Below are positions 1-64,000 of a stretch of 64,000 bases of DNA, piece after piece (position 1 is the first letter of the stretch; the number at the start of each line of letters is the position of its first letter). This DNA is from Mariniflexile fucanivorans (GTDB lineage Bacteria > Bacteroidota > Bacteroidia > Flavobacteriales > Flavobacteriaceae), in NCBI RefSeq assembly GCF_004341235.1, contig NZ_SLUP01000004.1, positions 124,001 through 188,000 of the forward strand, written 5' to 3'. Under the pieces are notes generated by a model. The model was not told the origin of the DNA and did no database searches. It saw nothing but the letters and a program-made list of their open reading frames with translations. Made by a program: the position numbers and the translations under genes.

Positions 1-51
1 CATATAGAAAATAATTGTAAGTTGTACTTTTGAATTCTAATTATATTTTGA

Positions 52-657
52 ATGAGACCATTTATAGTCATGTTAATATTTGCAACTTGTTTAGTAAGTT
101 GTGCGCAAGAAAAAAAAACAATTAAAGGAGATACCGAATTTCAGCGGGAACTAAATGCCGAGTATAAGGATGCCACAACTTCCCCATTAAAGGATAAGGA
201 TAGGAAGCATTTTGAAGGTTTAGAATTTTTTAAGTTTGATAGTACTTATGTAATTACGGCTGCCTTTGAAAGATTTCCAGATGAAAAACCTTTTGAAATG
301 AAAACTTCAACTGAAAGACGTCCCATTTACGTTAAGTACGGCGAACTTTCATTTGAATTAAAAGGCAAAAGTTATAAACTGAATATCTATCAAAATAAAG
401 ATTTAATGACACAAGAAGGGTATGAAGATTATTTGTTTTTACCATTTTTAGATGAAACCAATGGACTGGAAAGTTATGGTGGCGGACGTTATATTGATGC
501 TAGAATTCCTAAGGGAAGCACTATGGAGATTGATTTTAACAAAGCCTACAACCCATATTGTGCTTATAATGACACATATTCTTGCCCAATTGTACCCCGA
601 GAAAATTATTTAAAAGTAAAGATTGAAGCAGGAGTGAAGGCTTTTGGAAAGCATTAA
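52..657 (+). CDS. DUF1684 family lipoprotein
   Basis: A 201-residue lipoprotein. Residues 1-16 form a signal peptide ending in the lipobox LVSC, so Cys17 should be lipidated. The DUF1684 signature is the motif YNPYCAYNDTYSCPIVPREN near residues 166-185, preceded by the G-GGGRYIDAR stretch usual for the family. The function of DUF1684 proteins is not established. Export to the periplasm or outer membrane is inferred from the lipobox. It stands alone and converges on the frameshifted lipoprotein that follows. The ATG at 52 is directly followed by the signal peptide and no better start is visible. The family call is firm, the role unknown. Confidence 0.85.
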   Translation: MRPFIVMLIFATCLVSCAQEKKTIKGDTEFQRELNAEYKDATTSPLKDKDRKHFEGLEFFKFDSTYVITAAFERFPDEKPFEMKTSTERRPIYVKYGELSFELKGKSYKLNIYQNKDLMTQEGYEDYLFLPFLDETNGLESYGGGRYIDARIPKGSTMEIDFNKAYNPYCAYNDTYSCPIVPRENYLKVKIEAGVKAFGKH

Positions 658-833
658 AACTATGTTTGTAATTTTAATGTGGTTTAGATTGTTTACTCAT
701 TTTTAGTACATATCTGTAGCACATTATTTTTTGTTTCTATACAGTTCTATAGCTTTTAAATATTTGTTTCCCCCAGCCTTTGTTTGGTCGTGCAAAAATC
801 CATTCAATTCAGGGTGGTTTTCGTTAATCCAGT

Positions 834-1298
834 CTACAAGTTTATCTCTTTTTTTTTAAATATCCTCTCATTAAATATCTCATAAGTTTTTTCGATTCTG
901 ATTATTTTATTATTATTAAATCGGATAATTTCATTAGAGATAATTGGTTCCTCGTGAAGAAAAATGATTCTTTTATCTATTTTCGAAATTTTTGCTTTTA
1001 CAATTTCATTTAACTGCTCAATTTCAAGAATTTTATATGTTGGGTCAAATACTGAATCCCATTTCATCCATTCAATATATCCTTTTTTAGAGAAATTCTC
1101 CTCATAATTATAGTCACTTTCCTTAATGACAATACTATCTGTCAATAAATTAGATATTTCAGAATGATTAGAATTGTCTAGAACCTTGTAGTATTGCTTA
1201 GCAATATTAAGTTTGTCAATTTCTTTTTTAGAATTTTTACAAGATGTAAATCCAAACATCAGTAACAATAAAAGAATTATAGTTTTATTCATTAGCAT
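834..1298 (-). CDS. NTF2/SnoaL-like lipoprotein with frameshifted C-terminus
   Basis: The readable frame gives 154 residues with a lipoprotein signal (GFTSC, Cys20; or Cys18 if the second Met at 1292 is the start). The size and the helix-then-sheet pattern suggest an NTF2-like fold, but no catalytic motif is visible. The frame ends soon after a run of nine A on the coding strand (849-857 on +). With one more A the frame would continue 110 bases further, to a stop at 724-726, adding a coherent tail that reads DKLVDWINENHPELNGFL and on to YLKAIELYRNKK. The intact protein would then be about 191 residues. The gene is therefore a recent frameshift, a phase-variable tract or a sequencing error. 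No function is assigned. Confidence 0.6.
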   Translation of the reverse strand: MLMNKTIILLLLLMFGFTSCKNSKKEIDKLNIAKQYYKVLDNSNHSEISNLLTDSIVIKESDYNYEENFSKKGYIEWMKWDSVFDPTYKILEIEQLNEIVKAKISKIDKRIIFLHEEPIISNEIIRFNNNKIIRIEKTYEIFNERIFKKKEINL

Positions 1299-1379
1299 TT
1301 CATTTTCTTATATGTAGAACAGCTCAAAATATTATAAATTGTTGCAACTGTTATCATGTAAAGATAATTTTTTAAACAA

Positions 1380-1410
1380 AAAACCTGTCTCAAATCATGA
1401 AACAGGCTTT
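1380..1410 (-). terminator. Terminator after pnp
   Basis: Inverted repeat CCTGT (1384-1388) and ACAGG (1402-1406), extended by weaker pairs, followed on the minus strand by a T-run. It lies about 30 bases beyond the pnp stop codon. Confidence 0.6.
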
Positions 1411-1433
1411 TCTAAATTATAGATTAAAAAAAC

Positions 1434-3686
1434 TTAATCGTCTTTTCTATTTTCTCTTGGTCTTCTGTCGTCTCTGCGGTTATCGCGTCCACGATTGTCT
1501 CTACCTCTGTTATCACGTCCACCACGGTCGTTATTCTCTCTTGGTGGTCTTGCAACATAACCTTCTGGTTTATCTAATAATGCTTTACGAGATACTTTTT
1601 CTTTGCGCGTTTTTGGATCAACTCCAAAATACTTCACTTCAAAAACATCACCCATATTAACAACGTCGCTAACATTTTCAGTACGTTCCCAAGCCAATTC
1701 GCTTACGTGTAATAATGTTTCGTTTCCTGGAGCATCCATATATTCTACAACAGCACCAAAGTCAAGCATTTTAATAACTTTTACTTTATAAGAATTGCCA
1801 ACTACAGGTTTAAACATTAACGAGTCTATTTTTGCTAAAACAGCATCAATACCTTCTTGTCCAGTTCCTAAAATTTCAACAATACCTTCTTCAGTGATGG
1901 GGTCTTCGTTAATAACGATGGTTGTTTTAGTAGCTTTTTGTAATTCCTGAATCACTTTTCCACCAGGCCCAATTAAGGCGCCGATAAATTCATTAGGAAT
2001 CACTCTCGTAATCATTTTAGGAGCATGCGCTTTCACATCTGCATTTGGTGCAGCAATCGTTTCAGTTAATTTACCTAAAATATGTAAACGTCCAGCTTGT
2101 GCTTGTTTTAGTGCATTCACTAAAATTTCATAAGAAAGACCTTTTACTTTTATGTCCATTTGGCAAGCAGTAATACCATCGGCAGTACCAGTTACTTTAA
2201 AGTCCATATCACCTAAGTGGTCTTCATCACCTAAAATATCAGATAAAACCGCGTATTTTCCTGTTTCCGCATCCGAGATTAATCCCATTGCAATACCAGA
2301 AACTGGTTTTTTAATTTGAACTCCAGCATCCATTAACGCCATGGTTCCGGCACAAACAGTTGCCATAGAAGACGAACCGTTAGATTCTAATACTTCTGAT
2401 ACTACTCTTACAGTATACGGGCAATCAACCGGTACCATACCTTTTAATGCACGTTGCGCTAAGTTTCCGTGTCCTACTTCACGACGAGACGTTCCTCTTA
2501 AAGGGCGCGCTTCACCTGTTGAAAAAGGAGGGAAGTTATAATGTAAATAGAAACGCTCCTCACCTTCAAAAGATGGCATATCTATTTGGTTTGCTTCTCT
2601 CGAAGTTCCTAAAGTTACTGTTGCTAATGCTTGAGTTTCCCCACGAGAAAAGATTGAAGAACCATGTGTAGATGGTAAATAATCAACCTCACACCAAATT
2701 GGTCTGATGTCGGTCGTTTTACGTCCATCTAAACGTAAACCTTCGTTTAAGGTTAAATCTCTAACTGCTTTTTTCTCAGCTTTATAGAAATATTTAGAAA
2801 CCATACCACCATAATCGGCTAATTCTTCTTCAGTAAAAGTTGCTTTTACTTCTTCTTTAATAGCATCAAAAGCAGCACTACGCTCATGTTTTGCAGATGC
2901 AGCTCTTGCTACAGCATATACTTTATCATAGGTTAAAGCACTTACTTTTTTAGCTAACTCTTCATCTTCGCGCTCTGCAGTATACTCACGAGTTTCTTTT
3001 TTACCAAAAGCCTCGGCTAATTTTACTTGAGCAGCACACTGTATTTTAATAGCATCGTGTGCAAACTTAATAGCTTCCACCATTTCTTCTTCCGAAATCT
3101 CATCCATCTCACCTTCAACCATCATCACAGAATCAGCAGAAGCACCAATCATCATATCGATGTCAGACTCTAATAATTGTGCTCTAGTTGGGTTGATGAT
3201 AAATTGTCCATTTACACGACCAACTCTAGCCTCAGAAATTGGTGTTTCAAATGGAATATCCGATAATTGAATAGCAGCCGAAGCAGCTAATCCAGCCATA
3301 GCATCTGGCATAACATCATCATCATGAGACATTAATTGTACCATTACTTGTGTTTCAGCATGGTAATCTTTTGGGAATAACGGACGTAAAACACGGTCAA
3401 CAAGACGCATTGTTAATACTTCGCCGTCACTCGGTCTTGCTTCTCTCTTAAAGAAACCTCCTGGATAACGTCCAGAAGCAGCAAATTTTTCTCTGTAATC
3501 TACCGTTAAAGGTAAAAAGTCAACATCACTTTGTTGGTAGTTGGAAACAACAGTACACAAAAGCATACATTTTCCTGATTGCACAACAACAGAACCATGC
3601 GCCTGTTTTGCTAATTTTCCGGTTTCAATGGAGATTTCTCTTCCATCACCAAGGTCAATGACCTCTCTAAAAACTTTTGGAATCAT
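1434..3686 (-). CDS. pnp: Polyribonucleotide nucleotidyltransferase
   Basis: PNPase degrades RNA from the 3' end by phosphorolysis, giving nucleoside diphosphates, and acts in the cytoplasm as a trimer. The protein shows two RNase PH cores (about residues 5-230 and 310-545). The second carries the conserved [20 protein letters not shown] segment near residue 490. A KH domain follows ([20 protein letters not shown], near 570), then an S1 domain (about 620-690). The length of 750 residues exceeds the usual 700-715 because of a basic tail of repeated RGRDN units. It lies downstream of rpsO in the same direction, the classic rpsO-pnp order, although a terminator and repeats separate them. Confidence is high. 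Confidence 0.98.
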
Positions 3687-3783
3687 AAATTTTTTTAATT
3701 CTAATTAAACAATGGTCGTTGTGTTGTTGTGTGTAGTTGTTGTGTTGACCAATGAAAAACTATAATAAGCTTCTTCTATTTTA

Positions 3784-3871
3784 CGTCATTGCGAAGCAAA
3801 TTTTTTAATTTGCTGTGGCAATCTGTTTCTTTTGGAAAGATTACCACGTCGTTACTCTCCTCGTAATGACA
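3784..3871. repeat. Palindromic intergenic repeat, CGTCATTGCG family
   Basis: The left end CGTCATTGCGAAG and the right end CTCGTAATGACA are inverted copies. Inner matched pieces GTGGCAATCT and AGATTACCAC strengthen the palindrome. An internal hairpin of AGCAAATT and AATTTGCT sits in the left half. It lies between pnp and rpsO. Related pieces occur at 3937-3969 (half element) and 51505-51582. It resembles a REP-type dispersed element. No mobility gene is nearby. Confidence 0.75.
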
Positions 3872-3890
3872 ATGTAACATTTATTTATAT

Positions 3891-4039
3891 GGGCGTTACC
3901 CTAAAGGGTCGGGCTTTCCGCTATATCTTTTTAAAATGTCATTGCGAGGACGTAGGACGTGGCAATCTGCCAATTTTAAGTTCTCACCATGTTGTTTTTA
4001 CACAAATTTTAAAAAGGATGCCGCTACAATCCCTAACGC
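3891..4039. repeat. Modular GGGCGTT...CCCTAAC intergenic element, copy 1
   Basis: Ordered blocks are GGGCGTTACC, a small hairpin CCTAAAGG, GGTCGGGCTTTCCGCTATA, TCTTTT, an interruption, AAAAAGGATG, and CCGCTACAATCCCTAACGC. The same blocks in the same order occur at 16299-16410 with different hairpins between them. The interruption (3937-3969) is a half-copy of the neighbouring CGTCATTGCG repeat, so one repeat sits inside another. I recall similar sequences between genes in other Bacteroidetes, but I do not know a name or function for them. Confidence 0.7.
3937..3969 (+). repeat. Half-copy of the GTCATTGCGA repeat nested in another repeat
   Basis: It begins TGTCATTGCGAG and ends GTGGCAATCTG, matching the left half of the element at 3784-3871. 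The right half is absent. It occupies the variable loop of the GGGCGTT element. Confidence 0.65.
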
Positions 4040-4046
4040 AAAAACA

Positions 4047-4072
4047 AAAAAGAGGCTATAAAGCCTCTTTTT
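4047..4072 (-). terminator. Terminator after rpsO
   Basis: Perfect stem AAAAGAGGC/GCCTCTTTT with loop TATAAA, flanked by A and T runs, two bases from the rpsO stop codon on the minus strand. It should limit read-through from rpsO into pnp. Confidence 0.85.
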
Positions 4073-4073
4073 C

Positions 4074-4343
4074 TTATTTTCTTAATCCTAATTCTTTTAC
4101 TATCGCACGATATCTTAAGATATCTTTCTTAGTTAAGTAATCTAGTAAGCTTCTTCTTTTACCTACCAATTTCACTAAAGAGCGCTCAGTATTATAATCT
4201 TTACGATTCTTTTTTAAATGCTCTGTTAAGTGGTTAATTCTGTAAGTGAATAATGCAATTTGTCCTTCTGCAGAACCTGTGTCTTTTGCATCTTTACCAT
4301 GTTTTGTAAAGATGGTCTCTTTTTCTTTTTGATCTAAATACAT
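4074..4343 (-). CDS. rpsO: 30S ribosomal protein S15
   Basis: S15 binds 16S rRNA early in assembly of the small subunit. The 89 residues match the family length exactly. The conserved segments TGSAEGQIALFTYRINHLTEHL and SLVKLVGKRRSLLDYL are present (given here in part: TGSAEGQIA, LVGKRRSLL). It precedes pnp on the same strand. A good promoter of the Bacteroidetes type lies about 55 bases upstream (4398-4427, minus strand). Confidence 0.98.
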   Translation of the reverse strand: MYLDQKEKETIFTKHGKDAKDTGSAEGQIALFTYRINHLTEHLKKNRKDYNTERSLVKLVGKRRSLLDYLTKKDILRYRAIVKELGLRK

Positions 4344-4397
4344 GCTAATATTATTGTAAATAATTGTTATGTAAACGAAAGCCTATCTTTCGAGCGG

Positions 4398-4427
4398 CAA
4401 ATATAGTAATTAAATACGAGTTGGCAA
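4398..4427 (-). promoter_or_regulatory. Promoter of rpsO
   Basis: On the minus strand a TTG (-33 box, 4425-4427) is followed after 19 bases by TATATTTG (4398-4405), which fits the Bacteroidetes -7 consensus TAnnTTTG at the ideal spacing. Confidence 0.7.
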
Positions 4428-4487
4428 CACTTCTTTTTTTGCAAATTTTTCACTAATTTACCGTAATCAAATTTTTACTTGTCTAAA

Positions 4488-5627
4488 ATGGAAAAAATAA
4501 TTGCAGATGCATTGGATGCCAATTTGCTTCCCGATATCTTTAATCATGCTTATCATGGTATTGCAATAGTTGGGTTGGATGGTAAATGGTTGCTGGTAAG
4601 TAAGAGTTTATGCGACATTTTGGGATATAGTGAAAGTGAACTTTTAAAACGTAGTTTTGATGAAATAACGCACAAAGAAGATTTAAAAATTGATTTAAGA
4701 AAATTAAAAAAGCTTTTAAAAGGGGAGATTGAAAGCTATAAAATGGAAAAGCGCTATTTTAAAAAGAACGGTAATTTGGTTTGGGCACAATTATCGGTGT
4801 CTTTAGTGAAAAACAAAGACAATAAACCTAAATACTTTATAAGTCAAGTACAAGACATCACAGAACGAAAACAAGAAGAAGATGAAAAGGAAATAATAGC
4901 CAATGTTGTTAAAGAGCAAAATGAACGGCTTTTAAACTTTTCTAGAATTATAACCCATAATTTAAGAACACATGCCGGCAATTTAATGACTTTGCTGGGT
5001 TTTGTTGAAGATGAAATTGAAGAAACCAAAACAAACGATAGTTTTGAGTTTTTAAGACAAGCAGTTTCCAACTTGCAAGAAACCGTAACGCATTTAACCG
5101 AAATAGCTAAGTTTTCTAAATACGATACTGCCGAATTAAAAGCACTTAACTTGCATGATTTTGCTGTTAATGCCATATATAATGTAAGCGCTTTAGCTAA
5201 AAACAGTAATTGCATTATTGAAAATAACATAGAGGACTCCTTGCTTGTAACCGGAATTGAAGCCTATTTAGATAGTATTATTCTCAATTTGTTAACAAAT
5301 GCCATTAAATATAAGGCAGATGACAGGGATTGTATTATTGTTTTGAGTGCAAAACTAGAAGGTGATTTTATTGTATTAAGTGTAAAAGACAACGGTTTAG
5401 GTTTAGATTTGGAAACTCATGGTAATAAGTTGTTCTCCCTTTATCAAACTTTTCATAATAACAAAGACTCTAGAGGGGTAGGACTTTTTATTACTAAAAA
5501 TCAAGTGGAATCTTTAGATGGAAAAATTGATGTTAAAAGTGAAGTAAATAAAGGCTCGGAATTTTTAGTTTATTTAAAAAATGCCCAAAAAAAAGTGCTT
5601 CGAAACATGAAAAAAAAACCTACTTGA
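4488..5627 (+). CDS. PAS-domain sensor histidine kinase
   Basis: A soluble kinase of 379 residues with no membrane segment or signal peptide. An N-terminal PAS domain (about residues 10-125) ends in the typical FISQVQDITERKQEE linker. The dimerisation region carries the candidate phospho-accepting histidine in ITHNLRTHAGNL. The HATPase domain shows the N box LNLLTNAIKYKA, the G1 box DNGLGL and the G2 box RGVGLFITK. The ATG at 4488 is preferred over the TTG nine bases upstream. No response regulator is adjacent, so its partner is unknown. The signal sensed by the PAS domain is also unknown. Confidence 0.88.
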   Translation: MEKIIADALDANLLPDIFNHAYHGIAIVGLDGKWLLVSKSLCDILGYSESELLKRSFDEITHKEDLKIDLRKLKKLLKGEIESYKMEKRYFKKNGNLVWAQLSVSLVKNKDNKPKYFISQVQDITERKQEEDEKEIIANVVKEQNERLLNFSRIITHNLRTHAGNLMTLLGFVEDEIEETKTNDSFEFLRQAVSNLQETVTHLTEIAKFSKYDTAELKALNLHDFAVNAIYNVSALAKNSNCIIENNIEDSLLVTGIEAYLDSIILNLLTNAIKYKADDRDCIIVLSAKLEGDFIVLSVKDNGLGLDLETHGNKLFSLYQTFHNNKDSRGVGLFITKNQVESLDGKIDVKSEVNKGSEFLVYLKNAQKKVLRNMKKKPT

Positions 5628-5645
5628 TTTTGAAAACAAGCAGGT
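5618..5645. terminator. Weak terminator between the PAS kinase and accD
   Basis: Imperfect hairpin ACCTACTTG/CAAGCAGGT overlapping the end of the kinase gene, with an A-run before and T-rich sequence after. It could serve the two convergent genes. Confidence 0.4.
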
Positions 5646-5669
5646 CTTAAATTTTATAATAAAAGTAAA

Positions 5670-6527
5670 TTATGCTCTTAAAGGCTGATTTAGAATTAAA
5701 TCTAAATATTGATTGACTTTATTTTTTAAATCTTTTCTTAATGTGATAAAATCCAAGAATCCATGTTCCATTAAAAACTCAGAGGTTTGAAAACCTTCTG
5801 GCAAATCTTTACCGGTAGTGTCTTTAACCACACGTGGTCCTGCAAACCCAATTAAAGCTCCTGGTTCTGCAATATTAATATCACCCAACATAGCGAAAGA
5901 TGCCGTAGTACCACCGGTTGTAGGGTCGGTACATAAAGAAATGTATGGGATATTAGCATCTGCTAATTGTGCCAATTTAACCGATGTTTTTGCTAATTGC
6001 ATAAGTGACAATGCAGCTTCCATCATACGGGCACCTCCAGATTTAGAAATAACCATTAGTGGCACGTTGTTTTTTAAGGAATAATCTGCAGCACGTACTA
6101 TTTTTTCACCTACAACACTCCCCACAGACCCACCAATAAAGGCAAAATCCATACATGCTATAACAATTTCTTTTCCTTTAGATTTACCAACACCAACACG
6201 TATAGCATCTTTTAAATCGGTTTTATCTTGAGCCGATTTTAAACGATCTGGGTATTTTTTAGTATCAATAAATTTTAAAGGATCTTTAGATTCTAAATTA
6301 GGGTCTAGTTCTTTAAATTTATTATCGTCAAAAAGAATTTCGAAATATTCTTTACTGCCAATTCGAACATGGTAACCATCTTCGGGGCTTACATAAAAGT
6401 TTTTTTCAAGTTCTTCGGTATCTACAATTTTTCCAGTAGGCGATTTGTACCAAAGACCCTTAGGGGTGTCTTTTTTTTCCTCTGTTGTAGTTGTTATTCC
6501 TTTTGTTTTTCTTTTAAACCAAGACAT
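5670..6527 (-). CDS. accD: Acetyl-CoA carboxylase carboxyltransferase subunit beta
   Basis: AccD forms, with AccA, the carboxyltransferase that makes malonyl-CoA for fatty acid synthesis. The crotonase-like core is clear: [36 protein letters not shown] and [17 protein letters not shown]. The length of 285 is normal. The N-terminal zinc ribbon found in many AccD proteins is present in outline ([23 protein letters not shown]), but its four cysteines are absent, being S, G, S and D or similar at the expected sites. It lies downstream of fbaA on the same strand, separated by a terminator. Confidence in the identity is high. Confidence 0.97.
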
Positions 6528-6717
6528 AGTGATTTATAATTTATAGTTTTACGATTTTAGAACAAAGGCTCTATGTCGTTATTTTTTAGTTTTTTAGGTG
6601 CTTTTTTATTCAGCAAAAAGCAAAAAGCTAGATTACAAAATTAAAGCTTTATTTTAATTTTGGTATCACAGGCTTGTTTTTTTTATTAATGACATTACTT
6701 TTGTAAGTATTTATAAA

Positions 6718-6750
6718 TGAAAAAATCCTGCTTTAAACAGGATTTTTTCA
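6718..6750 (-). terminator. Terminator after fbaA
   Basis: Perfect 13-base stem TGAAAAAATCCTG (6718-6730) and CAGGATTTTTTCA (6738-6750) with a 7-base loop, just beyond the fbaA stop. The T-run lies within the distal arm. Confidence 0.85.
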
Positions 6751-6771
6751 TTTACAAAAACAAACTATGTT

Positions 6772-7839
6772 TTATAGTGTGTTTACGTTATTTAAATCTT
6801 CGAAAGCCTTTTTTAAACGGGCAACAAAAGTAACTTCACCAGCACGTAACCAAACACGTGGGTCGTAGTGTTTTTTGTTTGGAGAATCTGCTCCATCAGG
6901 ACTTCCTATTTGTGCTTTTAAATATTCAGCTTTACTTCCCATGTAATCACGGATACCTTCCATGAAAGCGTATTGTAAATCGGTATCAATATTCATTTTA
7001 ATTACACCGTAGCTAATACCTTCACGAATTTCTTCAACCGTAGAACCTGAACCACCATGGAATACAAAATCGATATGATTGTGACCAACTCCATATTTTT
7101 TAGTGATATAATCTTGAGAATTTTTTAAGATTTTTGGCGTTAATTTTACGTTTCCTGGTTTGTAAACACCATGAACATTTCCAAAAGCAGCTGCAATAGT
7201 AAATTGATCACTTACTTTGCTTAATTCTTCATAAGCATAAGCCACTTCTTCTGGTTGTGTGTATAATTTAGAATCGTCAACATCACTATTATCAACACCA
7301 TCTTCTTCACCACCAGTGATACCTAGTTCAATTTCTAAAGTCATTCCCATTTTGCTCATACGCGTTAAATAGGTTTTGCAAATTTCGATATTTTCTTCAA
7401 TTGGTTCTTCAGAAAGGTCAATCATATGCGAACTGAAAAGCGGTTTTCCAGTTTCAGCAAAATGTTTTTCACTAGCGTCAAGCATACCATCAATCCAAGG
7501 TAATAGTTTTTTTGCACAGTGGTCTGTATGTAAAATAACAGGAACTCCATAAGCTTCTGCTAGTGTATGTACATGTTTTGCTCCAGCAATAGCTCCAGCA
7601 ATTGCCGCTTTTTGACCATCATTATTTAAGCCTTTTCCAGCGTTAAATTGAGCACCACCATTTGAAAATTGAATAATTACAGGCGCATTTAATGCTGCAG
7701 CTGTTTCTAATACACCATTAATAGTGTCTGAACCAATTACGTTTACAGCAGGTAAAGCAAATCCTTTCTCTTTAGCAAGTTTAAAAATGGCTTGTACTTC
7801 TTTTCCTGTAGCAACGCCTGGTTTTATATTATGTCCCAT
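6772..7839 (-). CDS. fbaA: Fructose-bisphosphate aldolase, class II
   Basis: This zinc enzyme interconverts fructose 1,6-bisphosphate with glyceraldehyde 3-phosphate and dihydroxyacetone phosphate in glycolysis and gluconeogenesis. The zinc-binding and catalytic motif VILHTDHCAKKLLPW lies near residue 105, followed by EIELGITGGEEDGVDN, and the phosphate-binding HGGSGSTVEEIREGISYGV. The length of 355 is typical of the long class IIA type. A TACTTTTG -7 box lies at 7876-7883 on the minus strand. The next gene downstream is accD. Confidence 0.98.
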   Translation of the reverse strand: MGHNIKPGVATGKEVQAIFKLAKEKGFALPAVNVIGSDTINGVLETAAALNAPVIIQFSNGGAQFNAGKGLNNDGQKAAIAGAIAGAKHVHTLAEAYGVPVILHTDHCAKKLLPWIDGMLDASEKHFAETGKPLFSSHMIDLSEEPIEENIEICKTYLTRMSKMGMTLEIELGITGGEEDGVDNSDVDDSKLYTQPEEVAYAYEELSKVSDQFTIAAAFGNVHGVYKPGNVKLTPKILKNSQDYITKKYGVGHNHIDFVFHGGSGSTVEEIREGISYGVIKMNIDTDLQYAFMEGIRDYMGSKAEYLKAQIGSPDGADSPNKKHYDPRVWLRAGEVTFVARLKKAFEDLNNVNTL

Positions 7840-7875
7840 AATTATTTTAAAATTTTTATTTTAGTTTGTGAACTT

Positions 7876-7883
7876 CAAAAGTA
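7876..7883 (-). promoter_or_regulatory. -7 box upstream of fbaA
   Basis: TACTTTTG on the minus strand matches TAnnTTTG, 37 bases before the start codon. No clear TTG -33 box is visible at the right spacing. Confidence 0.45.
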
Positions 7884-7974
7884 ATCAATTTTTAAAACAT
7901 TTTTAGTGTTTTTATGATTTGAAAATACTAAAAAAGTACTAAAACGTTATAGTTTATAAAGAATAATGAGGCTA

Positions 7975-10503
7975 TTAAAATGGATAGTTAATACCAATAT
8001 TATAAACGGCATTTGAAAAATTATAATCATTAAACCAACGGTTTTGATCTTGGTAGGAGGGGTCGTAAGTTTTAAATCCAATATCAAAACGGAATACAAA
8101 AAAGCTAAAATCGTAGCGTAAACCAAGGCCTGAACCTAAAGCGATATCTTTTAGTGATTTAAAACTTGTAAATGTTGAATTTTCATCGGTAACATCATCA
8201 AGTACATTCCAAATATTTCCAGCATCTACAAAAATAGCACCATTTAAGCTTCCAAAAATATTAAATCGTTGTTCAACACTTAGAGCTAACTTTAAGTTGG
8301 CTTCATTGAATTCATTAGAAGATTCTGAACTCCCTGGTCCTAAACTGTAGGCGGTCCAAGCACGATTATCGTTAGCGCCTCCAGCAAAAAAACTTTTAGA
8401 AAACGGTATATTACTAGAGTTTCCTAAAGGAATGGCAATGCCAAAATAGCTTCTTGTGGCTATAATATTTTTGTTGCCTAAACTCCAGTGTTTAACATAA
8501 TCTAATTCTGTTTTTACATATTGTGAATAAGCAACATTGAAAAGTTCATAACGGTTATCGGTGTTTTTTTTAAGTCCAAAAGCATCAGATAAACTTGAAA
8601 GTAAGTTGCCTGCCAGTTCTAATTTAAATCTGAAAATAGAGAAATCTTCATCAAACAAATTAGTGCGTTCATCATTTGTTAAGCTAAAACTTGATGCTAA
8701 AATTAAGTTGTTTTCGGTGAGTCGTGTTTTTCGTTCGTTTATACTATTAACTGTTGATAATTGGGTGGTTGATATTTCGCTAGGAGTGTCATCAGCTAAA
8801 ACATAAGATAAAAAAGCATCTGTTCCTTCTGGAATTTCTAAATCTGTTTCAGAATTAATATAGCCTACGTCTTGTGCAACTTCATTTAATGAGCTATATG
8901 AGTTTTCGTATACATTAAAATAATTTTGAATATTTAAATTCCTAACATATTGAATATTAAACACATTGAGGCTATTGGTTACTTTGGCCGACGGTTGCCA
9001 GTTATAATTAAAAATACCGGTAAAAGTTTGTTTGTCTAGCCCTATATTGGTTTGGCTGGTTGTAGCTAAGCTTATTCTGGTACTAGGCGACATGTATTTT
9101 GGAATAATTTTTTCAGTATTAAAAGGAAAAAAGAATCGGGGAATGGTGAGTTTTAAATCGGCACCAATTTCATTAATATCAAAAAAGGGATCATTTTCTT
9201 TTTTATCTTGCGAAGAACCAATAGCGGTGATGGCCGATATTTCGAAAGTTTCGGCGCCTCTAAAAACATTTCTAATTAATAAACTGGGGTTTAATGAAAA
9301 TCCAATAGTTTGAATGTTGCTTGTAGAAGCATCGGCACTAAAACCTAAACTAAATTTCTTTAACGGTGTGAGCCTAATGGAATCTGTTAGCGTATTATTT
9401 TCGTTTTCTATATAATCAATGTTAGGGTATTTGAAGGTGCGTAATTCATTTAAATGCCTATAGGTTAGCGTGCGGTCGCTGTCTTTAAAAACAGTGTTTG
9501 GGTTAATAAAAACGGCATCGGTTAAAGCTTTGGGGCGGTATTTTATTTTGTTATAACCATAAATTTTGTATCCTTTATAGAATATGGAATCTTGAAAGGG
9601 TTTGCCTCTGTTTTCAAAGGAATAATCGGTAATAATATTAACATCCTTAATTTTATAGATGTTGAAAGGAACACGTTTTATTGAATCTTGTGTTCTAATA
9701 GCTCTATTTTGAATTTGAACTTCAACATTTACTTTTTTATTCGTGCCAATGGTATCCATTTCAAAAGTGACATAATCTTGATTGAAATGATAGATGCCCG
9801 AGTTGCGCAACTCGTTAGAAATACGTTCGCGTTCTTGTGAAAAGTTTGAAGACTTATATGGCTCATTATGCTTGACTAATGTGTGATTTTTTGTTCTTTG
9901 GTAAATAGAATCAATAAGTGGTGATTTTATTTTTTCGGAAATCGTATCTAAAACAAACGGAACACCAGTTTCAACATTATAAACAACATCAGCACGTTTG
10001 TTGTCGGTTTTATTTATGCTGTAATTGGCTTCAACATCAAACCATCCGTTGTTTGTGTAGTAGGCTTCGAGTCTATCAACCGATTTTTTAGCTTTATCCT
10101 CATTAACAATTACGGGAGCTTCCCCTGTTTTTCGTAACCAATTATTAAAGCCTACCGAAGATTCTTTTAATTTGTCAAGCTGTTTTTTTGATAATCGTTT
10201 TGTAAGTCGTGCTCTTCGGTTCGGAGTTTTATCTAACCAAGCTTCAAACAAGGAGTCTTTATTGTTACGAGCTAAATTATATACGTGTAAACGCAATGGG
10301 GTGCCAACAACAGGTATTCTGCTGTTTGGTTCTTGGTATAATAAATTATTAATTAATTCGGTATTGTCTTTTTTACCGTTAATTAAAACGGTATTACTGG
10401 TAAGCAAATGTTCATTTTCTGGAACACGTTTTACTGAATCACAAGAAATAAGTTGAGCAGTAATTAAAACTAAAAGTGTTATTTTTGAAAATTGTAGTTT
10501 CAT
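7975..10503 (-). CDS. tamL: Translocation and assembly module lipoprotein TamL (BamA-like)
   Basis: An outer membrane Omp85-family protein of 842 residues. Residues 1-22 are a lipoprotein signal (LISC, Cys21), the feature that separates Bacteroidetes TamL from BamA. POTRA-like repeats occupy roughly residues 25-400. The C-terminal half is a beta barrel that ends with the aromatic YNIGINYPF, as in barrel proteins, and contains KSFFAGGANDNRAW, which matches the conserved Omp85 F-GG-RG region. TamL is thought to help insert outer membrane proteins together with TamB, which is not in this window. It diverges from the RNA methylase gene, an arrangement I recognise from other Flavobacteriia. Confidence 0.88.
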   Translation of the reverse strand: MKLQFSKITLLVLITAQLISCDSVKRVPENEHLLTSNTVLINGKKDNTELINNLLYQEPNSRIPVVGTPLRLHVYNLARNNKDSLFEAWLDKTPNRRARLTKRLSKKQLDKLKESSVGFNNWLRKTGEAPVIVNEDKAKKSVDRLEAYYTNNGWFDVEANYSINKTDNKRADVVYNVETGVPFVLDTISEKIKSPLIDSIYQRTKNHTLVKHNEPYKSSNFSQERERISNELRNSGIYHFNQDYVTFEMDTIGTNKKVNVEVQIQNRAIRTQDSIKRVPFNIYKIKDVNIITDYSFENRGKPFQDSIFYKGYKIYGYNKIKYRPKALTDAVFINPNTVFKDSDRTLTYRHLNELRTFKYPNIDYIENENNTLTDSIRLTPLKKFSLGFSADASTSNIQTIGFSLNPSLLIRNVFRGAETFEISAITAIGSSQDKKENDPFFDINEIGADLKLTIPRFFFPFNTEKIIPKYMSPSTRISLATTSQTNIGLDKQTFTGIFNYNWQPSAKVTNSLNVFNIQYVRNLNIQNYFNVYENSYSSLNEVAQDVGYINSETDLEIPEGTDAFLSYVLADDTPSEISTTQLSTVNSINERKTRLTENNLILASSFSLTNDERTNLFDEDFSIFRFKLELAGNLLSSLSDAFGLKKNTDNRYELFNVAYSQYVKTELDYVKHWSLGNKNIIATRSYFGIAIPLGNSSNIPFSKSFFAGGANDNRAWTAYSLGPGSSESSNEFNEANLKLALSVEQRFNIFGSLNGAIFVDAGNIWNVLDDVTDENSTFTSFKSLKDIALGSGLGLRYDFSFFVFRFDIGFKTYDPSYQDQNRWFNDYNFSNAVYNIGINYPF

Positions 10504-10666
10504 CTGTTATTTTCTATTTTTTTAAACGGTCAGATGTCATTCGTAACAGGTAAACTATTAATATATTATAACGTTTTTTATAACTCATTTTAAATTAAAA
10601 AAAATATTCAGGTTAAAGGTGTTTGTGTCCTTTTTGGTTTAAAAACAAGACCTTTGTGGCTCAAAA

Positions 10667-10706
10667 ATACATTATTTTACGTGAAAATAATATTTTAATA
10701 ATGTAT
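10667..10706 (+). promoter_or_regulatory. Alternative hairpins in the tamL-trmH divergent region
   Basis: ATACATTATT (10667-10676) pairs with AATAATGTAT (10697-10706). Inside it, ATTATTTT (10671-10678) pairs with AAAATAAT (10684-10691). The two stems share bases and so exclude each other. This could be an operator or a leader structure for the methylase gene. Function is inferred from structure only. Confidence 0.3.
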
Positions 10707-10765
10707 GTTTGAAACAATTATGTTTTCACCTCTTTTATAAAATCAATATTAATTACTAAAGTGTC

Positions 10766-11482
10766 ATGCTCTCTAAAAGTCAAATAAAATTAATAACGGG
10801 TTTAAAGCAAAAAAAACAAAGACAGCAGCATGGTTTTTTTGTTGTTGAAGGTGTTAAAACAATAAAGGAGTTGCTGCAATCTCATTTAGAACTTTATGCA
10901 TTATATACGACTGAAACCTTCAATATTGATGCCAAAAATGAAGTTTTAATTTCTGAAGCCGATTTAAAACGAATTAGTTTTTTAACCACGCCCAATACGG
11001 CACTGGCAATTTTTAAAATACCAGCTCAAAAACCCATAGAAACTAAAGGACTAATTGTAGCACTGGATGCCGTTAGAGACCCAGGAAATTTAGGGACTAT
11101 TATAAGACTTTGCGATTGGTTTGGTGTTAAAAATTTAGTGTGCAGCAAGGAAACTGTCGATTGTTTTAATCCAAAAGTTGTTCAAGCCACTATGGGTTCT
11201 TTAACACGTGTTAACATCAATTATGTTGATTTGGTTGCCTTTTTAAAAACGATAAGTTTGCCTGTTTTTGGCGCTTTTATGGAAGGTGAAAACGTTTATA
11301 AAAGCAAACTTCCAGAACAAGGTATTTTAGTTATGGGAAATGAAGCAAATGGTGTTTCAAAAGAAGTTGAAGCCATTATTACAGAGAAAATATCCATCCC
11401 TAGATTTGGCGATATACAAGCAACCGAAAGTTTAAATGTAGCAACCGCTACCGCTATTTTATTGAGCGAATTTAGACGGTGA
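10766..11482 (+). CDS. TrmH/SpoU family RNA 2'-O-ribose methyltransferase
   Basis: A SPOUT-fold methylase of 238 residues that transfers methyl from S-adenosylmethionine to a ribose in rRNA or tRNA. The N-terminal part resembles an RNA-binding substrate domain (KQQRQQHGFFVVEGVKTIKE). The catalytic part, from about residue 90, shows the three motifs: ALDAVRDPGNLGTIIRLCDW, GNEANGVSKE, and IPRFGDIQATESLNVATATA. The exact RNA target cannot be read from sequence. It converges on porT with a 178-base spacer that holds an inverted repeat. Confidence 0.92.
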   Translation: MLSKSQIKLITGLKQKKQRQQHGFFVVEGVKTIKELLQSHLELYALYTTETFNIDAKNEVLISEADLKRISFLTTPNTALAIFKIPAQKPIETKGLIVALDAVRDPGNLGTIIRLCDWFGVKNLVCSKETVDCFNPKVVQATMGSLTRVNINYVDLVAFLKTISLPVFGAFMEGENVYKSKLPEQGILVMGNEANGVSKEVEAIITEKISIPRFGDIQATESLNVATATAILLSEFRR

Positions 11483-11483
11483 T

Positions 11484-11660
11484 AGTTTTCAGTCACAGTC
11501 GCAGTTTTCAGTTAATTGCGTTAAGTTTTTGAGTGTTTAGGTTTTTGATGGGAAATTTTGGTACACAGATAACTCTTTTTTTTGATTACTGATTTCGGTA
11601 ATTAGTACAAACCGTAAACTGATTTCTGAATTCTCTGAAAACTGCGACTGAAAACTGAAA
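11484..11660. repeat. CAGTTTTCAG-type inverted repeat between convergent genes
   Basis: CAGTCGCAGTTTTCAG (11496-11511) has a perfect inverted copy at 11635-11650. Each copy sits in a run of related CAGTTTTCAG/CAGTC units. The pair brackets about 120 bases between trmH and porT. A relative of the same low-complexity sequence follows mnmD at 41990-42028. Confidence 0.6.
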
Positions 11661-12389
11661 CTATTGAAACGTGAAATTCACAAAAACGCCTCTACTTTTC
11701 ATGGAGGCAACGTTACTTGTCCAAGGGCTGTCTGGGTTTTCATCTCTAACCAATTCATCATTAATTCCAAATAATCCACGGATAGAAGGTGTGAATTTAA
11801 AGTTGTGCAAGTAAAAATCAATGCCAAAACCTAACTCATAAAACAGGTTGTTTTTGGTCGTTCTAAATTGCCCATTTGCATTATCATTTGGGTTTGCTTC
11901 ATTACTCGATAAGTTCAAAGCTGTTGAAACACCACCTACAATAAAAGGTTTAAAGTTGTTAATACGTTTGGTTGAAACTTTTAAAAGTAAAGGCACATGT
12001 ATATAAGTGGATTTTACCTCGCGCGTTAAATCAGATTCTTTAACACTAAGCCCTTCAAAATATGTTTGACTATAATATAATTCTCTGGTGGTAATTAATA
12101 AACCTGGTTCTAATCGTAAGTCTAAAAATTGGTTAATACGCAAATTTCCTATTAAACCAACACTAAAACCTGGGCTTCGTTTTACATAAATATCACGTAA
12201 ATCTTCATTATAATCGAAATTAAAATCATAATTGTTGATCCCTAAAAAGTAGCCCCAGCGTAATAAGTTGTTATCAGTAGAACCTCTACCTGAGTTTGCA
12301 TCATAAGTTACTTTTTCTTTTCTAAATAACTGAGCATTAGAACTTTCAATAATAAGTAAACATGTAATTAATGCAAAAATATACTTCAT
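11661..12389 (-). CDS. porT: PorT family outer membrane beta-barrel protein
   Basis: A 242-residue exported protein: signal peptide to about residue 19 (ALITCLLIIESSNAQ), then an eight-strand-sized barrel with alternating hydrophobic strands and the ending RGVFVNFTFQ. PorT (SprT in gliding flavobacteria) is needed for the type IX secretion system. The assignment rests on size, barrel pattern and position directly after ubiE, the usual place of porT in Bacteroidetes. The T9SS cargo protein at 55755-56696 shows that the system should be active in this organism. Confidence 0.82.
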   Translation of the reverse strand: MKYIFALITCLLIIESSNAQLFRKEKVTYDANSGRGSTDNNLLRWGYFLGINNYDFNFDYNEDLRDIYVKRSPGFSVGLIGNLRINQFLDLRLEPGLLITTRELYYSQTYFEGLSVKESDLTREVKSTYIHVPLLLKVSTKRINNFKPFIVGGVSTALNLSSNEANPNDNANGQFRTTKNNLFYELGFGIDFYLHNFKFTPSIRGLFGINDELVRDENPDSPWTSNVASMKSRGVFVNFTFQ

Positions 12390-12439
12390 GTGTTTCTCTT
12401 TATTTTTAAACGTGCGTATTAATAGCTCGTTTTATGGTT

Positions 12440-13165
12440 TTATTTTGACGATTTATAAATAGTTGCAACTCCAAAGGTTTGCGGAAAATCTTCAACATTT
12501 ATAAACCCAATTTTACGTAAAATATTGTTTAATACTTCTCCATATGGAAAAACAGATGCCGATTCAGATAAATATTTATATGCGCTTCTATCTTTAGAGA
12601 ATATTTTTCCTATAAGTGGCAAAATGTTTTTACTATAAAATTTATAGCCTTGTTTGTAAGGTGTTTTAGTCGGAATTGAAGTTTCTAAAATTACAAATGT
12701 ACCATTTGGTTTTAGTACACGGTAAATTTCTTTTAAACCATTTTCAAGCGTTTCAAAGTTACGAACACCAAAAGCTACGGTAATAGCATCAAAACTATTA
12801 TCTTCAAATGGCATGTTTTCACTATCACCTAAAATCATGTCTATTTTAGATTCCAGAGCCTTCCTTTTAATTTTTTCTTTGCCAATTTCAAGCATACCAT
12901 TACTAATGTCTAATCCAATAATTTTGGTAGCATTGGTTTCAGCTAAATTAATGGCTAAATCACCTGTTCCAGTAGCAATATCCAAGATAGTGTCAGGATT
13001 CGTTTCCTTAACCAATTTTACTACTTTTTTTCGCCATTTAACATCAATTCCAAAGGAAATAACACGGTTTAGCCCGTCATAATCTCCAGAAATGGTATCA
13101 AACATTTTAGCTACTTGTTCTTTTTTTCCTAAATCGCTGTTTTTGTATGGCTTAATTTTTGTCAA
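12440..13165 (-). CDS. ubiE: Demethylmenaquinone methyltransferase
   Basis: This class I methylase performs the last step of menaquinone synthesis, methylating demethylmenaquinone with S-adenosylmethionine. Landmarks are the N-terminal [20 protein letters not shown], the SAM motif [35 protein letters not shown] and the ending [15 protein letters not shown]. The length of 241 is typical. As Bacteroidetes use menaquinone, MenG is the functional name. It starts the ubiE-porT transcription unit. A TAGGTTTG -7 box lies at 13182-13189 on the minus strand. Confidence 0.97.
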
Positions 13166-13181
13166 TGCGCTGTTTTTTTGG

Positions 13182-13189
13182 CAAACCTA
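13182..13189 (-). promoter_or_regulatory. -7 box upstream of ubiE-porT
   Basis: TAGGTTTG on the minus strand fits TAnnTTTG and lies 17 bases before the start codon. The -33 region is T-rich but not a clear TTG. Confidence 0.45.
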
Positions 13190-13326
13190 CATAATTTATT
13201 TCTACTTTAAAACAGCAATCAAAATCTAAATATATTTAGGAATTGAATATTTTTTGTTTTCCCACATAATTAATTATTACAATTTATAGACTTTATTGGT
13301 CACATAAAGCTATTTTAATGTACAAA

Positions 13327-13357
13327 TTGTAAATTATAGTATATTGCACTACCTTTA
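13327..13357 (+). promoter_or_regulatory. Promoter of trkA-trkH
   Basis: TTG (13327-13329), then 20 bases, then TACCTTTA (13350-13357), one base off TAnnTTTG. It lies 28 bases before the trkA start codon. Confidence 0.5.
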
Positions 13358-13384
13358 AGGGGGTTTAAAAAATAATGTTATTAC

Positions 13385-14734
13385 ATGAAAATAATTATAG
13401 CTGGAGCTGGTGAGGTAGGATTTCACTTGGCTAAGTTGTTATCTTACGAGTCTCAAGAAATTACTTTAATAGACCCGAACAAAGTAAGTTTAGCTTACGC
13501 CGATACCCATTTAGATATTAGAGTTATTAGAGGTGATGCTACATCCATAGCTATTTTGAAAGAAGCTCGTGTTAATGCCTGCGATTTATTTATAGCCGTA
13601 ACATCTAGCGAAACTACCAATATTACTGTATGTGTGTTGGCAAAACAATTGGGAGCTAAAAGAACTATTGCCAGAATTTCGAATACTGAATTTATACACC
13701 ATAAAGAAGAAGTAGGTTTTACAAAATTTGGTATTGATGAGTTGATTTCTCCTGAAGCTTTGGCGGCATCTGAGATTGAATTATCATTGAAACAATCTTC
13801 ATTCAACGAAAATTACGAATTTGAAAATGGTGCGCTTACCATGGCGGGCTTAACACTGTCCAGATCGGCATCTTTTGTTGGCAAAACAGTAAAAGAAGCT
13901 GCTGAAATTTTTCCGGAATTACACTTTGTTCCTATTGCTATTCAGCGTTTTGGTACACAATTTACTATTATTCCACGTGGAGACACTAAGTTTGAACGTG
14001 GTGATAATGTGGTGTTTATCACATCGGAAGGTGGTGCAGATGAACTGTGTAGACTTACCGGAAAAACGAATAAAGCCTTAAAAAACGTCATGATTTTAGG
14101 GGGAAGCCAAATAGGGTTTAAAACGGCACGAGACTTAAGCGAAAAAGGCTTTAACGTGAAACTTTTAGAAGGTAATAGAGATAACGCTTTTGAACTAGCC
14201 GAAGTACTAACAAAAGTATTGGTAATTAATAGCGACGGACGTAATGTAGATTTGTTAGATGAAGAAAACATTAGCGATATGGATGCTTTTATTGCTGTAG
14301 GAGCGAATTCTGAAACCAATATTATGTCATGCTTGGTGGCAAAATCTAAAGGTGTTAAAAAAACCATTGCCTTAGTTGAAAATATGGATTATTTTGAACT
14401 TTCTTACTCCATAGGTATTGATACTTTGGTGAATAAAAAATTATTGGCCGCCAATAATATTTTTAGATACATACGAAGAGGCGAAGTGGTTGCCATGACA
14501 AAGCTTAACAATTTAAATGCAGAGTTGTTAGAGTTTGAAGTAAAAGGTACATCGGCCGTTTGTAACAAAACTATAAAATCAATAGACTTTCCGCGATCTG
14601 CCATAGTTGGAGGCGTTATTAGAGATGGTATAGGGTTAATTGCTCTTGGTAATTTTAAAATTCAAGAAGGCGATAGAGTTGTAGTGTGTTGCTTGCTTCA
14701 ATCCATAAAGCGGGTTGAAAAATTATTCCTTTAA
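13385..14734 (+). CDS. trkA: Trk potassium uptake system NAD-binding protein TrkA
   Basis: TrkA is the cytoplasmic gating subunit of the Trk potassium transporter. The 449 residues hold two copies of an RCK_N plus RCK_C pair. The first Rossmann motif is IIAGAGEVGFHLAKLL (residues 3-18), the second VMILGGSQIGFKTARDL (near 236). RCK_C domains lie at roughly 145-225 and 370-449. The gene is 12 bases upstream of trkH, so the two are surely co-transcribed. Confidence 0.97.
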   Translation: MKIIIAGAGEVGFHLAKLLSYESQEITLIDPNKVSLAYADTHLDIRVIRGDATSIAILKEARVNACDLFIAVTSSETTNITVCVLAKQLGAKRTIARISNTEFIHHKEEVGFTKFGIDELISPEALAASEIELSLKQSSFNENYEFENGALTMAGLTLSRSASFVGKTVKEAAEIFPELHFVPIAIQRFGTQFTIIPRGDTKFERGDNVVFITSEGGADELCRLTGKTNKALKNVMILGGSQIGFKTARDLSEKGFNVKLLEGNRDNAFELAEVLTKVLVINSDGRNVDLLDEENISDMDAFIAVGANSETNIMSCLVAKSKGVKKTIALVENMDYFELSYSIGIDTLVNKKLLAANNIFRYIRRGEVVAMTKLNNLNAELLEFEVKGTSAVCNKTIKSIDFPRSAIVGGVIRDGIGLIALGNFKIQEGDRVVVCCLLQSIKRVEKLFL

Positions 14735-14746
14735 AATATTAAAAAT

Positions 14747-16240
14747 TTGAAACTCAACTATAAAATTATTTTTCATTTTTTAGGATTACTGTTAGTGTTT
14801 AACGGTGGTTTTATGCTGTTAGCATCACTTGTAAGTTATGTTTATAACGATGGTGTTTCTTTGCAAATATTTTTTTCAGGTTTGTTTACCATCATCATAG
14901 GTATGGTAGTCATGTTGTTTACCAGGAAGCATAAAAAAGAAATGAACAAGCGCGAAGGTTATATTGTAGTAACTTTTGGGTGGATTATTATGTCGTTATC
15001 GGGCACCTTGCCTTATGTGCTAACTCAAAGCATTCCTAATTTTACAAATGCTTTTTTTGAAACCATGTCTGGGTACACCACCACGGGGGCATCTATTTTA
15101 AATAATATAGAAATAATGCCCGAAGGCATCTTGTTTTGGCGCAGTACTACACATTGGATTGGCGGTATGGGTATCATAGTGCTTGCTATTGCTATTTTGC
15201 CCTTATTGGGCATAGGAGGAATGCAACTTTTTGCAGCCGAAGCACCGGGACCTAGTGGCGATAAATTACACCCTCGAATTACCGATACAGCCAAACGCTT
15301 ATGGCTTATCTATTTTGGTTACACCGCAGCCGAAACACTCCTGCTAAAATTGGCAGGTATGTCTTTTTTCGATGCCATCAATCACTCCATGGCAACCTTA
15401 TCTACCGGTGGGTTTTCAACAAAAAATGCTAGTGTCGCTTATTGGAACAACCAACCCATAATACAATACATTATTATATTCTTTATGTTTTTGGCAGGTT
15501 CCAATTTTGTGTTAAGTTATTTTGCGTTTAAAGGTAAGGTTCAAAAAATAATTAATGATGAGGAATTCAAACTCTACTTTAAGTTTGTTGCCATTTTTAC
15601 TATTATTGTAGCACTTGTTATTTATTTTCAAGCGGATATTTCTAAATCATCTATAGACCATCCCATGGTTTGGGGCGAAGGAGAAAGTTCCTTTAGGCAT
15701 GCCTTATTTCAAGTGTTAACTGTTATAACTACTACAGGTTTTGTGAGTGCCGATTATACCCTATGGACACCCTTTTTAACGGTTTTCTTTTTCGGAATTA
15801 TGTTTCTTGGTGGCTCCGCAGGCAGTACAGCTGGAGGTGTAAAAGTAGTACGCCATTTAATACTAATAAAAAATGGTTTTTTAGAGTTCAAGCGCACGCT
15901 ACATCCCAACGCCATTGTACCCGTAAGGTATAACAAAAAAGCCATCAACAGGTTTATTGTATTTAATGTATTGGCATTTTTTATGCTTTACATGTTGTCG
16001 TTTATTGTGGGCGCTTTGGTATTTTCCATGTTCAATATAGACTTTGAATCTTCCATAGGTTTATCAGCTTCCAGTTTGGGCAATATTGGACCCGCACTGG
16101 GTGGTTTTGGACCCGTAAATAACTATGCGGCCTTACCCCCTTTGGCGCAATGGTGGTCGTCCTTTTTAATGCTTATTGGGCGTTTGGAATTGTTTACGGT
16201 ACTCATTTTATTCACCCCATTCTTTTGGCGTAATAGATAA
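14747..16240 (+). CDS. trkH: Trk potassium transporter membrane subunit TrkH
   Basis: The membrane channel subunit for potassium uptake, 497 residues with about ten membrane segments. Selectivity-filter loops are visible: SGYTTTGASIL, ATLSTGGFSTKNAS, TVITTTGFVSADYT and SSLGNIGPALGG. The start is TTG at 14747, 12 bases after trkA. No ATG lies before the first membrane segment, so the TTG is accepted. The protein ends soon after the last segment, as usual. Confidence 0.96.
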   Translation: MKLNYKIIFHFLGLLLVFNGGFMLLASLVSYVYNDGVSLQIFFSGLFTIIIGMVVMLFTRKHKKEMNKREGYIVVTFGWIIMSLSGTLPYVLTQSIPNFTNAFFETMSGYTTTGASILNNIEIMPEGILFWRSTTHWIGGMGIIVLAIAILPLLGIGGMQLFAAEAPGPSGDKLHPRITDTAKRLWLIYFGYTAAETLLLKLAGMSFFDAINHSMATLSTGGFSTKNASVAYWNNQPIIQYIIIFFMFLAGSNFVLSYFAFKGKVQKIINDEEFKLYFKFVAIFTIIVALVIYFQADISKSSIDHPMVWGEGESSFRHALFQVLTVITTTGFVSADYTLWTPFLTVFFFGIMFLGGSAGSTAGGVKVVRHLILIKNGFLEFKRTLHPNAIVPVRYNKKAINRFIVFNVLAFFMLYMLSFIVGALVFSMFNIDFESSIGLSASSLGNIGPALGGFGPVNNYAALPPLAQWWSSFLMLIGRLELFTVLILFTPFFWRNR

Positions 16241-16298
16241 TTTTTAATGTCTATCTATATAGGCAAAAGTCTCATCATTTTAATCTTAAATGTTATTT

Positions 16299-16410
16299 GG
16301 GGGTTCCCTTTATCCTGAAACAAATTCAGGATAAAGGTCGCACTATTCACTACTAGTTTTGGCTCGCTGCGCGTACTCGCCAAAAGCTAACCGTTTCTAT
16401 CGCTAACCCA
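16299..16410. repeat. Modular GGGCGTT...CCCTAAC intergenic element, copy 2
   Basis: Blocks in order: GGGGGTTCCC, an 11-base hairpin TTTATCCTGAA/TTCAGGATAAA, GGTCGCACTATTCACTACTA, GTTTTGG, CTCGCTGCGCGTACTCG, CCAAAAGC and CCGTTTCTATCGCTAACCC. The first, third and last blocks match the element at 3891-4039, while the hairpins differ. It fills the space after trkH. The remaining bases from 16411 to 16739 are AT-rich with no gene or structure that I can support. Confidence 0.7.
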
Positions 16411-16739
16411 CTAGCAGCCATAGCCAGTTATTTTTTTAGATAAGCCGGATTATTAATATAAGTCATTGCCAAAAATTGATGAAATACACAAATTAATCAC
16501 ATCAATTAATAGAAAAAGACCAATTAAAACGTCTTAAAAACGCCTCTGATATTTCAAGTTGCAAATTAAAAAATCTACTTGTGTATTCAATTTGGTTTTT
16601 ATTTGCTAAATTAGGTTTTAAGCAACTAAACAATATGCACACATTTTTATTCTTTATTGCAAAATAATAATCAACCAGATTTTAATAGAAATTAGCTATA
16701 ATTTATAGACTAGCTAAAAAATAAATACCCAAACAGCAG

Positions 16740-17195
16740 ATGATAAAAGGACTTTATGAAACTCATTTATATGTAGAAAATTTGGAGCGTTCAATAGATT
16801 TCTATTCGAATAAACTGGAACTGCAAAAGTGTAACTACGAGAGTGAAAGACGTGCTGCATTCTTTTGGATTGGAAAGCCCAAGCAATTTATGTTAGGGCT
16901 TTGGGAAAAACCAAAAAAAGATATTGATATTAGGCATTTTGCTTTTGAATGTGAACCATAATGGATTATAAATGAGTCTGTTAAATATTTAAAAAAACGG
17001 AATATAGCATGTCGCAATTTTTTAAATGACGGCATTGAAAGACCCATGGTTTTTACTTGGATGCCTGCCATATCTATATATTTTGATGACCCAGATGGAC
17101 ATTCACTCGAATTTATTGGTATTTTAGAAGGTGAATCAAAACCTGAAAACGGAATTCTTTCTTATGAAGAATGGAAAGAATTAGAAACGGATTGA
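16740..17195 (+). pseudogene. VOC (glyoxalase-like) protein interrupted by a stop codon
   Basis: The frame codes for a complete vicinal oxygen chelate protein of about 151 residues but for a TAA at 16959-16961. Before the stop are ETHLYVENLERSIDFYSNKL and IRHFAFECEP. After it the same frame continues with WIINESVKYLKKRNIACRNF, then IYFDDPDGHSLEFIG. The metal ligands expected of a VOC fold are all present (His in ETHLY, His in IRHFAF, Glu in SLEFIG). One base change would restore the gene, so it is a young pseudogene or a sequencing error. The substrate is unknown. The tail overlaps the upstream alternative start of the esterase gene. Confidence 0.8.
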
Positions 17196-17215
17196 AAAAC
17201 AAAAAATATAAACAA

Positions 17216-18037
17216 ATGACAAAAATATTTTTCTACATTTTAATAATTGCATTAGCTTTTAATTGTAAAAACCAACCTACTGTTTATAATGATGTAATTC
17301 CACAACATACCAGTTTAACAATAAATTCGAAATTTGTAAATGAAAAGCGAGTTATAAATATATGGACGCCTCCAAATTACAACACATCCAGCGATAGTTT
17401 ACCCGTTCTTTATATGCCCGATGGCGGTATAAATGAAGACTTTCCGCATATTTCAAATACGCTGGACACTCTTATTAAACAACATAAAATACCTAATATT
17501 ATATTAGTTGGTATTGAAAATACCGAACGCAGGAGAGACTTAACTGGCCCAACAAAAATAGAATACGATTTAAAATACATCCCCAACCCCGGGGGAGCTG
17601 ATAATTTTAGGAAATTTATAAAGGAAGAACTATTTCCTGTTATAGATAAGAAATACAGAACAACAAGTGAAAAATCAATTATTGGAGAATCGGCTGCTGG
17701 CTTATTTGTTGTTGAAACCTTCATTTTAGATCCAAATTTGTTTGATAATTATATAGCCATGGATCCATCTTTATGGTTTAACGAGCAATACCTAGTGAAA
17801 AATTTTGAGACCTTAACTAAAGAAAACAATTATAAAAATAAGAGGTTTTGGTTTGCGGGTTCGGGTGTTGCTGATATATCTTCATTCACACAAGAACTGG
17901 AAAAGAAATTAAAAAACATTAAAGGTGATTTGATTTGGAAATATAGTGATGAACCCAATGAAAAGCATAATACAATATTTAGAGCTACAAAAGAAAAAGC
18001 TTTAATTTGGACTTTTAATAATGAAAATAAGAAATAA
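17216..18037 (+). CDS. Putative lipoprotein esterase, alpha/beta hydrolase (esterase D-like)
   Basis: A hydrolase of 273 residues in the PF00756-type esterase family. Key parts are VINIWTPPNYNTSSDSLPVL, YMPDGG, the nucleophile elbow IGESAAGLFVVE (Ser in GESAAG) and the late His in EKHNTIFR. An N-terminal signal with the loose lipobox AFNC suggests export and lipidation. The ATG at 17216 is preferred because it starts the signal peptide. An ATG at 17171 in frame would place charged residues before it. It follows the VOC pseudogene by 20 bases. The substrate is unknown; related enzymes cleave acyl or siderophore esters. Confidence 0.78.
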   Translation: MTKIFFYILIIALAFNCKNQPTVYNDVIPQHTSLTINSKFVNEKRVINIWTPPNYNTSSDSLPVLYMPDGGINEDFPHISNTLDTLIKQHKIPNIILVGIENTERRRDLTGPTKIEYDLKYIPNPGGADNFRKFIKEELFPVIDKKYRTTSEKSIIGESAAGLFVVETFILDPNLFDNYIAMDPSLWFNEQYLVKNFETLTKENNYKNKRFWFAGSGVADISSFTQELEKKLKNIKGDLIWKYSDEPNEKHNTIFRATKEKALIWTFNNENKK

Positions 18038-18255
18038 GTTAATTTTTGAAACAAAATTTTTATCCAAAAATGTTCCTGTTTTTCCAACTAAACATAAACT
18101 TCATTAAATATTTCAAACTTCAATTGTAACATTTACTCAAAACAAGCTACCAATATATAAAGCAGCTTTTTTTTAGATTGATGGTGAATAACGTAGGTGT
18201 AATGCCTTTTCCTATTTATTAAATCAATAGTGTTTCATTTTAAAACTTAGAAATT

Positions 18256-18519
18256 ATGGGTGGCGAAGGTGCTATGATGGCCGCAAACAATTCGTTAAAA
18301 AACAACAGAAGCCTGCTGGCAAAACGTAAAGAAACCAAAGCTTTGGGAGGGAGTTATTCAACTATTGAATTAAAGAAATTTCCAAAAGCCACGGCAGAGC
18401 AACTTGAAGAAATAAAAAAACGAATCCAAATTAAAAATAAACAAAACAGAGTGCGACAACTTATTGCGACTCTAGTTATCTCAATTCTGGTAATATCATT
18501 CCTGTTATATATTTTTTAA
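18256..18519 (+). CDS. Small membrane protein, conserved in flavobacteria
   Basis: An 87-residue protein opening with MGGEGAMMAANNSLKNNRSL, a basic middle region and one C-terminal membrane helix (LIATLVISILVISFLLYIF). I recognise the MGGEGAMMAANNSLKNNR opening from other flavobacterial genomes but know no function. The topology would put the basic part in the cytoplasm. A composite palindromic element follows directly. Confidence 0.7.
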   Translation: MGGEGAMMAANNSLKNNRSLLAKRKETKALGGSYSTIELKKFPKATAEQLEEIKKRIQIKNKQNRVRQLIATLVISILVISFLLYIF

Positions 18520-18526
18520 TACCCTA

Positions 18527-18658
18527 GAGGCTGTCTAAAAAGTATAATTTTGTGTCATATGGAGCTTGTCGAAATATTTTAGCTTATTAGTAGTCAATAT
18601 TGGTTTCGACAAGCTCAACCTGACAGAGCAACTTCTAAAATACGTTTTAGATAGCCTC
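18527..18658. repeat. Composite palindromic element A (shell plus GAGCTTGTCGAA core)
   Basis: Outer arms GAGGCTGTCTAAAA (18527-18540) and TTTTAGATAGCCTC (18645-18658) pair with one G-T and are followed by TTTTTT, so the shell looks like a terminator. Inside is a second palindrome: TGTCATATGGAGCTTGTCGA (from 18553) against TCGACAAGCTCAACCTGACA (to 18625). The outer arms recur at 51479-51607 with another core. The core recurs at 42090-42149 in another shell. Confidence 0.8.
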
Positions 18659-18688
18659 TTTTTTATAGCCTAAAAAAAGTCTTTATTA

Positions 18689-18752
18689 AAATTCTATAAC
18701 AAACGATAAGAATTATGTAATAGCAAACACTTGCTGCCATTATACCTTTGTA
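18689..18752 (+). promoter_or_regulatory. Shared stress-block promoter, copy 1
   Basis: Starts AAATTCTATAACAAAC and ends TACCTTTGTA, with TACCTTTG (18743-18750) fitting the TAnnTTTG -7 box. It aligns without gaps to 23973-24036: 16 of 16 bases in the first part, then 28 of 48, by hand count. It lies 31 bases before the start codon of the next gene. Confidence 0.65.
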
Positions 18753-18783
18753 CGACAGAGTGAAGAACTCTAATGATAAAGCT

Positions 18784-18990
18784 ATGAACAAGAGCATAAA
18801 ATTAATTTTTCTAATAGTTGGTGTGGTATTATTGGGTTATGGTATTTATACCATGATAATTCCAGAAACACAAATAAGTATTGGTGATTTAGACCTTGTT
18901 GAAGCACAAAACAATACCGATGCGTACATAACCATTGGCTTAGGGCTTTTAGCGCTTCTTATTAGCTTTTTAGGTAGTAGGAAATCTTAA
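18784..18990 (+). CDS. Small two-helix membrane protein
   Basis: A 68-residue protein with two membrane segments (IKLIFLIVGVVLLGYGIYTM and YITIGLGLLALLISFLG) joined by a short exposed loop. The ATG at 18784 is preferred over a TTG 36 bases upstream, which falls within the promoter. No function is known to me. It is the first gene behind the shared promoter and lies 13 bases before dps, which points to one stress-induced transcript. Confidence 0.7.
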   Translation: MNKSIKLIFLIVGVVLLGYGIYTMIIPETQISIGDLDLVEAQNNTDAYITIGLGLLALLISFLGSRKS

Positions 18991-19003
18991 AATAAAATTA
19001 TAT

Positions 19004-19474
19004 ATGAAAACTGATATTGGAATAAAAGAAAAAAACTTAACATCAAACGTCAAACATTTAACAGCTGTACTGTCAAATGCCATGATATTATATGTAAAAA
19101 CAAGAAAGTTTCATTGGAATGTTGCAGGACCAAGTTTTATGGAATTACACAAACTATTTGAAGACCAATACAACGATTTAGAACATGATATTGATGAAAT
19201 TGCCGAACGTATTAGCAAATTAGGCGAAAAACCTATTGGTACCATGAAAGAATTTATAAAACATGGTAGCTTAAAAGAAAGTGAAACCAACCCATCTCAA
19301 AAGGTGATGATCGAAGAATTATTAAGCGATCATGAAACGGTGGTAAAAGAATTAAGAGAGATAATAAATACCGTTGAAGAAGATACCGATGATATGGGAA
19401 CTGCCGATTTTTTAACAGCACTTTTACAATCGCACGAGTCTAAAGCTTGGGTACTTAGAAAATATACGAAATAG
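19004..19474 (+). CDS. dps: Dps family DNA-binding ferritin-like protein
   Basis: Dps forms a 12-subunit shell that oxidises and stores iron, protecting DNA from peroxide. The 156 residues fit the family. The ferroxidase region reads RKFHWNVAGPSFMELHKLFE, then QYNDLEHDIDEIAERI, with the expected His, Asp and Glu residues. It sits in the stress block between a small membrane protein and csbD, so it is probably induced with them. Confidence 0.95.
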   Translation: MKTDIGIKEKNLTSNVKHLTAVLSNAMILYVKTRKFHWNVAGPSFMELHKLFEDQYNDLEHDIDEIAERISKLGEKPIGTMKEFIKHGSLKESETNPSQKVMIEELLSDHETVVKELREIINTVEEDTDDMGTADFLTALLQSHESKAWVLRKYTK

Positions 19475-19500
19475 TATTATTAACGAAAAAGTTATAAAAG

Positions 19501-19686
19501 ATGAACACAACAAAAATAAAAGGAAATTGGAACGAATTAAAAGGGAAATTAAAACAAAAATACGCTACCTTAACAGATGATGATTTGCTTTTCGCAGAAG
19601 GAAAACAAGACGAGTTAGTTGGTAGATTACAAGAAAAACTTGGTAAAAGTGAAGAAGAAATACACAAAATTATTTCTGATTTATAA
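19501..19686 (+). CDS. CsbD family stress protein
   Basis: A 61-residue hydrophilic protein with the family core KGNWNELKGKLKQKYATLTD and LLFAEGKQDELVGRLQEKLG. CsbD proteins are general-stress proteins in many bacteria; their biochemical role is unknown. The gene follows dps by 26 bases. A 10-base inverted repeat (ACTGTCTAGA at 19697-19706 and TCTAGACAGT at 19760-19769, then a T-run) follows and may end the transcript. Confidence 0.92.
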   Translation: MNTTKIKGNWNELKGKLKQKYATLTDDDLLFAEGKQDELVGRLQEKLGKSEEEIHKIISDL

Positions 19687-19696
19687 AAGTAATATT

Positions 19697-19775
19697 ACTG
19701 TCTAGAATTGTTGCAAGTTATGGTTGTTTGGTTGGTTAGTTAAATCGTGCTTTGTAATCTCTAGACAGTTTTTTA
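19697..19775 (+). terminator. Possible terminator after csbD
   Basis: Perfect 10-base inverted repeat ACTGTCTAGA/TCTAGACAGT with a long 53-base loop, followed by a run of T. The loop is long for a terminator, so the role is uncertain. Confidence 0.4.
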
Positions 19776-19800
19776 ATTTTACTAAAATAATAAATACTAA

Positions 19801-20913
19801 ATGAATACAAAAAACCACGTAAGTCACAGCGCTTTAAGTTTAATATCGCTAATTGCTGTGGTTTTTATTTTATATATACTCAAGCCATTTATAGTACCTA
19901 TAATTTTCGCCATTATATTAAGCGTTATGATATTTCCTATACAAAGGTTTCTTGAGCGAAAATGGCGTTGTAATAGGTTGTTTGCTACACTTACCTCATT
20001 ATTTACCTTATTTATTTTAACTTCATTGCTTTTTTATGTAATAAGTACACGTTTAATGTATTTTATGGATAATAGCGAGATCTATTCACAAAAACTGGGC
20101 GAATTATTTCATAAATCGGTAAACAGTATAGAGCAGACATTAAACATACGAAGCAATCGGCTTTTTACACAAAGTGAATTTAAAGCAGAAAACATTATTA
20201 AAGATAATCTAGATAATATAGGTCTTTTTTTAACCGAATCGAGTAGTCTTATTAGCGATTTGGTTTTAATACCCATTTACATATTCTTCTTTCTGTATTA
20301 TAGAGCGTTTTTTAGAACGTTTGTTTATAAGGCATTTAAGTCAAAACCTAAGTCGTTTATAAATAATATTCTAAAAAAAATCTATGCCATTCAACAAAAT
20401 TACTTATTGGGCTTAATTAAAGTTATTATTATTGTTGGTTGTTTAAATAGTTTAGGCTTAGTACTTTTAGGTATTGGCAATCCGTTTTTCTTTGGGTTTT
20501 TAGCGGCCATATTACTTTTAATTCCTTACATAGGCGTCATTATTGGTTCGTTATTACCAGCCATCATTGCTTTGGCGACTAAAGATTCTGCGTGGTATGC
20601 CTTTGGGGTTATTGCAGTTTTTGGCTTCATTCAATTTTTAGAAGGCAATTTTATAACACCAAAAATAACGGGTTCTAAAGTAAGCGTCAATGCTTTTGTT
20701 GTTATTACATCCCTGGTATTGTTTTCCATGCTTTGGGGCATTACAGGCATGATTTTAGCCTTACCTATTACCGCAACATTAAAAATTTTATTTGATAACA
20801 CTCCAGGATACGAGGCCTACGGCTTCCTTATTGGCGAACCTGTAGACAAACATCTTCAAAACAAAGCACAGGTACGTTTAAAAAAATGGAAACGTATAAG
20901 GAAGGCGAAATAA
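19801..20913 (+). CDS. AI-2E family transporter
   Basis: A 370-residue inner membrane protein with about eight helices. The family pattern is visible: an N-terminal pair of helices (FILYILKPFIVPIIFAIILS), a soluble central domain (about residues 75-150) and the conserved C-terminal block with ALPITATLKILFDNTPGYEA just before the basic tail. Members include TqsA and other permeases of unknown substrate, so the name does not imply autoinducer export. In this block a role in stress or osmotic response is an inference. Confidence 0.88.
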   Translation: MNTKNHVSHSALSLISLIAVVFILYILKPFIVPIIFAIILSVMIFPIQRFLERKWRCNRLFATLTSLFTLFILTSLLFYVISTRLMYFMDNSEIYSQKLGELFHKSVNSIEQTLNIRSNRLFTQSEFKAENIIKDNLDNIGLFLTESSSLISDLVLIPIYIFFFLYYRAFFRTFVYKAFKSKPKSFINNILKKIYAIQQNYLLGLIKVIIIVGCLNSLGLVLLGIGNPFFFGFLAAILLLIPYIGVIIGSLLPAIIALATKDSAWYAFGVIAVFGFIQFLEGNFITPKITGSKVSVNAFVVITSLVLFSMLWGITGMILALPITATLKILFDNTPGYEAYGFLIGEPVDKHLQNKAQVRLKKWKRIRKAK

Positions 20914-21071
20914 TATAGCTTAAAATTATTTGAGGTTAAAACAAAATGCTTTCTTAACTTTACAATAATTAAAAATATATGATTTCTTCATTAATAATGC
21001 TTATATTTTATAGAATTTAATGAAGATAAGCCGATACCACATAACCTTTCAAATAAAATAAGTATCACCAT

Positions 21072-21635
21072 ATGAAATTATTTATAAAGTTCGATTTCAA
21101 TACCATTTGCAAAAAAGTTTTAGAAACAAAGCTTGAAGAACTCGATATAAAATATAAAATTCTCGCTTTTGGAGAAGTTGAGTTATTGGAACGTGTGCCT
21201 TCGGAAACATACGAAACTTTAAATAATGCACTAAATGAGTATGGTATTGAAATAGTTGAAAACCAAAAGAGCATCTTGGTTCAAAAAATAAAAGATGCCA
21301 TTATTGAGATGGTTTTTAATGAAGAAGCAACCGTAAACGTAAAAAGTTCGGTGTACCTCTCGGAAAAATTAGAACATAGTTATGGCTACCTTTCCAATTT
21401 ATTTTCAGAAGTAACTTATACATCTATAGAAAATTTCATTATTATTCAAAAAATAGAATATACTAAACAATTGTTGTTAACTACAGATTTGAGTTTAACC
21501 GAAATAGCCTTTAAACTTAATTATTCGAGTGTAGCACATTTAAGCACCCAATTTAAAAATGCTACCGGTATTACACCTTCCGCCTTTCAGCGTATTATTT
21601 CAAAAAGACGAAGCATTGCTCAACAAAAAAACTAA
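21072..21635 (+). CDS. AraC-type transcriptional regulator
   Basis: 187 residues. The C-terminal half is an AraC DNA-binding domain: a first helix-turn-helix (VYLSEKLEHSYGYLSNLFSE) and the second with the signature LSLTEIAFKLNYSSVAHLST and FKNATGITPSAFQRII. The N-terminal 75 residues are a small alpha/beta domain, not a cupin sensor. Such short regulators are common beside response regulators in Bacteroidetes. The next gene is a response regulator 18 bases on, so the three genes 21072-23884 are likely one operon. It is a candidate regulator of the shared promoter. Confidence 0.85.
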   Translation: MKLFIKFDFNTICKKVLETKLEELDIKYKILAFGEVELLERVPSETYETLNNALNEYGIEIVENQKSILVQKIKDAIIEMVFNEEATVNVKSSVYLSEKLEHSYGYLSNLFSEVTYTSIENFIIIQKIEYTKQLLLTTDLSLTEIAFKLNYSSVAHLSTQFKNATGITPSAFQRIISKRRSIAQQKN

Positions 21636-21653
21636 CCAGTTACCAAATTTATT

Positions 21654-22100
21654 ATGCCAAACGATTACATAAATATTATTCTTGCTGATGATGATGAAGA
21701 CGACAGATTATTTTTTACCGATGCTTTCGATGAGTTAAAAATGAACACCAAAGTAAGCACCTTTAATGATGGTGTCGAACTTATGGCGTATTTAAACAGC
21801 GACGATGCTATTTTACCAAATGTTCTTTTTTTAGATTTAAACATGCCCTTAAAAAATGGTATTGAGTGTTTAAACGAAATTAAGGCAAATAATAAAATGT
21901 CTGATATTGCGATCGCTATTTATTCCACATCGGCATCTGAAGAAGATATTGAGGAAACCTTTGTGTTAGGCGCCAATATTTACATAAAAAAACCAAGTAG
22001 TTTTAAACAACTTAAAAAAGTCTTATCTGAAGTGGTTTCTATGAATTGGCAATACCACACCAACGGTTTAAATAAAGATAATTTTTTAATGAGGCTGTAA
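21654..22100 (+). CDS. Single-domain response regulator
   Basis: A 148-residue receiver domain with no output domain. The acidic pocket DDDEDD is near residue 10, the phospho-acceptor is Asp61 in FLDLNMPLKNG, the switch residues are in YSTSASE, and the Lys is in IKKPSS. It resembles the Rcp1-type regulators that pair with the kinase coded next to them. Its TAA overlaps the ATG of that kinase by one base, so translation is coupled. Confidence 0.92.
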   Translation: MPNDYINIILADDDEDDRLFFTDAFDELKMNTKVSTFNDGVELMAYLNSDDAILPNVLFLDLNMPLKNGIECLNEIKANNKMSDIAIAIYSTSASEEDIEETFVLGANIYIKKPSSFKQLKKVLSEVVSMNWQYHTNGLNKDNFLMRL

Positions 22101-23884
22101 TGATTAGGAAAGTATTTGCAAAATCAGCTTTTTTTTTAAGAATCATATTCGTTGTTGGTTTGTTTTTGATTCTAATTATTGGCGGATTTACATATAGACA
22201 TATTTACAACTTAACAGATTCCACAAAGCAAGTAGTTAGCACCTACAAAGTAAATGTAGAATTAGAAAAAGTAATTTCATATTTAAAGGATGCAGAAAAC
22301 GGCCATAGAAATTACATTTTAACCAAAGACACAACCTATTTAGAACCTTATTTAAGTGCCCGCGAAAAAGTTAACGAATCTTTTGCCGAATTAAAGGAAA
22401 TAGCAAATCACGGTGAAAATCAAGAAGAAAATTTAAAAGTATTAAGCAAATATATAGATGCACTTTTTACCAATTTTTCTGAAACAAGCACTTTTATAAG
22501 TGGTGATGAAACCCTATCTGAAGCTTTTAAAACCAATTTTTTTGAAGAAAAAATTATTATGGATTCGATAAGGCAAAAGGTAAACGAGATGATTGATTTT
22601 GAAAACTCACTGCTTAAAAAACACCAAGAACAATACCAAAGTAACCTGAAATTTACACCCTTATTTTTATATTTAGTACTATTAATTACCCTAGTATTAA
22701 TAATTATTTCCTACTATAAAATTAACGTTGACTTTAAAAATATTAGATTGATAAACAGCCAATTATTAATATTTAAAGAAGCGGCTGTTCAATTAGAAAT
22801 AATTGGTAAACATGGTAATTGGGTTTGGCATATTGATAAAGAGAAATATACATTTTCAGATAATTTATATCGCGTTTTAGGCGAAAAACCAGGGTCTTTT
22901 GTGCCAACATTCGAAAATTTTATAAGTTTTGTTCATCCTGAAGACAAAGAAAAATTTGCCAAAGATGTAGAGGATATGATGAAGAACGAAGATTTGCCTT
23001 TTATCTATTACAGAATTGTTCAAAAAGATGGCACCATAAAACATATAAAAGGTTACGGAAAACTTTTAATAAATAATGAAGGTGAAAAACGAATTGTTGG
23101 TAATATTACTGATATATCAGATGAAATTGAGCGCTTTTTAGAAATTGAAGAACGTAACCTGGAATTGGAAAAAAACAATGCTGAACTTTCAGAATTCAAT
23201 TATGTTGCCAGTCACGATTTGCAAGAACCTTTAAGAAAAATCCAAACATTTATATCTAGACTAGAAGAAAAAGAAGCTAAAAACCTTTCTAGTTTTGGTA
23301 GTCAATATTTAGAACGCATAAAAGTTTCTGCTACCAGGATGCGTTTGTTAATAGATGATTTACTTCAATTTTCAAGAACTAACAAACCCGATAAAGAATT
23401 TGTTTTAACCAACTTGAACGAGTTGCTCGAAAACGCAAAGCAAGATGTAACCGAAACCATTTTAGAGAAAAAAGCTATTATTACTAACGATGTATTGCCA
23501 ACCGTATTGGTAATACCTTTTCAAGTACACCAATTATTTTTGAATTTATTAAGCAATTCACTAAAATACAGCAAAACAGCCGAAGCTCCCGTCATTAAAA
23601 TAGAGTATTCTTTAATCAACTCAAAAGATGATCATAATTTGATAAATGTATCTAAAAGCAATTACCATAAAATAACATTTTCAGATAATGGCATTGGGTT
23701 TGAACAGCAATATGCCGAACAAATATTCGAATTGTTTAATAGACTTCATAACAAACAAGAATATTCGGGAACCGGTGTAGGTCTCTCAATCTGTAAAAAA
23801 ATTATTGATAACCATAATGGTGTTATTACAGCTCAGGGAGAACCTCAAGTGGGTTCTATTTTCAAAATATACTTACCAGAATAG
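22100..23884 (+). CDS. CHASE3/PAS sensor histidine kinase
   Basis: A 594-residue membrane kinase. The first helix (about 10-30) and the second (about 185-207) flank a periplasmic CHASE3 domain, seen in DAENGHRNYILTKDTTYLEP. A PAS_3-type domain follows (about 235-345; WVWHIDKEKYTFSDNLYRVL and FVHPEDKEKF). The DHp region carries the phospho-accepting His in NYVASHDLQEPLRKIQTF near residue 371. The HATPase domain shows LLSNSLKYS, FSDNGIGFE and GTGVGLSICKKI. It is coupled to the receiver gene before it. A strong terminator follows. Confidence 0.93.
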   Translation: MIRKVFAKSAFFLRIIFVVGLFLILIIGGFTYRHIYNLTDSTKQVVSTYKVNVELEKVISYLKDAENGHRNYILTKDTTYLEPYLSAREKVNESFAELKEIANHGENQEENLKVLSKYIDALFTNFSETSTFISGDETLSEAFKTNFFEEKIIMDSIRQKVNEMIDFENSLLKKHQEQYQSNLKFTPLFLYLVLLITLVLIIISYYKINVDFKNIRLINSQLLIFKEAAVQLEIIGKHGNWVWHIDKEKYTFSDNLYRVLGEKPGSFVPTFENFISFVHPEDKEKFAKDVEDMMKNEDLPFIYYRIVQKDGTIKHIKGYGKLLINNEGEKRIVGNITDISDEIERFLEIEERNLELEKNNAELSEFNYVASHDLQEPLRKIQTFISRLEEKEAKNLSSFGSQYLERIKVSATRMRLLIDDLLQFSRTNKPDKEFVLTNLNELLENAKQDVTETILEKKAIITNDVLPTVLVIPFQVHQLFLNLLSNSLKYSKTAEAPVIKIEYSLINSKDDHNLINVSKSNYHKITFSDNGIGFEQQYAEQIFELFNRLHNKQEYSGTGVGLSICKKIIDNHNGVITAQGEPQVGSIFKIYLPE

Positions 23885-23912
23885 TTAGTTTGTAAAACAC
23901 AACATCAGCTTT

Positions 23913-23950
23913 AAAAAGCCTTAAAGGAAAAATACTTTAAGGCTTTTTTT
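23913..23950 (+). terminator. Terminator after the CHASE3 kinase
   Basis: Perfect 14-base stem AAAAAGCCTTAAAG (23913-23926) and CTTTAAGGCTTTTT (23935-23948) with an 8-base loop and T-run, 28 bases after the kinase stop. Confidence 0.9.
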
Positions 23951-23972
23951 ATACCGTAAACCGTTCGTATTG

Positions 23973-24036
23973 AAATTCTATAACAAACACTAAAAATGCT
24001 GTAACACAAAACCTTGTTAGGGGTTGCATCTTTGTA
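23973..24036 (+). promoter_or_regulatory. Shared stress-block promoter, copy 2
   Basis: Opens AAATTCTATAACAAAC and ends CATCTTTGTA at the same spacing as 18689-18752. It lies directly after the terminator of the kinase gene and 34 bases before the lipoprotein gene, so it should start the second transcript of the block. Confidence 0.65.
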
Positions 24037-24070
24037 ATGTAGAAAAGAAAAATGTAGAAAGGCAAAAGTG

Positions 24071-24637
24071 ATGATTATTAAAAACATAGAAAAGTATTTA
24101 ACACTTTCATTAATTATTACAATGTATGTCAGTATTACTTCTTGTGATTTTGATAATGAGGAAAATGAAAGCAGCCCATACAATAATGAAGCTGTAAATG
24201 AAAGAGTGAAGGTTAACATTGAAGAGGCAAAAACAATATCAGACATAGCCATTTTGAATGAAACTCTATTGGCTTTAGATGTTGTTTTACAAGAAAAAGA
24301 AGAATTGTATGATATTAAAAATATTTCAAATCAGTTTAAACAAGATTACTTAGCAATTAAAAAAAGCTTGAATGATTTGGCTGAAAAAAAGTTGATTTTG
24401 TTGCCAACGGAAATGAATGAAAATGAAATCGAAATGCTTCTTAAAATGAATGAAGCTAGTTTTTCTGAAGCTTATTTAAATAAAATTGAAGCATTGCTAG
24501 AAAGTGAAATTACACAGTTGGAATATTTATCTACCATAACTAACGATATAGATTTTAAAGTGTTAACAATAAAAGCATTAGTGAAGTTAAATTACAATTT
24601 AAGTAAAATACATAAAACTTTAAAAACAGATTATTAA
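24071..24637 (+). CDS. Helical lipoprotein, DUF4142-like
   Basis: A 188-residue lipoprotein with Cys25 in SITSC. The mature part is acidic and largely helical. The segment EASFSEAYLNKIEALLESEI and the following helix look like the C-terminal part of DUF4142 (ferritin-like helical) proteins, but the match is weak. The ATG at 24071 is preferred to the GTG just before it. It is the first gene behind the second shared promoter and precedes a run of small envelope genes. Confidence 0.6.
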   Translation: MIIKNIEKYLTLSLIITMYVSITSCDFDNEENESSPYNNEAVNERVKVNIEEAKTISDIAILNETLLALDVVLQEKEELYDIKNISNQFKQDYLAIKKSLNDLAEKKLILLPTEMNENEIEMLLKMNEASFSEAYLNKIEALLESEITQLEYLSTITNDIDFKVLTIKALVKLNYNLSKIHKTLKTDY

Positions 24638-24656
24638 CCATTAAATATTAAATATC

Positions 24657-24809
24657 ATGAGAAGTTTATTATACCTAATAGCGGTCATACTGGTAATTGG
24701 TTGGGCTTTAGGGTTCTTCGTTTACAGTGCCGGAGGATTGATCCATATTTTATTAGTAATAGCCGTAATAGCCATTTTATTAAGATTAATAGGAGGTAGA
24801 GGCGTATAA
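24657..24809 (+). CDS. Small membrane protein of the lmo0937/DUF5670 type
   Basis: A 50-residue protein with two membrane helices: LYLIAVILVIGWALGFFVYS, then GGLIHILLVIAVIAILLRLI, ending GGRGV. The pattern and the IHILLVIAVIAILLRLI helix identify the lmo0937 family, which is widespread in stress-related gene neighbourhoods and of unknown function. It starts 19 bases after the lipoprotein gene. Confidence 0.85.
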   Translation: MRSLLYLIAVILVIGWALGFFVYSAGGLIHILLVIAVIAILLRLIGGRGV

Positions 24810-24884
24810 TACTAGCCAAAATTTAAAAATAACAACAATCCATCATTTAATTGGTGGTAAATTATAAACCAAAAAAATAAAATT

Positions 24885-25145
24885 ATGAAATCAAATGTGT
24901 TAGGCGTATTAGCCGGAATTGCAACAGGAGCATTATTAGGTGTATTATTTGCACCAGATAAAGGATCTAAAACAAGAAAAAAAATTAAAAACAAAACTGT
25001 TGAAGCAAAAGAAAACTTGAAAGAAGAGTTTGATAATTTTTTAGATACAGTATCAAAAAAATACGAATCGGCAGTTAAGAGTGGGGAAGAAATTCTTGAA
25101 AAAGGAAAAAAGGAAGTAAAAAAAGCAGCAAACTCTAAATCTTAG
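24885..25145 (+). CDS. YtxH domain protein
   Basis: An 86-residue protein with one N-terminal glycine-rich membrane helix (VLGVLAGIATGALLGVLFAP), followed by the DKGSKTRKKI motif of YtxH, and a long charged helix. YtxH proteins are stress-linked in Gram-positive bacteria and of unknown mechanism. It is followed after three bases by the holin-X-like gene, so they are co-translated or nearly so. Confidence 0.9.
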   Translation: MKSNVLGVLAGIATGALLGVLFAPDKGSKTRKKIKNKTVEAKENLKEEFDNFLDTVSKKYESAVKSGEEILEKGKKEVKKAANSKS

Positions 25146-25148
25146 AAC

Positions 25149-25559
25149 ATGCAAACCAGAACAAACATGGCAAAAAGCGTCGATTTACTTTATGAAAAGG
25201 CCAAAAACTATACAGAAACAAGTGCAAAATTACTGGCGTTAAAGGCGGTTGATAAAACAGCCGATGTCCTTTCGTCTACAATCTCAATAGTACTTCTTTT
25301 TTTACTGTTTGTCATGTTTACGCTGTTCGTAAATATAGGTTTAGGCTTTTATATAGGTAGCTTATTGGGAGCTTATTATTTAGGGTTTTTTATTGTATCT
25401 GGTATTTATTTTGTCTTGGGAATAGTGCTGTATGCATTTAGAAATCAAATTGTTAAAATGCCAGCCACTAATTTAATCATTACAAAATTATTGAAATCCA
25501 AAAATTCAGATTTTAATATTTCAGATATACTTAAAGATAACAGTCATGAAGAACTCTAA
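25149..25559 (+). CDS. Phage holin family/DUF1469-like membrane protein
   Basis: A 136-residue protein with two long central membrane helices (TISIVLLFLLFVMFTLFVNI and YYLGFFIVSGIYFVLGIVLY) flanked by an amphipathic N-terminal helix. This is the holin-X/DUF1469 pattern, often found next to YtxH and DUF883-like genes. It is not evidence of a prophage. The start may be the ATG at 25149 or the one 18 bases later. It overlaps the next gene by 14 bases. Confidence 0.75.
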   Translation: MQTRTNMAKSVDLLYEKAKNYTETSAKLLALKAVDKTADVLSSTISIVLLFLLFVMFTLFVNIGLGFYIGSLLGAYYLGFFIVSGIYFVLGIVLYAFRNQIVKMPATNLIITKLLKSKNSDFNISDILKDNSHEEL

Positions 25560-25890
25560 AAACCAAGCAGAATTATTAGACGATGCCATGATGCTTCTTG
25601 AAAAGAAGAGAAGAATGCAACATGAAGCCTTAAGAACTCAATTCTATGAAACCTCCGAAACTTTCAGACCCATAAACATATTCAACCAAACAGTAAAAGA
25701 TTTTAGAGAATCACCCGAAGGAAAAACCAATCTTTTTGAAACCATCTTAAGTATTTCAGGAGGCTATTTTTCAAAAAAATTACTTATTGGGAAATCAAAT
25801 TCTTGGGTAAAAAATCTTTTGGGTTATGCATTACAATATACCGTAACCAATTTTATTTCAAAAAAGGTTCATACAGATACAGAAGAATAA
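25546..25890 (+). CDS. Conserved hypothetical protein of the YtxH-holin cluster
   Basis: 114 residues, mostly charged helices with a moderately hydrophobic centre (FETILSISGGYFSKKLLIGK). No family is recognised. The 14-base overlap with the holin-X-like gene and the shared strand show that it belongs to the same operon. It could be a soluble or peripheral partner of the two membrane proteins before it. Confidence 0.65.
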   Translation: MKNSKNQAELLDDAMMLLEKKRRMQHEALRTQFYETSETFRPINIFNQTVKDFRESPEGKTNLFETILSISGGYFSKKLLIGKSNSWVKNLLGYALQYTVTNFISKKVHTDTEE

Positions 25891-25926
25891 TAACAAAGTG
25901 AAGATTAAATAATTAAAACTAAAAAA

Positions 25927-26589
25927 ATGAAAAGATTAAAAATAACATTAGGAATACTTGCTGCATCTACAATGCTTGTGGCATGTAACGATAGCCAAAA
26001 AGATATGGCAGAGAAAAAAGTAGATAATTATGAATTTTATATAGATTCTGTTAGTCGTGAAGCAGCCAATGATGCCGCTGAGAACTGGGAAGCTATTGAA
26101 AAACATTATCAAGAAATGAAAACAGATGTAGACAATTCCATTATGTCTGTTAAAGAGAATTCAGAATTACAAAAAGAAGTTGATGAAGCGACCTTAAAAT
26201 ATGAGAAGTTTAAAGCTGAAGTAGTAGCAGAACATGAAAGAATGGAAGCTGAAAATTCAAAAATGATGATTCGTAAATCGCTTTTAGGAAACGAATATAC
26301 AGGTGGCGATATGCAGTTCGCATGGATTAACAAAGATAATATTTTAGGTGTTTACCAAAATTTTGTTGATACCGTTGAAAAAAACAAAGACTCCTATTCT
26401 CGTGAAGATTGGGATGAAATTAAATTAATTTATGAAGCGATTGACACTAGAAAAAATACCGTTGAAAAAGAAGGTTTAAGTAGTGCCGACAATATGAAAA
26501 TTGCTGCTTTAAAATTAAAGTTTGCACCTATGTATACCGTTAACAGAATGGGTGCCAAATCGGATGAAAATGCCGATGCTAAAAAATAA
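25927..26589 (+). CDS. Helical lipoprotein of unknown function
   Basis: A 220-residue lipoprotein; signal peptide with Cys20 in LVAC. The mature protein is rich in charged coiled-coil-like helices (about residues 60-120, ELQKEVDEATLKYEKFKAEV) and a tryptophan-containing second half. It looks like a periplasm-facing helical stalk. I do not recognise the family with certainty. It lies between the YtxH group and the PA2169-type gene. Confidence 0.7.
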   Translation: MKRLKITLGILAASTMLVACNDSQKDMAEKKVDNYEFYIDSVSREAANDAAENWEAIEKHYQEMKTDVDNSIMSVKENSELQKEVDEATLKYEKFKAEVVAEHERMEAENSKMMIRKSLLGNEYTGGDMQFAWINKDNILGVYQNFVDTVEKNKDSYSREDWDEIKLIYEAIDTRKNTVEKEGLSSADNMKIAALKLKFAPMYTVNRMGAKSDENADAKK

Positions 26590-26635
26590 CTAGTAGTATA
26601 GTTTAAAATAAGAAAAGAAAAAGAAAAATTTTAAT

Positions 26636-26696
26636 AACGGGTACTTAATGGTTAGAGGGTTTTAAAACAATATTTCTAACTAGTATACTGCCCGTT
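26636..26696 (+). promoter_or_regulatory. Large stem-loop before the PA2169-type gene
   Basis: Outer pair AACGGG (26636-26641) with CCCGTT (26691-26696), middle pair TACT/AGTA, inner pair GTTAGA (26651-26656) with TCTAAC (26675-26680). It could end transcription from upstream or process the transcript. There is no long T-run on the + strand. Confidence 0.45.
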
Positions 26697-26718
26697 TTAA
26701 AACAATAAAAAAGGAATT

Positions 26719-27174
26719 ATGGAAATTACAAAAGCAAATAAAGAAACTGTAGATATATTACAGGAATTGCTTCAGAAAAATTACGATGCTGAAGCGGGCT
26801 ATAAACAAATAATGCAAAAAGCTGAGAATAACCTTTTAAAGAATTGGTTACAAGCAAAAGCGAAACAAAGAGGTCAATTTACAAACGAGTTAGATGGTAT
26901 AATACGTAATCTAAATGCAACACCAGTAACCGATGGTTCACTATTAGGTTCTGCACATAGAGCTTGGATTGATGTAAAAACCACTTTAAGCACTAATACA
27001 GATGAAGCTATTTTAGAAGAATGTATTAGAGGCGAAAAAGCCAGTGTAGATGAGTATGAGAAACAACTTGAAAAAGTTAGCAGTTTTTCAGATGTGAATA
27101 ACTTAGTCTATAACCAAATGGTTAGCATCAAAACGGCTTTAAACACCGTAAAGAGACTTGAAGATATTGCATAG
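26719..27174 (+). CDS. PA2169 family four-helix-bundle protein (DUF2383)
   Basis: 151 residues forming a ferritin-like four-helix pattern. The conserved pieces are LQELLQKNYDAEAGYKQIMQ, LGSAHRAWIDVKTTL and ILEECIRGEKASVDEYEKQL. Glu and Asp residues lie where a metal site could be, but the family's activity is not established. Members are often found with Dps, CsbD and small envelope proteins, as here. Confidence 0.88.
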   Translation: MEITKANKETVDILQELLQKNYDAEAGYKQIMQKAENNLLKNWLQAKAKQRGQFTNELDGIIRNLNATPVTDGSLLGSAHRAWIDVKTTLSTNTDEAILEECIRGEKASVDEYEKQLEKVSSFSDVNNLVYNQMVSIKTALNTVKRLEDIA

Positions 27175-27220
27175 TAATATCTATTAACGAAGTATTAATT
27201 AACTTATAAAATATAAAAAA

Positions 27221-27397
27221 ATGAAAAAATTAGTATATACATTTTTACTATTGGCTACGGTAGGAATTATTTCTACAAGCTGTAGAGAGAAAAAAACGGC
27301 AGGAGAAAAAGTTGAAGATGGTGTGGAAGAAGTTGGAGATGGTATTGAAGATGCAGCAGATGATGTTTCTGATGAAGTTGAAGATGCTGTAGATTAA
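27221..27397 (+). CDS. Small acidic lipoprotein
   Basis: A 58-residue protein: signal peptide with Cys21 in STSC, then a strongly acidic repeat-like tail (EKVEDGVEEVGDGIEDAADD and on). The tail repeats V/I-E-D/E-G/A units and may form an amphipathic helix. It is the last gene of the stress block and is followed by a strong terminator. No function is known. Confidence 0.72.
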   Translation: MKKLVYTFLLLATVGIISTSCREKKTAGEKVEDGVEEVGDGIEDAADDVSDEVEDAVD

Positions 27398-27418
27398 TTT
27401 TAGATAGCTTACAAACAA

Positions 27419-27453
27419 AAAAAGACTGTTTTAATAAAAAACAGTCTTTTTTT
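27419..27453. terminator. Bidirectional terminator at the end of the stress block
   Basis: Stem AAAAGACTGTT (27420-27430) and AACAGTCTTTT (27440-27450) flanked by A and T runs, between the small lipoprotein gene and the convergent aspartate aminotransferase gene. Confidence 0.88.
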
Positions 27454-27479
27454 ATAATATAAATTTTAAAAGATGTATT

Positions 27480-28664
27480 TTAACTTACCACCTCTTTAAT
27501 ACGCTTCATAGCTTCAATAATTTGTTCTTGTGAAGCAGCATAAGAAATCCTGATACAATCAGGGTTTCCAAATGATTCTCCATCAACCGTAGCTACTAAA
27601 GCTTCAGCTAATAAAAACAAAGAAAAATCGGAAGCATTATTAATTTTTTGTCCTTTTAAAGTTTTTCCAAAGAAATAAGAAATATTTGGGAATACATAAA
27701 AAGCACCTTCAGGAACGTTAGTTTTAAAACCTTCAATCTCGTTCAGCAGTCCTAAAATTAAATCGCGACGTACTTTAAACTCATCAATCATATATTGTAC
27801 ACGACTTGGCGATTCATTTAAAGCCGTAATAGTAGCCCGTTGTGCAATACAGTTGGCACCACTAGTAATTTGTCCTTGCATTTTGTTGCAAGCGCGAGCA
27901 ATTTTTTCAGGAGCACCAATGTATCCAATACGCCATCCCGTCATCGCAAATGCTTTTGATACACCGTTTACGGTAATGGTTCTATCGTACATATCGTCAA
28001 ACTGAGCCATACTAGCATGACCGCCAACATAATTTATGTGTTCGTAAATTTCATCTGAAACCACGTATATGTTTGGGTGTTTAACCAAAACATCAGCTAA
28101 ACCACGCAATTCATCTTTGCTATAAATAGATCCACTTGGGTTACAAGGCGAGCTAAACCAAATCATTTTAGTTTTTGGTGTAATAGCAGCTTCTAACTGT
28201 GCCGGTGTCATTTTAAAATCGGTATCAATGGTTGTTTTAACTTCAACAGGAATACCATCGTTAAGTTTTACTAAATCGGCATAACTAACCCAGTAAGGAC
28301 ACGGCATAATAACTTCATCACCTTTATTGGTCATAACCGCAGCAATATTAGCTAGAGATTGTTTTGCACCCGTAGAAACTACAATTTGGTTTGGAGTGTA
28401 TGTTAAGCCGTTATCACGTTTAAATTTAGTGATGATGGCTTTTTTTAAATCGCCATACCCATCTACTGGCGAATACGAATTGTAATTATCATTAATGGCT
28501 TGAATAGCAGCATCTTTAATAAAGTCTGGGGTGTTAAAATCTGGCTCACCTAGGCTTAAACCTATAATATCTTTGCCTTCTTCTTTTAACTCTCTTGCTT
28601 TTGCAGCCATTGCTAAAGTAGCAGACTGCGCCATGTTTAAAATTCTATCGGATAGTAATTGCAT
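27480..28664 (-). CDS. Aspartate aminotransferase, class I/II PLP enzyme
   Basis: A 394-residue cytoplasmic aminotransferase of the fold type I, subgroup Igamma (thermophile-type AspC). Key parts are LSLGEPDFNTPDFIKDAA near the N-terminus, FSSPCNPSGSIYSKDEL, the PLP lysine motif NGVSKAFAMTGWRIGY and the Arg in IRISYAAS. It interconverts aspartate and oxaloacetate using 2-oxoglutarate; broader amino-acid use is possible. It lies 21 bases downstream of the desaturase gene on the same strand. Confidence 0.93.
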   Translation of the reverse strand: MQLLSDRILNMAQSATLAMAAKARELKEEGKDIIGLSLGEPDFNTPDFIKDAAIQAINDNYNSYSPVDGYGDLKKAIITKFKRDNGLTYTPNQIVVSTGAKQSLANIAAVMTNKGDEVIMPCPYWVSYADLVKLNDGIPVEVKTTIDTDFKMTPAQLEAAITPKTKMIWFSSPCNPSGSIYSKDELRGLADVLVKHPNIYVVSDEIYEHINYVGGHASMAQFDDMYDRTITVNGVSKAFAMTGWRIGYIGAPEKIARACNKMQGQITSGANCIAQRATITALNESPSRVQYMIDEFKVRRDLILGLLNEIEGFKTNVPEGAFYVFPNISYFFGKTLKGQKINNASDFSLFLLAEALVATVDGESFGNPDCIRISYAASQEQIIEAMKRIKEVVS

Positions 28665-28685
28665 TTAAAATATAATAATAATTGG

Positions 28686-29786
28686 TTAGACGTGTAAAGC
28701 GGGTTTCATGCCCATTTCCTTTAAATGCTTGAAATGCGCGATAATGGCTTTACGGGTAGTTTTATATTCGTGGTATGGTAAATTAAATTCTTTAGCGGTT
28801 TCCTTAACTATTTTTGAAATTTTAGTATAATGCACATGGCTAATATGTGGAAAAATATGATGCTCTACTTGGTGATTCAATCCGCCTGTAAACCAATTTA
28901 TAATACGACTTTTGGCACCAAAATTTACCGTGGTATTTAGTTGGTGAATGGCCCATGTGTTTTTCATAGTACCATCGGCTTCTGGTAAAGGCATTTCAGC
29001 ATCTTCCATAACGTGTGCTAATTGAAATACCACACTTAAAATTAAACCTGCGGTGTAATGCATTAACAAAAAGCCTATTAAAATTTTCCACCAAGCAATT
29101 TCTAGAACAAGCATAGGAAGTACAATCCAAATAGCTATGTAAATAATTTTAGAGATCACTAATTTGCTCCAATTCCAAACAGGGTTAGGGAATTTACCGT
29201 ATGATAATTTACGTTTCATGTAGCGTTTCATTTGTAGAAAATCGGTGGTAATGGCCCAATTAATGGTTAACAATCCATAAAGTAAAACAGAATAATAATG
29301 TTGAAATTTATGATGCCAATGCCATTCTGTGTGTTCTGTGAAACGTAAAATGCGTCCAGCCTCTAAATCTTCATCCATACCATGAATATTGGTGTAAGTA
29401 TGGTGTAATACATTATGTTGCACCTGCCAATTGTAAACGTTTCCTGCAAGAATGTAAATGCTGCTTCCCATTAAACGGTTCACCCATTCTTTATTAGAAA
29501 ACGAGCCGTGGTTTCCATCGTGCATCACATTCATGCCAACGCCTGCCATACCTATTCCCATCACGATGGTCAATAATAATTGCGCCCATCCGGGAATGCT
29601 TAATGTTAAAAGTAAAAAATAAGGCGTCAAAAACATAGAGAACATTACAATGGTTTTTACCCATAATTTCCAGTTTCCTGTTCTTTTAATGTTGTTATCT
29701 TTAAAGTAATCGTTAACGCGTTTATTTAGAGTTCTAAAGAACTTTGCCGAGTCTGTTCTTGAGAATGAAAGGGTTTGTTTTGTCAT
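28686..29786 (-). CDS. Membrane fatty acid desaturase
   Basis: A 366-residue di-iron desaturase in the acyl-lipid/acyl-CoA family. The three histidine boxes are MHDGNHGSF (HxxxH type), HNVLHHTYTN (HxxHH) and HQVEHHIFPH (QxxHH type). Four or so membrane helices lie around them (for example TIVMFSMFLTPYFLLLTLSI). It introduces double bonds into membrane fatty acids and so should tune membrane fluidity. The substrate and position of desaturation are not readable. It diverges from rsmG. Confidence 0.92.
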   Translation of the reverse strand: MTKQTLSFSRTDSAKFFRTLNKRVNDYFKDNNIKRTGNWKLWVKTIVMFSMFLTPYFLLLTLSIPGWAQLLLTIVMGIGMAGVGMNVMHDGNHGSFSNKEWVNRLMGSSIYILAGNVYNWQVQHNVLHHTYTNIHGMDEDLEAGRILRFTEHTEWHWHHKFQHYYSVLLYGLLTINWAITTDFLQMKRYMKRKLSYGKFPNPVWNWSKLVISKIIYIAIWIVLPMLVLEIAWWKILIGFLLMHYTAGLILSVVFQLAHVMEDAEMPLPEADGTMKNTWAIHQLNTTVNFGAKSRIINWFTGGLNHQVEHHIFPHISHVHYTKISKIVKETAKEFNLPYHEYKTTRKAIIAHFKHLKEMGMKPALHV

Positions 29787-29837
29787 GCTATTAATTTAAT
29801 GTTTGTAAATAATTAGTTGGCTTTATTAAATACGCTG

Positions 29838-29845
29838 CAAAGATA
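29838..29845 (-). promoter_or_regulatory. -7 box upstream of the desaturase
   Basis: TATCTTTG on the minus strand fits TAnnTTTG, about 50 bases before the start codon. A TTG at the correct -33 distance is not clear. Confidence 0.4.
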
Positions 29846-29876
29846 GGTATAAACCAACTTAAGTAATAACGTTTTT

Positions 29877-29910
29877 TTGTAAAAAAATGTACTTAAAAAG
29901 CATATTTTTG
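29877..29910 (+). promoter_or_regulatory. Promoter of rsmG
   Basis: TTG (29877-29879), 23 bases, then TATTTTTG (29903-29910), which fits TAnnTTTG. The start codon is 18 bases downstream. Confidence 0.5.
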
Positions 29911-29927
29911 TTGAAAATTTAACAAGA

Positions 29928-30557
29928 ATGGACCTGATATTAAAATATTTTACAAATCTTACCGAAGACCAAATAAGTAAATTCCAGCAATTGGAAGCAC
30001 TTTATCAAGATTGGAATTTGAAAATAAATGTGGTATCCCGAAAAGATATTGATGAACTTTATTTAAGACATGTTTTACATTCTTTAGGCATTGCCAAAGT
30101 TGTTGAATTTAAAGATGGCAGTAAAATTTTAGATGTTGGTACCGGTGGTGGTTTTCCTGGTATTCCCTTAGCTATATTGTACCCAAACTGTTCGTTTCAT
30201 TTGGTTGATAGTATTGCTAAAAAACTAAAAGTGGTAGATGAAGTTGTAGAAGGATTGGGTTTAACTAATGTAAAAACAACCCACAGCCGTGTTGAAGAAA
30301 TTAATGATACGTTCGATTTTATTGTAAGCAGAGCCGTAGCCATTATGCCAACTTTTACACATTGGGTAAAAGGGAAAATTGCTAAAGAGCAAAAAAACGA
30401 CCTTAAAAATGGTATTTTATATTTGAAAGGTGGCGATTTAACCGAGGAACTTCAAGATTACAAAACAGCAACTATTTATAATTTAAGCGATTTTTATTCA
30501 GAAGAATTTTATGAAACTAAAAAAGTAGTCCATTTACCTTTGAAATATAGAGGTTGA
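29928..30557 (+). CDS. rsmG: 16S rRNA (guanine527-N7)-methyltransferase
   Basis: RsmG methylates G527 (E. coli numbering) of 16S rRNA. The 209 residues show the family opening (LEALYQDWNLKINVVSRKDI and LYLRHVLHSLGI), the SAM motif ILDVGTGGGFPGIPLAIL and the VSRAVA motif. Its length is normal. It converges on the TPR gene with a 7-base gap. Confidence 0.96.
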   Translation: MDLILKYFTNLTEDQISKFQQLEALYQDWNLKINVVSRKDIDELYLRHVLHSLGIAKVVEFKDGSKILDVGTGGGFPGIPLAILYPNCSFHLVDSIAKKLKVVDEVVEGLGLTNVKTTHSRVEEINDTFDFIVSRAVAIMPTFTHWVKGKIAKEQKNDLKNGILYLKGGDLTEELQDYKTATIYNLSDFYSEEFYETKKVVHLPLKYRG

Positions 30558-30564
30558 ATTTGAA

Positions 30565-31524
30565 TTATAGTTCGGATAATTTTTTAAAATTTTCACTAAA
30601 TAAATAATATTGATTTTGAAACCAATACGTGTTTTTATAATCATCGATAGATTCTGCATTTCCTTCAGGTGATATTATACCTTTTGCTTTCTGGAAATAT
30701 AATTTAGAGTTATTTATATCATTCATTTTATAATAGGTTAGGGCTAATCCTAAAAGAGCATCAAAATCTAAAGAATCAAAACGTAAAGCGTTATTATAAT
30801 CTAAAACAGCTTCATTATATTTTCCTAATAATAAAAAGGAAGTTCCTCTATAAAAAGAAGCGAAACTATTGTTTTCATTTAGCTTTAGAGCAATTGAAAG
30901 GTCTAAGTTTGCTTTTTCATAGTAATTGATGCTTAAATAAAAAGCACCTCTATTGTAATAGGAATCTGAACTTGGATCTGCCAAAATAGCAAGTGAATAA
31001 TCATTTAAAGCCGAAGGGTATTTTTCTAAAGCATTATACGCTGCAGCCCTTAATAAATATGTTTTGGGTTGTGCGGGTACTGCATTTATAACTAAAGTAA
31101 AATCTTTAATTGCTTCTTCAAAATTACCTAAATCGAATTTTACGCATCCAAGACTGTAAAGTGCATCAATAAAATTAGGGTCCAGTTTATAAGCATTTTC
31201 ATAATCTTCTTGAGCACCTATAAAATTTTTTAAACTATAACGTGAATTTCCTCTGTTGTAATAAGTGTCGGCATCTGGTTGCGAAACAATTATTTTAGAA
31301 TAATCTACTATGGCGCCAGAATAATCGCCTAAATCATTTTTAGCAAGGCCTCTGTAAAAATAGGCGTCCAAATTGTTAGGTTCTAACTCTATAATTTGCG
31401 TGTAAAGTTCTATTTTTTCATTTAAATCGGTTGCTTTATTGGCTTGCCTAAAAAATTTATTGACTTGTGCAAAAACAGTAGTGTTTAAAGCTAATAATAC
31501 AATGATAATAATATGTTTTTTCAT
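30565..31524 (-). CDS. Exported tetratricopeptide repeat protein
   Basis: A 319-residue protein with a signal peptide (residues 1-19, cleaved after VFA) and about eight 34-residue TPR units. Typical repeats read LDAYFYRGLAKNDLGDYSGA and FIDALYSLGCVKFDLGNFEE. TPR arrays bind other proteins, so it is probably a periplasmic scaffold. The partner is unknown. The gene stands alone. Confidence 0.88.
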   Translation of the reverse strand: MKKHIIIIVLLALNTTVFAQVNKFFRQANKATDLNEKIELYTQIIELEPNNLDAYFYRGLAKNDLGDYSGAIVDYSKIIVSQPDADTYYNRGNSRYSLKNFIGAQEDYENAYKLDPNFIDALYSLGCVKFDLGNFEEAIKDFTLVINAVPAQPKTYLLRAAAYNALEKYPSALNDYSLAILADPSSDSYYNRGAFYLSINYYEKANLDLSIALKLNENNSFASFYRGTSFLLLGKYNEAVLDYNNALRFDSLDFDALLGLALTYYKMNDINNSKLYFQKAKGIISPEGNAESIDDYKNTYWFQNQYYLFSENFKKLSEL

Positions 31525-31689
31525 ATGAGAATTTTATTGTTATTAGTGAATACATGTTGTTACTTATTAGTCAATTCCGTTTAGAATGAAATGTCAACAT
31601 GTTCAATCCATAATAGGTATTCATCAAATAATATGCCTTATTATGGTTTTAACACTAATGAAAGATAATTAAATTTTCCAAAAAAAAAA

Positions 31690-31715
31690 TAAACCCAACA
31701 AATTTGTTGGGTCTA
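31690..31715 (-). terminator. Terminator after pruA
   Basis: Perfect 20-base palindrome ACCCAACAAATTTGTTGGGT (31693-31712), followed on the minus strand by a T-rich run, 24 bases past the pruA stop. Confidence 0.85.
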
Positions 31716-31735
31716 TTAGCTAAAAATACATTTTT

Positions 31736-33364
31736 CTATTCTCCCAAAAACGGATACCTATAATTGGTTGGTGTTACAAAAGTTTCTTTTATTAATCTTG
31801 TGGATACCCAACGCAATAAGTTTTGTGGACTTCCTGCTTTATCATTCGTTCCAGAAGCACGCGCACCACCAAAAGGTTGCTGCCCAACAACGGCACCAGT
31901 ACATTTATCGTTAATGTAGAAGTTTCCAGCACAATTTTGTAATGCTGTTGTTGCTTGCGTAATGGCATATCTATCGGTTGCTAAAATAGCTCCTGTTAAT
32001 GCATACTCACTTGTGCTATCCACTAATTTCAAGGTGTCTGCATAGGCATCATCTTCATAAACGTAAATAGTAATTACCGGCCCAAATAGCTCGGTGTGCA
32101 TGGTAGTATAGTTCGGATTTGTTGTTACAATAACCGTAGGTTCTATAAAATAGCCTTTGCTTTTATCGTAGTTACCACCTGCAATAATTTCAGCATCGGC
32201 ATCTTTTTTGGCAGCATCAATATATTTTGCCAATTTATCGAAAGAACCTTCATGAATAACAGCAGTTATAAAGTTACCCATATCTTCTGGTGAACCCATT
32301 TTAAAAGATTTTACATCTTCTAGAATGAAATTTTTCACCTCTGCCCAAAGACTTTTAGGAATGTAAGCACGCGATGCTGCACTACATTTTTGACCTTGAT
32401 ATTCAAAAGCACCACGAACAATAGCAGTTGATACTTGTTTTGGTATGGCAGTATTGTGAGCCATTATAAAATCTTTTCCGCCAGTTTCCCCAACAATTCT
32501 TGGGTAGGTTTTGTAATTGTGTATGTTGTTGCCAATTTGTTTCCAAAGTTCTTTAAAAACAAAGGTAGAACCTGTAAAATGTAAACCAGAAAAATCTGGA
32601 CTTGATAACACCGTTTCAGAAATCATAACAGGATCACCAAAAACGACATTAATAACACCTGGAGGCACACCGGCTTCTTCAAAAATATCCATGATTATTT
32701 TGGCTGAATATACTTGGCTATCGCTCGGTTTCCAAACTACAACATTCCCCATTAACGCCATACATGCAGGTAAATTTCCAGCAATGGCAGTAAAATTAAA
32801 AGGCGTCACCGCATAAGTGAATCCTTCTAAGGGTCTGTATTCAACTCGGTTCCAAGCATCACTGGTGCTTTTTGGTTGCTCACTGTAAATTTCAGTCATG
32901 TATTGTACATTAAAACGTAAAAAATCTACAAGCTCACAAGCAGCATCAATTTCAGCTTGAAATATGTTTTTTGATTGCGCTATCATGGTAGCGGCATTAA
33001 TTTTATATCGGTACGGGCCGGCAACCAATTCGGCTGCTTTTAAAAAAATGGCAGCGCGTTGTTCCCAAGGCATTAAAGACCATGTTTTTCTTGCTTCTAA
33101 AGCAGTTGCAATAGCTTCGTCTACATGTTTTTTTTTAGCTAAATGATAAGTACCCACAATGTGTTTATGATCGTGTGGAGGCGACATGGTTTTGGTGTTT
33201 TCTGTTGTTACATACTGTCCGTTTATATATAAAGGTACGTCTACTTTGCTTGCGTACATGTCTTTATAAGCTTTTAAAACAGCGTCGCGTTCAGGTGTTC
33301 CTGGTGCGTAACTCTTAACAGGTTCGTTAATAGCAATTGGTACATTAAAAAAACCTTTTCCCAT
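31736..33364 (-). CDS. pruA: L-glutamate gamma-semialdehyde dehydrogenase
   Basis: This enzyme oxidises 1-pyrroline-5-carboxylate (as glutamate semialdehyde) to glutamate, the second step of proline breakdown. The 542 residues carry the aldehyde dehydrogenase core: FNFTAIAGNLPACMALMGNV, the catalytic Glu in VGETGGKDF, and the catalytic Cys in EYQGQKCSAASRAY. The ending VGQQPFGGARASGTNDKAGS matches the PruA subfamily. The proline dehydrogenase partner is not in this window. Confidence 0.96.
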   Translation of the reverse strand: MGKGFFNVPIAINEPVKSYAPGTPERDAVLKAYKDMYASKVDVPLYINGQYVTTENTKTMSPPHDHKHIVGTYHLAKKKHVDEAIATALEARKTWSLMPWEQRAAIFLKAAELVAGPYRYKINAATMIAQSKNIFQAEIDAACELVDFLRFNVQYMTEIYSEQPKSTSDAWNRVEYRPLEGFTYAVTPFNFTAIAGNLPACMALMGNVVVWKPSDSQVYSAKIIMDIFEEAGVPPGVINVVFGDPVMISETVLSSPDFSGLHFTGSTFVFKELWKQIGNNIHNYKTYPRIVGETGGKDFIMAHNTAIPKQVSTAIVRGAFEYQGQKCSAASRAYIPKSLWAEVKNFILEDVKSFKMGSPEDMGNFITAVIHEGSFDKLAKYIDAAKKDADAEIIAGGNYDKSKGYFIEPTVIVTTNPNYTTMHTELFGPVITIYVYEDDAYADTLKLVDSTSEYALTGAILATDRYAITQATTALQNCAGNFYINDKCTGAVVGQQPFGGARASGTNDKAGSPQNLLRWVSTRLIKETFVTPTNYRYPFLGE

Positions 33365-33514
33365 GATTTGTTTGTTTTTGTTATTGAATTATCAGTAAAT
33401 TAGTCACAAATTTACGAATTTTCAAATGATTTATTGGGGTGATTCGTTCTTAAAAACGCGTTAAAATTTATTTATTTTTTGTAAGTTGCTAATCTGTTTT
33501 CAGACTATAGTTTT

Positions 33515-34240
33515 ATGTGTACAGTAACCATTTTTCCAAAAGGAGGCAATGATTTTGTGATAACCTCCAATAGAGACGAGGCTCCTAATAGAATTTCGCT
33601 TCTGCCTGATATTTATATAAATGAAGGTGTTAACCTTTTATTTCCGATGGATAAACTATCAGGTGGTACTTGGATTGGTTTAAGTGAAAAAAATAGAGTG
33701 ATTTGTATTTTGAATGGTGCATTTAATACTCATGAACGTAAAGAAGCTTACAGAAAAAGTAGAGGCATCATTGTTTTGGATTTTTTGACTTCGGAAAATA
33801 TTTTAACGACTATTGAAACCTGTAATTTAGTTAATATAGAACCATTTACCATGGTGATTGTTGATTGGGATAATGCTTTGAAATTTTACGAGTTGGTTTG
33901 GGATGGTACTAAAAAACACGTTGAAGAATTACCTTTAGAACCAAAAATATGGTCGTCTACTTCTTTATATACTGCGGAAATGAAGCAAGAACGCCAACAA
34001 TGGTTTGAAGCTTTTAAAGATGAAAACAACTTAAATGCCCAAACGCTATTCAAGTTTCATAAAACAACAGGGGCAGAAAACAAAGATTATGGAGTTGTTA
34101 TGAACCGCGGATTTGTAAAAACAACCAGTATCACTCAAATCGAGAAATTTAGTGAATCGCTTGAAATGTATCATGAAAATCTTCAAAATAGAAACATTTC
34201 AAGTAAAACCTTCCCGCTTTCTGCAACGGTAAATGGTTAA
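33515..34240 (+). CDS. NRDE family protein (TANGO2-like)
   Basis: A 241-residue protein with the family signature SNRDEAPNR near residue 20 and an N-terminal Cys2 directly after Met (MCTVTIF). Further landmarks are LSGGTWIGLSEKNRVICILN and NAF-like NGAFNT. NRDE proteins may belong to the Ntn-hydrolase fold, with Cys2 as nucleophile, but their substrates are not established. Its end overlaps the next gene by 8 bases, so the two are co-translated. Confidence 0.9.
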   Translation: MCTVTIFPKGGNDFVITSNRDEAPNRISLLPDIYINEGVNLLFPMDKLSGGTWIGLSEKNRVICILNGAFNTHERKEAYRKSRGIIVLDFLTSENILTTIETCNLVNIEPFTMVIVDWDNALKFYELVWDGTKKHVEELPLEPKIWSSTSLYTAEMKQERQQWFEAFKDENNLNAQTLFKFHKTTGAENKDYGVVMNRGFVKTTSITQIEKFSESLEMYHENLQNRNISSKTFPLSATVNG

Positions 34241-35225
34241 TACAGGCATTATTTTAACTTTAGCCTATCCAGAAACTATTGTGATGGTTTCAAAAGAGTG
34301 GTTCTCACCATTTCTTAGATTTTTAGGTGTGGGCAAAAAGAATTATTTACGTGCGGGTCATGCGGCTTTGGTACTTATTAATAAAAACACGGGCATTTTG
34401 GAATACCATGATTTTGGACGTTACATTACGCCAGAACCTAATGGGCGTGTTAGAGGATTTGATACAGATAATGAGTTGCATATTCCGTTAGTAGCAGAAA
34501 TAAAAAATGATAAAATTGTTAACTTAAATGCTATTTTACAGTTTTTGGCAACCCATCCTAAACTAACTCATGGCGACGGTAAAATGGTAGCATCTGTTTG
34601 TAATGCTATTAACTATCATAAAGCAAGAACCCATATTACTGGCATGCAAGAAAAACATTTTATTAGGTATGCAGCTTTTATAAAAGATGCTTGCAATTGT
34701 GCCCGTTTTGTTACCGATGCGTTAATTGCTTCGGTTACAGATCAAACGATTAAAAAGAACCTCGAAAATTCCAAATGGTTTACACCTAGTACTGTTGGTA
34801 ACGTATTGTTGGCAAATACTGAAGCCCATACTTTTGAGGTAAGCGAAAAGGGTGTGATTACTAAATTTGAAGGCTCCCAAAAAAGTGAAAACATACGCTG
34901 TTTTTTAGATAAACTTAAAAACCATACACCTAATTTTATGGGCACTTTACACCCTAAACCTATTGATAGTTTACACGAAAAAGCACAATGGTTATCAGGC
35001 ATTGCTGCAGGTGCATGGTTTGAGTTGCATAAAACGGAAAAGAATTTGGAATATCTTTTTAGAAGAATTTCACCTGTTGGAAATGTAGATGTACACGCTC
35101 TTTTTAAAGTGGAAACGGATACTTTTAATTATCATGAAACTTTTGAATTTGTACATTACTCCAACTGTAAATTTTTTCATGTGAAACAGGGTGATGTTGT
35201 TTTTAGATTTGTAAGGTTGGATTGA
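34233..35225 (+). CDS. Unknown protein, possible permuted NlpC/P60 (LRAT-like) fold
   Basis: A 330-residue protein with no signal peptide. RAGHAALVLINKNTGILEYH and the later DACNCARFVTDAL contain a His followed about 130 residues later by an NC motif. This order fits permuted papain-like peptidases and LRAT-type acyltransferases, in which NC-F motifs hold the nucleophile. The C-terminal 100 residues (AGAWFELHK, EFVHYSNCKFFHVKQ) look like a separate beta-rich domain. The overlap with the NRDE gene suggests that the two act together. The fold call is an inference. Confidence 0.6.
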   Translation: MVNTGIILTLAYPETIVMVSKEWFSPFLRFLGVGKKNYLRAGHAALVLINKNTGILEYHDFGRYITPEPNGRVRGFDTDNELHIPLVAEIKNDKIVNLNAILQFLATHPKLTHGDGKMVASVCNAINYHKARTHITGMQEKHFIRYAAFIKDACNCARFVTDALIASVTDQTIKKNLENSKWFTPSTVGNVLLANTEAHTFEVSEKGVITKFEGSQKSENIRCFLDKLKNHTPNFMGTLHPKPIDSLHEKAQWLSGIAAGAWFELHKTEKNLEYLFRRISPVGNVDVHALFKVETDTFNYHETFEFVHYSNCKFFHVKQGDVVFRFVRLD

Positions 35226-35283
35226 GTTTTGGATTAATCTTTATATATCCAAAGTTAATGTATACATCTTAGTTTCTAATAAT

Positions 35284-35661
35284 CTAAGTCTCTATAAATC
35301 TAACCACATACAACCCCAAAAACACTGCTAAAAACCCAAAAACAAAACTAGCAATAGTGTAAATAGCAAAACTTAAAAAATCGCCCGATTTTAAAAACAT
35401 ATGGTTTTCGTGAGCAAAAGCTGAAAAGGTTGTAAAGCCACCACAAAACCCAGTAGCCAGAAGCAAGGTTTGGTTTTGGGTTAACGAGTCATTTTTGGCA
35501 GCAAGTCCCAAAATAATACCAATAAGTAAGCTGCCTAAAATGTTTGCTAAAAAAGTGCCGTAAGGAATACCATTTTCAACATTATTTAAATATTTTCCAA
35601 TAATGTAACGTAATACGCTACCAAAACCACCTCCAAAAAAAACAAGTAAAATACTCTTCAT
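35284..35661 (-). CDS. crcB: Fluoride ion channel CrcB
   Basis: A 125-residue membrane protein with four helices that exports fluoride as a dimer. The signatures are GGGFGSVLRYIIGKYL at the N-terminus, GTFLANILGSLLIGI and the pore segment GFCGGFTTFSAFAHEN. No fluoride riboswitch was recognised upstream. Confidence 0.95.
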   Translation of the reverse strand: MKSILLVFFGGGFGSVLRYIIGKYLNNVENGIPYGTFLANILGSLLIGIILGLAAKNDSLTQNQTLLLATGFCGGFTTFSAFAHENHMFLKSGDFLSFAIYTIASFVFGFLAVFLGLYVVRFIET

Positions 35662-35721
35662 TAAATAGATACAATTTGTTTCATATTAATAAAAATCGAG
35701 ATTTAAATGTAAATGGTTCAT

Positions 35722-36756
35722 TTATTCAATGGTATCTTTAACAGCAATGTAAATTTCAGTAACTAAATCTGCAGGGTTTGGAGTGTTTGCAGGGGTGTTA
35801 ATATATGTTTCAATCATAGGGCCGTTTTCTACAACCTCAAAACCATTTTTAGGAATATATGCCATGGCAGTTTCCCAAGTTTCTTTTAAATGATTGTAAT
35901 TTCCTTTTAGTGTTGTTTTAACGGCTTTAAAGCTTTCAAAATTACCAGTAATTATAGCATCACCTTCTGCCGTAATAACTTGTTCGGTTGTGGGCACACA
36001 GCACGAAAATATAACAGCATTGTTTTCTTCGTCCCATTTTATATAATTTATAAAAGGTTTACCAGCTAAAGTAACATGGTTTTTTTGCGCATACTTTATA
36101 ACTTTTGGAAGCATTTCTTCAATTTTGCTTTCTAACTCGCTTATTTTACAAGATGCTGTATTGTATAAATAATAGCCACCGCTATGTTTTGTAATGCCAT
36201 TAACGGCAATGCTGTATTTTTTCATTTCGGCAATAACAACACTATCTAGTTTTTCTAAGCTTCGTTCATAATCTGGACCAATTTTTTTATCAATTCCTCC
36301 TGTAAAAACGTTGTAAGCTTTAAATCCAAAAGGTAAATCTTTTCCAGAAATAGTCCAAGTAACATCGGTACTACCATTGGTGTTTTGTTTAAAATTCCAA
36401 ATAATTTCAGAAGGAGGGAAATCTGCAAACTGCATATACTGTTTAATATATTCATTGGCAATGGCTTCCTGTGTTTTGATAGTGCCAATGCCATCTTTGT
36501 CTTCCCAAGAATAAGAACCGCCAATACCTTTGGTTTGCGCTGATAAGGTTATTTTTGCACTAGGGTCTGCCTCAACCCAGGCCGACCAATCTTTCCAGTT
36601 TTTAAAATCGATAACATTGCTATATATCACAGCATCGGGTGCTTTGATGGTGCGTGTTCTGCTAACTTCAAAAGAGTTTGGTTGCACAGAAATGTATATA
36701 GAGGTACCTATAATGGCGATTAAAAATAAAAATGCAATGTATTTAAAAGCTTTCAT
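35722..36756 (-). CDS. SRPBCC and GyrI-like effector-binding domain protein
   Basis: A 344-residue protein: one N-terminal membrane anchor or signal (FKYIAFLFLIAIIGTSIYIS), an SRPBCC/polyketide-cyclase-like domain (about 35-175; FKNWKDWSAWVEADPSAKIT) and a GyrI-like ligand-binding domain (about 190-340; GYYLYNTASCKISEL, MAYIPKNGFEVVENGPMIET). Both folds bind small hydrophobic ligands, but the ligand is unknown. The Met at 36756 is preferred to one 39 bases upstream because the anchor begins there. It diverges from the dipeptidyl-peptidase III gene. Confidence 0.8.
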   Translation of the reverse strand: MKAFKYIAFLFLIAIIGTSIYISVQPNSFEVSRTRTIKAPDAVIYSNVIDFKNWKDWSAWVEADPSAKITLSAQTKGIGGSYSWEDKDGIGTIKTQEAIANEYIKQYMQFADFPPSEIIWNFKQNTNGSTDVTWTISGKDLPFGFKAYNVFTGGIDKKIGPDYERSLEKLDSVVIAEMKKYSIAVNGITKHSGGYYLYNTASCKISELESKIEEMLPKVIKYAQKNHVTLAGKPFINYIKWDEENNAVIFSCCVPTTEQVITAEGDAIITGNFESFKAVKTTLKGNYNHLKETWETAMAYIPKNGFEVVENGPMIETYINTPANTPNPADLVTEIYIAVKDTIE

Positions 36757-36820
36757 GCTAATTTTTTTGAAAAGATATAAATCAAAGATAAACAAATTTA
36801 AATTCTCGTTAATAAATTAT

Positions 36821-36828
36821 TACATTTG
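36821..36828 (+). promoter_or_regulatory. -7 box upstream of the dipeptidyl-peptidase III gene
   Basis: TACATTTG fits TAnnTTTG. An oppositely directed TATCTTTG (CAAAGATA, 36783-36790) serves the divergent gene. The two promoters lie within 45 bases. Confidence 0.45.
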
Positions 36829-36935
36829 TCCTTTAAAAAATAAATATTCAATAATCAAAACGGCTCATGTTCGTGTAATCAATAATCCGCATAGGTTGAT
36901 TGCCCTTTTTTTATGATATTAATAAATACAAACAA

Positions 36936-38972
36936 ATGAAATTAAAATCCACACTAAGTTTTATCTTATTAGGGGTATTGTTATTTTCTTGCGGAAATGA
37001 TAAGACCAAAGAAAATAAGGAAGATTTAAAAGTAACTGAAACAGCATTTAATTACAACGTCGATCAATTTGCAGATATTAAAGTATTGCGTTACCAAATT
37101 CCAGGTTGGGAAAATTTAACTTTAAAAGAGCAAAAACTGGTCTATTATTTAACCCAAGCAGGTTTGTCTGGGCGCGATATTATTTGGGACCAAAACTATA
37201 AACATAATCTTAAAATTAGAAAGGCTTTAGAAAACGTTTATACCAATTATAAAGGCGACAAAACATCTGAAGAATGGAGTGCTTTTGAGGTATATTTAAA
37301 ACGTGTTTGGTTTAGTAATGGTATACATCATCATTATTCAAACGATAAAATAAAACCAGAATTCACATCAGATTATTTAAAACAATTACTAGCTGAAACC
37401 AACACGGTTTTAGAAGGTGAAGCATTTGATGTTATTTTTAACGATGTAGATTCTAAAAAAGTAAATCAAGCTAAAGGTGTAGATAATGTGGCCCAATCGG
37501 CTGTTAATTTTTATGGAGCAGGGGTTACCAATAAGGATGTTGAAACCTTTTATGCGTCTAAAAAATCCCCAGATCCAAGTAAACCGTTATCGTTTGGTTT
37601 AAACTCGCAATTGGTAAAAGAAAACGGGATCCTTAAAGAGCGCGTTTACAAATCTGGAGGTTTATATGGATCGGCTATTGATGAAATAATTAAATGGTTG
37701 GAATTAGCAAAAGGTGTTGCCGAAAACGAGGCACAAGCTAATGCTTTAGGTTTGTTGATTTCATATTATAAAACAGGCGATTTGCAAACTTGGGACGATT
37801 ACAATGTAGCATGGACAGCAGCTACTGAAGGTAATATAGATTATATAAATAGTTTTATTGAAGTGTACAGCGACCCGTTGGGGTATAGAGGCTCCTATGA
37901 AAATATTGTGCAAATAAAGGATTTCGATATGTCTAAAAAAATGGAGGTACTTTCCCAAAATGCACAGTGGTTTGAAGACAATTCAACTTTAATGGAAGCG
38001 CATAAAAAGAAAAATGTGGTAGGTGTTTCATATAAAACGGTTAACGTTGCAGGTGAAGCGGGCGATGCATCACCAAGTACACCCATAGGTGTTAATTTGC
38101 CAAATGCCAACTGGATTCGTGCAGCTGTAGGAAGCAAATCGGTATCATTAGGAAATATTGTAGATGCGAGTAACAATGCAGGTAATTCAGATAGATTGAA
38201 GGAGTTTGTAAACGATGAAGAGGAATTAGAATTGGAAGACAACTATAGTAAACAAGCCGATAAATTACATACTGCTTTACACGAAGTAATAGGGCATGCA
38301 TCGGGCCAATTAAATCCAGGCATTGGTGAAACCAAGGAAACTTTAAAAAATTATGCTTCAACTTTAGAAGAAGGGCGTGCAGATTTGGTGGCTCTCTATT
38401 ATTTATACGATAGTAAAATTCAAGAATTAGGCTTGACAGATAATTGGGAGAAAACCGGTAAAGCAGCCTATAACGATTATATTAGAAACGGACTTTTAAC
38501 TCAATTAATCCGTTTAAATTTAGGTGATGATGTTGAAGAAGCCCACATGAGAAACAGACAATGGATTTCGGCTTGGGTTTTTGAAAAAGGGAAGGCAGAT
38601 AACGTTATTGAAAAGATTTCCCGAAACGGAAAAACCTATTACAATATAAACGATTATGCAAAACTTCGTAAACTATTTGGTGAGTTGTTACGTGAAACTC
38701 AACGTATCAAATCTGAAGGTGATTATAAAGCTGCTGAAGCTTTAGTAGAAAACTATGGTGTAAAAGTAGATCAAAAAATTCATGCCGAAATTTTAGAACG
38801 CAACAAACAATTTAATTCGGCTCCATATACTGGTTATGTAAATCCTATATTGGTTGCAAAAACAAATGAAGCAGGCGAAATAGTTGAAGTTACTGTAGAA
38901 AAACCTGAAACATTCGTAGAACAAATGTTAGATTACAGTAAAAAATACAACTTTTTACCAGAAGTAAACTAA
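36936..38972 (+). CDS. Dipeptidyl-peptidase III (M49 family) lipoprotein
   Basis: A zinc exopeptidase of 678 residues that removes dipeptides from peptide N-termini. The hallmark M49 motif HEVIGH (HExxxH type, residues 449-454) is followed by the second zinc-site motif EEGRADLVALYYL. The lipoprotein signal (LLFSCGN, Cys18 or so) suggests placement in the envelope, unlike the cytosolic eukaryotic enzymes. The ATG at 36936 starts the signal peptide and is preferred to the upstream ATG at 36900. A terminator hairpin follows. Confidence 0.93.
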   Translation: MKLKSTLSFILLGVLLFSCGNDKTKENKEDLKVTETAFNYNVDQFADIKVLRYQIPGWENLTLKEQKLVYYLTQAGLSGRDIIWDQNYKHNLKIRKALENVYTNYKGDKTSEEWSAFEVYLKRVWFSNGIHHHYSNDKIKPEFTSDYLKQLLAETNTVLEGEAFDVIFNDVDSKKVNQAKGVDNVAQSAVNFYGAGVTNKDVETFYASKKSPDPSKPLSFGLNSQLVKENGILKERVYKSGGLYGSAIDEIIKWLELAKGVAENEAQANALGLLISYYKTGDLQTWDDYNVAWTAATEGNIDYINSFIEVYSDPLGYRGSYENIVQIKDFDMSKKMEVLSQNAQWFEDNSTLMEAHKKKNVVGVSYKTVNVAGEAGDASPSTPIGVNLPNANWIRAAVGSKSVSLGNIVDASNNAGNSDRLKEFVNDEEELELEDNYSKQADKLHTALHEVIGHASGQLNPGIGETKETLKNYASTLEEGRADLVALYYLYDSKIQELGLTDNWEKTGKAAYNDYIRNGLLTQLIRLNLGDDVEEAHMRNRQWISAWVFEKGKADNVIEKISRNGKTYYNINDYAKLRKLFGELLRETQRIKSEGDYKAAEALVENYGVKVDQKIHAEILERNKQFNSAPYTGYVNPILVAKTNEAGEIVEVTVEKPETFVEQMLDYSKKYNFLPEVN

Positions 38973-39004
38973 AATTAATTTAAGAATAGCTAATAAATTA
39001 CAAA

Positions 39005-39035
39005 CAGAATCTTAATTAAGGTTCTGTTTTTTTAT
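39005..39035 (+). terminator. Terminator after the dipeptidyl-peptidase III gene
   Basis: Near-perfect stem ACAGAATCTTAA/TTAAGGTTCTGT with a run of seven T directly after it. Confidence 0.85.
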
Positions 39036-39102
39036 TGACACTAAACACCAAAAGAATAAGGTTTACAACTATAAGAGCACTAATAATAAGTATAATATTC
39101 AT
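39016..39102 (-). CDS. Possible single-helix microprotein
   Basis: A 28-residue frame that is almost one membrane helix (NIILIISALIVVNLILLVFS), ending VNKKTEP. The hydrophobic core with a basic end is typical of real microproteins. Against it, the end overlaps the terminator of the opposite gene, and short AT-rich frames can look like this by chance. Confidence 0.3.
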   Translation of the reverse strand: MNIILIISALIVVNLILLVFSVNKKTEP

Positions 39103-39215
39103 GATTTTAGTTATGTTAATTATTCATAAGATGCACGGTTTTAAAAAAGGTTGCGTCAAATTATTAAGATAATTTTAACAATGGCTAAAATATATTTTAT
39201 CAGTCTGAGGAATGA

Positions 39216-39401
39216 TTACTTAAATATAAATTTAATAGCAGTTATCAATCCTATAAAACCAATAAAGGCAATTAAAATCCATATGCTTCCAGAATAAAAG
39301 CGTTTGTGCAGTTTTAAATCTTTTCGGTATGTGTAGCCAATAATGATGGCGAAAACAATAAAAAATAAAACTCCAAAAATGATTTGACCTTTACTAAACA
39401 T
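39216..39401 (-). CDS. Small two-helix membrane protein
   Basis: A 61-residue protein from the ATG at 39401, with two helices (IIFGVLFFIVFAIIIGYTYR and SIWILIAFIGFIGLITAIKF) joined by a basic loop DLKLHKRFY. An ATG 18 bases upstream is possible. I recognise this type from other flavobacterial genomes but know no function. Confidence 0.6.
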   Translation of the reverse strand: MFSKGQIIFGVLFFIVFAIIIGYTYRKDLKLHKRFYSGSIWILIAFIGFIGLITAIKFIFK

Positions 39402-39474
39402 ATAATTATTTTTATGCAAAAATAATTAATAATGATGAGATTCCGTCCTTATAGGAATTACAATATAAGTATTT

Positions 39475-39861
39475 ATGAAAAATAAAATAGAAGCCGTAAA
39501 AGCTTTTCATACCGCATTTAAATTGGGGCATAGCGAAACACTTAAAGCAGATTTAGGCGCTGCTAAAAACAAACTGCGCTTTAATTTAATGAAAGAAGAA
39601 AACGAAGAATATTTAGAAGCAGCTAATAATAATGATTTAGTTGAAGTTGCCGATGCCTTGGGTGATATGCTTTACATTTTATGCGGCACTATTATAGAGC
39701 ACGGTATGCAGTATAAAATTGAAGAAGTGTTTAATGAAATACAACGCAGTAACATGAGTAAATTGGATGAAAACGGCCAACCTATTTACAGAGAAGATGG
39801 AAAGGTATTAAAAGGTCCAAATTATTTTAAACCCAATATTCAATCTATTTTAGATAAATAA
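39475..39861 (+). CDS. MazG/PRA-PH-like nucleoside triphosphate pyrophosphohydrolase
   Basis: A 128-residue all-helical protein. The metal-binding pattern EENEEYLEA then VEVADALGDMLYILCG fits the ExxE plus ExxD motifs of this superfamily. Such enzymes split nucleoside triphosphates or phosphoribosyl-ATP to monophosphate and pyrophosphate. The C-terminal KLDENGQPIYREDGKVLKGP is typical of the HAD-linked single-domain group. The substrate is uncertain. It converges on ilvE. Confidence 0.82.
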   Translation: MKNKIEAVKAFHTAFKLGHSETLKADLGAAKNKLRFNLMKEENEEYLEAANNNDLVEVADALGDMLYILCGTIIEHGMQYKIEEVFNEIQRSNMSKLDENGQPIYREDGKVLKGPNYFKPNIQSILDK

Positions 39862-39867
39862 TGAGTT

Positions 39868-39908
39868 TGTCATTCTGAATTCGTTTCAGAATCTTATACA
39901 CAATGACA
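39868..39908. repeat. Short palindromic repeat with TGTCA/TGACA ends
   Basis: Begins TGTCATTCTGAATTCG, ends ACAATGACA. An inner hairpin ATTCTGAA/TTCAGAAT lies near the left end. The terminal TGTCA/TGACA pair is shared with the cores at 18553-18625 and 42090-42149. It sits between the MazG-like gene and a terminator. Confidence 0.65.
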
Positions 39909-39909
39909 A

Positions 39910-39942
39910 AAAAAAAGAGAAACAATACGTTTCTCTTTTTTT
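39910..39942. terminator. Bidirectional terminator between the MazG-like gene and ilvE
   Basis: Perfect 12-base stem AAAAAGAGAAAC (39912-39923) and GTTTCTCTTTTT (39929-39940) with a 5-base loop and runs of A and T on both sides. Confidence 0.88.
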
Positions 39943-39957
39943 TTAATATTTAAAAGT

Positions 39958-41025
39958 CTACTCAACTTTAAATCGCCATCCAAAAGGATCTTCAGATTTG
40001 TTCGTTTGAATATCGGTTATAATTTTCTTTAATTTTGAACCGTAAGAATCGGCTATTTCAGGTAAATCGTAATCAGCATCTTTATATCCAAATCCAGAAA
40101 TTGGCGAAATAACAGCTGCTGTACCAGCGCCAAACATTTCTTTTAAACTACCATTTTTAGCAGCTTCAACAACTTCTTTTACAGATATTTTTCTAACTTC
40201 AACAGGAATGCCTTCTGCTTTTGCTAACTCAATAATACTTTTACGGGTAATACCATCTAAAATTCTATCACTGGTAGGTCCCGTTACTAATGTGTTATTA
40301 ATACGCACAAAAATATTCATGGCACCAGCTTCTTCAATGTATTCGTGGTTGGTATCATCTGTCCAAATAACTTGTTGATATCCTTTTTCAACAGCTAATT
40401 GAGTAGGATAAAATTGACCAGCATAGTTACCACCAGCTTTTGCAAAACCAACACCGCCGTTAGCAGAACGCGAATAGGTTTCTTCAATTAAAACCTTAAC
40501 TTTTCCAGAGAAATAAGCACCCGATGGGGCTGTACAAATAATAAATTTATATTCATCGGCAGGAGATGCATGAAATCCTTTTCCAGATGCAAATACAAAC
40601 GGCCGAATGTATAAAGAACTACCTTCTTTAGTAGGAATCCAGTTTTTATCAACTTCCAATAAAGCTTTTAAACCTTCCATAAAATAGCTTTCTGGCAATT
40701 CAGGAATTGCTAAACGTTTGGATGAAATGTTCAAGCGTTTGAAATTTTCTAACGGACGAAATAACCAGACATCTTCATTAGCATCTTTATATGCTTTCAT
40801 ACCTTCAAAAACAGATTGACCATAGTGAAAAATTTTCGCCGATGGGTCTAAAGTAATTCCTTGGTAAGGCACAATTTTAGGTGCTTGCCATGATCCGTTT
40901 TTAAAATCGCACTCAAGCATATGGTCAGAAAATACCTTGCCAAATGTTAGGTTGTCAAAATCTACCTCATTTATTTTGGTAGTTTTCGCTTTTATAATCT
41001 CTATGTCATTGATTATTGCGCTCAT
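39958..41025 (-). CDS. ilvE: Branched-chain amino acid aminotransferase
   Basis: IlvE performs the last step of leucine, isoleucine and valine synthesis and the first step of their breakdown. The 355 residues belong to the longer BCAT type. Landmarks are FHYGQSVFEGMKAYKD, RPFVFASG, the PLP lysine region VGFAKAGGNYAGQFYPTQLA, EEAGAMNIFV and GTAAVISPISGFGY. It stands alone on the minus strand. Confidence 0.96.
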   Translation of the reverse strand: MSAIINDIEIIKAKTTKINEVDFDNLTFGKVFSDHMLECDFKNGSWQAPKIVPYQGITLDPSAKIFHYGQSVFEGMKAYKDANEDVWLFRPLENFKRLNISSKRLAIPELPESYFMEGLKALLEVDKNWIPTKEGSSLYIRPFVFASGKGFHASPADEYKFIICTAPSGAYFSGKVKVLIEETYSRSANGGVGFAKAGGNYAGQFYPTQLAVEKGYQQVIWTDDTNHEYIEEAGAMNIFVRINNTLVTGPTSDRILDGITRKSIIELAKAEGIPVEVRKISVKEVVEAAKNGSLKEMFGAGTAAVISPISGFGYKDADYDLPEIADSYGSKLKKIITDIQTNKSEDPFGWRFKVE

Positions 41026-41119
41026 AAATCTCGTTATTTTATGTTACAAATTTAAGTAAAAACGTTTTTAAAAAAGCGGTATATTTACAACAAATCGTTT
41101 AAAAATTTAAAATTAAGCA

Positions 41120-41268
41120 ATGAAGAATGTGTTATTTACATGCATTTGCTTATTCTTGTTAATTTCTTGCAAATAAAAGATAGAGTAAAAAACAACGAAA
41201 TTGAAAGTATTATAAGCCCAAAACTAACCTATTCTTTGGAGGCTGATGGGGTTTTGTTAAAACAATAA
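41120..41268 (+). pseudogene. Remnant of a small lipoprotein, frameshifted after the lipobox
   Basis: The ATG at 41120 opens a lipoprotein signal, MKNVLFTCICLFLLISCK, that meets a TAA at once. With one extra A in the following A-rich stretch the frame would continue (IKDRVKNNEIESIISPKLTY and on to a stop at 41266-41268), giving about 49 residues. The continuation is already open from an internal ATG at 41140. It directly precedes mnmD. It is either a broken gene or two chance frames. Confidence 0.4.
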
Positions 41269-41270
41269 AT

Positions 41271-41987
41271 TTGGAGAGAGAAGTAGTTATAACAGGTGAT
41301 GGTTCATCAACCATACACTTACCAGAATGGGATGAACAATACCATTCTAAACACGGTGCCATACAGGAGGCTTATCATGTATTTGTAAAACATGGGCTAC
41401 ATCATTTTTGCGAAAAAACCAATTCGTGTTCTAATGTTACCCCGAGCACAGGCAAAGTAAAAGAAGTTAAAGAGCAAATAGCAATTCTTGAAATTGGTTT
41501 CGGAACAGGTTTAAATGCTTTTATAACCTTGTTAGAATCTGAAAAATTAGGAATAGAAATTAATTATACAGGTGTTGAAGGATATCCTGTTGTTAGTAAT
41601 GAAATTCTGCAACTTAATTACCCTAAACAATTAAAAGCAGAGGAGAAAGAATCACTTTTTAAAAGGATGCATGATTTTTCTTGGGATGAAAAACATTCGG
41701 TTTTAAACACTTTTTCTTTAACCAAACAAAAGAAGTTCTTTTCTGAAATCACAGATAAAAATTTATACAACCTTATTTATTTTGATGCTTTTGGTGCGCG
41801 TGTTCAACCTGAATTATGGACTGAAACTATCTTCCTGAAAATGTACGATGCCCTAAAACAAAATGGTGTTTTAGTAACTTACGCAGCAAAAGGTAGTGTG
41901 CGTCGCGCCATGCAAACAGTGGGTTTTATGGTTGAAAAACTCCCTGGGCCACCTGGTAAACGTGAAATGCTGAGGGCTACGAAATAG
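41271..41987 (+). CDS. mnmD: tRNA 5-methylaminomethyl-2-thiouridine methyltransferase
   Basis: MnmD performs the last methylation in making mnm5s2U34 at the tRNA wobble position; it equals the methylase half of MnmC. The 238 residues show LPEWDEQYHSKHGAIQEAYH, the SAM motif EIGFGTGLNAFI and LIYFDAFGARVQPELWT. The start is TTG at 41271, which gives the family's usual N-terminus. No ATG lies nearby. The oxidase half (MnmC2) is absent, so this is the stand-alone form. Confidence 0.93.
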   Translation: MEREVVITGDGSSTIHLPEWDEQYHSKHGAIQEAYHVFVKHGLHHFCEKTNSCSNVTPSTGKVKEVKEQIAILEIGFGTGLNAFITLLESEKLGIEINYTGVEGYPVVSNEILQLNYPKQLKAEEKESLFKRMHDFSWDEKHSVLNTFSLTKQKKFFSEITDKNLYNLIYFDAFGARVQPELWTETIFLKMYDALKQNGVLVTYAAKGSVRRAMQTVGFMVEKLPGPPGKREMLRATK

Positions 41988-41989
41988 TT

Positions 41990-42028
41990 GCAGTTTACAG
42001 TCTCAGTTTTCAGTTACAGTAAACAGTT
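41990..42028. repeat. CAGTTTTCAG-type low-complexity repeat
   Basis: Units CAGTTTACAG, TCTCAGTTTTCAG and CAGTAAACAG follow directly after the mnmD stop. The same units form the inverted repeat at 11484-11660. Confidence 0.5.
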
Positions 42029-42050
42029 TTAGTTTATAAATGATTGGTTA

Positions 42051-42216
42051 AATCCTTTGGGTATAATTAAAAGTCAATTTTGTACTAATTGTCACATTGA
42101 GCTTGTCGAAATGTTTTTTTATAAAGTCTTCGACAAGCTCAGACTGACATTTGGGTTCTAATTGGCTTATGAATTTCAAATAAAAACTGATTTTGATTGA
42201 TTACACCCAAAGGGTT
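42051..42216. repeat. Composite palindromic element C (CCTTTGGGT shell plus GAGCTTGTCGAA core)
   Basis: Outer arms AATCCTTTGGGTATAATTAA (42051-42070) and TTGATTACACCCAAAGGGTT (42197-42216) pair at 17 of 20 positions. The core, TGTCACATTGAGCTTGTCGA (from 42090) against TCGACAAGCTCAGACTGACA (to 42149), is a second copy of the core of element A. It fills most of the 358-base gap between mnmD and the epimerase gene; the rest shows no gene. Confidence 0.75.
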
Positions 42217-42345
42217 GGGTGAGTTTTTGCTTAGCAACTTTGCTTCTTTGTCTCTTTGTGACTTTTTACATTAATTCTGTTAAACCTAATATAAAACCAT
42301 GGTTTTTAACCATATCGTTTTGTAACTTTAAATAAAAAAATTAGC

Positions 42346-43251
42346 ATGAAAGTTTTAATTACAGGAGCGACGGGACTTATTGGGCAAGAGATTGTAAAAC
42401 ACTGTCATACTAAAGGTATTACGGTAAATTATTTAACAACAAGTAAATCTAAAATAAATCAATCTGATAAAACACATGGGTTTTATTGGAACCCCAAACA
42501 ACAAGAAATTGATTTAAATTGTTTTGATGGTGTAGAGGCTATTATTCATTTAGCAGGTGCTACGGTATCAAAACGATGGACTAGTTCATATAAAAAGGAA
42601 ATTATTTCAAGCAGAAAAGAAACTACTCAGCTATTGGTGAGTAGTTTAAAAAAGATTGAACACAAGGTGAAACAAGTTGTTTCAGCAAGTGCTATTGGAA
42701 TATATCCAGATTCATTGATTAATTATTACGATGAAACATTCAAAGATTTCGATAATTCATTTCTAAGTAGTGTCGTACAAATTTGGGAACAGGAGGTTAA
42801 TGCTTTTTCAAATTTAAATATTATAGTTTCTAAAGTCAGAATTGGATTGGTTTTATCCAACAAAGGTGGCGCATTAAAAGAAATGGTTAAACCTGTAAAA
42901 TTTGGGTTGGGAGCTCCTTTTGGAGACGGAAAACAATGGCAATCTTGGATACATATTACCGATTTAGCACAACTATTTTTATACGTGTTAAAGCATCAAT
43001 TACCAGGCGTGTATAATGGGGTGGCGCCAAACCCTGTTACAAACCAAGAGCTAACAAAAACCATTGCTATTACTTTAGATAAACCTTTGTTTTTACCAAA
43101 TATTCCTCGGTTTGTGATGAAACTGGTTTTGGGCGAGATGCATACCTTACTATTTGATAGCCAGCGTGTAAGCAATAAAAAAATAGAAGATAAAGGTTTT
43201 TATTTTGAATACCACCATTTACAACCTGCTTTGGAGGATTTGTTGGGGTAG
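42346..43251 (+). CDS. TIGR01777 family NAD-dependent epimerase
   Basis: A 301-residue extended short-chain dehydrogenase-like protein (YfcH/SulA type). The N-terminal nucleotide motif is MKVLITGATGLIGQEIVKH. The family pieces ATVSKRWTSSYKKEIISSR and VRIGLVLSNKGGALKEM follow. The C-terminal DUF1731 region (PRFVMKLVLGEMHTLLFDSQ) is complete. The substrate is unknown. Confidence 0.93.
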   Translation: MKVLITGATGLIGQEIVKHCHTKGITVNYLTTSKSKINQSDKTHGFYWNPKQQEIDLNCFDGVEAIIHLAGATVSKRWTSSYKKEIISSRKETTQLLVSSLKKIEHKVKQVVSASAIGIYPDSLINYYDETFKDFDNSFLSSVVQIWEQEVNAFSNLNIIVSKVRIGLVLSNKGGALKEMVKPVKFGLGAPFGDGKQWQSWIHITDLAQLFLYVLKHQLPGVYNGVAPNPVTNQELTKTIAITLDKPLFLPNIPRFVMKLVLGEMHTLLFDSQRVSNKKIEDKGFYFEYHHLQPALEDLLG

Positions 43252-43415
43252 TTTGCGGATGGGTTTGAATTAAGCCTTGCATGTCCTTGTTGCGCGATAA
43301 ATAGTTTTTATGATCGTTTATTGAACGCATTGATTATTACGAATTCGTGTGGCTAAAAATTAGTAAAGAAGTTTATTAATCTACTTCTATGCTTTGAACA
43401 TTATTTAGTGCATAG

Positions 43416-43739
43416 TTACTTTAGTTTGGGTGGGTTTTTTATTGCTTCTTTCACAACTGGGGCAATTGTATCCTTATTGATTTTGTTCTTTTTGCAATAG
43501 TCACTTTGCAGCCAATACTCAAGAAGTTTGGCTCCTTTACTAGCATTACAAGACATACAGCAAATAGAAATATTATCTATTCCATTTATTCTAATGTCGT
43601 TAATAATATGTTCCCATGTCGGCTTAGATTTTCGAGATTCATTATTTATAGTGAATTTAATACTACAGTAAACGCAATTTTTATCCCTTTCTTTTACAAA
43701 ATTTTCTACGTCTTTGGGAATGCCCCATCTATTTGCCAT
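43416..43739 (-). CDS. HNH endonuclease
   Basis: A 107-residue nuclease of the HNH fold. The metal-binding and catalytic set is complete: CVYC, the His in TWEHIIND, the Asn and second cysteine pair in NISICCMSCNASKGAK. It starts 8 bases after the mrr-like gene on the same strand, so the two form an operon. A joint role in defence against foreign DNA is likely but inferred. Confidence 0.9.
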   Translation of the reverse strand: MANRWGIPKDVENFVKERDKNCVYCSIKFTINNESRKSKPTWEHIINDIRINGIDNISICCMSCNASKGAKLLEYWLQSDYCKKNKINKDTIAPVVKEAIKNPPKLK

Positions 43740-43747
43740 TGTATATA

Positions 43748-44629
43748 TTATTCTCCGTCAAAGAAATCATTATCAAGTTCTTTAACTTCATAAACAGTTT
43801 TAATTTGAACTCCGACATTGTATTGGTGCAATAAATCGACCAGTTTTATGCCATCAATTAAAATTATTGTATGGTGGGCATCATTTGCTTTTTTAATAGC
43901 GCCTATATCAAAACTGGTGGTAGTGACGAATACACCTTTTTGAGTGTCTCCACTCATTGCACCGATAAAATTTCGAATATCCTTTTCGCGAACTTTGTTC
44001 TCGCCATACCTTTTCGCTTGTATGTAAATTTTGTCCAAACCTAGTTTGTCTTCATTAATAATTCCATCAATTCCGCCATCACCAGTTTTTGAAGTTTCTA
44101 CAAAGTCCCCATATCCCATTTTTTTTAGAAGAATGAGTATAACTTTTTCAAAGTAAAAAGGATCAATAGTCTTAAGTTTTTCAAGTAATTCGTCTTTGAC
44201 TTGAATATCTATCGAATAGAATCCTTCGTCTATTAGATCTTGTGGTGAAGCATTTGATATTTTTAAAGGTGTTGAATCATTTTTCGGACTTTCTTCATTA
44301 TAGAATTCTAAAAAACTTCCAGAATTTTCAACCTGACTCAATGTTAATTTTGTTGAACTATGTTTTTTACCTTTTTCAGTAATTTGAACATATCCTCTTT
44401 TTGGGAATTCTATATATCCTCCCTTTTTCAGATAAGATTTACCCCAAGCAATTCTATTAATTATCAGAATGTCACCGCTCTTTGTTTTTTCTTCAAGTTG
44501 TTCTTTTGACAGTCCTGAATAAAATTGATCAATAACCTTTTTATACATGTCTCTTGTTTGGAGTGTTTCGCCATTTTCTAAGACATTCAATATTGGCATA
44601 AAGGTTTCGTGAAATTTTGGAATTTCCAT
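43748..44629 (-). CDS. mrr: Mrr-type restriction endonuclease
   Basis: A 293-residue type IV-like restriction protein. The N-terminal winged-helix Mrr_N domain (about 5-95) shows IAWGKSYLKKGGYIEFPKRG. The Mrr catalytic domain (about 150-285) carries the PD-(D/E)xK site: FVETSKTGDGGIDGI, then IYIQAKRYG (QxK), then GVFVTTTSFD. Mrr enzymes cut DNA with foreign methylation and need no companion methylase; none is present. The ATG at 44629 is chosen since 42 upstream bases code for a non-family extension. It leads the mrr-HNH pair. Confidence 0.92.
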   Translation of the reverse strand: MEIPKFHETFMPILNVLENGETLQTRDMYKKVIDQFYSGLSKEQLEEKTKSGDILIINRIAWGKSYLKKGGYIEFPKRGYVQITEKGKKHSSTKLTLSQVENSGSFLEFYNEESPKNDSTPLKISNASPQDLIDEGFYSIDIQVKDELLEKLKTIDPFYFEKVILILLKKMGYGDFVETSKTGDGGIDGIINEDKLGLDKIYIQAKRYGENKVREKDIRNFIGAMSGDTQKGVFVTTTSFDIGAIKKANDAHHTIILIDGIKLVDLLHQYNVGVQIKTVYEVKELDNDFFDGE

Positions 44630-44793
44630 TAGGATATTTTTGATTATGTGCAACACAAAGATATAGTTCACTTCAATTAACTATATCAACTGTAAAACAA
44701 ATTTATCATTTATTTCCCACAAATTCAACATCCAAAAATCAAAAAACACAAAAATATTTTGATGACATTATGACATTTTCACAATAATGGCAG

Positions 44794-44801
44794 TACTTTT
44801 G
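44794..44801 (+). promoter_or_regulatory. Promoter region of grpE-dnaJ
   Basis: TACTTTTG fits TAnnTTTG. Just upstream is a repeat TGACATTATGACATT and an inverted pair CATTAT/ATAATG (44766-44789), which could be an operator for heat-shock control. No CIRCE sequence was seen. Confidence 0.5.
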
Positions 44802-44841
44802 CCAACCAAATTAAGTATTTATATAAAATTAAGATACAGCA

Positions 44842-45393
44842 ATGAGTAAAAAGGATAAAGCAAACGATATAGAAAAGGAGCAACTAGATGCTGTTCAAAA
44901 TGAAATGGCTGAAGTTGAAGAGCAAGTTGTTGAAGAACAAACGGTTGAAGAGAAACTTCAAAGTGAATTAAAGCAAGAAAAAGACAAGTTTTTACGTTTA
45001 TTTGCTGAGTTTGAAAATTATAAACGTCGTACTTCAAAAGAACGTATCGAGTTGTTTTCAACAGCAAGTGAAGATGTTATGAAAAACTTACTGCCAGTTT
45101 TGGACGATTTTGAACGCGCATTAAGTCATATTGACGACGATAAAGAAGCTGAAGCGCTGCGTAAAGGCGTGTTATTAATTTACAATAAATTGGTAGGTAC
45201 TTTAGAGCAAAAAGGACTTAAAGTGGTGGCTGTTGAAAAAGGCGAAGCATTTAATGCCGATAACCACGAAGCTATTACACAAATACCAGCACCAACACCC
45301 AATTTAAAAGGAAAAGTTATAGATGTAGTCGAAAAAGGGTATAAACTGGGCGAAAAAGTAATTCGTTTTCCTAAAGTAGTAATAGGACAATAA
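44842..45393 (+). CDS. grpE: Nucleotide exchange factor GrpE
   Basis: GrpE releases ADP from DnaK in the heat-shock folding cycle. The 183 residues have an acidic coiled-coil N-terminus, then FAEFENYKRRTSKERIELF and the C-terminal domain with VLDDFERAL and EAITQIPAPTPNLKGKVIDV. It is followed by dnaJ after 48 bases. dnaK is not in this window. Confidence 0.96.
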   Translation: MSKKDKANDIEKEQLDAVQNEMAEVEEQVVEEQTVEEKLQSELKQEKDKFLRLFAEFENYKRRTSKERIELFSTASEDVMKNLLPVLDDFERALSHIDDDKEAEALRKGVLLIYNKLVGTLEQKGLKVVAVEKGEAFNADNHEAITQIPAPTPNLKGKVIDVVEKGYKLGEKVIRFPKVVIGQ

Positions 45394-45441
45394 ATATTAA
45401 TTTAAAAAAGTCCTTCCTTTGGAAAGGATTTAGGATAGAAT

Positions 45442-46560
45442 ATGGCTAAAAAAGATTATTACGACGTATTAGGTATTAGTAAAAGCGCTAGTGCTGCCGA
45501 AATAAAGAAAGCGTACAGAAAAAAGGCAATAGAACATCATCCAGATAAAAATCCTGATGATAAAGGAGCTGAAGCTAAATTTAAAGAAGCAGCTGAAGCT
45601 TATGAAGTTTTAAGCGACGAAAACAAAAAAGCACGTTACGACCAATACGGGCATCAAGCCTTTGAAAATGGCGGTGGCTTTGGCGGCGGTGGCATGAATA
45701 TGGATGACATATTCAGTCAGTTTGGTGATATTTTTGGCGGTGGCGGCTTTGGTGGCGGCTTTTCTGGTTTTGGCGGTGGCGGTGGTCAACGCAGGGTTAA
45801 AGGGAGTAATTTGCGTATTCGAGTAAAACTTACTTTAGAGGAAATTGCCAATGGTGTCGAGAAAAAAATAAAAGTAAAGCGTAAAGTTCAAGCGCCAGGA
45901 ACTACCTATAAAACCTGTACAACCTGCCATGGTTCTGGGCAAGTAACCCGTATTGCCAATACTATTTTAGGAAGAATGCAAACATCGGCACCTTGTAATG
46001 TGTGTGGTGGAGCAGGACAAATTATAGATAAAAAACCTGCCGATGCCGATGCACAAGGGTTAAAAGTTTCAGAAGAAACCGTTTCTATAAAAATACCAGC
46101 AGGTGTGGTTGATGGGATGCAACTTAAAGTGTCTGGAAAAGGAAATGAAGCTCCAGGAAATGGTATTTCAGGCGATATTATTGTTGTTATAGAAGAAGAA
46201 CAACACGAAAAACTGCAACGTGAAGGCGATAATTTACATTACGATTTGTATATAAGCTATTCGGATGCTGTTTTAGGAACTTCAAAAGAAATTGATACCG
46301 TTACAGGAAAAGTGCGTATAAAAGTAGAAGCTGGTGTGCAATCTGGTAAAATTTTACGTTTACGCGGAAAAGGAATACCGAGTATAAATGGTTATGGAAG
46401 AGGGGATTTATTAGTGCATGTGAATGTGTGGACACCAAAAACGTTAAACAAACAACAGCGTGAGTTTTTCGAATCGATGCAAGAAGATGAGCACTTTATG
46501 CCAAAACCAGATAGTTCAGACAAATCGTTTTTTGAAAAAGTAAAAGACATGTTTTCATAA
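45442..46560 (+). CDS. dnaJ: Chaperone DnaJ
   Basis: DnaJ delivers unfolded proteins to DnaK and stimulates its ATPase. The J domain (residues 4-68) holds the HPD motif in [13 protein letters not shown] Gly/Phe-rich region (about 75-115) follows. Only two of the usual four zinc motifs are present, CTTCHGSG and CNVCGGAG, about 30 residues apart. The substrate-binding C-terminal domains ([20 protein letters not shown] and on) are complete. The length of 372 is normal. It is in an operon with grpE. Confidence 0.96.
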
Positions 46561-47040
46561 TATTATGAATAAAAGAAAAAACCACATTGTATCTATTAAT
46601 TTTTTAAAAGTCCTGTTTAGTTTTTGGGTTTTTTAGAAAAAAAAGACATATATTTGGTTTATCACTAATTTATGTTAGTGGTATTTTTCTTTTTCATAGC
46701 AATTTTTTTCCCATCCTTAATCTTTTTTAAGGGTGGGTTTTGTTTTTAAGCAAATTCCAAAAGGTTTTTTATTATAATTGACTTATAGTATACGAATATT
46801 TTTTGTTTGAAAAGACCTTATTTAAATGTCTCGTTCATATATTAATAAAATTTGATCAATTAATTAGCTTTGCCACTTTGCCACTTTACTAGATAACATT
46901 TTTTGGTATTCATGTCAAACAAAAAACATACGTGTATTCGTGGCGACTTCAAAAGATATATTCATAAATTAAATATAATTCTTTAACATCTCGTACAACA
47001 TTTAATATATTTACAAACTACAAGTTTATAAAAAGCATAA
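46561..47040. other. Gap between dnaJ and the ABC transporter
   Basis: No gene was found. It holds a small hairpin CACTAA/TTAGTG with a T-rich tail near 46663-46690, a terminator-like hairpin at 46710-46737, and AT-rich sequence with no further structure seen. Confidence 0.5.
46710..46745 (+). terminator. Terminator-like hairpin downstream of dnaJ
   Basis: CCCATCCTTAA (46710-46720) pairs with TTAAGGGTGGG (46727-46737), followed by a T-rich tail. It lies about 150 bases after dnaJ. Confidence 0.6.
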
Positions 47041-47967
47041 ATGAATAACTTATTGGAAGTTAACCAAGTTTCTAAAAATTTCGGAAACTTTAAAGCTCTT
47101 AACAATGCATCTATTTCCGTTCCTAAAGGCAGTATTTTTGGACTGTTAGGGCCCAATGGCGCAGGGAAAACAACCTTAATACGTATTATAAATCAAATTA
47201 CCATGCCAGATTCTGGTACGGTGCATTTAGATGGTACATTGCTAAACGCATCTCATATTAAAGATATTGGCTATTTGCCAGAAGAACGTGGTTTGTATAA
47301 ATCGATGAAGGTGGGAGAACAAGCCTTATATTTAGCACAATTAAAAGGATTAAGTAAAGCGGAAGCAAAAGAACGCTTAACATATTGGTTCGAGCGTTTA
47401 GAAATTGGCGATTGGTGGAACAAAAAAATACAAGAACTATCAAAAGGAATGGCGCAAAAAATACAGTTTGTTGTAACGGTATTGCATCAACCTAAATTGT
47501 TGATTTTTGATGAGCCTTTTTCTGGTTTCGACCCCATAAATGCCAATTTAATTAAAGATGAAATTTTGCGTTTGCGTGAAGATGGTGCTACGGTTATTTT
47601 TTCAACCCACCGAATGGAATCGGTTGAAGAGTTGTGCGACGATATTGCTTTAATTCATAAATCGAACAAAATACTAGAAGGTAAATTGGTTGATATAAAG
47701 CGACAGTACAAAATTAATACCTTTGAAGTTGGAATTCATTCTAACAATAAGGAGGCTTTAAAAGCAGATTTATCACAAAAATTCGATGTCTCGTTAGCTC
47801 ATTTTAAAACTTTGGAAAACGACTTAAAACTAAGCATTAAACTTAAAGAAGGCGATAAACCAAACGATTTATTAAGTTATTTAACTACCAAAGGTGAAGT
47901 AACTCATTTTGTAGAATTAATACCTAGCGTAAACGATATTTTTATTCAAACCATAAAGAATAATTAA
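47041..47967 (+). CDS. ABC transporter ATP-binding protein (NatA-like)
   Basis: The ATPase subunit of an exporter, 308 residues. Walker A is GPNGAGKTT (residues 37-45), the signature is ELSKGMAQKIQF (SKGM in place of SGGQ), and Walker B is LLIFDEPFSGFDP. A C-terminal extension of about 90 residues is typical of the NatA/CcmA type. The permease gene follows after 73 bases. The substrate is unknown; NatAB exports sodium. Confidence 0.9.
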   Translation: MNNLLEVNQVSKNFGNFKALNNASISVPKGSIFGLLGPNGAGKTTLIRIINQITMPDSGTVHLDGTLLNASHIKDIGYLPEERGLYKSMKVGEQALYLAQLKGLSKAEAKERLTYWFERLEIGDWWNKKIQELSKGMAQKIQFVVTVLHQPKLLIFDEPFSGFDPINANLIKDEILRLREDGATVIFSTHRMESVEELCDDIALIHKSNKILEGKLVDIKRQYKINTFEVGIHSNNKEALKADLSQKFDVSLAHFKTLENDLKLSIKLKEGDKPNDLLSYLTTKGEVTHFVELIPSVNDIFIQTIKNN

Positions 47968-48040
47968 CAATTAACAATTGATAATTAAAAAATGAGTAAT
48001 CGTTAAGACCCAACAACTATAACCAAAAACCCAGCAACTA

Positions 48041-49354
48041 ATGAACCATTTGCCACTTATAATTAAACGTGAATATTTAACAAAAGTTAGAAACAAATCG
48101 TTTATAGTGATGACTATTTTAAGTCCAATTATCATGATTGTACTAATTTCGGTGGTTGCCTACCTTTCAGAATTAAACAACGATAAAGTTAGAACTATTA
48201 CTGTTTTAGATGCATCTGGTTTGGTTAAAGATGTTTTTGAGAATACTAACAAAACCAAATATAATTTTTTAGAAAATATGTCTTTAAACGACGCTAAAAA
48301 ATTAGTAAAAGAAACAAATTCTGCGGGGTTACTTTATGTTGATAAGTTTGAAACTATTGAGGATATTTCAAATCATATTAAGTTTTATTCAGAAGACTCA
48401 CCATCCTTAACTTTAATTTCAGATTTAGAAACTAAACTTGAAAATAAACTAACCAATTTAAAATTACAAAAAGAAGGTATAGATTTAGAAACCATTAGAG
48501 CATCCAATGTTCTCATCAACATAGCACAAGAAAGTTTTGAAGGAGAAGAAATATCGAAAATTGATAATTTCGCCAAATTAGGCTTTGGTATTGCTGCTGG
48601 GTATTTGCTTTTTATGTTCATAATAATTTATGGAAATATGATTATGCGCAGTGTTATTGAAGAAAAAACAAGTAGAATTATTGAAATTATTATTTCATCT
48701 GTAAAACCAGTGCAGCTTTTGTTGGGTAAAATTATAGGCACTTCATTAGTTGGTCTTACACAATTTATAATATGGTTGGTTTTTGGAGGTCTTTTAATGA
48801 CGGTGGTTTCACTAGTATTGGGAGTCAATTTTTCTAATTCAGGAATCCCGCAACAGGAAATAATGCAAATGAGTTCTGGAGGTTCAGACTTTAATTTTTA
48901 TTTTGAATCTTTTAGATTGGCTTTAGTAAGTTTACCTTTAATGAACCTTATTGTGGCATTCATTTTGTTTTTTATATGCGGATATCTTCTATATAGTTCG
49001 CTATATGCAGCTATAGGTGCTGCGGTAGATAGCGAAACCGATACGCAACAATTCATTTTGCCAATTATAATGCCTTTAATGCTAGCGGTTTATATTGGTA
49101 TTTTTACGGTTATTGAGGATCCTCATGGAACCATTTCAACAGTGTTTTCATTTATACCGTTCACATCTCCGGTAGTGATGTTAATGCGCATTCCCTTTGG
49201 TGTGCCTTTATGGCAACAATTGGTGTCGTTATTCATATTAATTGCTACCTTTATGTTTGCAGTATGGTTTGCGGCTAAAATATATCGTGTTGGTATTTTA
49301 ATGTATGGTAAAAAACCAACTTACAAAGAGTTGATAAAATGGATGAAATATTAA
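48041..49354 (+). CDS. ABC transporter permease (NatB/ABC-2 type 3)
   Basis: A 437-residue membrane subunit. The first helix (IVMTILSPIIMIVLISVVAY) is followed by a large extracytoplasmic domain (about 45-180), then five further helices. The conserved segment IIEIIISSVKPVQLLLGKII is the cytoplasmic coupling helix of the ABC-2 family. It pairs with the ATPase gene before it. The MscS gene starts two bases after its stop, so the three genes are probably one operon. Confidence 0.88.
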   Translation: MNHLPLIIKREYLTKVRNKSFIVMTILSPIIMIVLISVVAYLSELNNDKVRTITVLDASGLVKDVFENTNKTKYNFLENMSLNDAKKLVKETNSAGLLYVDKFETIEDISNHIKFYSEDSPSLTLISDLETKLENKLTNLKLQKEGIDLETIRASNVLINIAQESFEGEEISKIDNFAKLGFGIAAGYLLFMFIIIYGNMIMRSVIEEKTSRIIEIIISSVKPVQLLLGKIIGTSLVGLTQFIIWLVFGGLLMTVVSLVLGVNFSNSGIPQQEIMQMSSGGSDFNFYFESFRLALVSLPLMNLIVAFILFFICGYLLYSSLYAAIGAAVDSETDTQQFILPIIMPLMLAVYIGIFTVIEDPHGTISTVFSFIPFTSPVVMLMRIPFGVPLWQQLVSLFILIATFMFAVWFAAKIYRVGILMYGKKPTYKELIKWMKY

Positions 49355-49355
49355 A

Positions 49356-50294
49356 ATGGTTCAAGAATTAAATAAAATAGAAAAAGTAGTCGAATCTAGT
49401 TCCGTTTGGAAGGATGTTTTAACATTCCTTAATCAACATGTCGATTTTACTAAAGATATCAGTATTTCCGTAAAAGATGTATTGATTATTATAACAGTTA
49501 TTTTCGTAACCACCTTGGTATTAAGATTTGTTTTAAAAATTATTACAAGGAAACTCCCAGAAGATGATAAAGGTAAGTTTAATGTGGTGTTTGGCTATTT
49601 CAGGTGGTTGGTATATCTGCTTATTTTACTTATCACGCTTAACGGTGTAGGTGTAGATGTAACAGCCGTTTTTGCTGCGTCGGCGGCATTAATGATAGGT
49701 ATTGGTTTGGCGCTTCAAACACTGTTTCAAGATATTATATCGGGTGTTTTTATTTTGGTAGATCAAACGGTGCATGTGGGTGATATTATTGAAATTGATG
49801 GAAAAATAGGAAGGGTTGAAGAAATCAAGTTGCGAACTACAAGAGCCGTGACCATAGATAATAAAGTATTAATAATTCCAAACCATTTGTATTTAGAGAA
49901 CAGTTTGTACAATTGGACACAAAATGGCTCGGATACCAGAGAAAGTGTCGAAGTGGGCGTAGCCTATGGAAGCGATGTGCAATTGGTTAAAAAGTTGTTG
50001 ATACAAGCGGCAACTTCAATTCCTGAAGTTTTATACAAAGAAGATATAGCAGTGCGATTCACAAATTTTGGTGAAAGTTCGTTAGATTTTAAAGTTGTTT
50101 TTACCATACACGATAGTTTTAATGCCAATGCCATTAGAAGTGAAGTTCGATTTGAAATAGATAAATTATTTAGAGAAAATAATATTAGTATTCCGTTTCC
50201 GCAACGCGATATTAATATTATTCAAAAACCAAATCAAAGTGTTAGTTTAAGATTAGTACAATCTGAATTTAATACCAATTTAAGTAAAGATTAA
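49356..50294 (+). CDS. MscS family mechanosensitive ion channel
   Basis: A 312-residue channel with three or four N-terminal helices. The pore helix region is VTAVFAASAALMIGIGLALQ, then TLFQDIISGVFILVDQTVHV, followed by the beta domain (GDIIEIDGKIGRVEEIKLRT and IPNHLYLENSLYNWT). Such channels release solutes during osmotic downshock. It lies between the ABC permease and the sigma-54-type regulator with very small gaps. Confidence 0.92.
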   Translation: MVQELNKIEKVVESSSVWKDVLTFLNQHVDFTKDISISVKDVLIIITVIFVTTLVLRFVLKIITRKLPEDDKGKFNVVFGYFRWLVYLLILLITLNGVGVDVTAVFAASAALMIGIGLALQTLFQDIISGVFILVDQTVHVGDIIEIDGKIGRVEEIKLRTTRAVTIDNKVLIIPNHLYLENSLYNWTQNGSDTRESVEVGVAYGSDVQLVKKLLIQAATSIPEVLYKEDIAVRFTNFGESSLDFKVVFTIHDSFNANAIRSEVRFEIDKLFRENNISIPFPQRDINIIQKPNQSVSLRLVQSEFNTNLSKD

Positions 50295-50306
50295 ATAAAA
50301 AAGCAA

Positions 50307-51470
50307 ATGCCAAAAATTTTAATAATTGAAGACGAAGCAGCCATAAGACGTGTGCTTGTTAAAATTCTTTCAGAAGAAAACGAATCGTACCAAGTAGAAG
50401 AAGCCGAAGATGGATTGGTTGGTATTGGAAAAATAAAGAACGACGACTACGATTTAGTTCTTTGCGATATAAAAATGCCAAAAATGGATGGTGTAGAGGT
50501 GTTGGAAGCTACCAAGAAAATAAAACCGGAAATCCCAATGGTGATGATTTCTGGCCATGGTGATTTAGATACCGCAGTAAATACCATGCGTTTGGGAGCG
50601 TTTGATTATATATCGAAACCGCCCGATTTAAACCGACTTTTAAACACCGTTAGAAATGCATTAGATAAAAAAGAACTGGTTGTTGAAAATAAATTGCTTA
50701 AAAAGAAAGTGAGCAAAAATTTTGAAATGATTGGTGAAAGTGATGCTATTTCGCATATAAAAGATATTATTGAAAAAGTAGCCCAAACCGATGCTAGAGT
50801 ACTCATTACAGGTCCCAACGGAACAGGAAAAGAGTTGGTAGCACATTGGTTACACCAAAAAAGCGAACGTGCCAATGGCCCCATGATTGAGGTAAACTGT
50901 GCAGCCATACCAAGCGAATTGATAGAAAGTGAACTCTTTGGTCATGTAAAAGGAGCGTTTACAAGTGCTGTAAAGGATAGAGCTGGTAAATTTGAGGCAG
51001 CTAATTCAGGAACTATTTTTTTAGATGAAATAGGCGATATGAGTTTGCCAGCACAAGCAAAAGTACTTCGAGCGTTGCAAGAAAGTCGTATTCAGCGTGT
51101 AGGTAGCGATAAAGACATTAAAGTGAATGTGCGCGTTGTGGCGGCAACCAATAAAGATTTAAAAAAAGAAATTGCAGAAGGTAGGTTTCGTGAGGATTTA
51201 TACCACCGATTAGCCGTTATTTTAATACAAGTGCCTGCGTTAAATGATAGGCGTGATGATATTCCGTTATTGGTGAATCATTTTACCGAAAAAATTGCAG
51301 GCGAACAGGGTACATCGAAAAAAGCATTTTCAGATAAGGCCATTAAATTACTGCAAGATTATGATTGGACAGGCAACATTCGAGAGCTTCGTAATGTAGT
51401 AGAGCGTTTAATTATATTAGGTGGAACCGAAGTAAGCGAACAAGATGTAAAAATGTTTGCTAGTAAATAA
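50307..51470 (+). CDS. Sigma-54-type response regulator lacking a DNA-binding domain
   Basis: A 387-residue protein: receiver domain (1-115, phospho-acceptor Asp54 in LVLCDIKMPKMDG) and AAA+ domain (about 140-370). Walker A is GPNGTGKELVAHWL, the sigma-54 contact loop is GAFTSA, and Walker B is GTIFLDEIGDM. The protein ends at SEQDVKMFASK, so the usual C-terminal Fis-type helix-turn-helix (about 45 residues) is missing. It may act from solution on sigma-54 polymerase. The kinase partner is not adjacent. Confidence 0.92.
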   Translation: MPKILIIEDEAAIRRVLVKILSEENESYQVEEAEDGLVGIGKIKNDDYDLVLCDIKMPKMDGVEVLEATKKIKPEIPMVMISGHGDLDTAVNTMRLGAFDYISKPPDLNRLLNTVRNALDKKELVVENKLLKKKVSKNFEMIGESDAISHIKDIIEKVAQTDARVLITGPNGTGKELVAHWLHQKSERANGPMIEVNCAAIPSELIESELFGHVKGAFTSAVKDRAGKFEAANSGTIFLDEIGDMSLPAQAKVLRALQESRIQRVGSDKDIKVNVRVVAATNKDLKKEIAEGRFREDLYHRLAVILIQVPALNDRRDDIPLLVNHFTEKIAGEQGTSKKAFSDKAIKLLQDYDWTGNIRELRNVVERLIILGGTEVSEQDVKMFASK

Positions 51471-51478
51471 AAAAAATA

Positions 51479-51607
51479 AGGCTTTCTAAAAAGTTAAAAT
51501 AAATCGTCATTACGAACGTAGTGAAGTAATCTGATTATTGATTTTCAATAACTTAATGATCGCTTCGTTTCTTGAAATGACGTAGAACTACACTTTTAGA
51601 TAGCCTC
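51479..51607. repeat. Composite palindromic element B (same shell as A, different core)
   Basis: Outer arms AGGCTTTCTAAAAAGT (51479-51494) and ACTTTTAGATAGCCT (51592-51606) match those of element A (18527-18658). The core differs: CGTCATTACGAACGTAGTGA (from 51505) against CGCTTCGTTTCTTGAAATGA and CG (to 51582), which belongs to the 3784-3871 repeat family. Both A and B lie just after the stop of a + strand gene. Confidence 0.78.
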
Positions 51608-51625
51608 ATTTTAAACCAAATTTTC

Positions 51626-52363
51626 TTAGTTACAAGAATTTAATTCAGATAAATAATTTGAAGCTAAACTCTTTAAATTATTCACATAATATTGTTTAAG
51701 GTCTTCAATACTTTTGTTCGAAGTGTCTTCTAAATTATCAGTATTTGTGATGGTTTTATGGTTGCAATCACAACTTTTTAAAGTTTCATTATAAGATTTA
51801 ATATTCGAAGCGATAAGGGTTTTATAATTCAAGATTAACTGTTCTTTTTTAAGAAGTATTTCTTGTTCTTTCTGTTCTGCCAACTTTCCTTTAATTTCAG
51901 CTTCCTTAAGCTTTAAGGTTTCTTGTTGTTGTTTCAGTTTCAACTGTTCTTTTTCCAAATCGTTAAGCATTTGGTTATTTGCCGTACTTGAAGTAGAGGT
52001 GCCGGCAGTACATTTTTCAATAGCAATCACACTTTCTTTACTAATATCCCTGCCTTGTTTCACAAAAAACCGTCCGTCTTCATACGTTTTAGCATCTTCT
52101 ACTTTAGCTAATAAAATAATGGCTTTATCAGTAAATTCCAAAGCAGTTTCGCAGCCACAACCAGTTAAAGGTTTCTTTGAAAGTTTTAACGACTCAACCG
52201 ATCTGTTTGCATAATACTTTAAATGGCTGATATTATTGGCATCGTAAGATGATTTTACATGTGAGTAGGCACTCACTAAATAATAGTTGGCATCGTCACA
52301 TACCGTTTGGCCGTTAACAGTTATTGAAATAATAAAAATAAAAAAAAGGTAAAAGTGTTTCAT
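51626..52363 (-). CDS. Exported coiled-coil protein
   Basis: A 245-residue protein with a signal peptide (cleavage after TVNG) and a long coiled coil (about 130-180: EKEQLKLKQQQETLKLKEAE). Eight cysteines occur in the mature part, including GCGCE and SCDCN, which could form disulphides or bind metal. No family was recognised. It stands alone. Confidence 0.7.
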   Translation of the reverse strand: MKHFYLFFIFIISITVNGQTVCDDANYYLVSAYSHVKSSYDANNISHLKYYANRSVESLKLSKKPLTGCGCETALEFTDKAIILLAKVEDAKTYEDGRFFVKQGRDISKESVIAIEKCTAGTSTSSTANNQMLNDLEKEQLKLKQQQETLKLKEAEIKGKLAEQKEQEILLKKEQLILNYKTLIASNIKSYNETLKSCDCNHKTITNTDNLEDTSNKSIEDLKQYYVNNLKSLASNYLSELNSCN

Positions 52364-52483
52364 AAGTTTGGGGTTAGTACATAAATAGGTGCTGCTAATG
52401 TATCAAAAAACATTAAACATGGCAGTGTTATTCATCGAAATTATGAGATTTACTATATTTATAGCATATAAGTTTATAATAAA

Positions 52484-53359
52484 ATGATAATTATGAAAGA
52501 TAAATGGATTGAAAAATATAAAGTTACAGCGCCAATATCGTTAAAAGATATAGACACAAAAGTGGTTATAAAAAAAGCAGATAAAAAGCTTAAAGATGTA
52601 CGAGAAGATTTAGGAAAACTTCAAGACACCATGTATGCACACGATAAATATGCAGTTTTGGTATGTTTACAAGGCATGGATACTTCTGGAAAAGACAGTT
52701 TAATACGTGAGGTTTTTAAGGAATTTAATGTTAGGGGTGTGGTGGTGCATAGTTTTAAAGTACCAACAGATTTGGAGCTGGGGCATGATTATTTGTGGCG
52801 CCACTATATAGCACTTCCCCAACGCGGAAAATTTGGTGTTTTTAACAGAACGCATTACGAAAATGTATTGGTAACGCGCGTACATCCTGAGTATGTTTTA
52901 GGTGAAAATATACCTTCGGTTAATTCGGTTGAAGATATTGATGATACCTTTTGGAATAAACGTTTTGAACAAATAAATAATTTTGAAAAGCATATAGCCG
53001 AAAATGGTACCATCATTTTCAAATTCTTTTTAAACCTTTCTAAAGACGAACAAAAATACCGTTTGCTTCGTCGTTTAGAAAAACAAGAGAAAAATTGGAA
53101 ATTTTCTCCGGGCGATTTAAAAGAACGCAAACTCTGGGATGATTACCAAACATGCTATGAAGATGCCATTAACCGCACCTCGAAACCGTACGCACCTTGG
53201 TATACCATTCCTGCCGATGATAAAGATACAGCGCGTTACATGGTGGCTAAAATAATGCATGATACCTTGAAAAAATATACCGATATTCAAGAACCCGAGT
53301 TAGACGATAAAATAAAAGCAAACATGTCTATGTATAAGCAGGAGCTGGAAAACGAGTAA
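52484..53359 (+). CDS. ppk2: Polyphosphate kinase 2 family protein
   Basis: A 291-residue P-loop kinase that moves phosphate between polyphosphate and nucleotides. Walker A is CLQGMDTSGKDSLIREV, then VHSFKVPTDLELGHDYLWR and the Walker B-like segment GVFNRTHYENVLVTRVHPE. Which nucleotide it prefers (AMP, ADP or GDP) cannot be read. The ATG at 52484 or the one nine bases later may be the start. It precedes the M28 peptidase gene but need not be linked to it in function. Confidence 0.93.
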   Translation: MIIMKDKWIEKYKVTAPISLKDIDTKVVIKKADKKLKDVREDLGKLQDTMYAHDKYAVLVCLQGMDTSGKDSLIREVFKEFNVRGVVVHSFKVPTDLELGHDYLWRHYIALPQRGKFGVFNRTHYENVLVTRVHPEYVLGENIPSVNSVEDIDDTFWNKRFEQINNFEKHIAENGTIIFKFFLNLSKDEQKYRLLRRLEKQEKNWKFSPGDLKERKLWDDYQTCYEDAINRTSKPYAPWYTIPADDKDTARYMVAKIMHDTLKKYTDIQEPELDDKIKANMSMYKQELENE

Positions 53360-53448
53360 ACTTTATTGTTTTTGAAATGTTTTTTATGATTTCTTTTAGA
53401 AGTCTCCCTTTTATAAATACTATTTTTAACTCAAAATTCAACAATATT

Positions 53449-54825
53449 ATGATAAAAGTTGCAACAGTACTATGCTGTTTTTTTATTTCAATAGGATTAA
53501 ATGCCCAAACCGACGAAGCTGTTTTAAAAAAAATATACACCACATCTTTAACCAACGGAAAAAGTTACGATTGGCTAAATCATTTATCAATCCAAATAGG
53601 CAGCCGTTTATCAGGTTCGTTGGGAGCTGAAAGAGCTGTAACTTATACAAAAGAAGAACTCGAAAAATTAGGTTTAGATAAAGTTTGGTTACAACCCGTT
53701 ATGGTACCACGTTGGGTTCGAGGTGCAAAAGAATATGCGTATATAGAAACTGCTCCAGGTAAAACCAATACAGTAAATATTTGTGCCTTGGGCGGTTCGG
53801 TAGCAACCCCATCTCTAGGAATTAAAGCAAATATTGTTGAAGTTAAAAACTTTGAAGAATTAGAAACTTTGGGAAAAGCGAATGTTGAAGGGAAAATTGT
53901 ATTCTATAATCGCCCGATGCAACCCGATTTAATTGAAACGTTTAATGCGTATGGTGGTTGTGTAAACCAAAGATATAAAGGTGCCGTTGAAGCTTCAAAA
54001 TATGGCGCCATTGGTGTTATTGTAAGGTCTATGAATTTACGTTTAGACGATTTGCCACATACAGGAAGTATGACGTATGATGATATGCCTGTTGAAAAAC
54101 GAATTCCTGCAGCAGCCATAAGTACCAATGATGCCGAAGTATTAAGCACCATGCTGCAATTGGATAAAAACATAAAACTCTACTTTAAACAAAATTGCAA
54201 ACAATTAGCCGATGTGCAATCGTATAACGTAATTGGTGAAATTACGGGCAGCCAGTTTCCAAGCGAGTATATGGTTGTCGGTGGTCATTTAGATTCCTGG
54301 GATTTAGGTGATGGTTCGCATGATGATGGCGCTGGTGTTGTACAATCTATGGATGTATTACGATTGTTAAAAGAATCTGGAATTAAACCAAAACGCAGTA
54401 TTCGTGTGGTATTATTTATGAATGAAGAAAACGGTTTACGGGGTGGTAATAAATACGCCGAAGAAGCCAAACAAAAAAATGAAAATCATGTGTTTGCTCT
54501 CGAAAGTGATGCTGGTGGTTTTACACCACGTGGTTTTAGTTTCGATTGTAATGATGCCAATTACAATCAGGTTTTAAGTTGGCAACAACTATTTAAACCG
54601 TACTTAATTCATTATTTTGAAAAGGGTGGAAGTGGTGCCGATGTGAGTCCATTAAAAACTAAAACAAATGTTTTGGCAGGTTTACGTCCAGATTCTCAAC
54701 GGTATTTCAATCATCATCATGCAAGCAATGATACTTTTGATGCCGTTAATAAACGTGAGCTGGAATTAGGTGCAGCAACAATGGCTTCTTTAGTATATCT
54801 GTTTGATAAATATGGAGTTAAATAA
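53449..54825 (+). CDS. M28 family metallopeptidase, exported
   Basis: A 458-residue zinc aminopeptidase or carboxypeptidase-like enzyme. The signal peptide (ending GLNAQ, about residue 20) places it outside the cytoplasm. The zinc ligands are visible: GGHLDSWDLGDGSHDDGAGV (His, Asp), the catalytic and metal Glu pair in MNEENGLRGG, ALESDAGG (Asp) and the late His in HHHASNDTFD. A PA-type insert lies around residues 150-260. The ATG at 53449 begins the signal and is preferred to the ATG at 53377. A 7-base tandem repeat follows. Confidence 0.93.
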   Translation: MIKVATVLCCFFISIGLNAQTDEAVLKKIYTTSLTNGKSYDWLNHLSIQIGSRLSGSLGAERAVTYTKEELEKLGLDKVWLQPVMVPRWVRGAKEYAYIETAPGKTNTVNICALGGSVATPSLGIKANIVEVKNFEELETLGKANVEGKIVFYNRPMQPDLIETFNAYGGCVNQRYKGAVEASKYGAIGVIVRSMNLRLDDLPHTGSMTYDDMPVEKRIPAAAISTNDAEVLSTMLQLDKNIKLYFKQNCKQLADVQSYNVIGEITGSQFPSEYMVVGGHLDSWDLGDGSHDDGAGVVQSMDVLRLLKESGIKPKRSIRVVLFMNEENGLRGGNKYAEEAKQKNENHVFALESDAGGFTPRGFSFDCNDANYNQVLSWQQLFKPYLIHYFEKGGSGADVSPLKTKTNVLAGLRPDSQRYFNHHHASNDTFDAVNKRELELGAATMASLVYLFDKYGVK

Positions 54826-54863
54826 ATGACAAGTGACAATTAACAATTGACAATTAACACCTT

Positions 54864-54957
54864 AAAACCCAAAACCCAAAACCCAAAACCCAAAACCCAA
54901 AACCCAAAACCCAAAACCAACAACCAAAAACCAAAAACCAAAAACCAAAAACCAAAA
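54864..54957 (+). repeat. Seven-base tandem repeat, AAAACCC then AAAAACC
   Basis: Seven perfect copies of AAAACCC (54864-54912), a short break, then four copies of AAAAACC and a variant, all in a 7-base period. It lies between the M28 and DinB genes, just before the DinB ATG. A related C-rich run follows at 48005-48040. Confidence 0.9.
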
Positions 54958-54965
54958 ACTCTAGA

Positions 54966-55520
54966 ATGAAACACCTCATATTTGTTTTTGCTCTAATCAA
55001 TTCAATAATTACAATGGCTCAATCTGAAGAAAAATTACCTTATTATGAAATTCCTGAATATTCTGAATCATATACTGCAAATTCTGTAGCAGCTAGAATG
55101 ATTGATGGTTTAGGATTTCGCTATTATTGGGCTACTGAGGGGTTACTTACTGAAGATTTAAATTATAAACCAAGTGAATCTGCTAGGGCAACTTCTGAAA
55201 CGATCGAACATATTTACGGCTTATCTAAAGTTATTAGAAATAATGTTTTAACTGATAATAAAGATGATAATAAAGAGAAACTCAATTTTGAAGGCTTACG
55301 AAAACAAACATTATTAAATTTGAAGTTGGTTTCAGATGCATTAAGAAGTACAAAAGCACCTTTTAAATTAGAAGATTCAGCAGTGCCTTTTTGGAATATC
55401 ATTAACGGCCCTATTTCTGATGCGTTGTGGCATTGTGGGCAAGTGGTTTTATTGCGTCGTTCTTCTGGAAATCACTTTAATTCGAAGGTTAATCTTTTTA
55501 GTGGGAAAATTAAAGAATAG
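54966..55520 (+). CDS. DinB family protein, exported
   Basis: A 184-residue four-helix-bundle protein of the DinB/YfiT type, with a signal peptide (MKHLIFVFALINSIITMA). The family metal pattern is partly visible: His in TIEHIYGLSK and His in LWHCGQVVLLRR, as in metal-binding DinB proteins. The enzymatic role is not known. The start codon lies directly after the 7-base tandem repeat, so the repeat may affect its expression. Confidence 0.82.
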   Translation: MKHLIFVFALINSIITMAQSEEKLPYYEIPEYSESYTANSVAARMIDGLGFRYYWATEGLLTEDLNYKPSESARATSETIEHIYGLSKVIRNNVLTDNKDDNKEKLNFEGLRKQTLLNLKLVSDALRSTKAPFKLEDSAVPFWNIINGPISDALWHCGQVVLLRRSSGNHFNSKVNLFSGKIKE

Positions 55521-55716
55521 TTTAGAGTACGACTTATTGAAGATTCAACTAATCATAATTTATTTCTTCCTGTTAAAATCTATTTCGATCTAGTTTTATA
55601 ATATTTTGAACATCTGGGTTTATTAATCTTAAAATAATTTGGTTCAGGAACTTTTTTTTAAATCCGATATATTGCACCAAATAGCCGATAAATTCGGAAT
55701 CTATTTTTCTGTTAAT

Positions 55717-55724
55717 TAGCTTTG
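55717..55724 (+). promoter_or_regulatory. -7 box upstream of the T9SS cargo gene
   Basis: TAGCTTTG fits TAnnTTTG, 30 bases before the start codon. The preceding 200 bases show no gene. Confidence 0.4.
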
Positions 55725-55754
55725 TGTATATTATAACTTATAAAACAATCTCAT

Positions 55755-56696
55755 ATGAAAACAAAATTACTTTTATTAGCATTATTTGTAACTATGCTAG
55801 GTTATTCGCAAACAGCCATTGAACAATTTCAAAGTGCTACAGGTTCACAATTTGTAAGGGTAACAGGCACTATAAATCAATCCCCAACAGGTGCAAATGC
55901 ATCATGGGATTTTACAGGTCTATCAGATACTTCAACTATTTATTCAGATACTTATTCTTCTTCAACCATTCAAACAAAAGAAGGTTCAACTTTAATAGCT
56001 GAAATTGTGCTCAATACTTCTGGAGCAACATCTATTATATCTGAAAAATTAGAAGGATTTGAATTAAATTTTTCTAATTATGGTATCATAGGTACCTTTC
56101 CTTTAAGTTATAACTATTCGAATTCAGATACTGTTTCTGGAACATTTAGTGGCGGAGGTGTTTCTGGGACTGTGGCTAATAGTAGTAATATAGTTGTTAG
56201 TGTTGATGCCTACGGAACTTTAAAAGTGGGTGCTTTTGATGGGGCTGTTACAAGATTAAAAATGGTTCAAAACTTATCTCTCAATATTACATTTCCACCA
56301 ATTACAGCATCAGGCACTTTAACATCTTACTTTTATTATGATGCTAATAGCACTAATCTTATATTTAGAACAAACCATTTAGAAGTTTCTGATGCGGGTA
56401 TAGATACCACCATCATGGAACGGTTATACAACAATCCGTTAAGTAATGATAAGTTTCATATTTCAAATTCTGACCTAAGTTTAGTTAGTAATCCTGTGCA
56501 GGAGGTTCTTAGACTTAACGTAAGTAATAATATTAAAATACAACGTATCACTATTTTAGATGTTTTAGGTAAAATTGTTTTAAAAGTAGATACTAATGAA
56601 TCTTCAATACCTGTAAATCAATTAAAATCTGGGTTGTTTTTTGCATCCATTACAACCGATAAAGGCGTTGTGATTAAAAAATTTATAAAGAAATAG
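55755..56696 (+). CDS. Type IX secretion cargo protein with C-terminal sorting domain
   Basis: A 313-residue secreted protein. Residues 1-20 are a signal peptide (cleaved near GYSQ). The middle is a beta-rich region with many Ser, Thr and Gly, of no recognised family. The last 75 residues form a type A sorting domain: SLVSNPVQEVLRLNVSN, ITILDVLGKIVLKV, LKSGLFFASITTDKGVVIKK. This domain directs export through the type IX system, to which PorT belongs. A strong terminator follows. Confidence 0.88.
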   Translation: MKTKLLLLALFVTMLGYSQTAIEQFQSATGSQFVRVTGTINQSPTGANASWDFTGLSDTSTIYSDTYSSSTIQTKEGSTLIAEIVLNTSGATSIISEKLEGFELNFSNYGIIGTFPLSYNYSNSDTVSGTFSGGGVSGTVANSSNIVVSVDAYGTLKVGAFDGAVTRLKMVQNLSLNITFPPITASGTLTSYFYYDANSTNLIFRTNHLEVSDAGIDTTIMERLYNNPLSNDKFHISNSDLSLVSNPVQEVLRLNVSNNIKIQRITILDVLGKIVLKVDTNESSIPVNQLKSGLFFASITTDKGVVIKKFIKK

Positions 56697-56714
56697 TTTT
56701 AGATATAAAACATA

Positions 56715-56757
56715 AAAAGCGTTTCATCCAAAATAGTTAATTGGATGAAACGCTTTT
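56715..56757 (+). terminator. Terminator after the T9SS cargo gene
   Basis: Perfect 17-base stem: AAAAGCGTTTCATCCAA (56715-56731) and TTGGATGAAACGCTTTT (56741-56757) with a 9-base loop, 19 bases past the stop. Confidence 0.92.
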
Positions 56758-57092
56758 GTTTATTGATAGAAATTATTTTAAAATCTAGCTTTATTACTTA
56801 TTAAATATTTTTCTTTAACGTGAGTTCGACGTAAAAAATTCAATTTTAAAGTTTTTTATTGAATATCCGTTTTCCTATAGTGAAAAAAACTGAGATTATC
56901 TGTGAAATTAGCAGGATAATTTTACAATTCAATATTGTTTTATTATCCAGCTGATTTTGCATATTTACGCAGAAAAAATAAATTTTTATATAGTTGCTTT
57001 ATAAAGAAATAGTTACAAAAAGCTGTTTTTATGATATTTTACTGATAATCTTTTTTTTTTTGAATAACATAAATCATGTCACCTTGAATGCT

Positions 57093-57112
57093 CCCCACAA
57101 TTAACGGTGGGG
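57093..57112. other. GC-rich hairpin in an AT-rich gap
   Basis: Perfect stem CCCCAC (57093-57098) and GTGGGG (57107-57112) with loop AATTAACG, no T-run on either side. It lies 60 bases beyond the stop codon of the NTF2-like gene. Role unknown. Confidence 0.4.
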
Positions 57113-57173
57113 TGGATTCCTAATAAATGAATAATTTAGGTTTTTTAGACAATCTCTTTAAATTGAAAAATCA

Positions 57174-58121
57174 TTATTTAGCAGTTAGTAATGTTGGGCT
57201 ATAATAAGCCATTTCAGCCACTATTTTACCATCGGCATCAAAGCTATCGCTAAAATGAAACGGAACTGAAATCGCTTTTTTATCCGATTTACGAATTAAA
57301 TGATAATTCCACCATGATAGTACTTCACGGCCATCGCCCATTTCATATTCTAAATAATCTGGATAACCAATCATATCGATGCTTACAATTTCATAATCTT
57401 TTAAAAATTTTGCCCAATTTGCTTTTGTTTCGGCTTTTGTATGCGATGTTCCAAATTCATCATTAATGTCATTAAACCTGGCGTCATCACTATAAAAGCT
57501 CATGGTTGTTTCAAGATCTCCATTTTCATAAGCGTATGTTAGTTTTCTAACGGTATTGATATTGTCGTGGTGGTTATAAATTTTACCGTTGGTTCTGTTA
57601 CCATAACTCGCGCCAATTTCATCAAAAATACTTTCGTTGTTGTAGCTTATAGAAGTTTGTATTTTATTGTTTTTGTTTACCACATAAAGCCTATGTACTG
57701 GCATATTAATTTTTACGCCTGTTTTTTTGTGCACCCCTTTTAAGTCTTCCCAAGTTTGTACCCAAACTACATCTTTATCGTTGTCTTTTTTATATTCAAT
57801 AGCATCTGGGTAGGCACCTTTTGTACGCGTAATGGTAAAATAATCGAGCGCATCGTTCCAACCTTTTACACCACTTAAAAAGGAGGCTTTGTCTTGTCCT
57901 TTGTCGTTGGTTCTTGTGCCCACGCCATTATAGGATTTAAAATCATCTGCCAAATAACTGGCTACTTTGGTAGAATCTCCAGCTACAAAAGCTTTAGTCA
58001 TATCTTCTACAATTGTAAGTGCAGGATGATCGATGTAAACCGTGCCGTTTGTTTTTTTCTGTGCAAAAAGGCATGTTGTGCTTATAAAAGCGAGTACGAA
58101 TAATAATGTTTTTGTTTTCAT
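57174..58121 (-). CDS. Exported protein with two NTF2/SnoaL-like domains
   Basis: A 315-residue protein with a signal peptide (MKTKTLLFVLAFISTTCLFA). Two NTF2-like domains are visible: about 30-160 (VEDMTKAFVAGDSTKVASYL) and 185-310 (RKLTYAYENGDLETTMSFYS). Each starts with the helix and acidic turn usual for SnoaL-like folds. The duplication within one chain is notable. No catalytic set is recognised. It lies 13 bases downstream of the epimerase gene on the same strand. Confidence 0.8.
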   Translation of the reverse strand: MKTKTLLFVLAFISTTCLFAQKKTNGTVYIDHPALTIVEDMTKAFVAGDSTKVASYLADDFKSYNGVGTRTNDKGQDKASFLSGVKGWNDALDYFTITRTKGAYPDAIEYKKDNDKDVVWVQTWEDLKGVHKKTGVKINMPVHRLYVVNKNNKIQTSISYNNESIFDEIGASYGNRTNGKIYNHHDNINTVRKLTYAYENGDLETTMSFYSDDARFNDINDEFGTSHTKAETKANWAKFLKDYEIVSIDMIGYPDYLEYEMGDGREVLSWWNYHLIRKSDKKAISVPFHFSDSFDADGKIVAEMAYYSPTLLTAK

Positions 58122-58134
58122 TTGATTTTTGGTT

Positions 58135-59073
58135 TTAAGTTGAGTAATTATTTAATGTTTCTTTTATGGGTTTAAACTGTATGTTTAAATCGTTTTTTGC
58201 TAAATCATTTTTGTAAATAATGCTCAGTTTTTCTTTTGGATTTTTGTTGTTAAGCATTGCTTGAATGTCTGATGCTTTATAGGTTTCGCTACTTAATAAA
58301 TAATTTTTGCCATGTAACCCTTTTGTAGTTGCGGTTTTGTAAGTAGCAAGGGCCACATCTTCAACAGTTACCATGGCAAATGGCACATTATTATCAAATA
58401 CAGCTTTCATGAAATCGTTGGGAGCTATATTGTTTTTAATTAAATATTGAATACTGCCTGATGTAGAATCTTCTCTTTCAGATAAAGCGTTACCAATAAC
58501 CATGACTGGGGAAACGGAGCTGATTTCAAAATGTAAATCAGTATTATTTTTAATGAAATTTTCTACCGTTTCATTGGCTATGAATTTAGCTTGTGCATAC
58601 GGGTGGCTCTCGGTACTTGTGAATTTCACCTCTGTTTCATCAAAAGTATCTGTAAAACTTTTTGTTCCTGCTGGAAACGGAAAATTGGTATTATAAGCAG
58701 CAACTGATGCTATAAAAACTACTTTTTCAATACTAGGTGTGTTATTTATTACTTCCAGAAAATTTTCGGTGCCCTTAATTGTAGGGTCGAACAATTGGGT
58801 TTTTGGGTCTTCTACATCTAAAATGAAAGGAGTTCCACTATGAATTACCACGTCGCAATCGCTTACAAAATCTTTTAAAGCAATTTTATCTGTTACGTTT
58901 AATTCACTTATATAAAGATTTTCCGAATGGTTAAAAACCATTAAATGTTCGTATTTGTCTTTCTCGGTAATATCGGTGGTCGAAACTTTTACTTGAAACC
59001 CATGGTCTAGAAATTGCTTGGTTATATAACTGCCTATAAAACCAGAACCACCTATGATGCCTGCTTTTTTCAT
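58135..59073 (-). CDS. NAD-dependent epimerase/dihydroflavonol reductase-like protein
   Basis: A 312-residue extended short-chain dehydrogenase. The nucleotide motif is GIIGGSGFIGSYITKQFL near the N-terminus. A YxxxK-type catalytic pair fits SHPYAQAKFIANE (Tyr and Lys), with a Ser upstream in VFIASVAAYN. The substrate is unknown. The dihydroflavonol-reductase-like group acts on many ketones. It precedes the double NTF2-like gene in one transcription unit. Confidence 0.88.
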   Translation of the reverse strand: MKKAGIIGGSGFIGSYITKQFLDHGFQVKVSTTDITEKDKYEHLMVFNHSENLYISELNVTDKIALKDFVSDCDVVIHSGTPFILDVEDPKTQLFDPTIKGTENFLEVINNTPSIEKVVFIASVAAYNTNFPFPAGTKSFTDTFDETEVKFTSTESHPYAQAKFIANETVENFIKNNTDLHFEISSVSPVMVIGNALSEREDSTSGSIQYLIKNNIAPNDFMKAVFDNNVPFAMVTVEDVALATYKTATTKGLHGKNYLLSSETYKASDIQAMLNNKNPKEKLSIIYKNDLAKNDLNIQFKPIKETLNNYST

Positions 59074-59268
59074 TTGAAATAATTTTTACCCCTTTAAAAA
59101 AGGAGTGTATTAGTACTTCTAACTCTAACAAAAAATTAAGTAGGTAATATTTGGGGAATAGAAACAGACAGCATAACAAATAATTAAAGAGTGACTAATT
59201 CTTTTTTTAATTATAAATGACATGTTTTATTGCATTTAGTTGATGCTAAAACTGTCTGTTATGGTTGG

Positions 59269-60030
59269 TTAATTATTTTTTGCTACGTAGCCTAAATCGG
59301 GGCGCATTTCCCCAGATTTGGTTTCATATCTAGAAATTGAACTAAATAGCGCATCAAACAGTTTTTTGCCTTCTTCGCCGTATTGCGCTTCTGCTTCATT
59401 ACTTGTTTTTATATAATCTTGAGCATCTTTAGCTGAAAGCACGGCAACGTAGAATTCTTCAGGTGAACCAAATCCGCTGTGATAAATTCTAAATTGTTCT
59501 TTGAGTCCCTTTTTTGCGTAGAATTCTTTTATTGCTTTTATTTTTTCTGAAACTATTTTGGAAGTTGAGGGCGTTACATAAAAGAAATGGTACTTTCTAT
59601 AATCTTGATTAGGGGTACTCACATTCATTCCGTTAGGCATGTAAGATAGGTCAGCGTTTAAATGGATAACATAATCTGTGTGCTTATCGTAGCATGTGTT
59701 AAAGCGTTCAAACAAGGCAGAAAAGTTTTCTTTGCCCATTTTTTCAGCAAGTGGCTCTAATGGGTTGGCATCAAAATCAGCCATATTTTTAATAGGAGCA
59801 ATGGTTAGATACCTACCATCATCAATTCTTATTGATGCCCAATCGGCATCTTTAAGGTCGTGTTTTTTGCAGGCTTCAACAAAATCTTTACATACTTTTT
59901 CATAGTCATTTTGCTTGGCGGGTTTTACGTAGTCGGTGTGTACCCAATACGCTTGGTTTTGTGCATTCGCCACTAATGTTATCATACATAGTAACAAGAT
60001 GCCGAACAATGTGTTTTTCAAAATTTTCAT
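59269..60030 (-). CDS. Exported protein of unknown function
   Basis: A 253-residue protein with a signal peptide (LFGILLLCMITLVANAQ). The mature part shows two similar alpha/beta halves (HTDYVKPAKQNDYEKVCKDF; KYHFFYVTPSTSKIVSEKIK), which recall a dimeric alpha-beta barrel fold. The Met at 60030 begins the signal and is preferred to one 51 bases upstream. No family was identified. It is 195 bases upstream of the epimerase gene on the same strand and may be regulated separately. Confidence 0.65.
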   Translation of the reverse strand: MKILKNTLFGILLLCMITLVANAQNQAYWVHTDYVKPAKQNDYEKVCKDFVEACKKHDLKDADWASIRIDDGRYLTIAPIKNMADFDANPLEPLAEKMGKENFSALFERFNTCYDKHTDYVIHLNADLSYMPNGMNVSTPNQDYRKYHFFYVTPSTSKIVSEKIKAIKEFYAKKGLKEQFRIYHSGFGSPEEFYVAVLSAKDAQDYIKTSNEAEAQYGEEGKKLFDALFSSISRYETKSGEMRPDLGYVAKNN

Positions 60031-60197
60031 GATAATAGCGTTTAAATGGTTAATTAATAACCCTAAGCTATTGATAATCATTTGTAAATGAAACCGATAT
60101 AGGACGAAGCGGGTGTAATAATGTCCGAAACCTATGTTTTAGTTATCGGACGGTTTAAATGGTTGATAATTAAATATATAAATGGTTTTTAAGCAGA

Positions 60198-62072
60198 TTA
60201 GCTTAACTGAAAGTTGAATACAAAGGAAGTTCCGTTTGAATAATCTTCCGTCATCGTACCATTCAATTGACGAGTTAGTAATGAAATTAACTGCGAACCA
60301 AAACCTGTACCTTGAGTGATACCTGATTTTCCAATACCATTATCTGCAACTTCAAGATGCAACATATTATTGGTTTGTTTTTCTAGTTTTATGGTAATGG
60401 TGCCTGTGTTGTTATCAGGGAATGCGTATTTAACGGTATTGGTTAATAATTCGTTGATAATCAATCCTAAAGGAACAGCGGTGTCTATATCCAAATCAAG
60501 AGTGTTCATGGCTAAATTTAAATGCACTTTATTTTCAGCACCAAAACTGTCGAGAATGGTTTCACTTAAATTTAATACATAATCTTTCATTTCAATAGCA
60601 CCCAAATTGCTGCCTTTGTATAATTTTTGATGAACAATGCCGATGGAATTAACGCGATTCTGACTTTCAACAATGGCTTCTTTGGTATTAGGGTCTTTTA
60701 TTTGGGCTGATTGAAGTGCAAGTAAACTAGAAACAATTTCTAAGTTATTTTTAACTCTGTGATGTACTTCTTTTAATAATAATTCAATTTCAGAATTTTT
60801 TGAAGCCAGTAGTTTATTTGCTCTACTTCGGTCTCGATAACCAATAAAACCAAAAATAAGCAAACCAATTAATAGGGCAAGCAAACCAAAACTTAATGTT
60901 TGAATGAGTTTTTGTTGTGAAATTTTATCTTCCTGATTTGCAATGGTTTCCTCCTTTTTATTGGTTTCATATTGGGTTAAAAGCTCCGACATTTTTGCAT
61001 CACTTTCAATGGAAGCTATGCTGTCTCTTAACGAATAAGCTTTTTGTTTGTAGTTTAATGCCAATTCATAATTACCCAATTTATTGTAAATAGTACTTAC
61101 ATGGTTGTAGTTTTCAATTAAATTGGATACATCGTTATTGTTTTCTTGTAATTTTACGGTTTCTAATTGATAGCTTAAAGCCTCTTTATAATTGCCCAAC
61201 AGCATATTAACTTCACCTAAATTAGCGGCTACTGTAGAAATAGCATTTGGGTAATTGGCGGCAGTTGCTAATGCTAAACAGCGTTTGTAACTTTCTAAAG
61301 CTTCAGGATATTTACCTAAACGTTTTAATGCGTTTCCAATGCCGTTCGTTACATCGGCTTCGGTTGCTAAACCCAAGTTTTGTTCTTTACAAATGGCTAG
61401 TGCTTTATTGTAATATGCCAACGATTGCTCATAATTACTTTTAGCCATAGCCACATTGGCAGCATTAAAATTAACGAAGAATTTTTCTGAAATTAAATTA
61501 TGTTTTTCCGCAATAGCAATGGCTTTTTCGGCATATTCCAAAGCTTCTGTTAATCGGTTTTGACGAGTTAAATCTTCTGAAACTCGCGTTAAAGCATCAC
61601 AAATACCTTCCTTGTCTTTTAAGGTTTCCATAATTTTTAAAGCAGAAAGGTCTTTTTGTAATGCCTGTTCTAAATCGCCTTTTTTCTTATCAACCCAAGA
61701 TAATTTGAAAAGTGTTGTTGCTTTTCCTCGTTCGTTTTTCACGGCTTCATAACCTTTTATGGCTTTATTGAAGAAAAGGGACGCAGAGTCTAATTCTAAT
61801 AAATTAGCATGCATTCTACCTTGCATTTCGTAAAATTTGGGTTGCCAGTTTTTATCGTTGCTTTCTTCTGATAGTTTTACACCTTGTTTTGCGTATTTTA
61901 AAGCTTCAGCAATATTCTGATTAAAAGCGATGGCAACCATCTCATTTATGAGTTCCAGTTTTTTGGTGGCTTGTTTTTCAGAATGAAGCTTTTGTTGTAA
62001 AACTTCCATATTATTATCTTGACTATACACGTAAAACGAGCACAAAATAAAAATGAATACCAGTTTTTTCAT
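60198..62072 (-). CDS. TPR-containing sensor histidine kinase (HisKA_2 type)
   Basis: A 624-residue membrane kinase. A signal peptide (ending YVYSQ) leads to a periplasmic array of about seven TPR units (roughly 30-380). One helix follows (LSFGLLALLIGLLIFGFIGY, about 392-412). The HisKA_2 domain carries the phospho-acceptor in EVHHRVKNNLEIVSSLLALQ near residue 436. The HATPase domain shows IINELLTNTVKYAFP, VADNGIGKS and GTGFGSQLISLL. It lies 7 bases after the LytTR regulator gene and surely pairs with it. Confidence 0.93.
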   Translation of the reverse strand: MKKLVFIFILCSFYVYSQDNNMEVLQQKLHSEKQATKKLELINEMVAIAFNQNIAEALKYAKQGVKLSEESNDKNWQPKFYEMQGRMHANLLELDSASLFFNKAIKGYEAVKNERGKATTLFKLSWVDKKKGDLEQALQKDLSALKIMETLKDKEGICDALTRVSEDLTRQNRLTEALEYAEKAIAIAEKHNLISEKFFVNFNAANVAMAKSNYEQSLAYYNKALAICKEQNLGLATEADVTNGIGNALKRLGKYPEALESYKRCLALATAANYPNAISTVAANLGEVNMLLGNYKEALSYQLETVKLQENNNDVSNLIENYNHVSTIYNKLGNYELALNYKQKAYSLRDSIASIESDAKMSELLTQYETNKKEETIANQEDKISQQKLIQTLSFGLLALLIGLLIFGFIGYRDRSRANKLLASKNSEIELLLKEVHHRVKNNLEIVSSLLALQSAQIKDPNTKEAIVESQNRVNSIGIVHQKLYKGSNLGAIEMKDYVLNLSETILDSFGAENKVHLNLAMNTLDLDIDTAVPLGLIINELLTNTVKYAFPDNNTGTITIKLEKQTNNMLHLEVADNGIGKSGITQGTGFGSQLISLLTRQLNGTMTEDYSNGTSFVFNFQLS

Positions 62073-62079
62073 AAATACT

Positions 62080-62832
62080 TTATACTTTTTGAATATGTTG
62101 AAGCAATTGTTTTTTTGAATCTGAGCTTATGGGAATCGCTTTTTTTGAAATAACAATATGCGATGTAGCAATTTCATCTATTTGAGAAAGGTTAACAATG
62201 AACGACCTGTGTATGCGCAAAAAATGATTGTTAGGGAGTTTGTCTTCCAAATCTTTGAGTGTTACCACCAATAAGTATTCTTTATTTTTAGAGTGAATAC
62301 GAGAATAGTTTCGTTCGGCTTCAATATAAAGAATATCAGCAATTTGCACTTTTACCATTTTGTCTTGGTGGCGTACAAAAATGCAATCGCTTAAAATAAA
62401 CGGTAAGGTTTCATCTTCTTCAGTAGGTTCAATTTCCGATTCAATTTCAGTATAAAATCTATTAATGGCTAATTCGATAGTGCGTTGTAAATCTTGCTTT
62501 TTAAAAGGTTTAGAAATGAAGCCATAAGGATTTGTGGTTTTAGCTTTATTAAAATGTGCATCATCCGAATTTGCAGTTACATATATAATAGGAATATTGT
62601 AGTCTTGCTGAATTATTTGAGCGGTTTCTATACCATCAAGCGTACCTTTTAATTGAATATCCAGTAAAATTATATCAGGTTTATTTTCTTTTATGTGTAT
62701 TAAGGCTTCTTCTCCTTTTAGTAAAATGCCCGTAATCTCGTAACCAAGCGTAGTAAGTTGCAACGACATGTTTGCTGCGATAATCATTTCGTCTTCAACA
62801 ATCAATATCTTTACGGGTTCATTGGTTTTCAT
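62080..62832 (-). CDS. LytTR family response regulator
   Basis: A 250-residue regulator: receiver domain (about 8-125, Asp58 in IILLDIQLKGTLDG) and C-terminal LytTR DNA-binding domain (about 150-248; ILYIEAERNYSRIHSKNKEY and FLRIHRSFIVNLSQIDEI). It is the first gene of a two-gene operon with the TPR kinase. Targets are unknown. LytTR sites were not searched for by computation. Confidence 0.94.
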   Translation of the reverse strand: MKTNEPVKILIVEDEMIIAANMSLQLTTLGYEITGILLKGEEALIHIKENKPDIILLDIQLKGTLDGIETAQIIQQDYNIPIIYVTANSDDAHFNKAKTTNPYGFISKPFKKQDLQRTIELAINRFYTEIESEIEPTEEDETLPFILSDCIFVRHQDKMVKVQIADILYIEAERNYSRIHSKNKEYLLVVTLKDLEDKLPNNHFLRIHRSFIVNLSQIDEIATSHIVISKKAIPISSDSKKQLLQHIQKV

Positions 62833-63047
62833 TGTATAAGTATTTGAATATTAAACACATATACGTTAAAACAACTTAAAGATAACTTGGGGGATCGTGT
62901 TGAGAGTGCGTGAAACATATGGGTCTTTTTTATTTATTGCTATTAAAAAAAAAGACTTAGGGTGAAAATTTATATAATATTAAAGAAAATATTGAAATTT
63001 AACAAATTAATTGCATATTATTAATGTAATATATTATATAATAAAAA

Positions 63048-63080
63048 AATGCTCAACAATTGTTGAGCATTAAAAAAAAA
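63048..63080 (-). terminator. Terminator after lysA
   Basis: A 24-base perfect palindrome centred at 63059/63060 (arms AATGCTCAACAA and TTGTTGAGCATT), flanked by A-runs on both sides, 28 bases past the lysA stop. Confidence 0.88.
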
Positions 63081-63098
63081 AGGTTTAGTTGGTAAAGG

Positions 63099-64000
63099 TT
63101 ATTTAACCAATTGTTTTTCTTTTTTACTAGCAAAATTTACTTCTATTTGATTATTAATAATATCATCAAATGTTTCTCTTTTTCTTATTAAATGGGCTTC
63201 ATTGTTGTACCATAGTACTTCCGCAGGACGGAATCTTGAGTTATAGTTGCTCGCCATAGAAAAGCAGTAAGCGCCTGCATTTTTAAAGCATAACACATCA
63301 CCTTCGTTAATTTCATTAATTCTACGGTTGTTACCAAAGGTATCCGTTTCACAAATATAACCTACAACTGTGTAAAAACGCTCGCGTCCTTTTGGGTTGG
63401 AAATATTGATAATATCGTGGTGCGACCCATAAAACATAGGGCGTATTAAATGATTAAAACCAGAATCTACCTGTGCAAAAACAGTTGAGGTGGTTTGTTT
63501 AATGGCATTTACTTTTGTTAAAAACCTTCCTGATTCGCTCACTAAAAATTTACCAGGTTCAAAAGCTAAGGTTAAATCTTTACCATATTCTTTGCAAAAT
63601 GCATTGAATTTAGCCGATAATTTTTCACCTAATTCTTCAATATTGGTTTCAATATCACCTAATTTGTAAGGTACTTTAAAACCAGAACCAAAATCAATAA
63701 AATCTAAATTTTTAAATTGTTTGGCCGTTTCAAACAAAATTTCACTGGCATAAAGGAACACTTCAATATCTAAAATATCGCTACCTGTATGCATGTGAAT
63801 ACCATTAATAGTCATTTTAGTATTTTCAACAATACGTAAAATGTGAGGTATTTGATGTATAGAAATTCCGAATTTAGAATCGATATGACCCACTGAAATA
63901 TTAGCATTTCCACCAGCCATAACATGCGGGTTAATACGAATACAAACCGGTGTTTTTGGGTGCTTTGTACCAAACTGTTCTAATATGGAAAGGTTATCAA
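63099..64000 (-). CDS. lysA: Diaminopimelate decarboxylase, partial at the window edge
   Basis: LysA makes lysine from meso-diaminopimelate using PLP. The frame has no stop up to the window end, so the 5' part is outside. Within the window an apparent start at 63920 is only an internal Met: upstream codons read LEQFGTKHPKTPVCIRINPH in the same frame. Visible landmarks are HMHTGSDI, IDFGSGFKVPY, AFEPGKFLVSESG and CFKNAGAYCFSMASNYNSR with the closing RKRETFDD. The PLP lysine lies in the missing N-terminal part. Alanine racemase-fold relatives are excluded by the C-terminal motifs. Confidence 0.93.
   Translation of the reverse strand, partial: DNLSILEQFGTKHPKTPVCIRINPHVMAGGNANISVGHIDSKFGISIHQIPHILRIVENTKMTINGIHMHTGSDILDIEVFLYASEILFETAKQFKNLDFIDFGSGFKVPYKLGDIETNIEELGEKLSAKFNAFCKEYGKDLTLAFEPGKFLVSESGRFLTKVNAIKQTTSTVFAQVDSGFNHLIRPMFYGSHHDIINISNPKGRERFYTVVGYICETDTFGNNRRINEINEGDVLCFKNAGAYCFSMASNYNSRFRPAEVLWYNNEAHLIRKRETFDDIINNQIEVNFASKKEKQLVK

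Follow-up and report, generated by a model that had tools for sequence, protein, structure and literature searches.

Palindromic gene-end elements with a common outer shell and variable REP-like cores in Mariniflexile fucanivorans and other Bacteroidota

Two palindromes of about 130 bases in the genome of Mariniflexile fucanivorans have the same outer ends and different interiors. They raise the question of how one shell comes to enclose more than one core. Both lie in a stretch of 64,000 nucleotides, referred to here as the window, which corresponds to contig C4:124001-188000 of the 4.74-Mb genome (G000); the congener genomes compared with it are G001-G005. The features concerned are given below, without a strand where none applies.

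18256-18519, + strand: 87-aa ORF for a small protein that is hydrophobic over a stretch near its C-terminus; its end lies 8 bases ahead of the element 1 shell; matched in G004 and G005, no match in G001-G003
18527-18658: composite element 1, shell plus core A (from sequence and fold z; a family A copy)
18528-18543, + strand: left shell arm of element 1, AGGCTGTCTAAAAAGT
18553-18579, + strand: core A arm 1, a TGTC-tagged REP-like unit
18580-18601: centre of element 1, TAGCTTATTAGTAGTCAATATT (from sequence and the family A consensus centre)
18602-18625, - strand: core A arm 2, inverse, GGTTTCGACAAGCTCAACCTGACA
18642-18657, - strand: right shell arm of element 1, ACGTTTTAGATAGCCT, then CTTTTTT
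42071-42168: short relative of core A, a GAGCTTGTCGAA hairpin, in another outer shell ('shell 2', AAGTCAATTTTGTA-like)
50307-51470, + strand: gene whose end lies 8 bases ahead of the element 2 shell, matched in all five congeners; we take it, from its sequence rather than a family search, to encode a sigma-54-type response regulator
51478-51607: composite element 2, shell plus core B (51479-51607 in the initial annotation)
51479-51494, + strand: left shell arm of element 2, AGGCTTTCTAAAAAGT
51505-51533, + strand: core B arm 1, a CGTC-tagged REP-like unit
51534-51557: centre of element 2, ATTATTGATTTTCAATAACTTAAT, resembling the family A centre
51558-51582, - strand: core B arm 2, inverse
51592-51606, - strand: right shell arm of element 2, ACTTTTAGATAGCCT, then CATTTT (a weak T-run)
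51626-52363, - strand: convergent gene with its stop 19 bases from element 2

Measured from shell to shell, element 1 spans 130 bp (18528-18657) and element 2 spans 128 bp (51479-51606). Both are long imperfect palindromes with matching ends. The shell arm AGGCTNTCTAAAA has exactly four matches without mismatch in the 64-kb window, all within these two elements. If up to two mismatches are allowed, the count rises to 22, where 12.9 would be expected and 1 of 100 shuffles reaches 22, so that only the exact ones are informative. The folding z-scores on the + and - strands are -7.6 and -6.5 for element 1 and -4.8 and -5.8 for element 2, each beating 200 of 200 shuffles on both strands. Core A occupies 18553-18625 and consists of TGTCATATGGAGCTTGTCGAAATATTT with its inverse; core B, at 51505-51582, consists of CGTCATTACGAACGTAGTGAAGTAATCTG with its inverse. 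The centres are related, the score of the element 2 centre against the family A consensus centre being reached by none of 2000 shuffles, and the difference between the two elements therefore lies mainly in the arms between shell and centre. The initial annotation had described two palindromes with matching outer arms directly after the stop codon of a + strand gene, and this description holds at both positions, where the shell starts 8 bases past the stop. Its assignment of the inner palindromes to two families needs qualification: the cores do differ, but they are not wholly unrelated, as they have a related centre and a common layout of CGTC/TGTC-tagged REP dimers.

Both elements belong to a family built on a plan of about 129 bp: a shell of 16 bp, AGGCTGTCTRAAAAGT on one side and its inverse on the other, encloses two REP-like arms in inverted orientation, and these flank an AT-rich centre. 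Counted by hand among fetched loci, and not exhaustively, the M. fucanivorans genome has 47 shell elements: 38 with core A, six with a clear and two with a decayed core B, and one nearly coreless. A strict pattern for shell pairs is matched by 13 elements and its reversed control by 0, so the arm pairing is not due to chance. The core A pattern alone returns 38 palindromes, 31 long (including element 1) and seven short, two of the latter (C8:85400, C8:85597) being left out of the fetched loci. A shell is recognisable in 30 of the 31 long palindromes (the exception is L131), and L120, from the shell-pair pattern, brings the number to 31; five looser copies (L147, L151, L152, L154, L156), C4:374735 (by script) and C6:110118 (by eye) make up the total of 38. 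Core B occurs with the shell in element 2 and L139-L143, and with decayed arms in L144 and L145. L157 is a 43-bp shell with almost nothing inside. The GAGC loop of one core A arm is replaced in L147 and L151 by a small TCCCGATA..TATCGGGA-like hairpin, and these one-arm inserts are not symmetric swaps.

Relatives of both cores exist apart from this shell. Those of core A are short and sit in a different shell; those of core B were found without one. Shell 2 (AAGTCAATTTTGTA...) surrounds the short core A hairpin at 42071-42168 of the window and in copies L164-L167, and one more copy, with a TCCCGATAGCTATCGGGA insert, stands opposite a shell-1 element of G001. At 54834-54957 of the window, units resembling CCCAAAA/CCAAAAA form an array that looks telomere-like.

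A third core, C, is found within the shell in congeners, and cores A, B and C are all inverted dimers. The outer arm tags, read by eye, are CGTC in most copies of core B and TGTC in most copies of cores A and C, in agreement with the tag of the CGTC REP superfamily. Judged by eye against the REP stem definition (8-9 bp, A/T pairs first, loop of 4-5), core C conforms (ATTCTGAA/TTCAGAAT, with a loop of 5), and the stems of A and B are imperfect. The related centre recurs in several pairs. Its similarity to the family A consensus (23 copies) is reached by 0 of 2000 shuffles for C311, 2 for L143 and 3 for C313, C311 and C313 being two core C copies; L140 (136 of 2000) and L141 (515 of 2000) show no significant similarity, in a comparison made without L139 and L142. 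The motif TGAW..WCA is present in the centre of 24 of 100 non-Chloroflexota elements from other genomes (at least 120 bp, among the matches listed), where shuffled centres give 4.5 with a maximum of 11; it is also present in 10 left and 19 right arms of the same 100. From these results on the centre, part of the family looks like a sandwich of constant shell, variable REP arms and related centre.

The two sides of the shell have also changed together. In the 31 family A copies (L131, without a shell, left out), position 10 of the shell is complementary in 27 (expected 16.4). Outside the shell, base 2 is paired in 29 copies (expected 19.8), as A-T, T-A, C-G or G-C; neither value was reached in 5000 permutations, which ignore relatedness, and related copies inflate the result. 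Outside positions 1, 3 and 4 show no covariation in this family. Among the 116 elements listed from other genomes, 26 of them from one genome, outside positions 1, 2 and 4 covary (1, 0 and 0 of 2000 permutations, with the same inflation by relatedness) and positions 3 and 6 do not.

The elements sit at gene 3' ends. With ORFs called mechanically, 42 of the 47 census elements (L129, L145, L157, C4:374735 and C6:110118 left out) were classified as 25 convergent, 16 tandem and 1 divergent, against 7, 22 and 10 of the 39 gaps in the window, and they are often 5-50 bases from a stop codon. The 106 non-Chloroflexota elements listed from other genomes comprise 49 convergent, 45 tandem and 3 divergent (97 classified), with eight at a locus edge and one overlapping an ORF; the background is 41, 172 and 93 of 306 gaps. 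A gene ends towards 94 of the non-Chloroflexota elements listed, and 85 of these are within 60 bases of its stop codon. It had been proposed that the elements may end transcription. Their 3'-end position and folding are terminator-like, and, judged from sequence, they would serve as bidirectional terminator-like hairpins. Element 2 has only four T after the stem on the + strand. A simple terminator scan lists neither element 1 nor 2, its loop limit of 8 excluding both. Rfam at gathering thresholds over the whole window gives no match at either element and two elsewhere, both on the - strand: Flavo-1 RNA and the S15-Flavobacteria leader (3903-4061, 4341-4405).

The exact shell pattern, a pair of 15-base arms in elements of 100-130 bp only, was run over 84,980 species genomes. 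It matched at least 113 stretches with at least 116 elements, mostly in Bacteroidota and with many different cores. By record title, the 116 listed consist of 105 from Bacteroidota, 10 from Chloroflexota (Chloroploca, Viridilinea) and 1 from a MAG labelled Sulfurovum. Their length is exactly 129 bp in 63 and 127-130 bp in 95, within the 100-130 bp that the pattern allowed. Flavivirga rizhaonensis alone supplies 26 of the 116 among the matches listed and has at least three cores within one shell; when its arms were sought singly, 38 of 47 pairs among the matches listed measured 129 bp and the others 58 to 175. In the same species, versions of 166-177 bp (L405-L408, including the outer G and C) have one core arm that contains an additional nested palindrome around AAACAAAATATATTTTGTTT. 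The early suggestion that one shell accepts different cores is thus borne out in the M. fucanivorans genome (A, B and the 43-bp near-coreless copy), in its congeners, which have A and C, and in Bacteroidota at large. The possibilities that the arms occur nowhere else, or always with the same core, are excluded by the genome-wide and wider pattern searches.

Similar stems might also arise by chance under selection for strong bidirectional terminators, as the A-/T-rich feet and the 3'-end position are typical of any terminator. Such convergence is extremely improbable, given that the 15-base arm pair is exact in at least 113 stretches of many families and that the reversed control pattern has 0 matches across the genus, as in the M. 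fucanivorans genome itself. For the shell sequence it is refuted; for the AT feet it may hold.

An 865-bp IS of Chloroploca links the shell to a transposon. It ends in GAGGCTGTCTGAAAAG / CTTTTCAGACAGCTTC, the same repeat as the shell, and is flanked by TTA. The transposase of this IS is of the IS5 family (NF033580 2.9e-71, PF13340, PF01609), so that a terminal repeat is common to the shell and an IS5-family IS. Exact 3-bp direct repeats (TNA) flank 7 of the 10 Chloroflexota copies listed, a number reached by 1 of 2000 permutations. From the Chloroploca IS and these duplications, the shell is best read as a probable IS5 terminal repeat by descent, with no sign of present IS5 transposition spreading it in the M. 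fucanivorans genome. Being a transposon terminal repeat, as in Chloroflexota, would by itself let several internal sequences use one pair of ends.

The main rival explanation is that the elements are ordinary IS5-family MITEs, in which the shell is the TIR and A, B and C are separate MITEs with a common transposase and a preference for 3' ends. The slot differences described below would then be independent insertions into one hot spot. This account is a genuine possibility, though it is doubted here. As in IS5-family MITEs, the TIR is common with an IS5-family IS and, in Chloroflexota, there is a 3-bp duplication. As far as they were classified, the Chloroflexota copies listed likewise lie at gene 3' ends, three being convergent and three tandem, with another four at the edge of a locus. 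The genome of Viridilinea mediisalina (G008, the genome of L195) has 464 shell-arm matches, a very large expansion that also suits the MITE account. In the other 106 elements listed, 3-bp repeats number 5 against 2.2 expected (19 of 2000 permutations) and 2-bp repeats 9 against 4.6 (2 of 2000), and this slight surplus of 3-bp repeats in Bacteroidota points to some true insertions. However, a 3-bp target duplication is present in 0 of the 31 family A copies of M. fucanivorans, although 23 of these are equal in length and much alike, and the paired flank base is specific to the copy. A Chloroploca-like IS5-type transposase is absent from the 2.38 Mb of fetched sequence, which covers part of the M. 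fucanivorans genome, except for the Chloroploca IS and plasmid records. The IS5 elements in five plasmid records have only a GAGG-like repeat start or less in common with the shell. IS-sized arm pairs, sought in 862 kb of pattern-match loci, amounted to three wide pairs, each joining arms of separate elements. Viral contigs L325-L328 have one exact shell arm each and no recognised IS; L326-L328 have one repeat in common, and L327 has a second arm at about 220 bp with 2 mismatches.

The MITE account is further weakened by the state of the same gene-end slots in sister species. Nine orthologous sites gave 23 script comparisons with two-gene anchors, or 18 after reciprocal and same-site repeats were merged. 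The congener has an ordinary terminator in 10 by script and 1 by eye, the same core flipped in 2, the same shell with another core in 1, a REP-like hairpin without shell 1 in 2 and nothing recognisable in 2. Two further slots with one conserved gene have core A against core B. Where slots were compared, the earlier terminator has disappeared instead of being interrupted. The notion of a preferred target hairpin therefore stands insofar as an ordinary terminator often occupies the same slot, but the old stem has been replaced. One lgt copy was rejected as an orthology anchor, being a paralogue found only in the M. fucanivorans genome among the six of the genus. This second, divergent gene, presumably lgt-like from its sequence, is at G000:C6:87909-88688 beside L128.

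Individual slots illustrate the range of states. At the site of what we take, from its sequence, to be an RNR gene, M. fucanivorans has the shell with core A; G001, G002, G004 and G005 all have the terminator GCACCTC-GATT-GAGGTGC, and G003 has another neighbour gene and another terminator. Opposite element 2 there are ordinary terminators in G002 and G005, a REP-like hairpin without the shell in G001, a decayed shell with core A in G004 (one gene conserved) and nothing recognised in G003. For element 1, an ordinary terminator is present in G005 and none is recognised in G004. The L139 site, with core B, faces ordinary terminators in G005 (by script) and G004 (by eye). At C1:341223, core A in M. 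fucanivorans corresponds to core C within the shell in G001 and to an ordinary terminator in G002; the two shells differ too (position 6, A-T versus G-C), and replacement may thus have involved the entire element instead of the core. At C1:330625, core A is flipped in the G002 shell, and G001 has an ordinary terminator, the feet ACAAAA / TTTTGT agreeing between the G002 element and the G001 terminator. At C4:405380, both M. fucanivorans and G005 have core A, flipped relative to each other. The flips are seen by alignment, at 94% flipped versus 78% unflipped in one case and 84% versus 75% in the second. Among elements of G001, that at C12:126598 has nothing recognisable opposite it in G002, and that at C49:100965 faces a shell-2 hairpin in M. 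fucanivorans. Considering the loci of 11 among 13 congener elements, 4 of the 11 match the site of an M. fucanivorans element (three with both genes, one with one gene), which would be far more than independent random placement would give.

Inverted REP doublets are the unit of spread of REPINs, and the cores might be REP dimers moved by a tyrosine transposase, with the shell as target palindrome. The inverted-dimer arms with CGTC/TGTC tags agree with such REPIN/RAYT spread, as do REP dimers inside palindromes in A. variabilis, T. roseum and H. neapolitanus (PMC3733652, available text). It is nevertheless very unlikely: a REPIN does not include the outer shell, and a search for RAYT (Y1_Tnp, PF01797), limited to the M. 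fucanivorans genome, gave 0 matches there, the control being found in 5 of 14 named genomes.

A parallel is offered by CGTC-tagged REPs, described in the available text of Di Nocera et al. 2013 (PMC3733652) as inverted dimers in convergent or unidirectional gaps near 3' ends, with some dimers in longer palindromes in three species. The elements described here are alike in their CGTC/TGTC tag, inverted dimers, near-3'-end gaps and dimers within palindromes. Unlike that account, as far as available, in which each of three species has one palindrome consensus, one shell recurs here across Bacteroidota with many cores, at a near-fixed length, with a related centre and with core change or inversion at orthologous sites. 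The available portion of that paper does not mention the shell, and no paper on it was found in the open literature (best matches by topic; few subscription journals and preprints). The arm AGGCTGTCTAAAAAG has no exact match in open-access papers; GGCTGTCTGAAAA matches exactly only in an aptamer paper and GGCTGTCTAAAAA only a primer in a Caldicellulosiruptor paper, both in the accessible text.

The explanation preferred here, with moderate confidence, is that these terminator-like hairpins go back to an IS5 TIR and, at fixed slots, undergo turnover of the inner hairpin. The outer 16-bp shell, derived from or homologous to an IS5-family TIR, would form the base of a terminator-like stem with A-/T-rich feet, and a CGTC/TGTC-tagged REP-like dimer around an AT-rich centre would fill it. 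In a given lineage an ordinary intrinsic terminator may be replaced by a shell element, this being the probable direction of replacement. Later the inner hairpin would be replaced by another or inverted, its position relative to the two genes being kept. The exchange may not need new transposition each time but proceed by template switching, or by annealing, between hairpins that resemble each other in feet and arms. The data fit a replaced interior within a hairpin that keeps its feet and its position.

Both matched arm changes and inversions would be expected from template switching at hairpins. In the available text of PMC8604942 and PMC8794818, quasipalindrome template switching predicts matched changes in both arms and an inverted spacer between inverted repeats; both are seen in the shell elements. 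Those papers, as far as accessible, concern local events, whereas here whole inner hairpins would be exchanged between loci. A bolder and rather unlikely extension is that terminator hairpins of Bacteroidota are nested cassettes, in which distant loci exchange interiors through similar feet and arms (a plain stem against a shell, two different REP pairs against each other, or a forward against an inverted interior). Both arms would then change at once while position, length and centre are kept, and CGTC REPs would spread in this way inside IS5-derived shells.

REP dimers within palindromes and the 3'-end bias of REPs are already known; the turnover at slots, the related centre and the IS5 link appear to be new. 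No dedicated transposase is known for CGTC-type REPs (PMC3733652, available text). Units of this type sit here in a shell that, in another phylum, ends an IS5 element, and sister species fill one and the same gene-end slot with a plain terminator, with differing cores or with a core turned round. Together these two observations make terminator turnover and REP spread testable by strain comparison.
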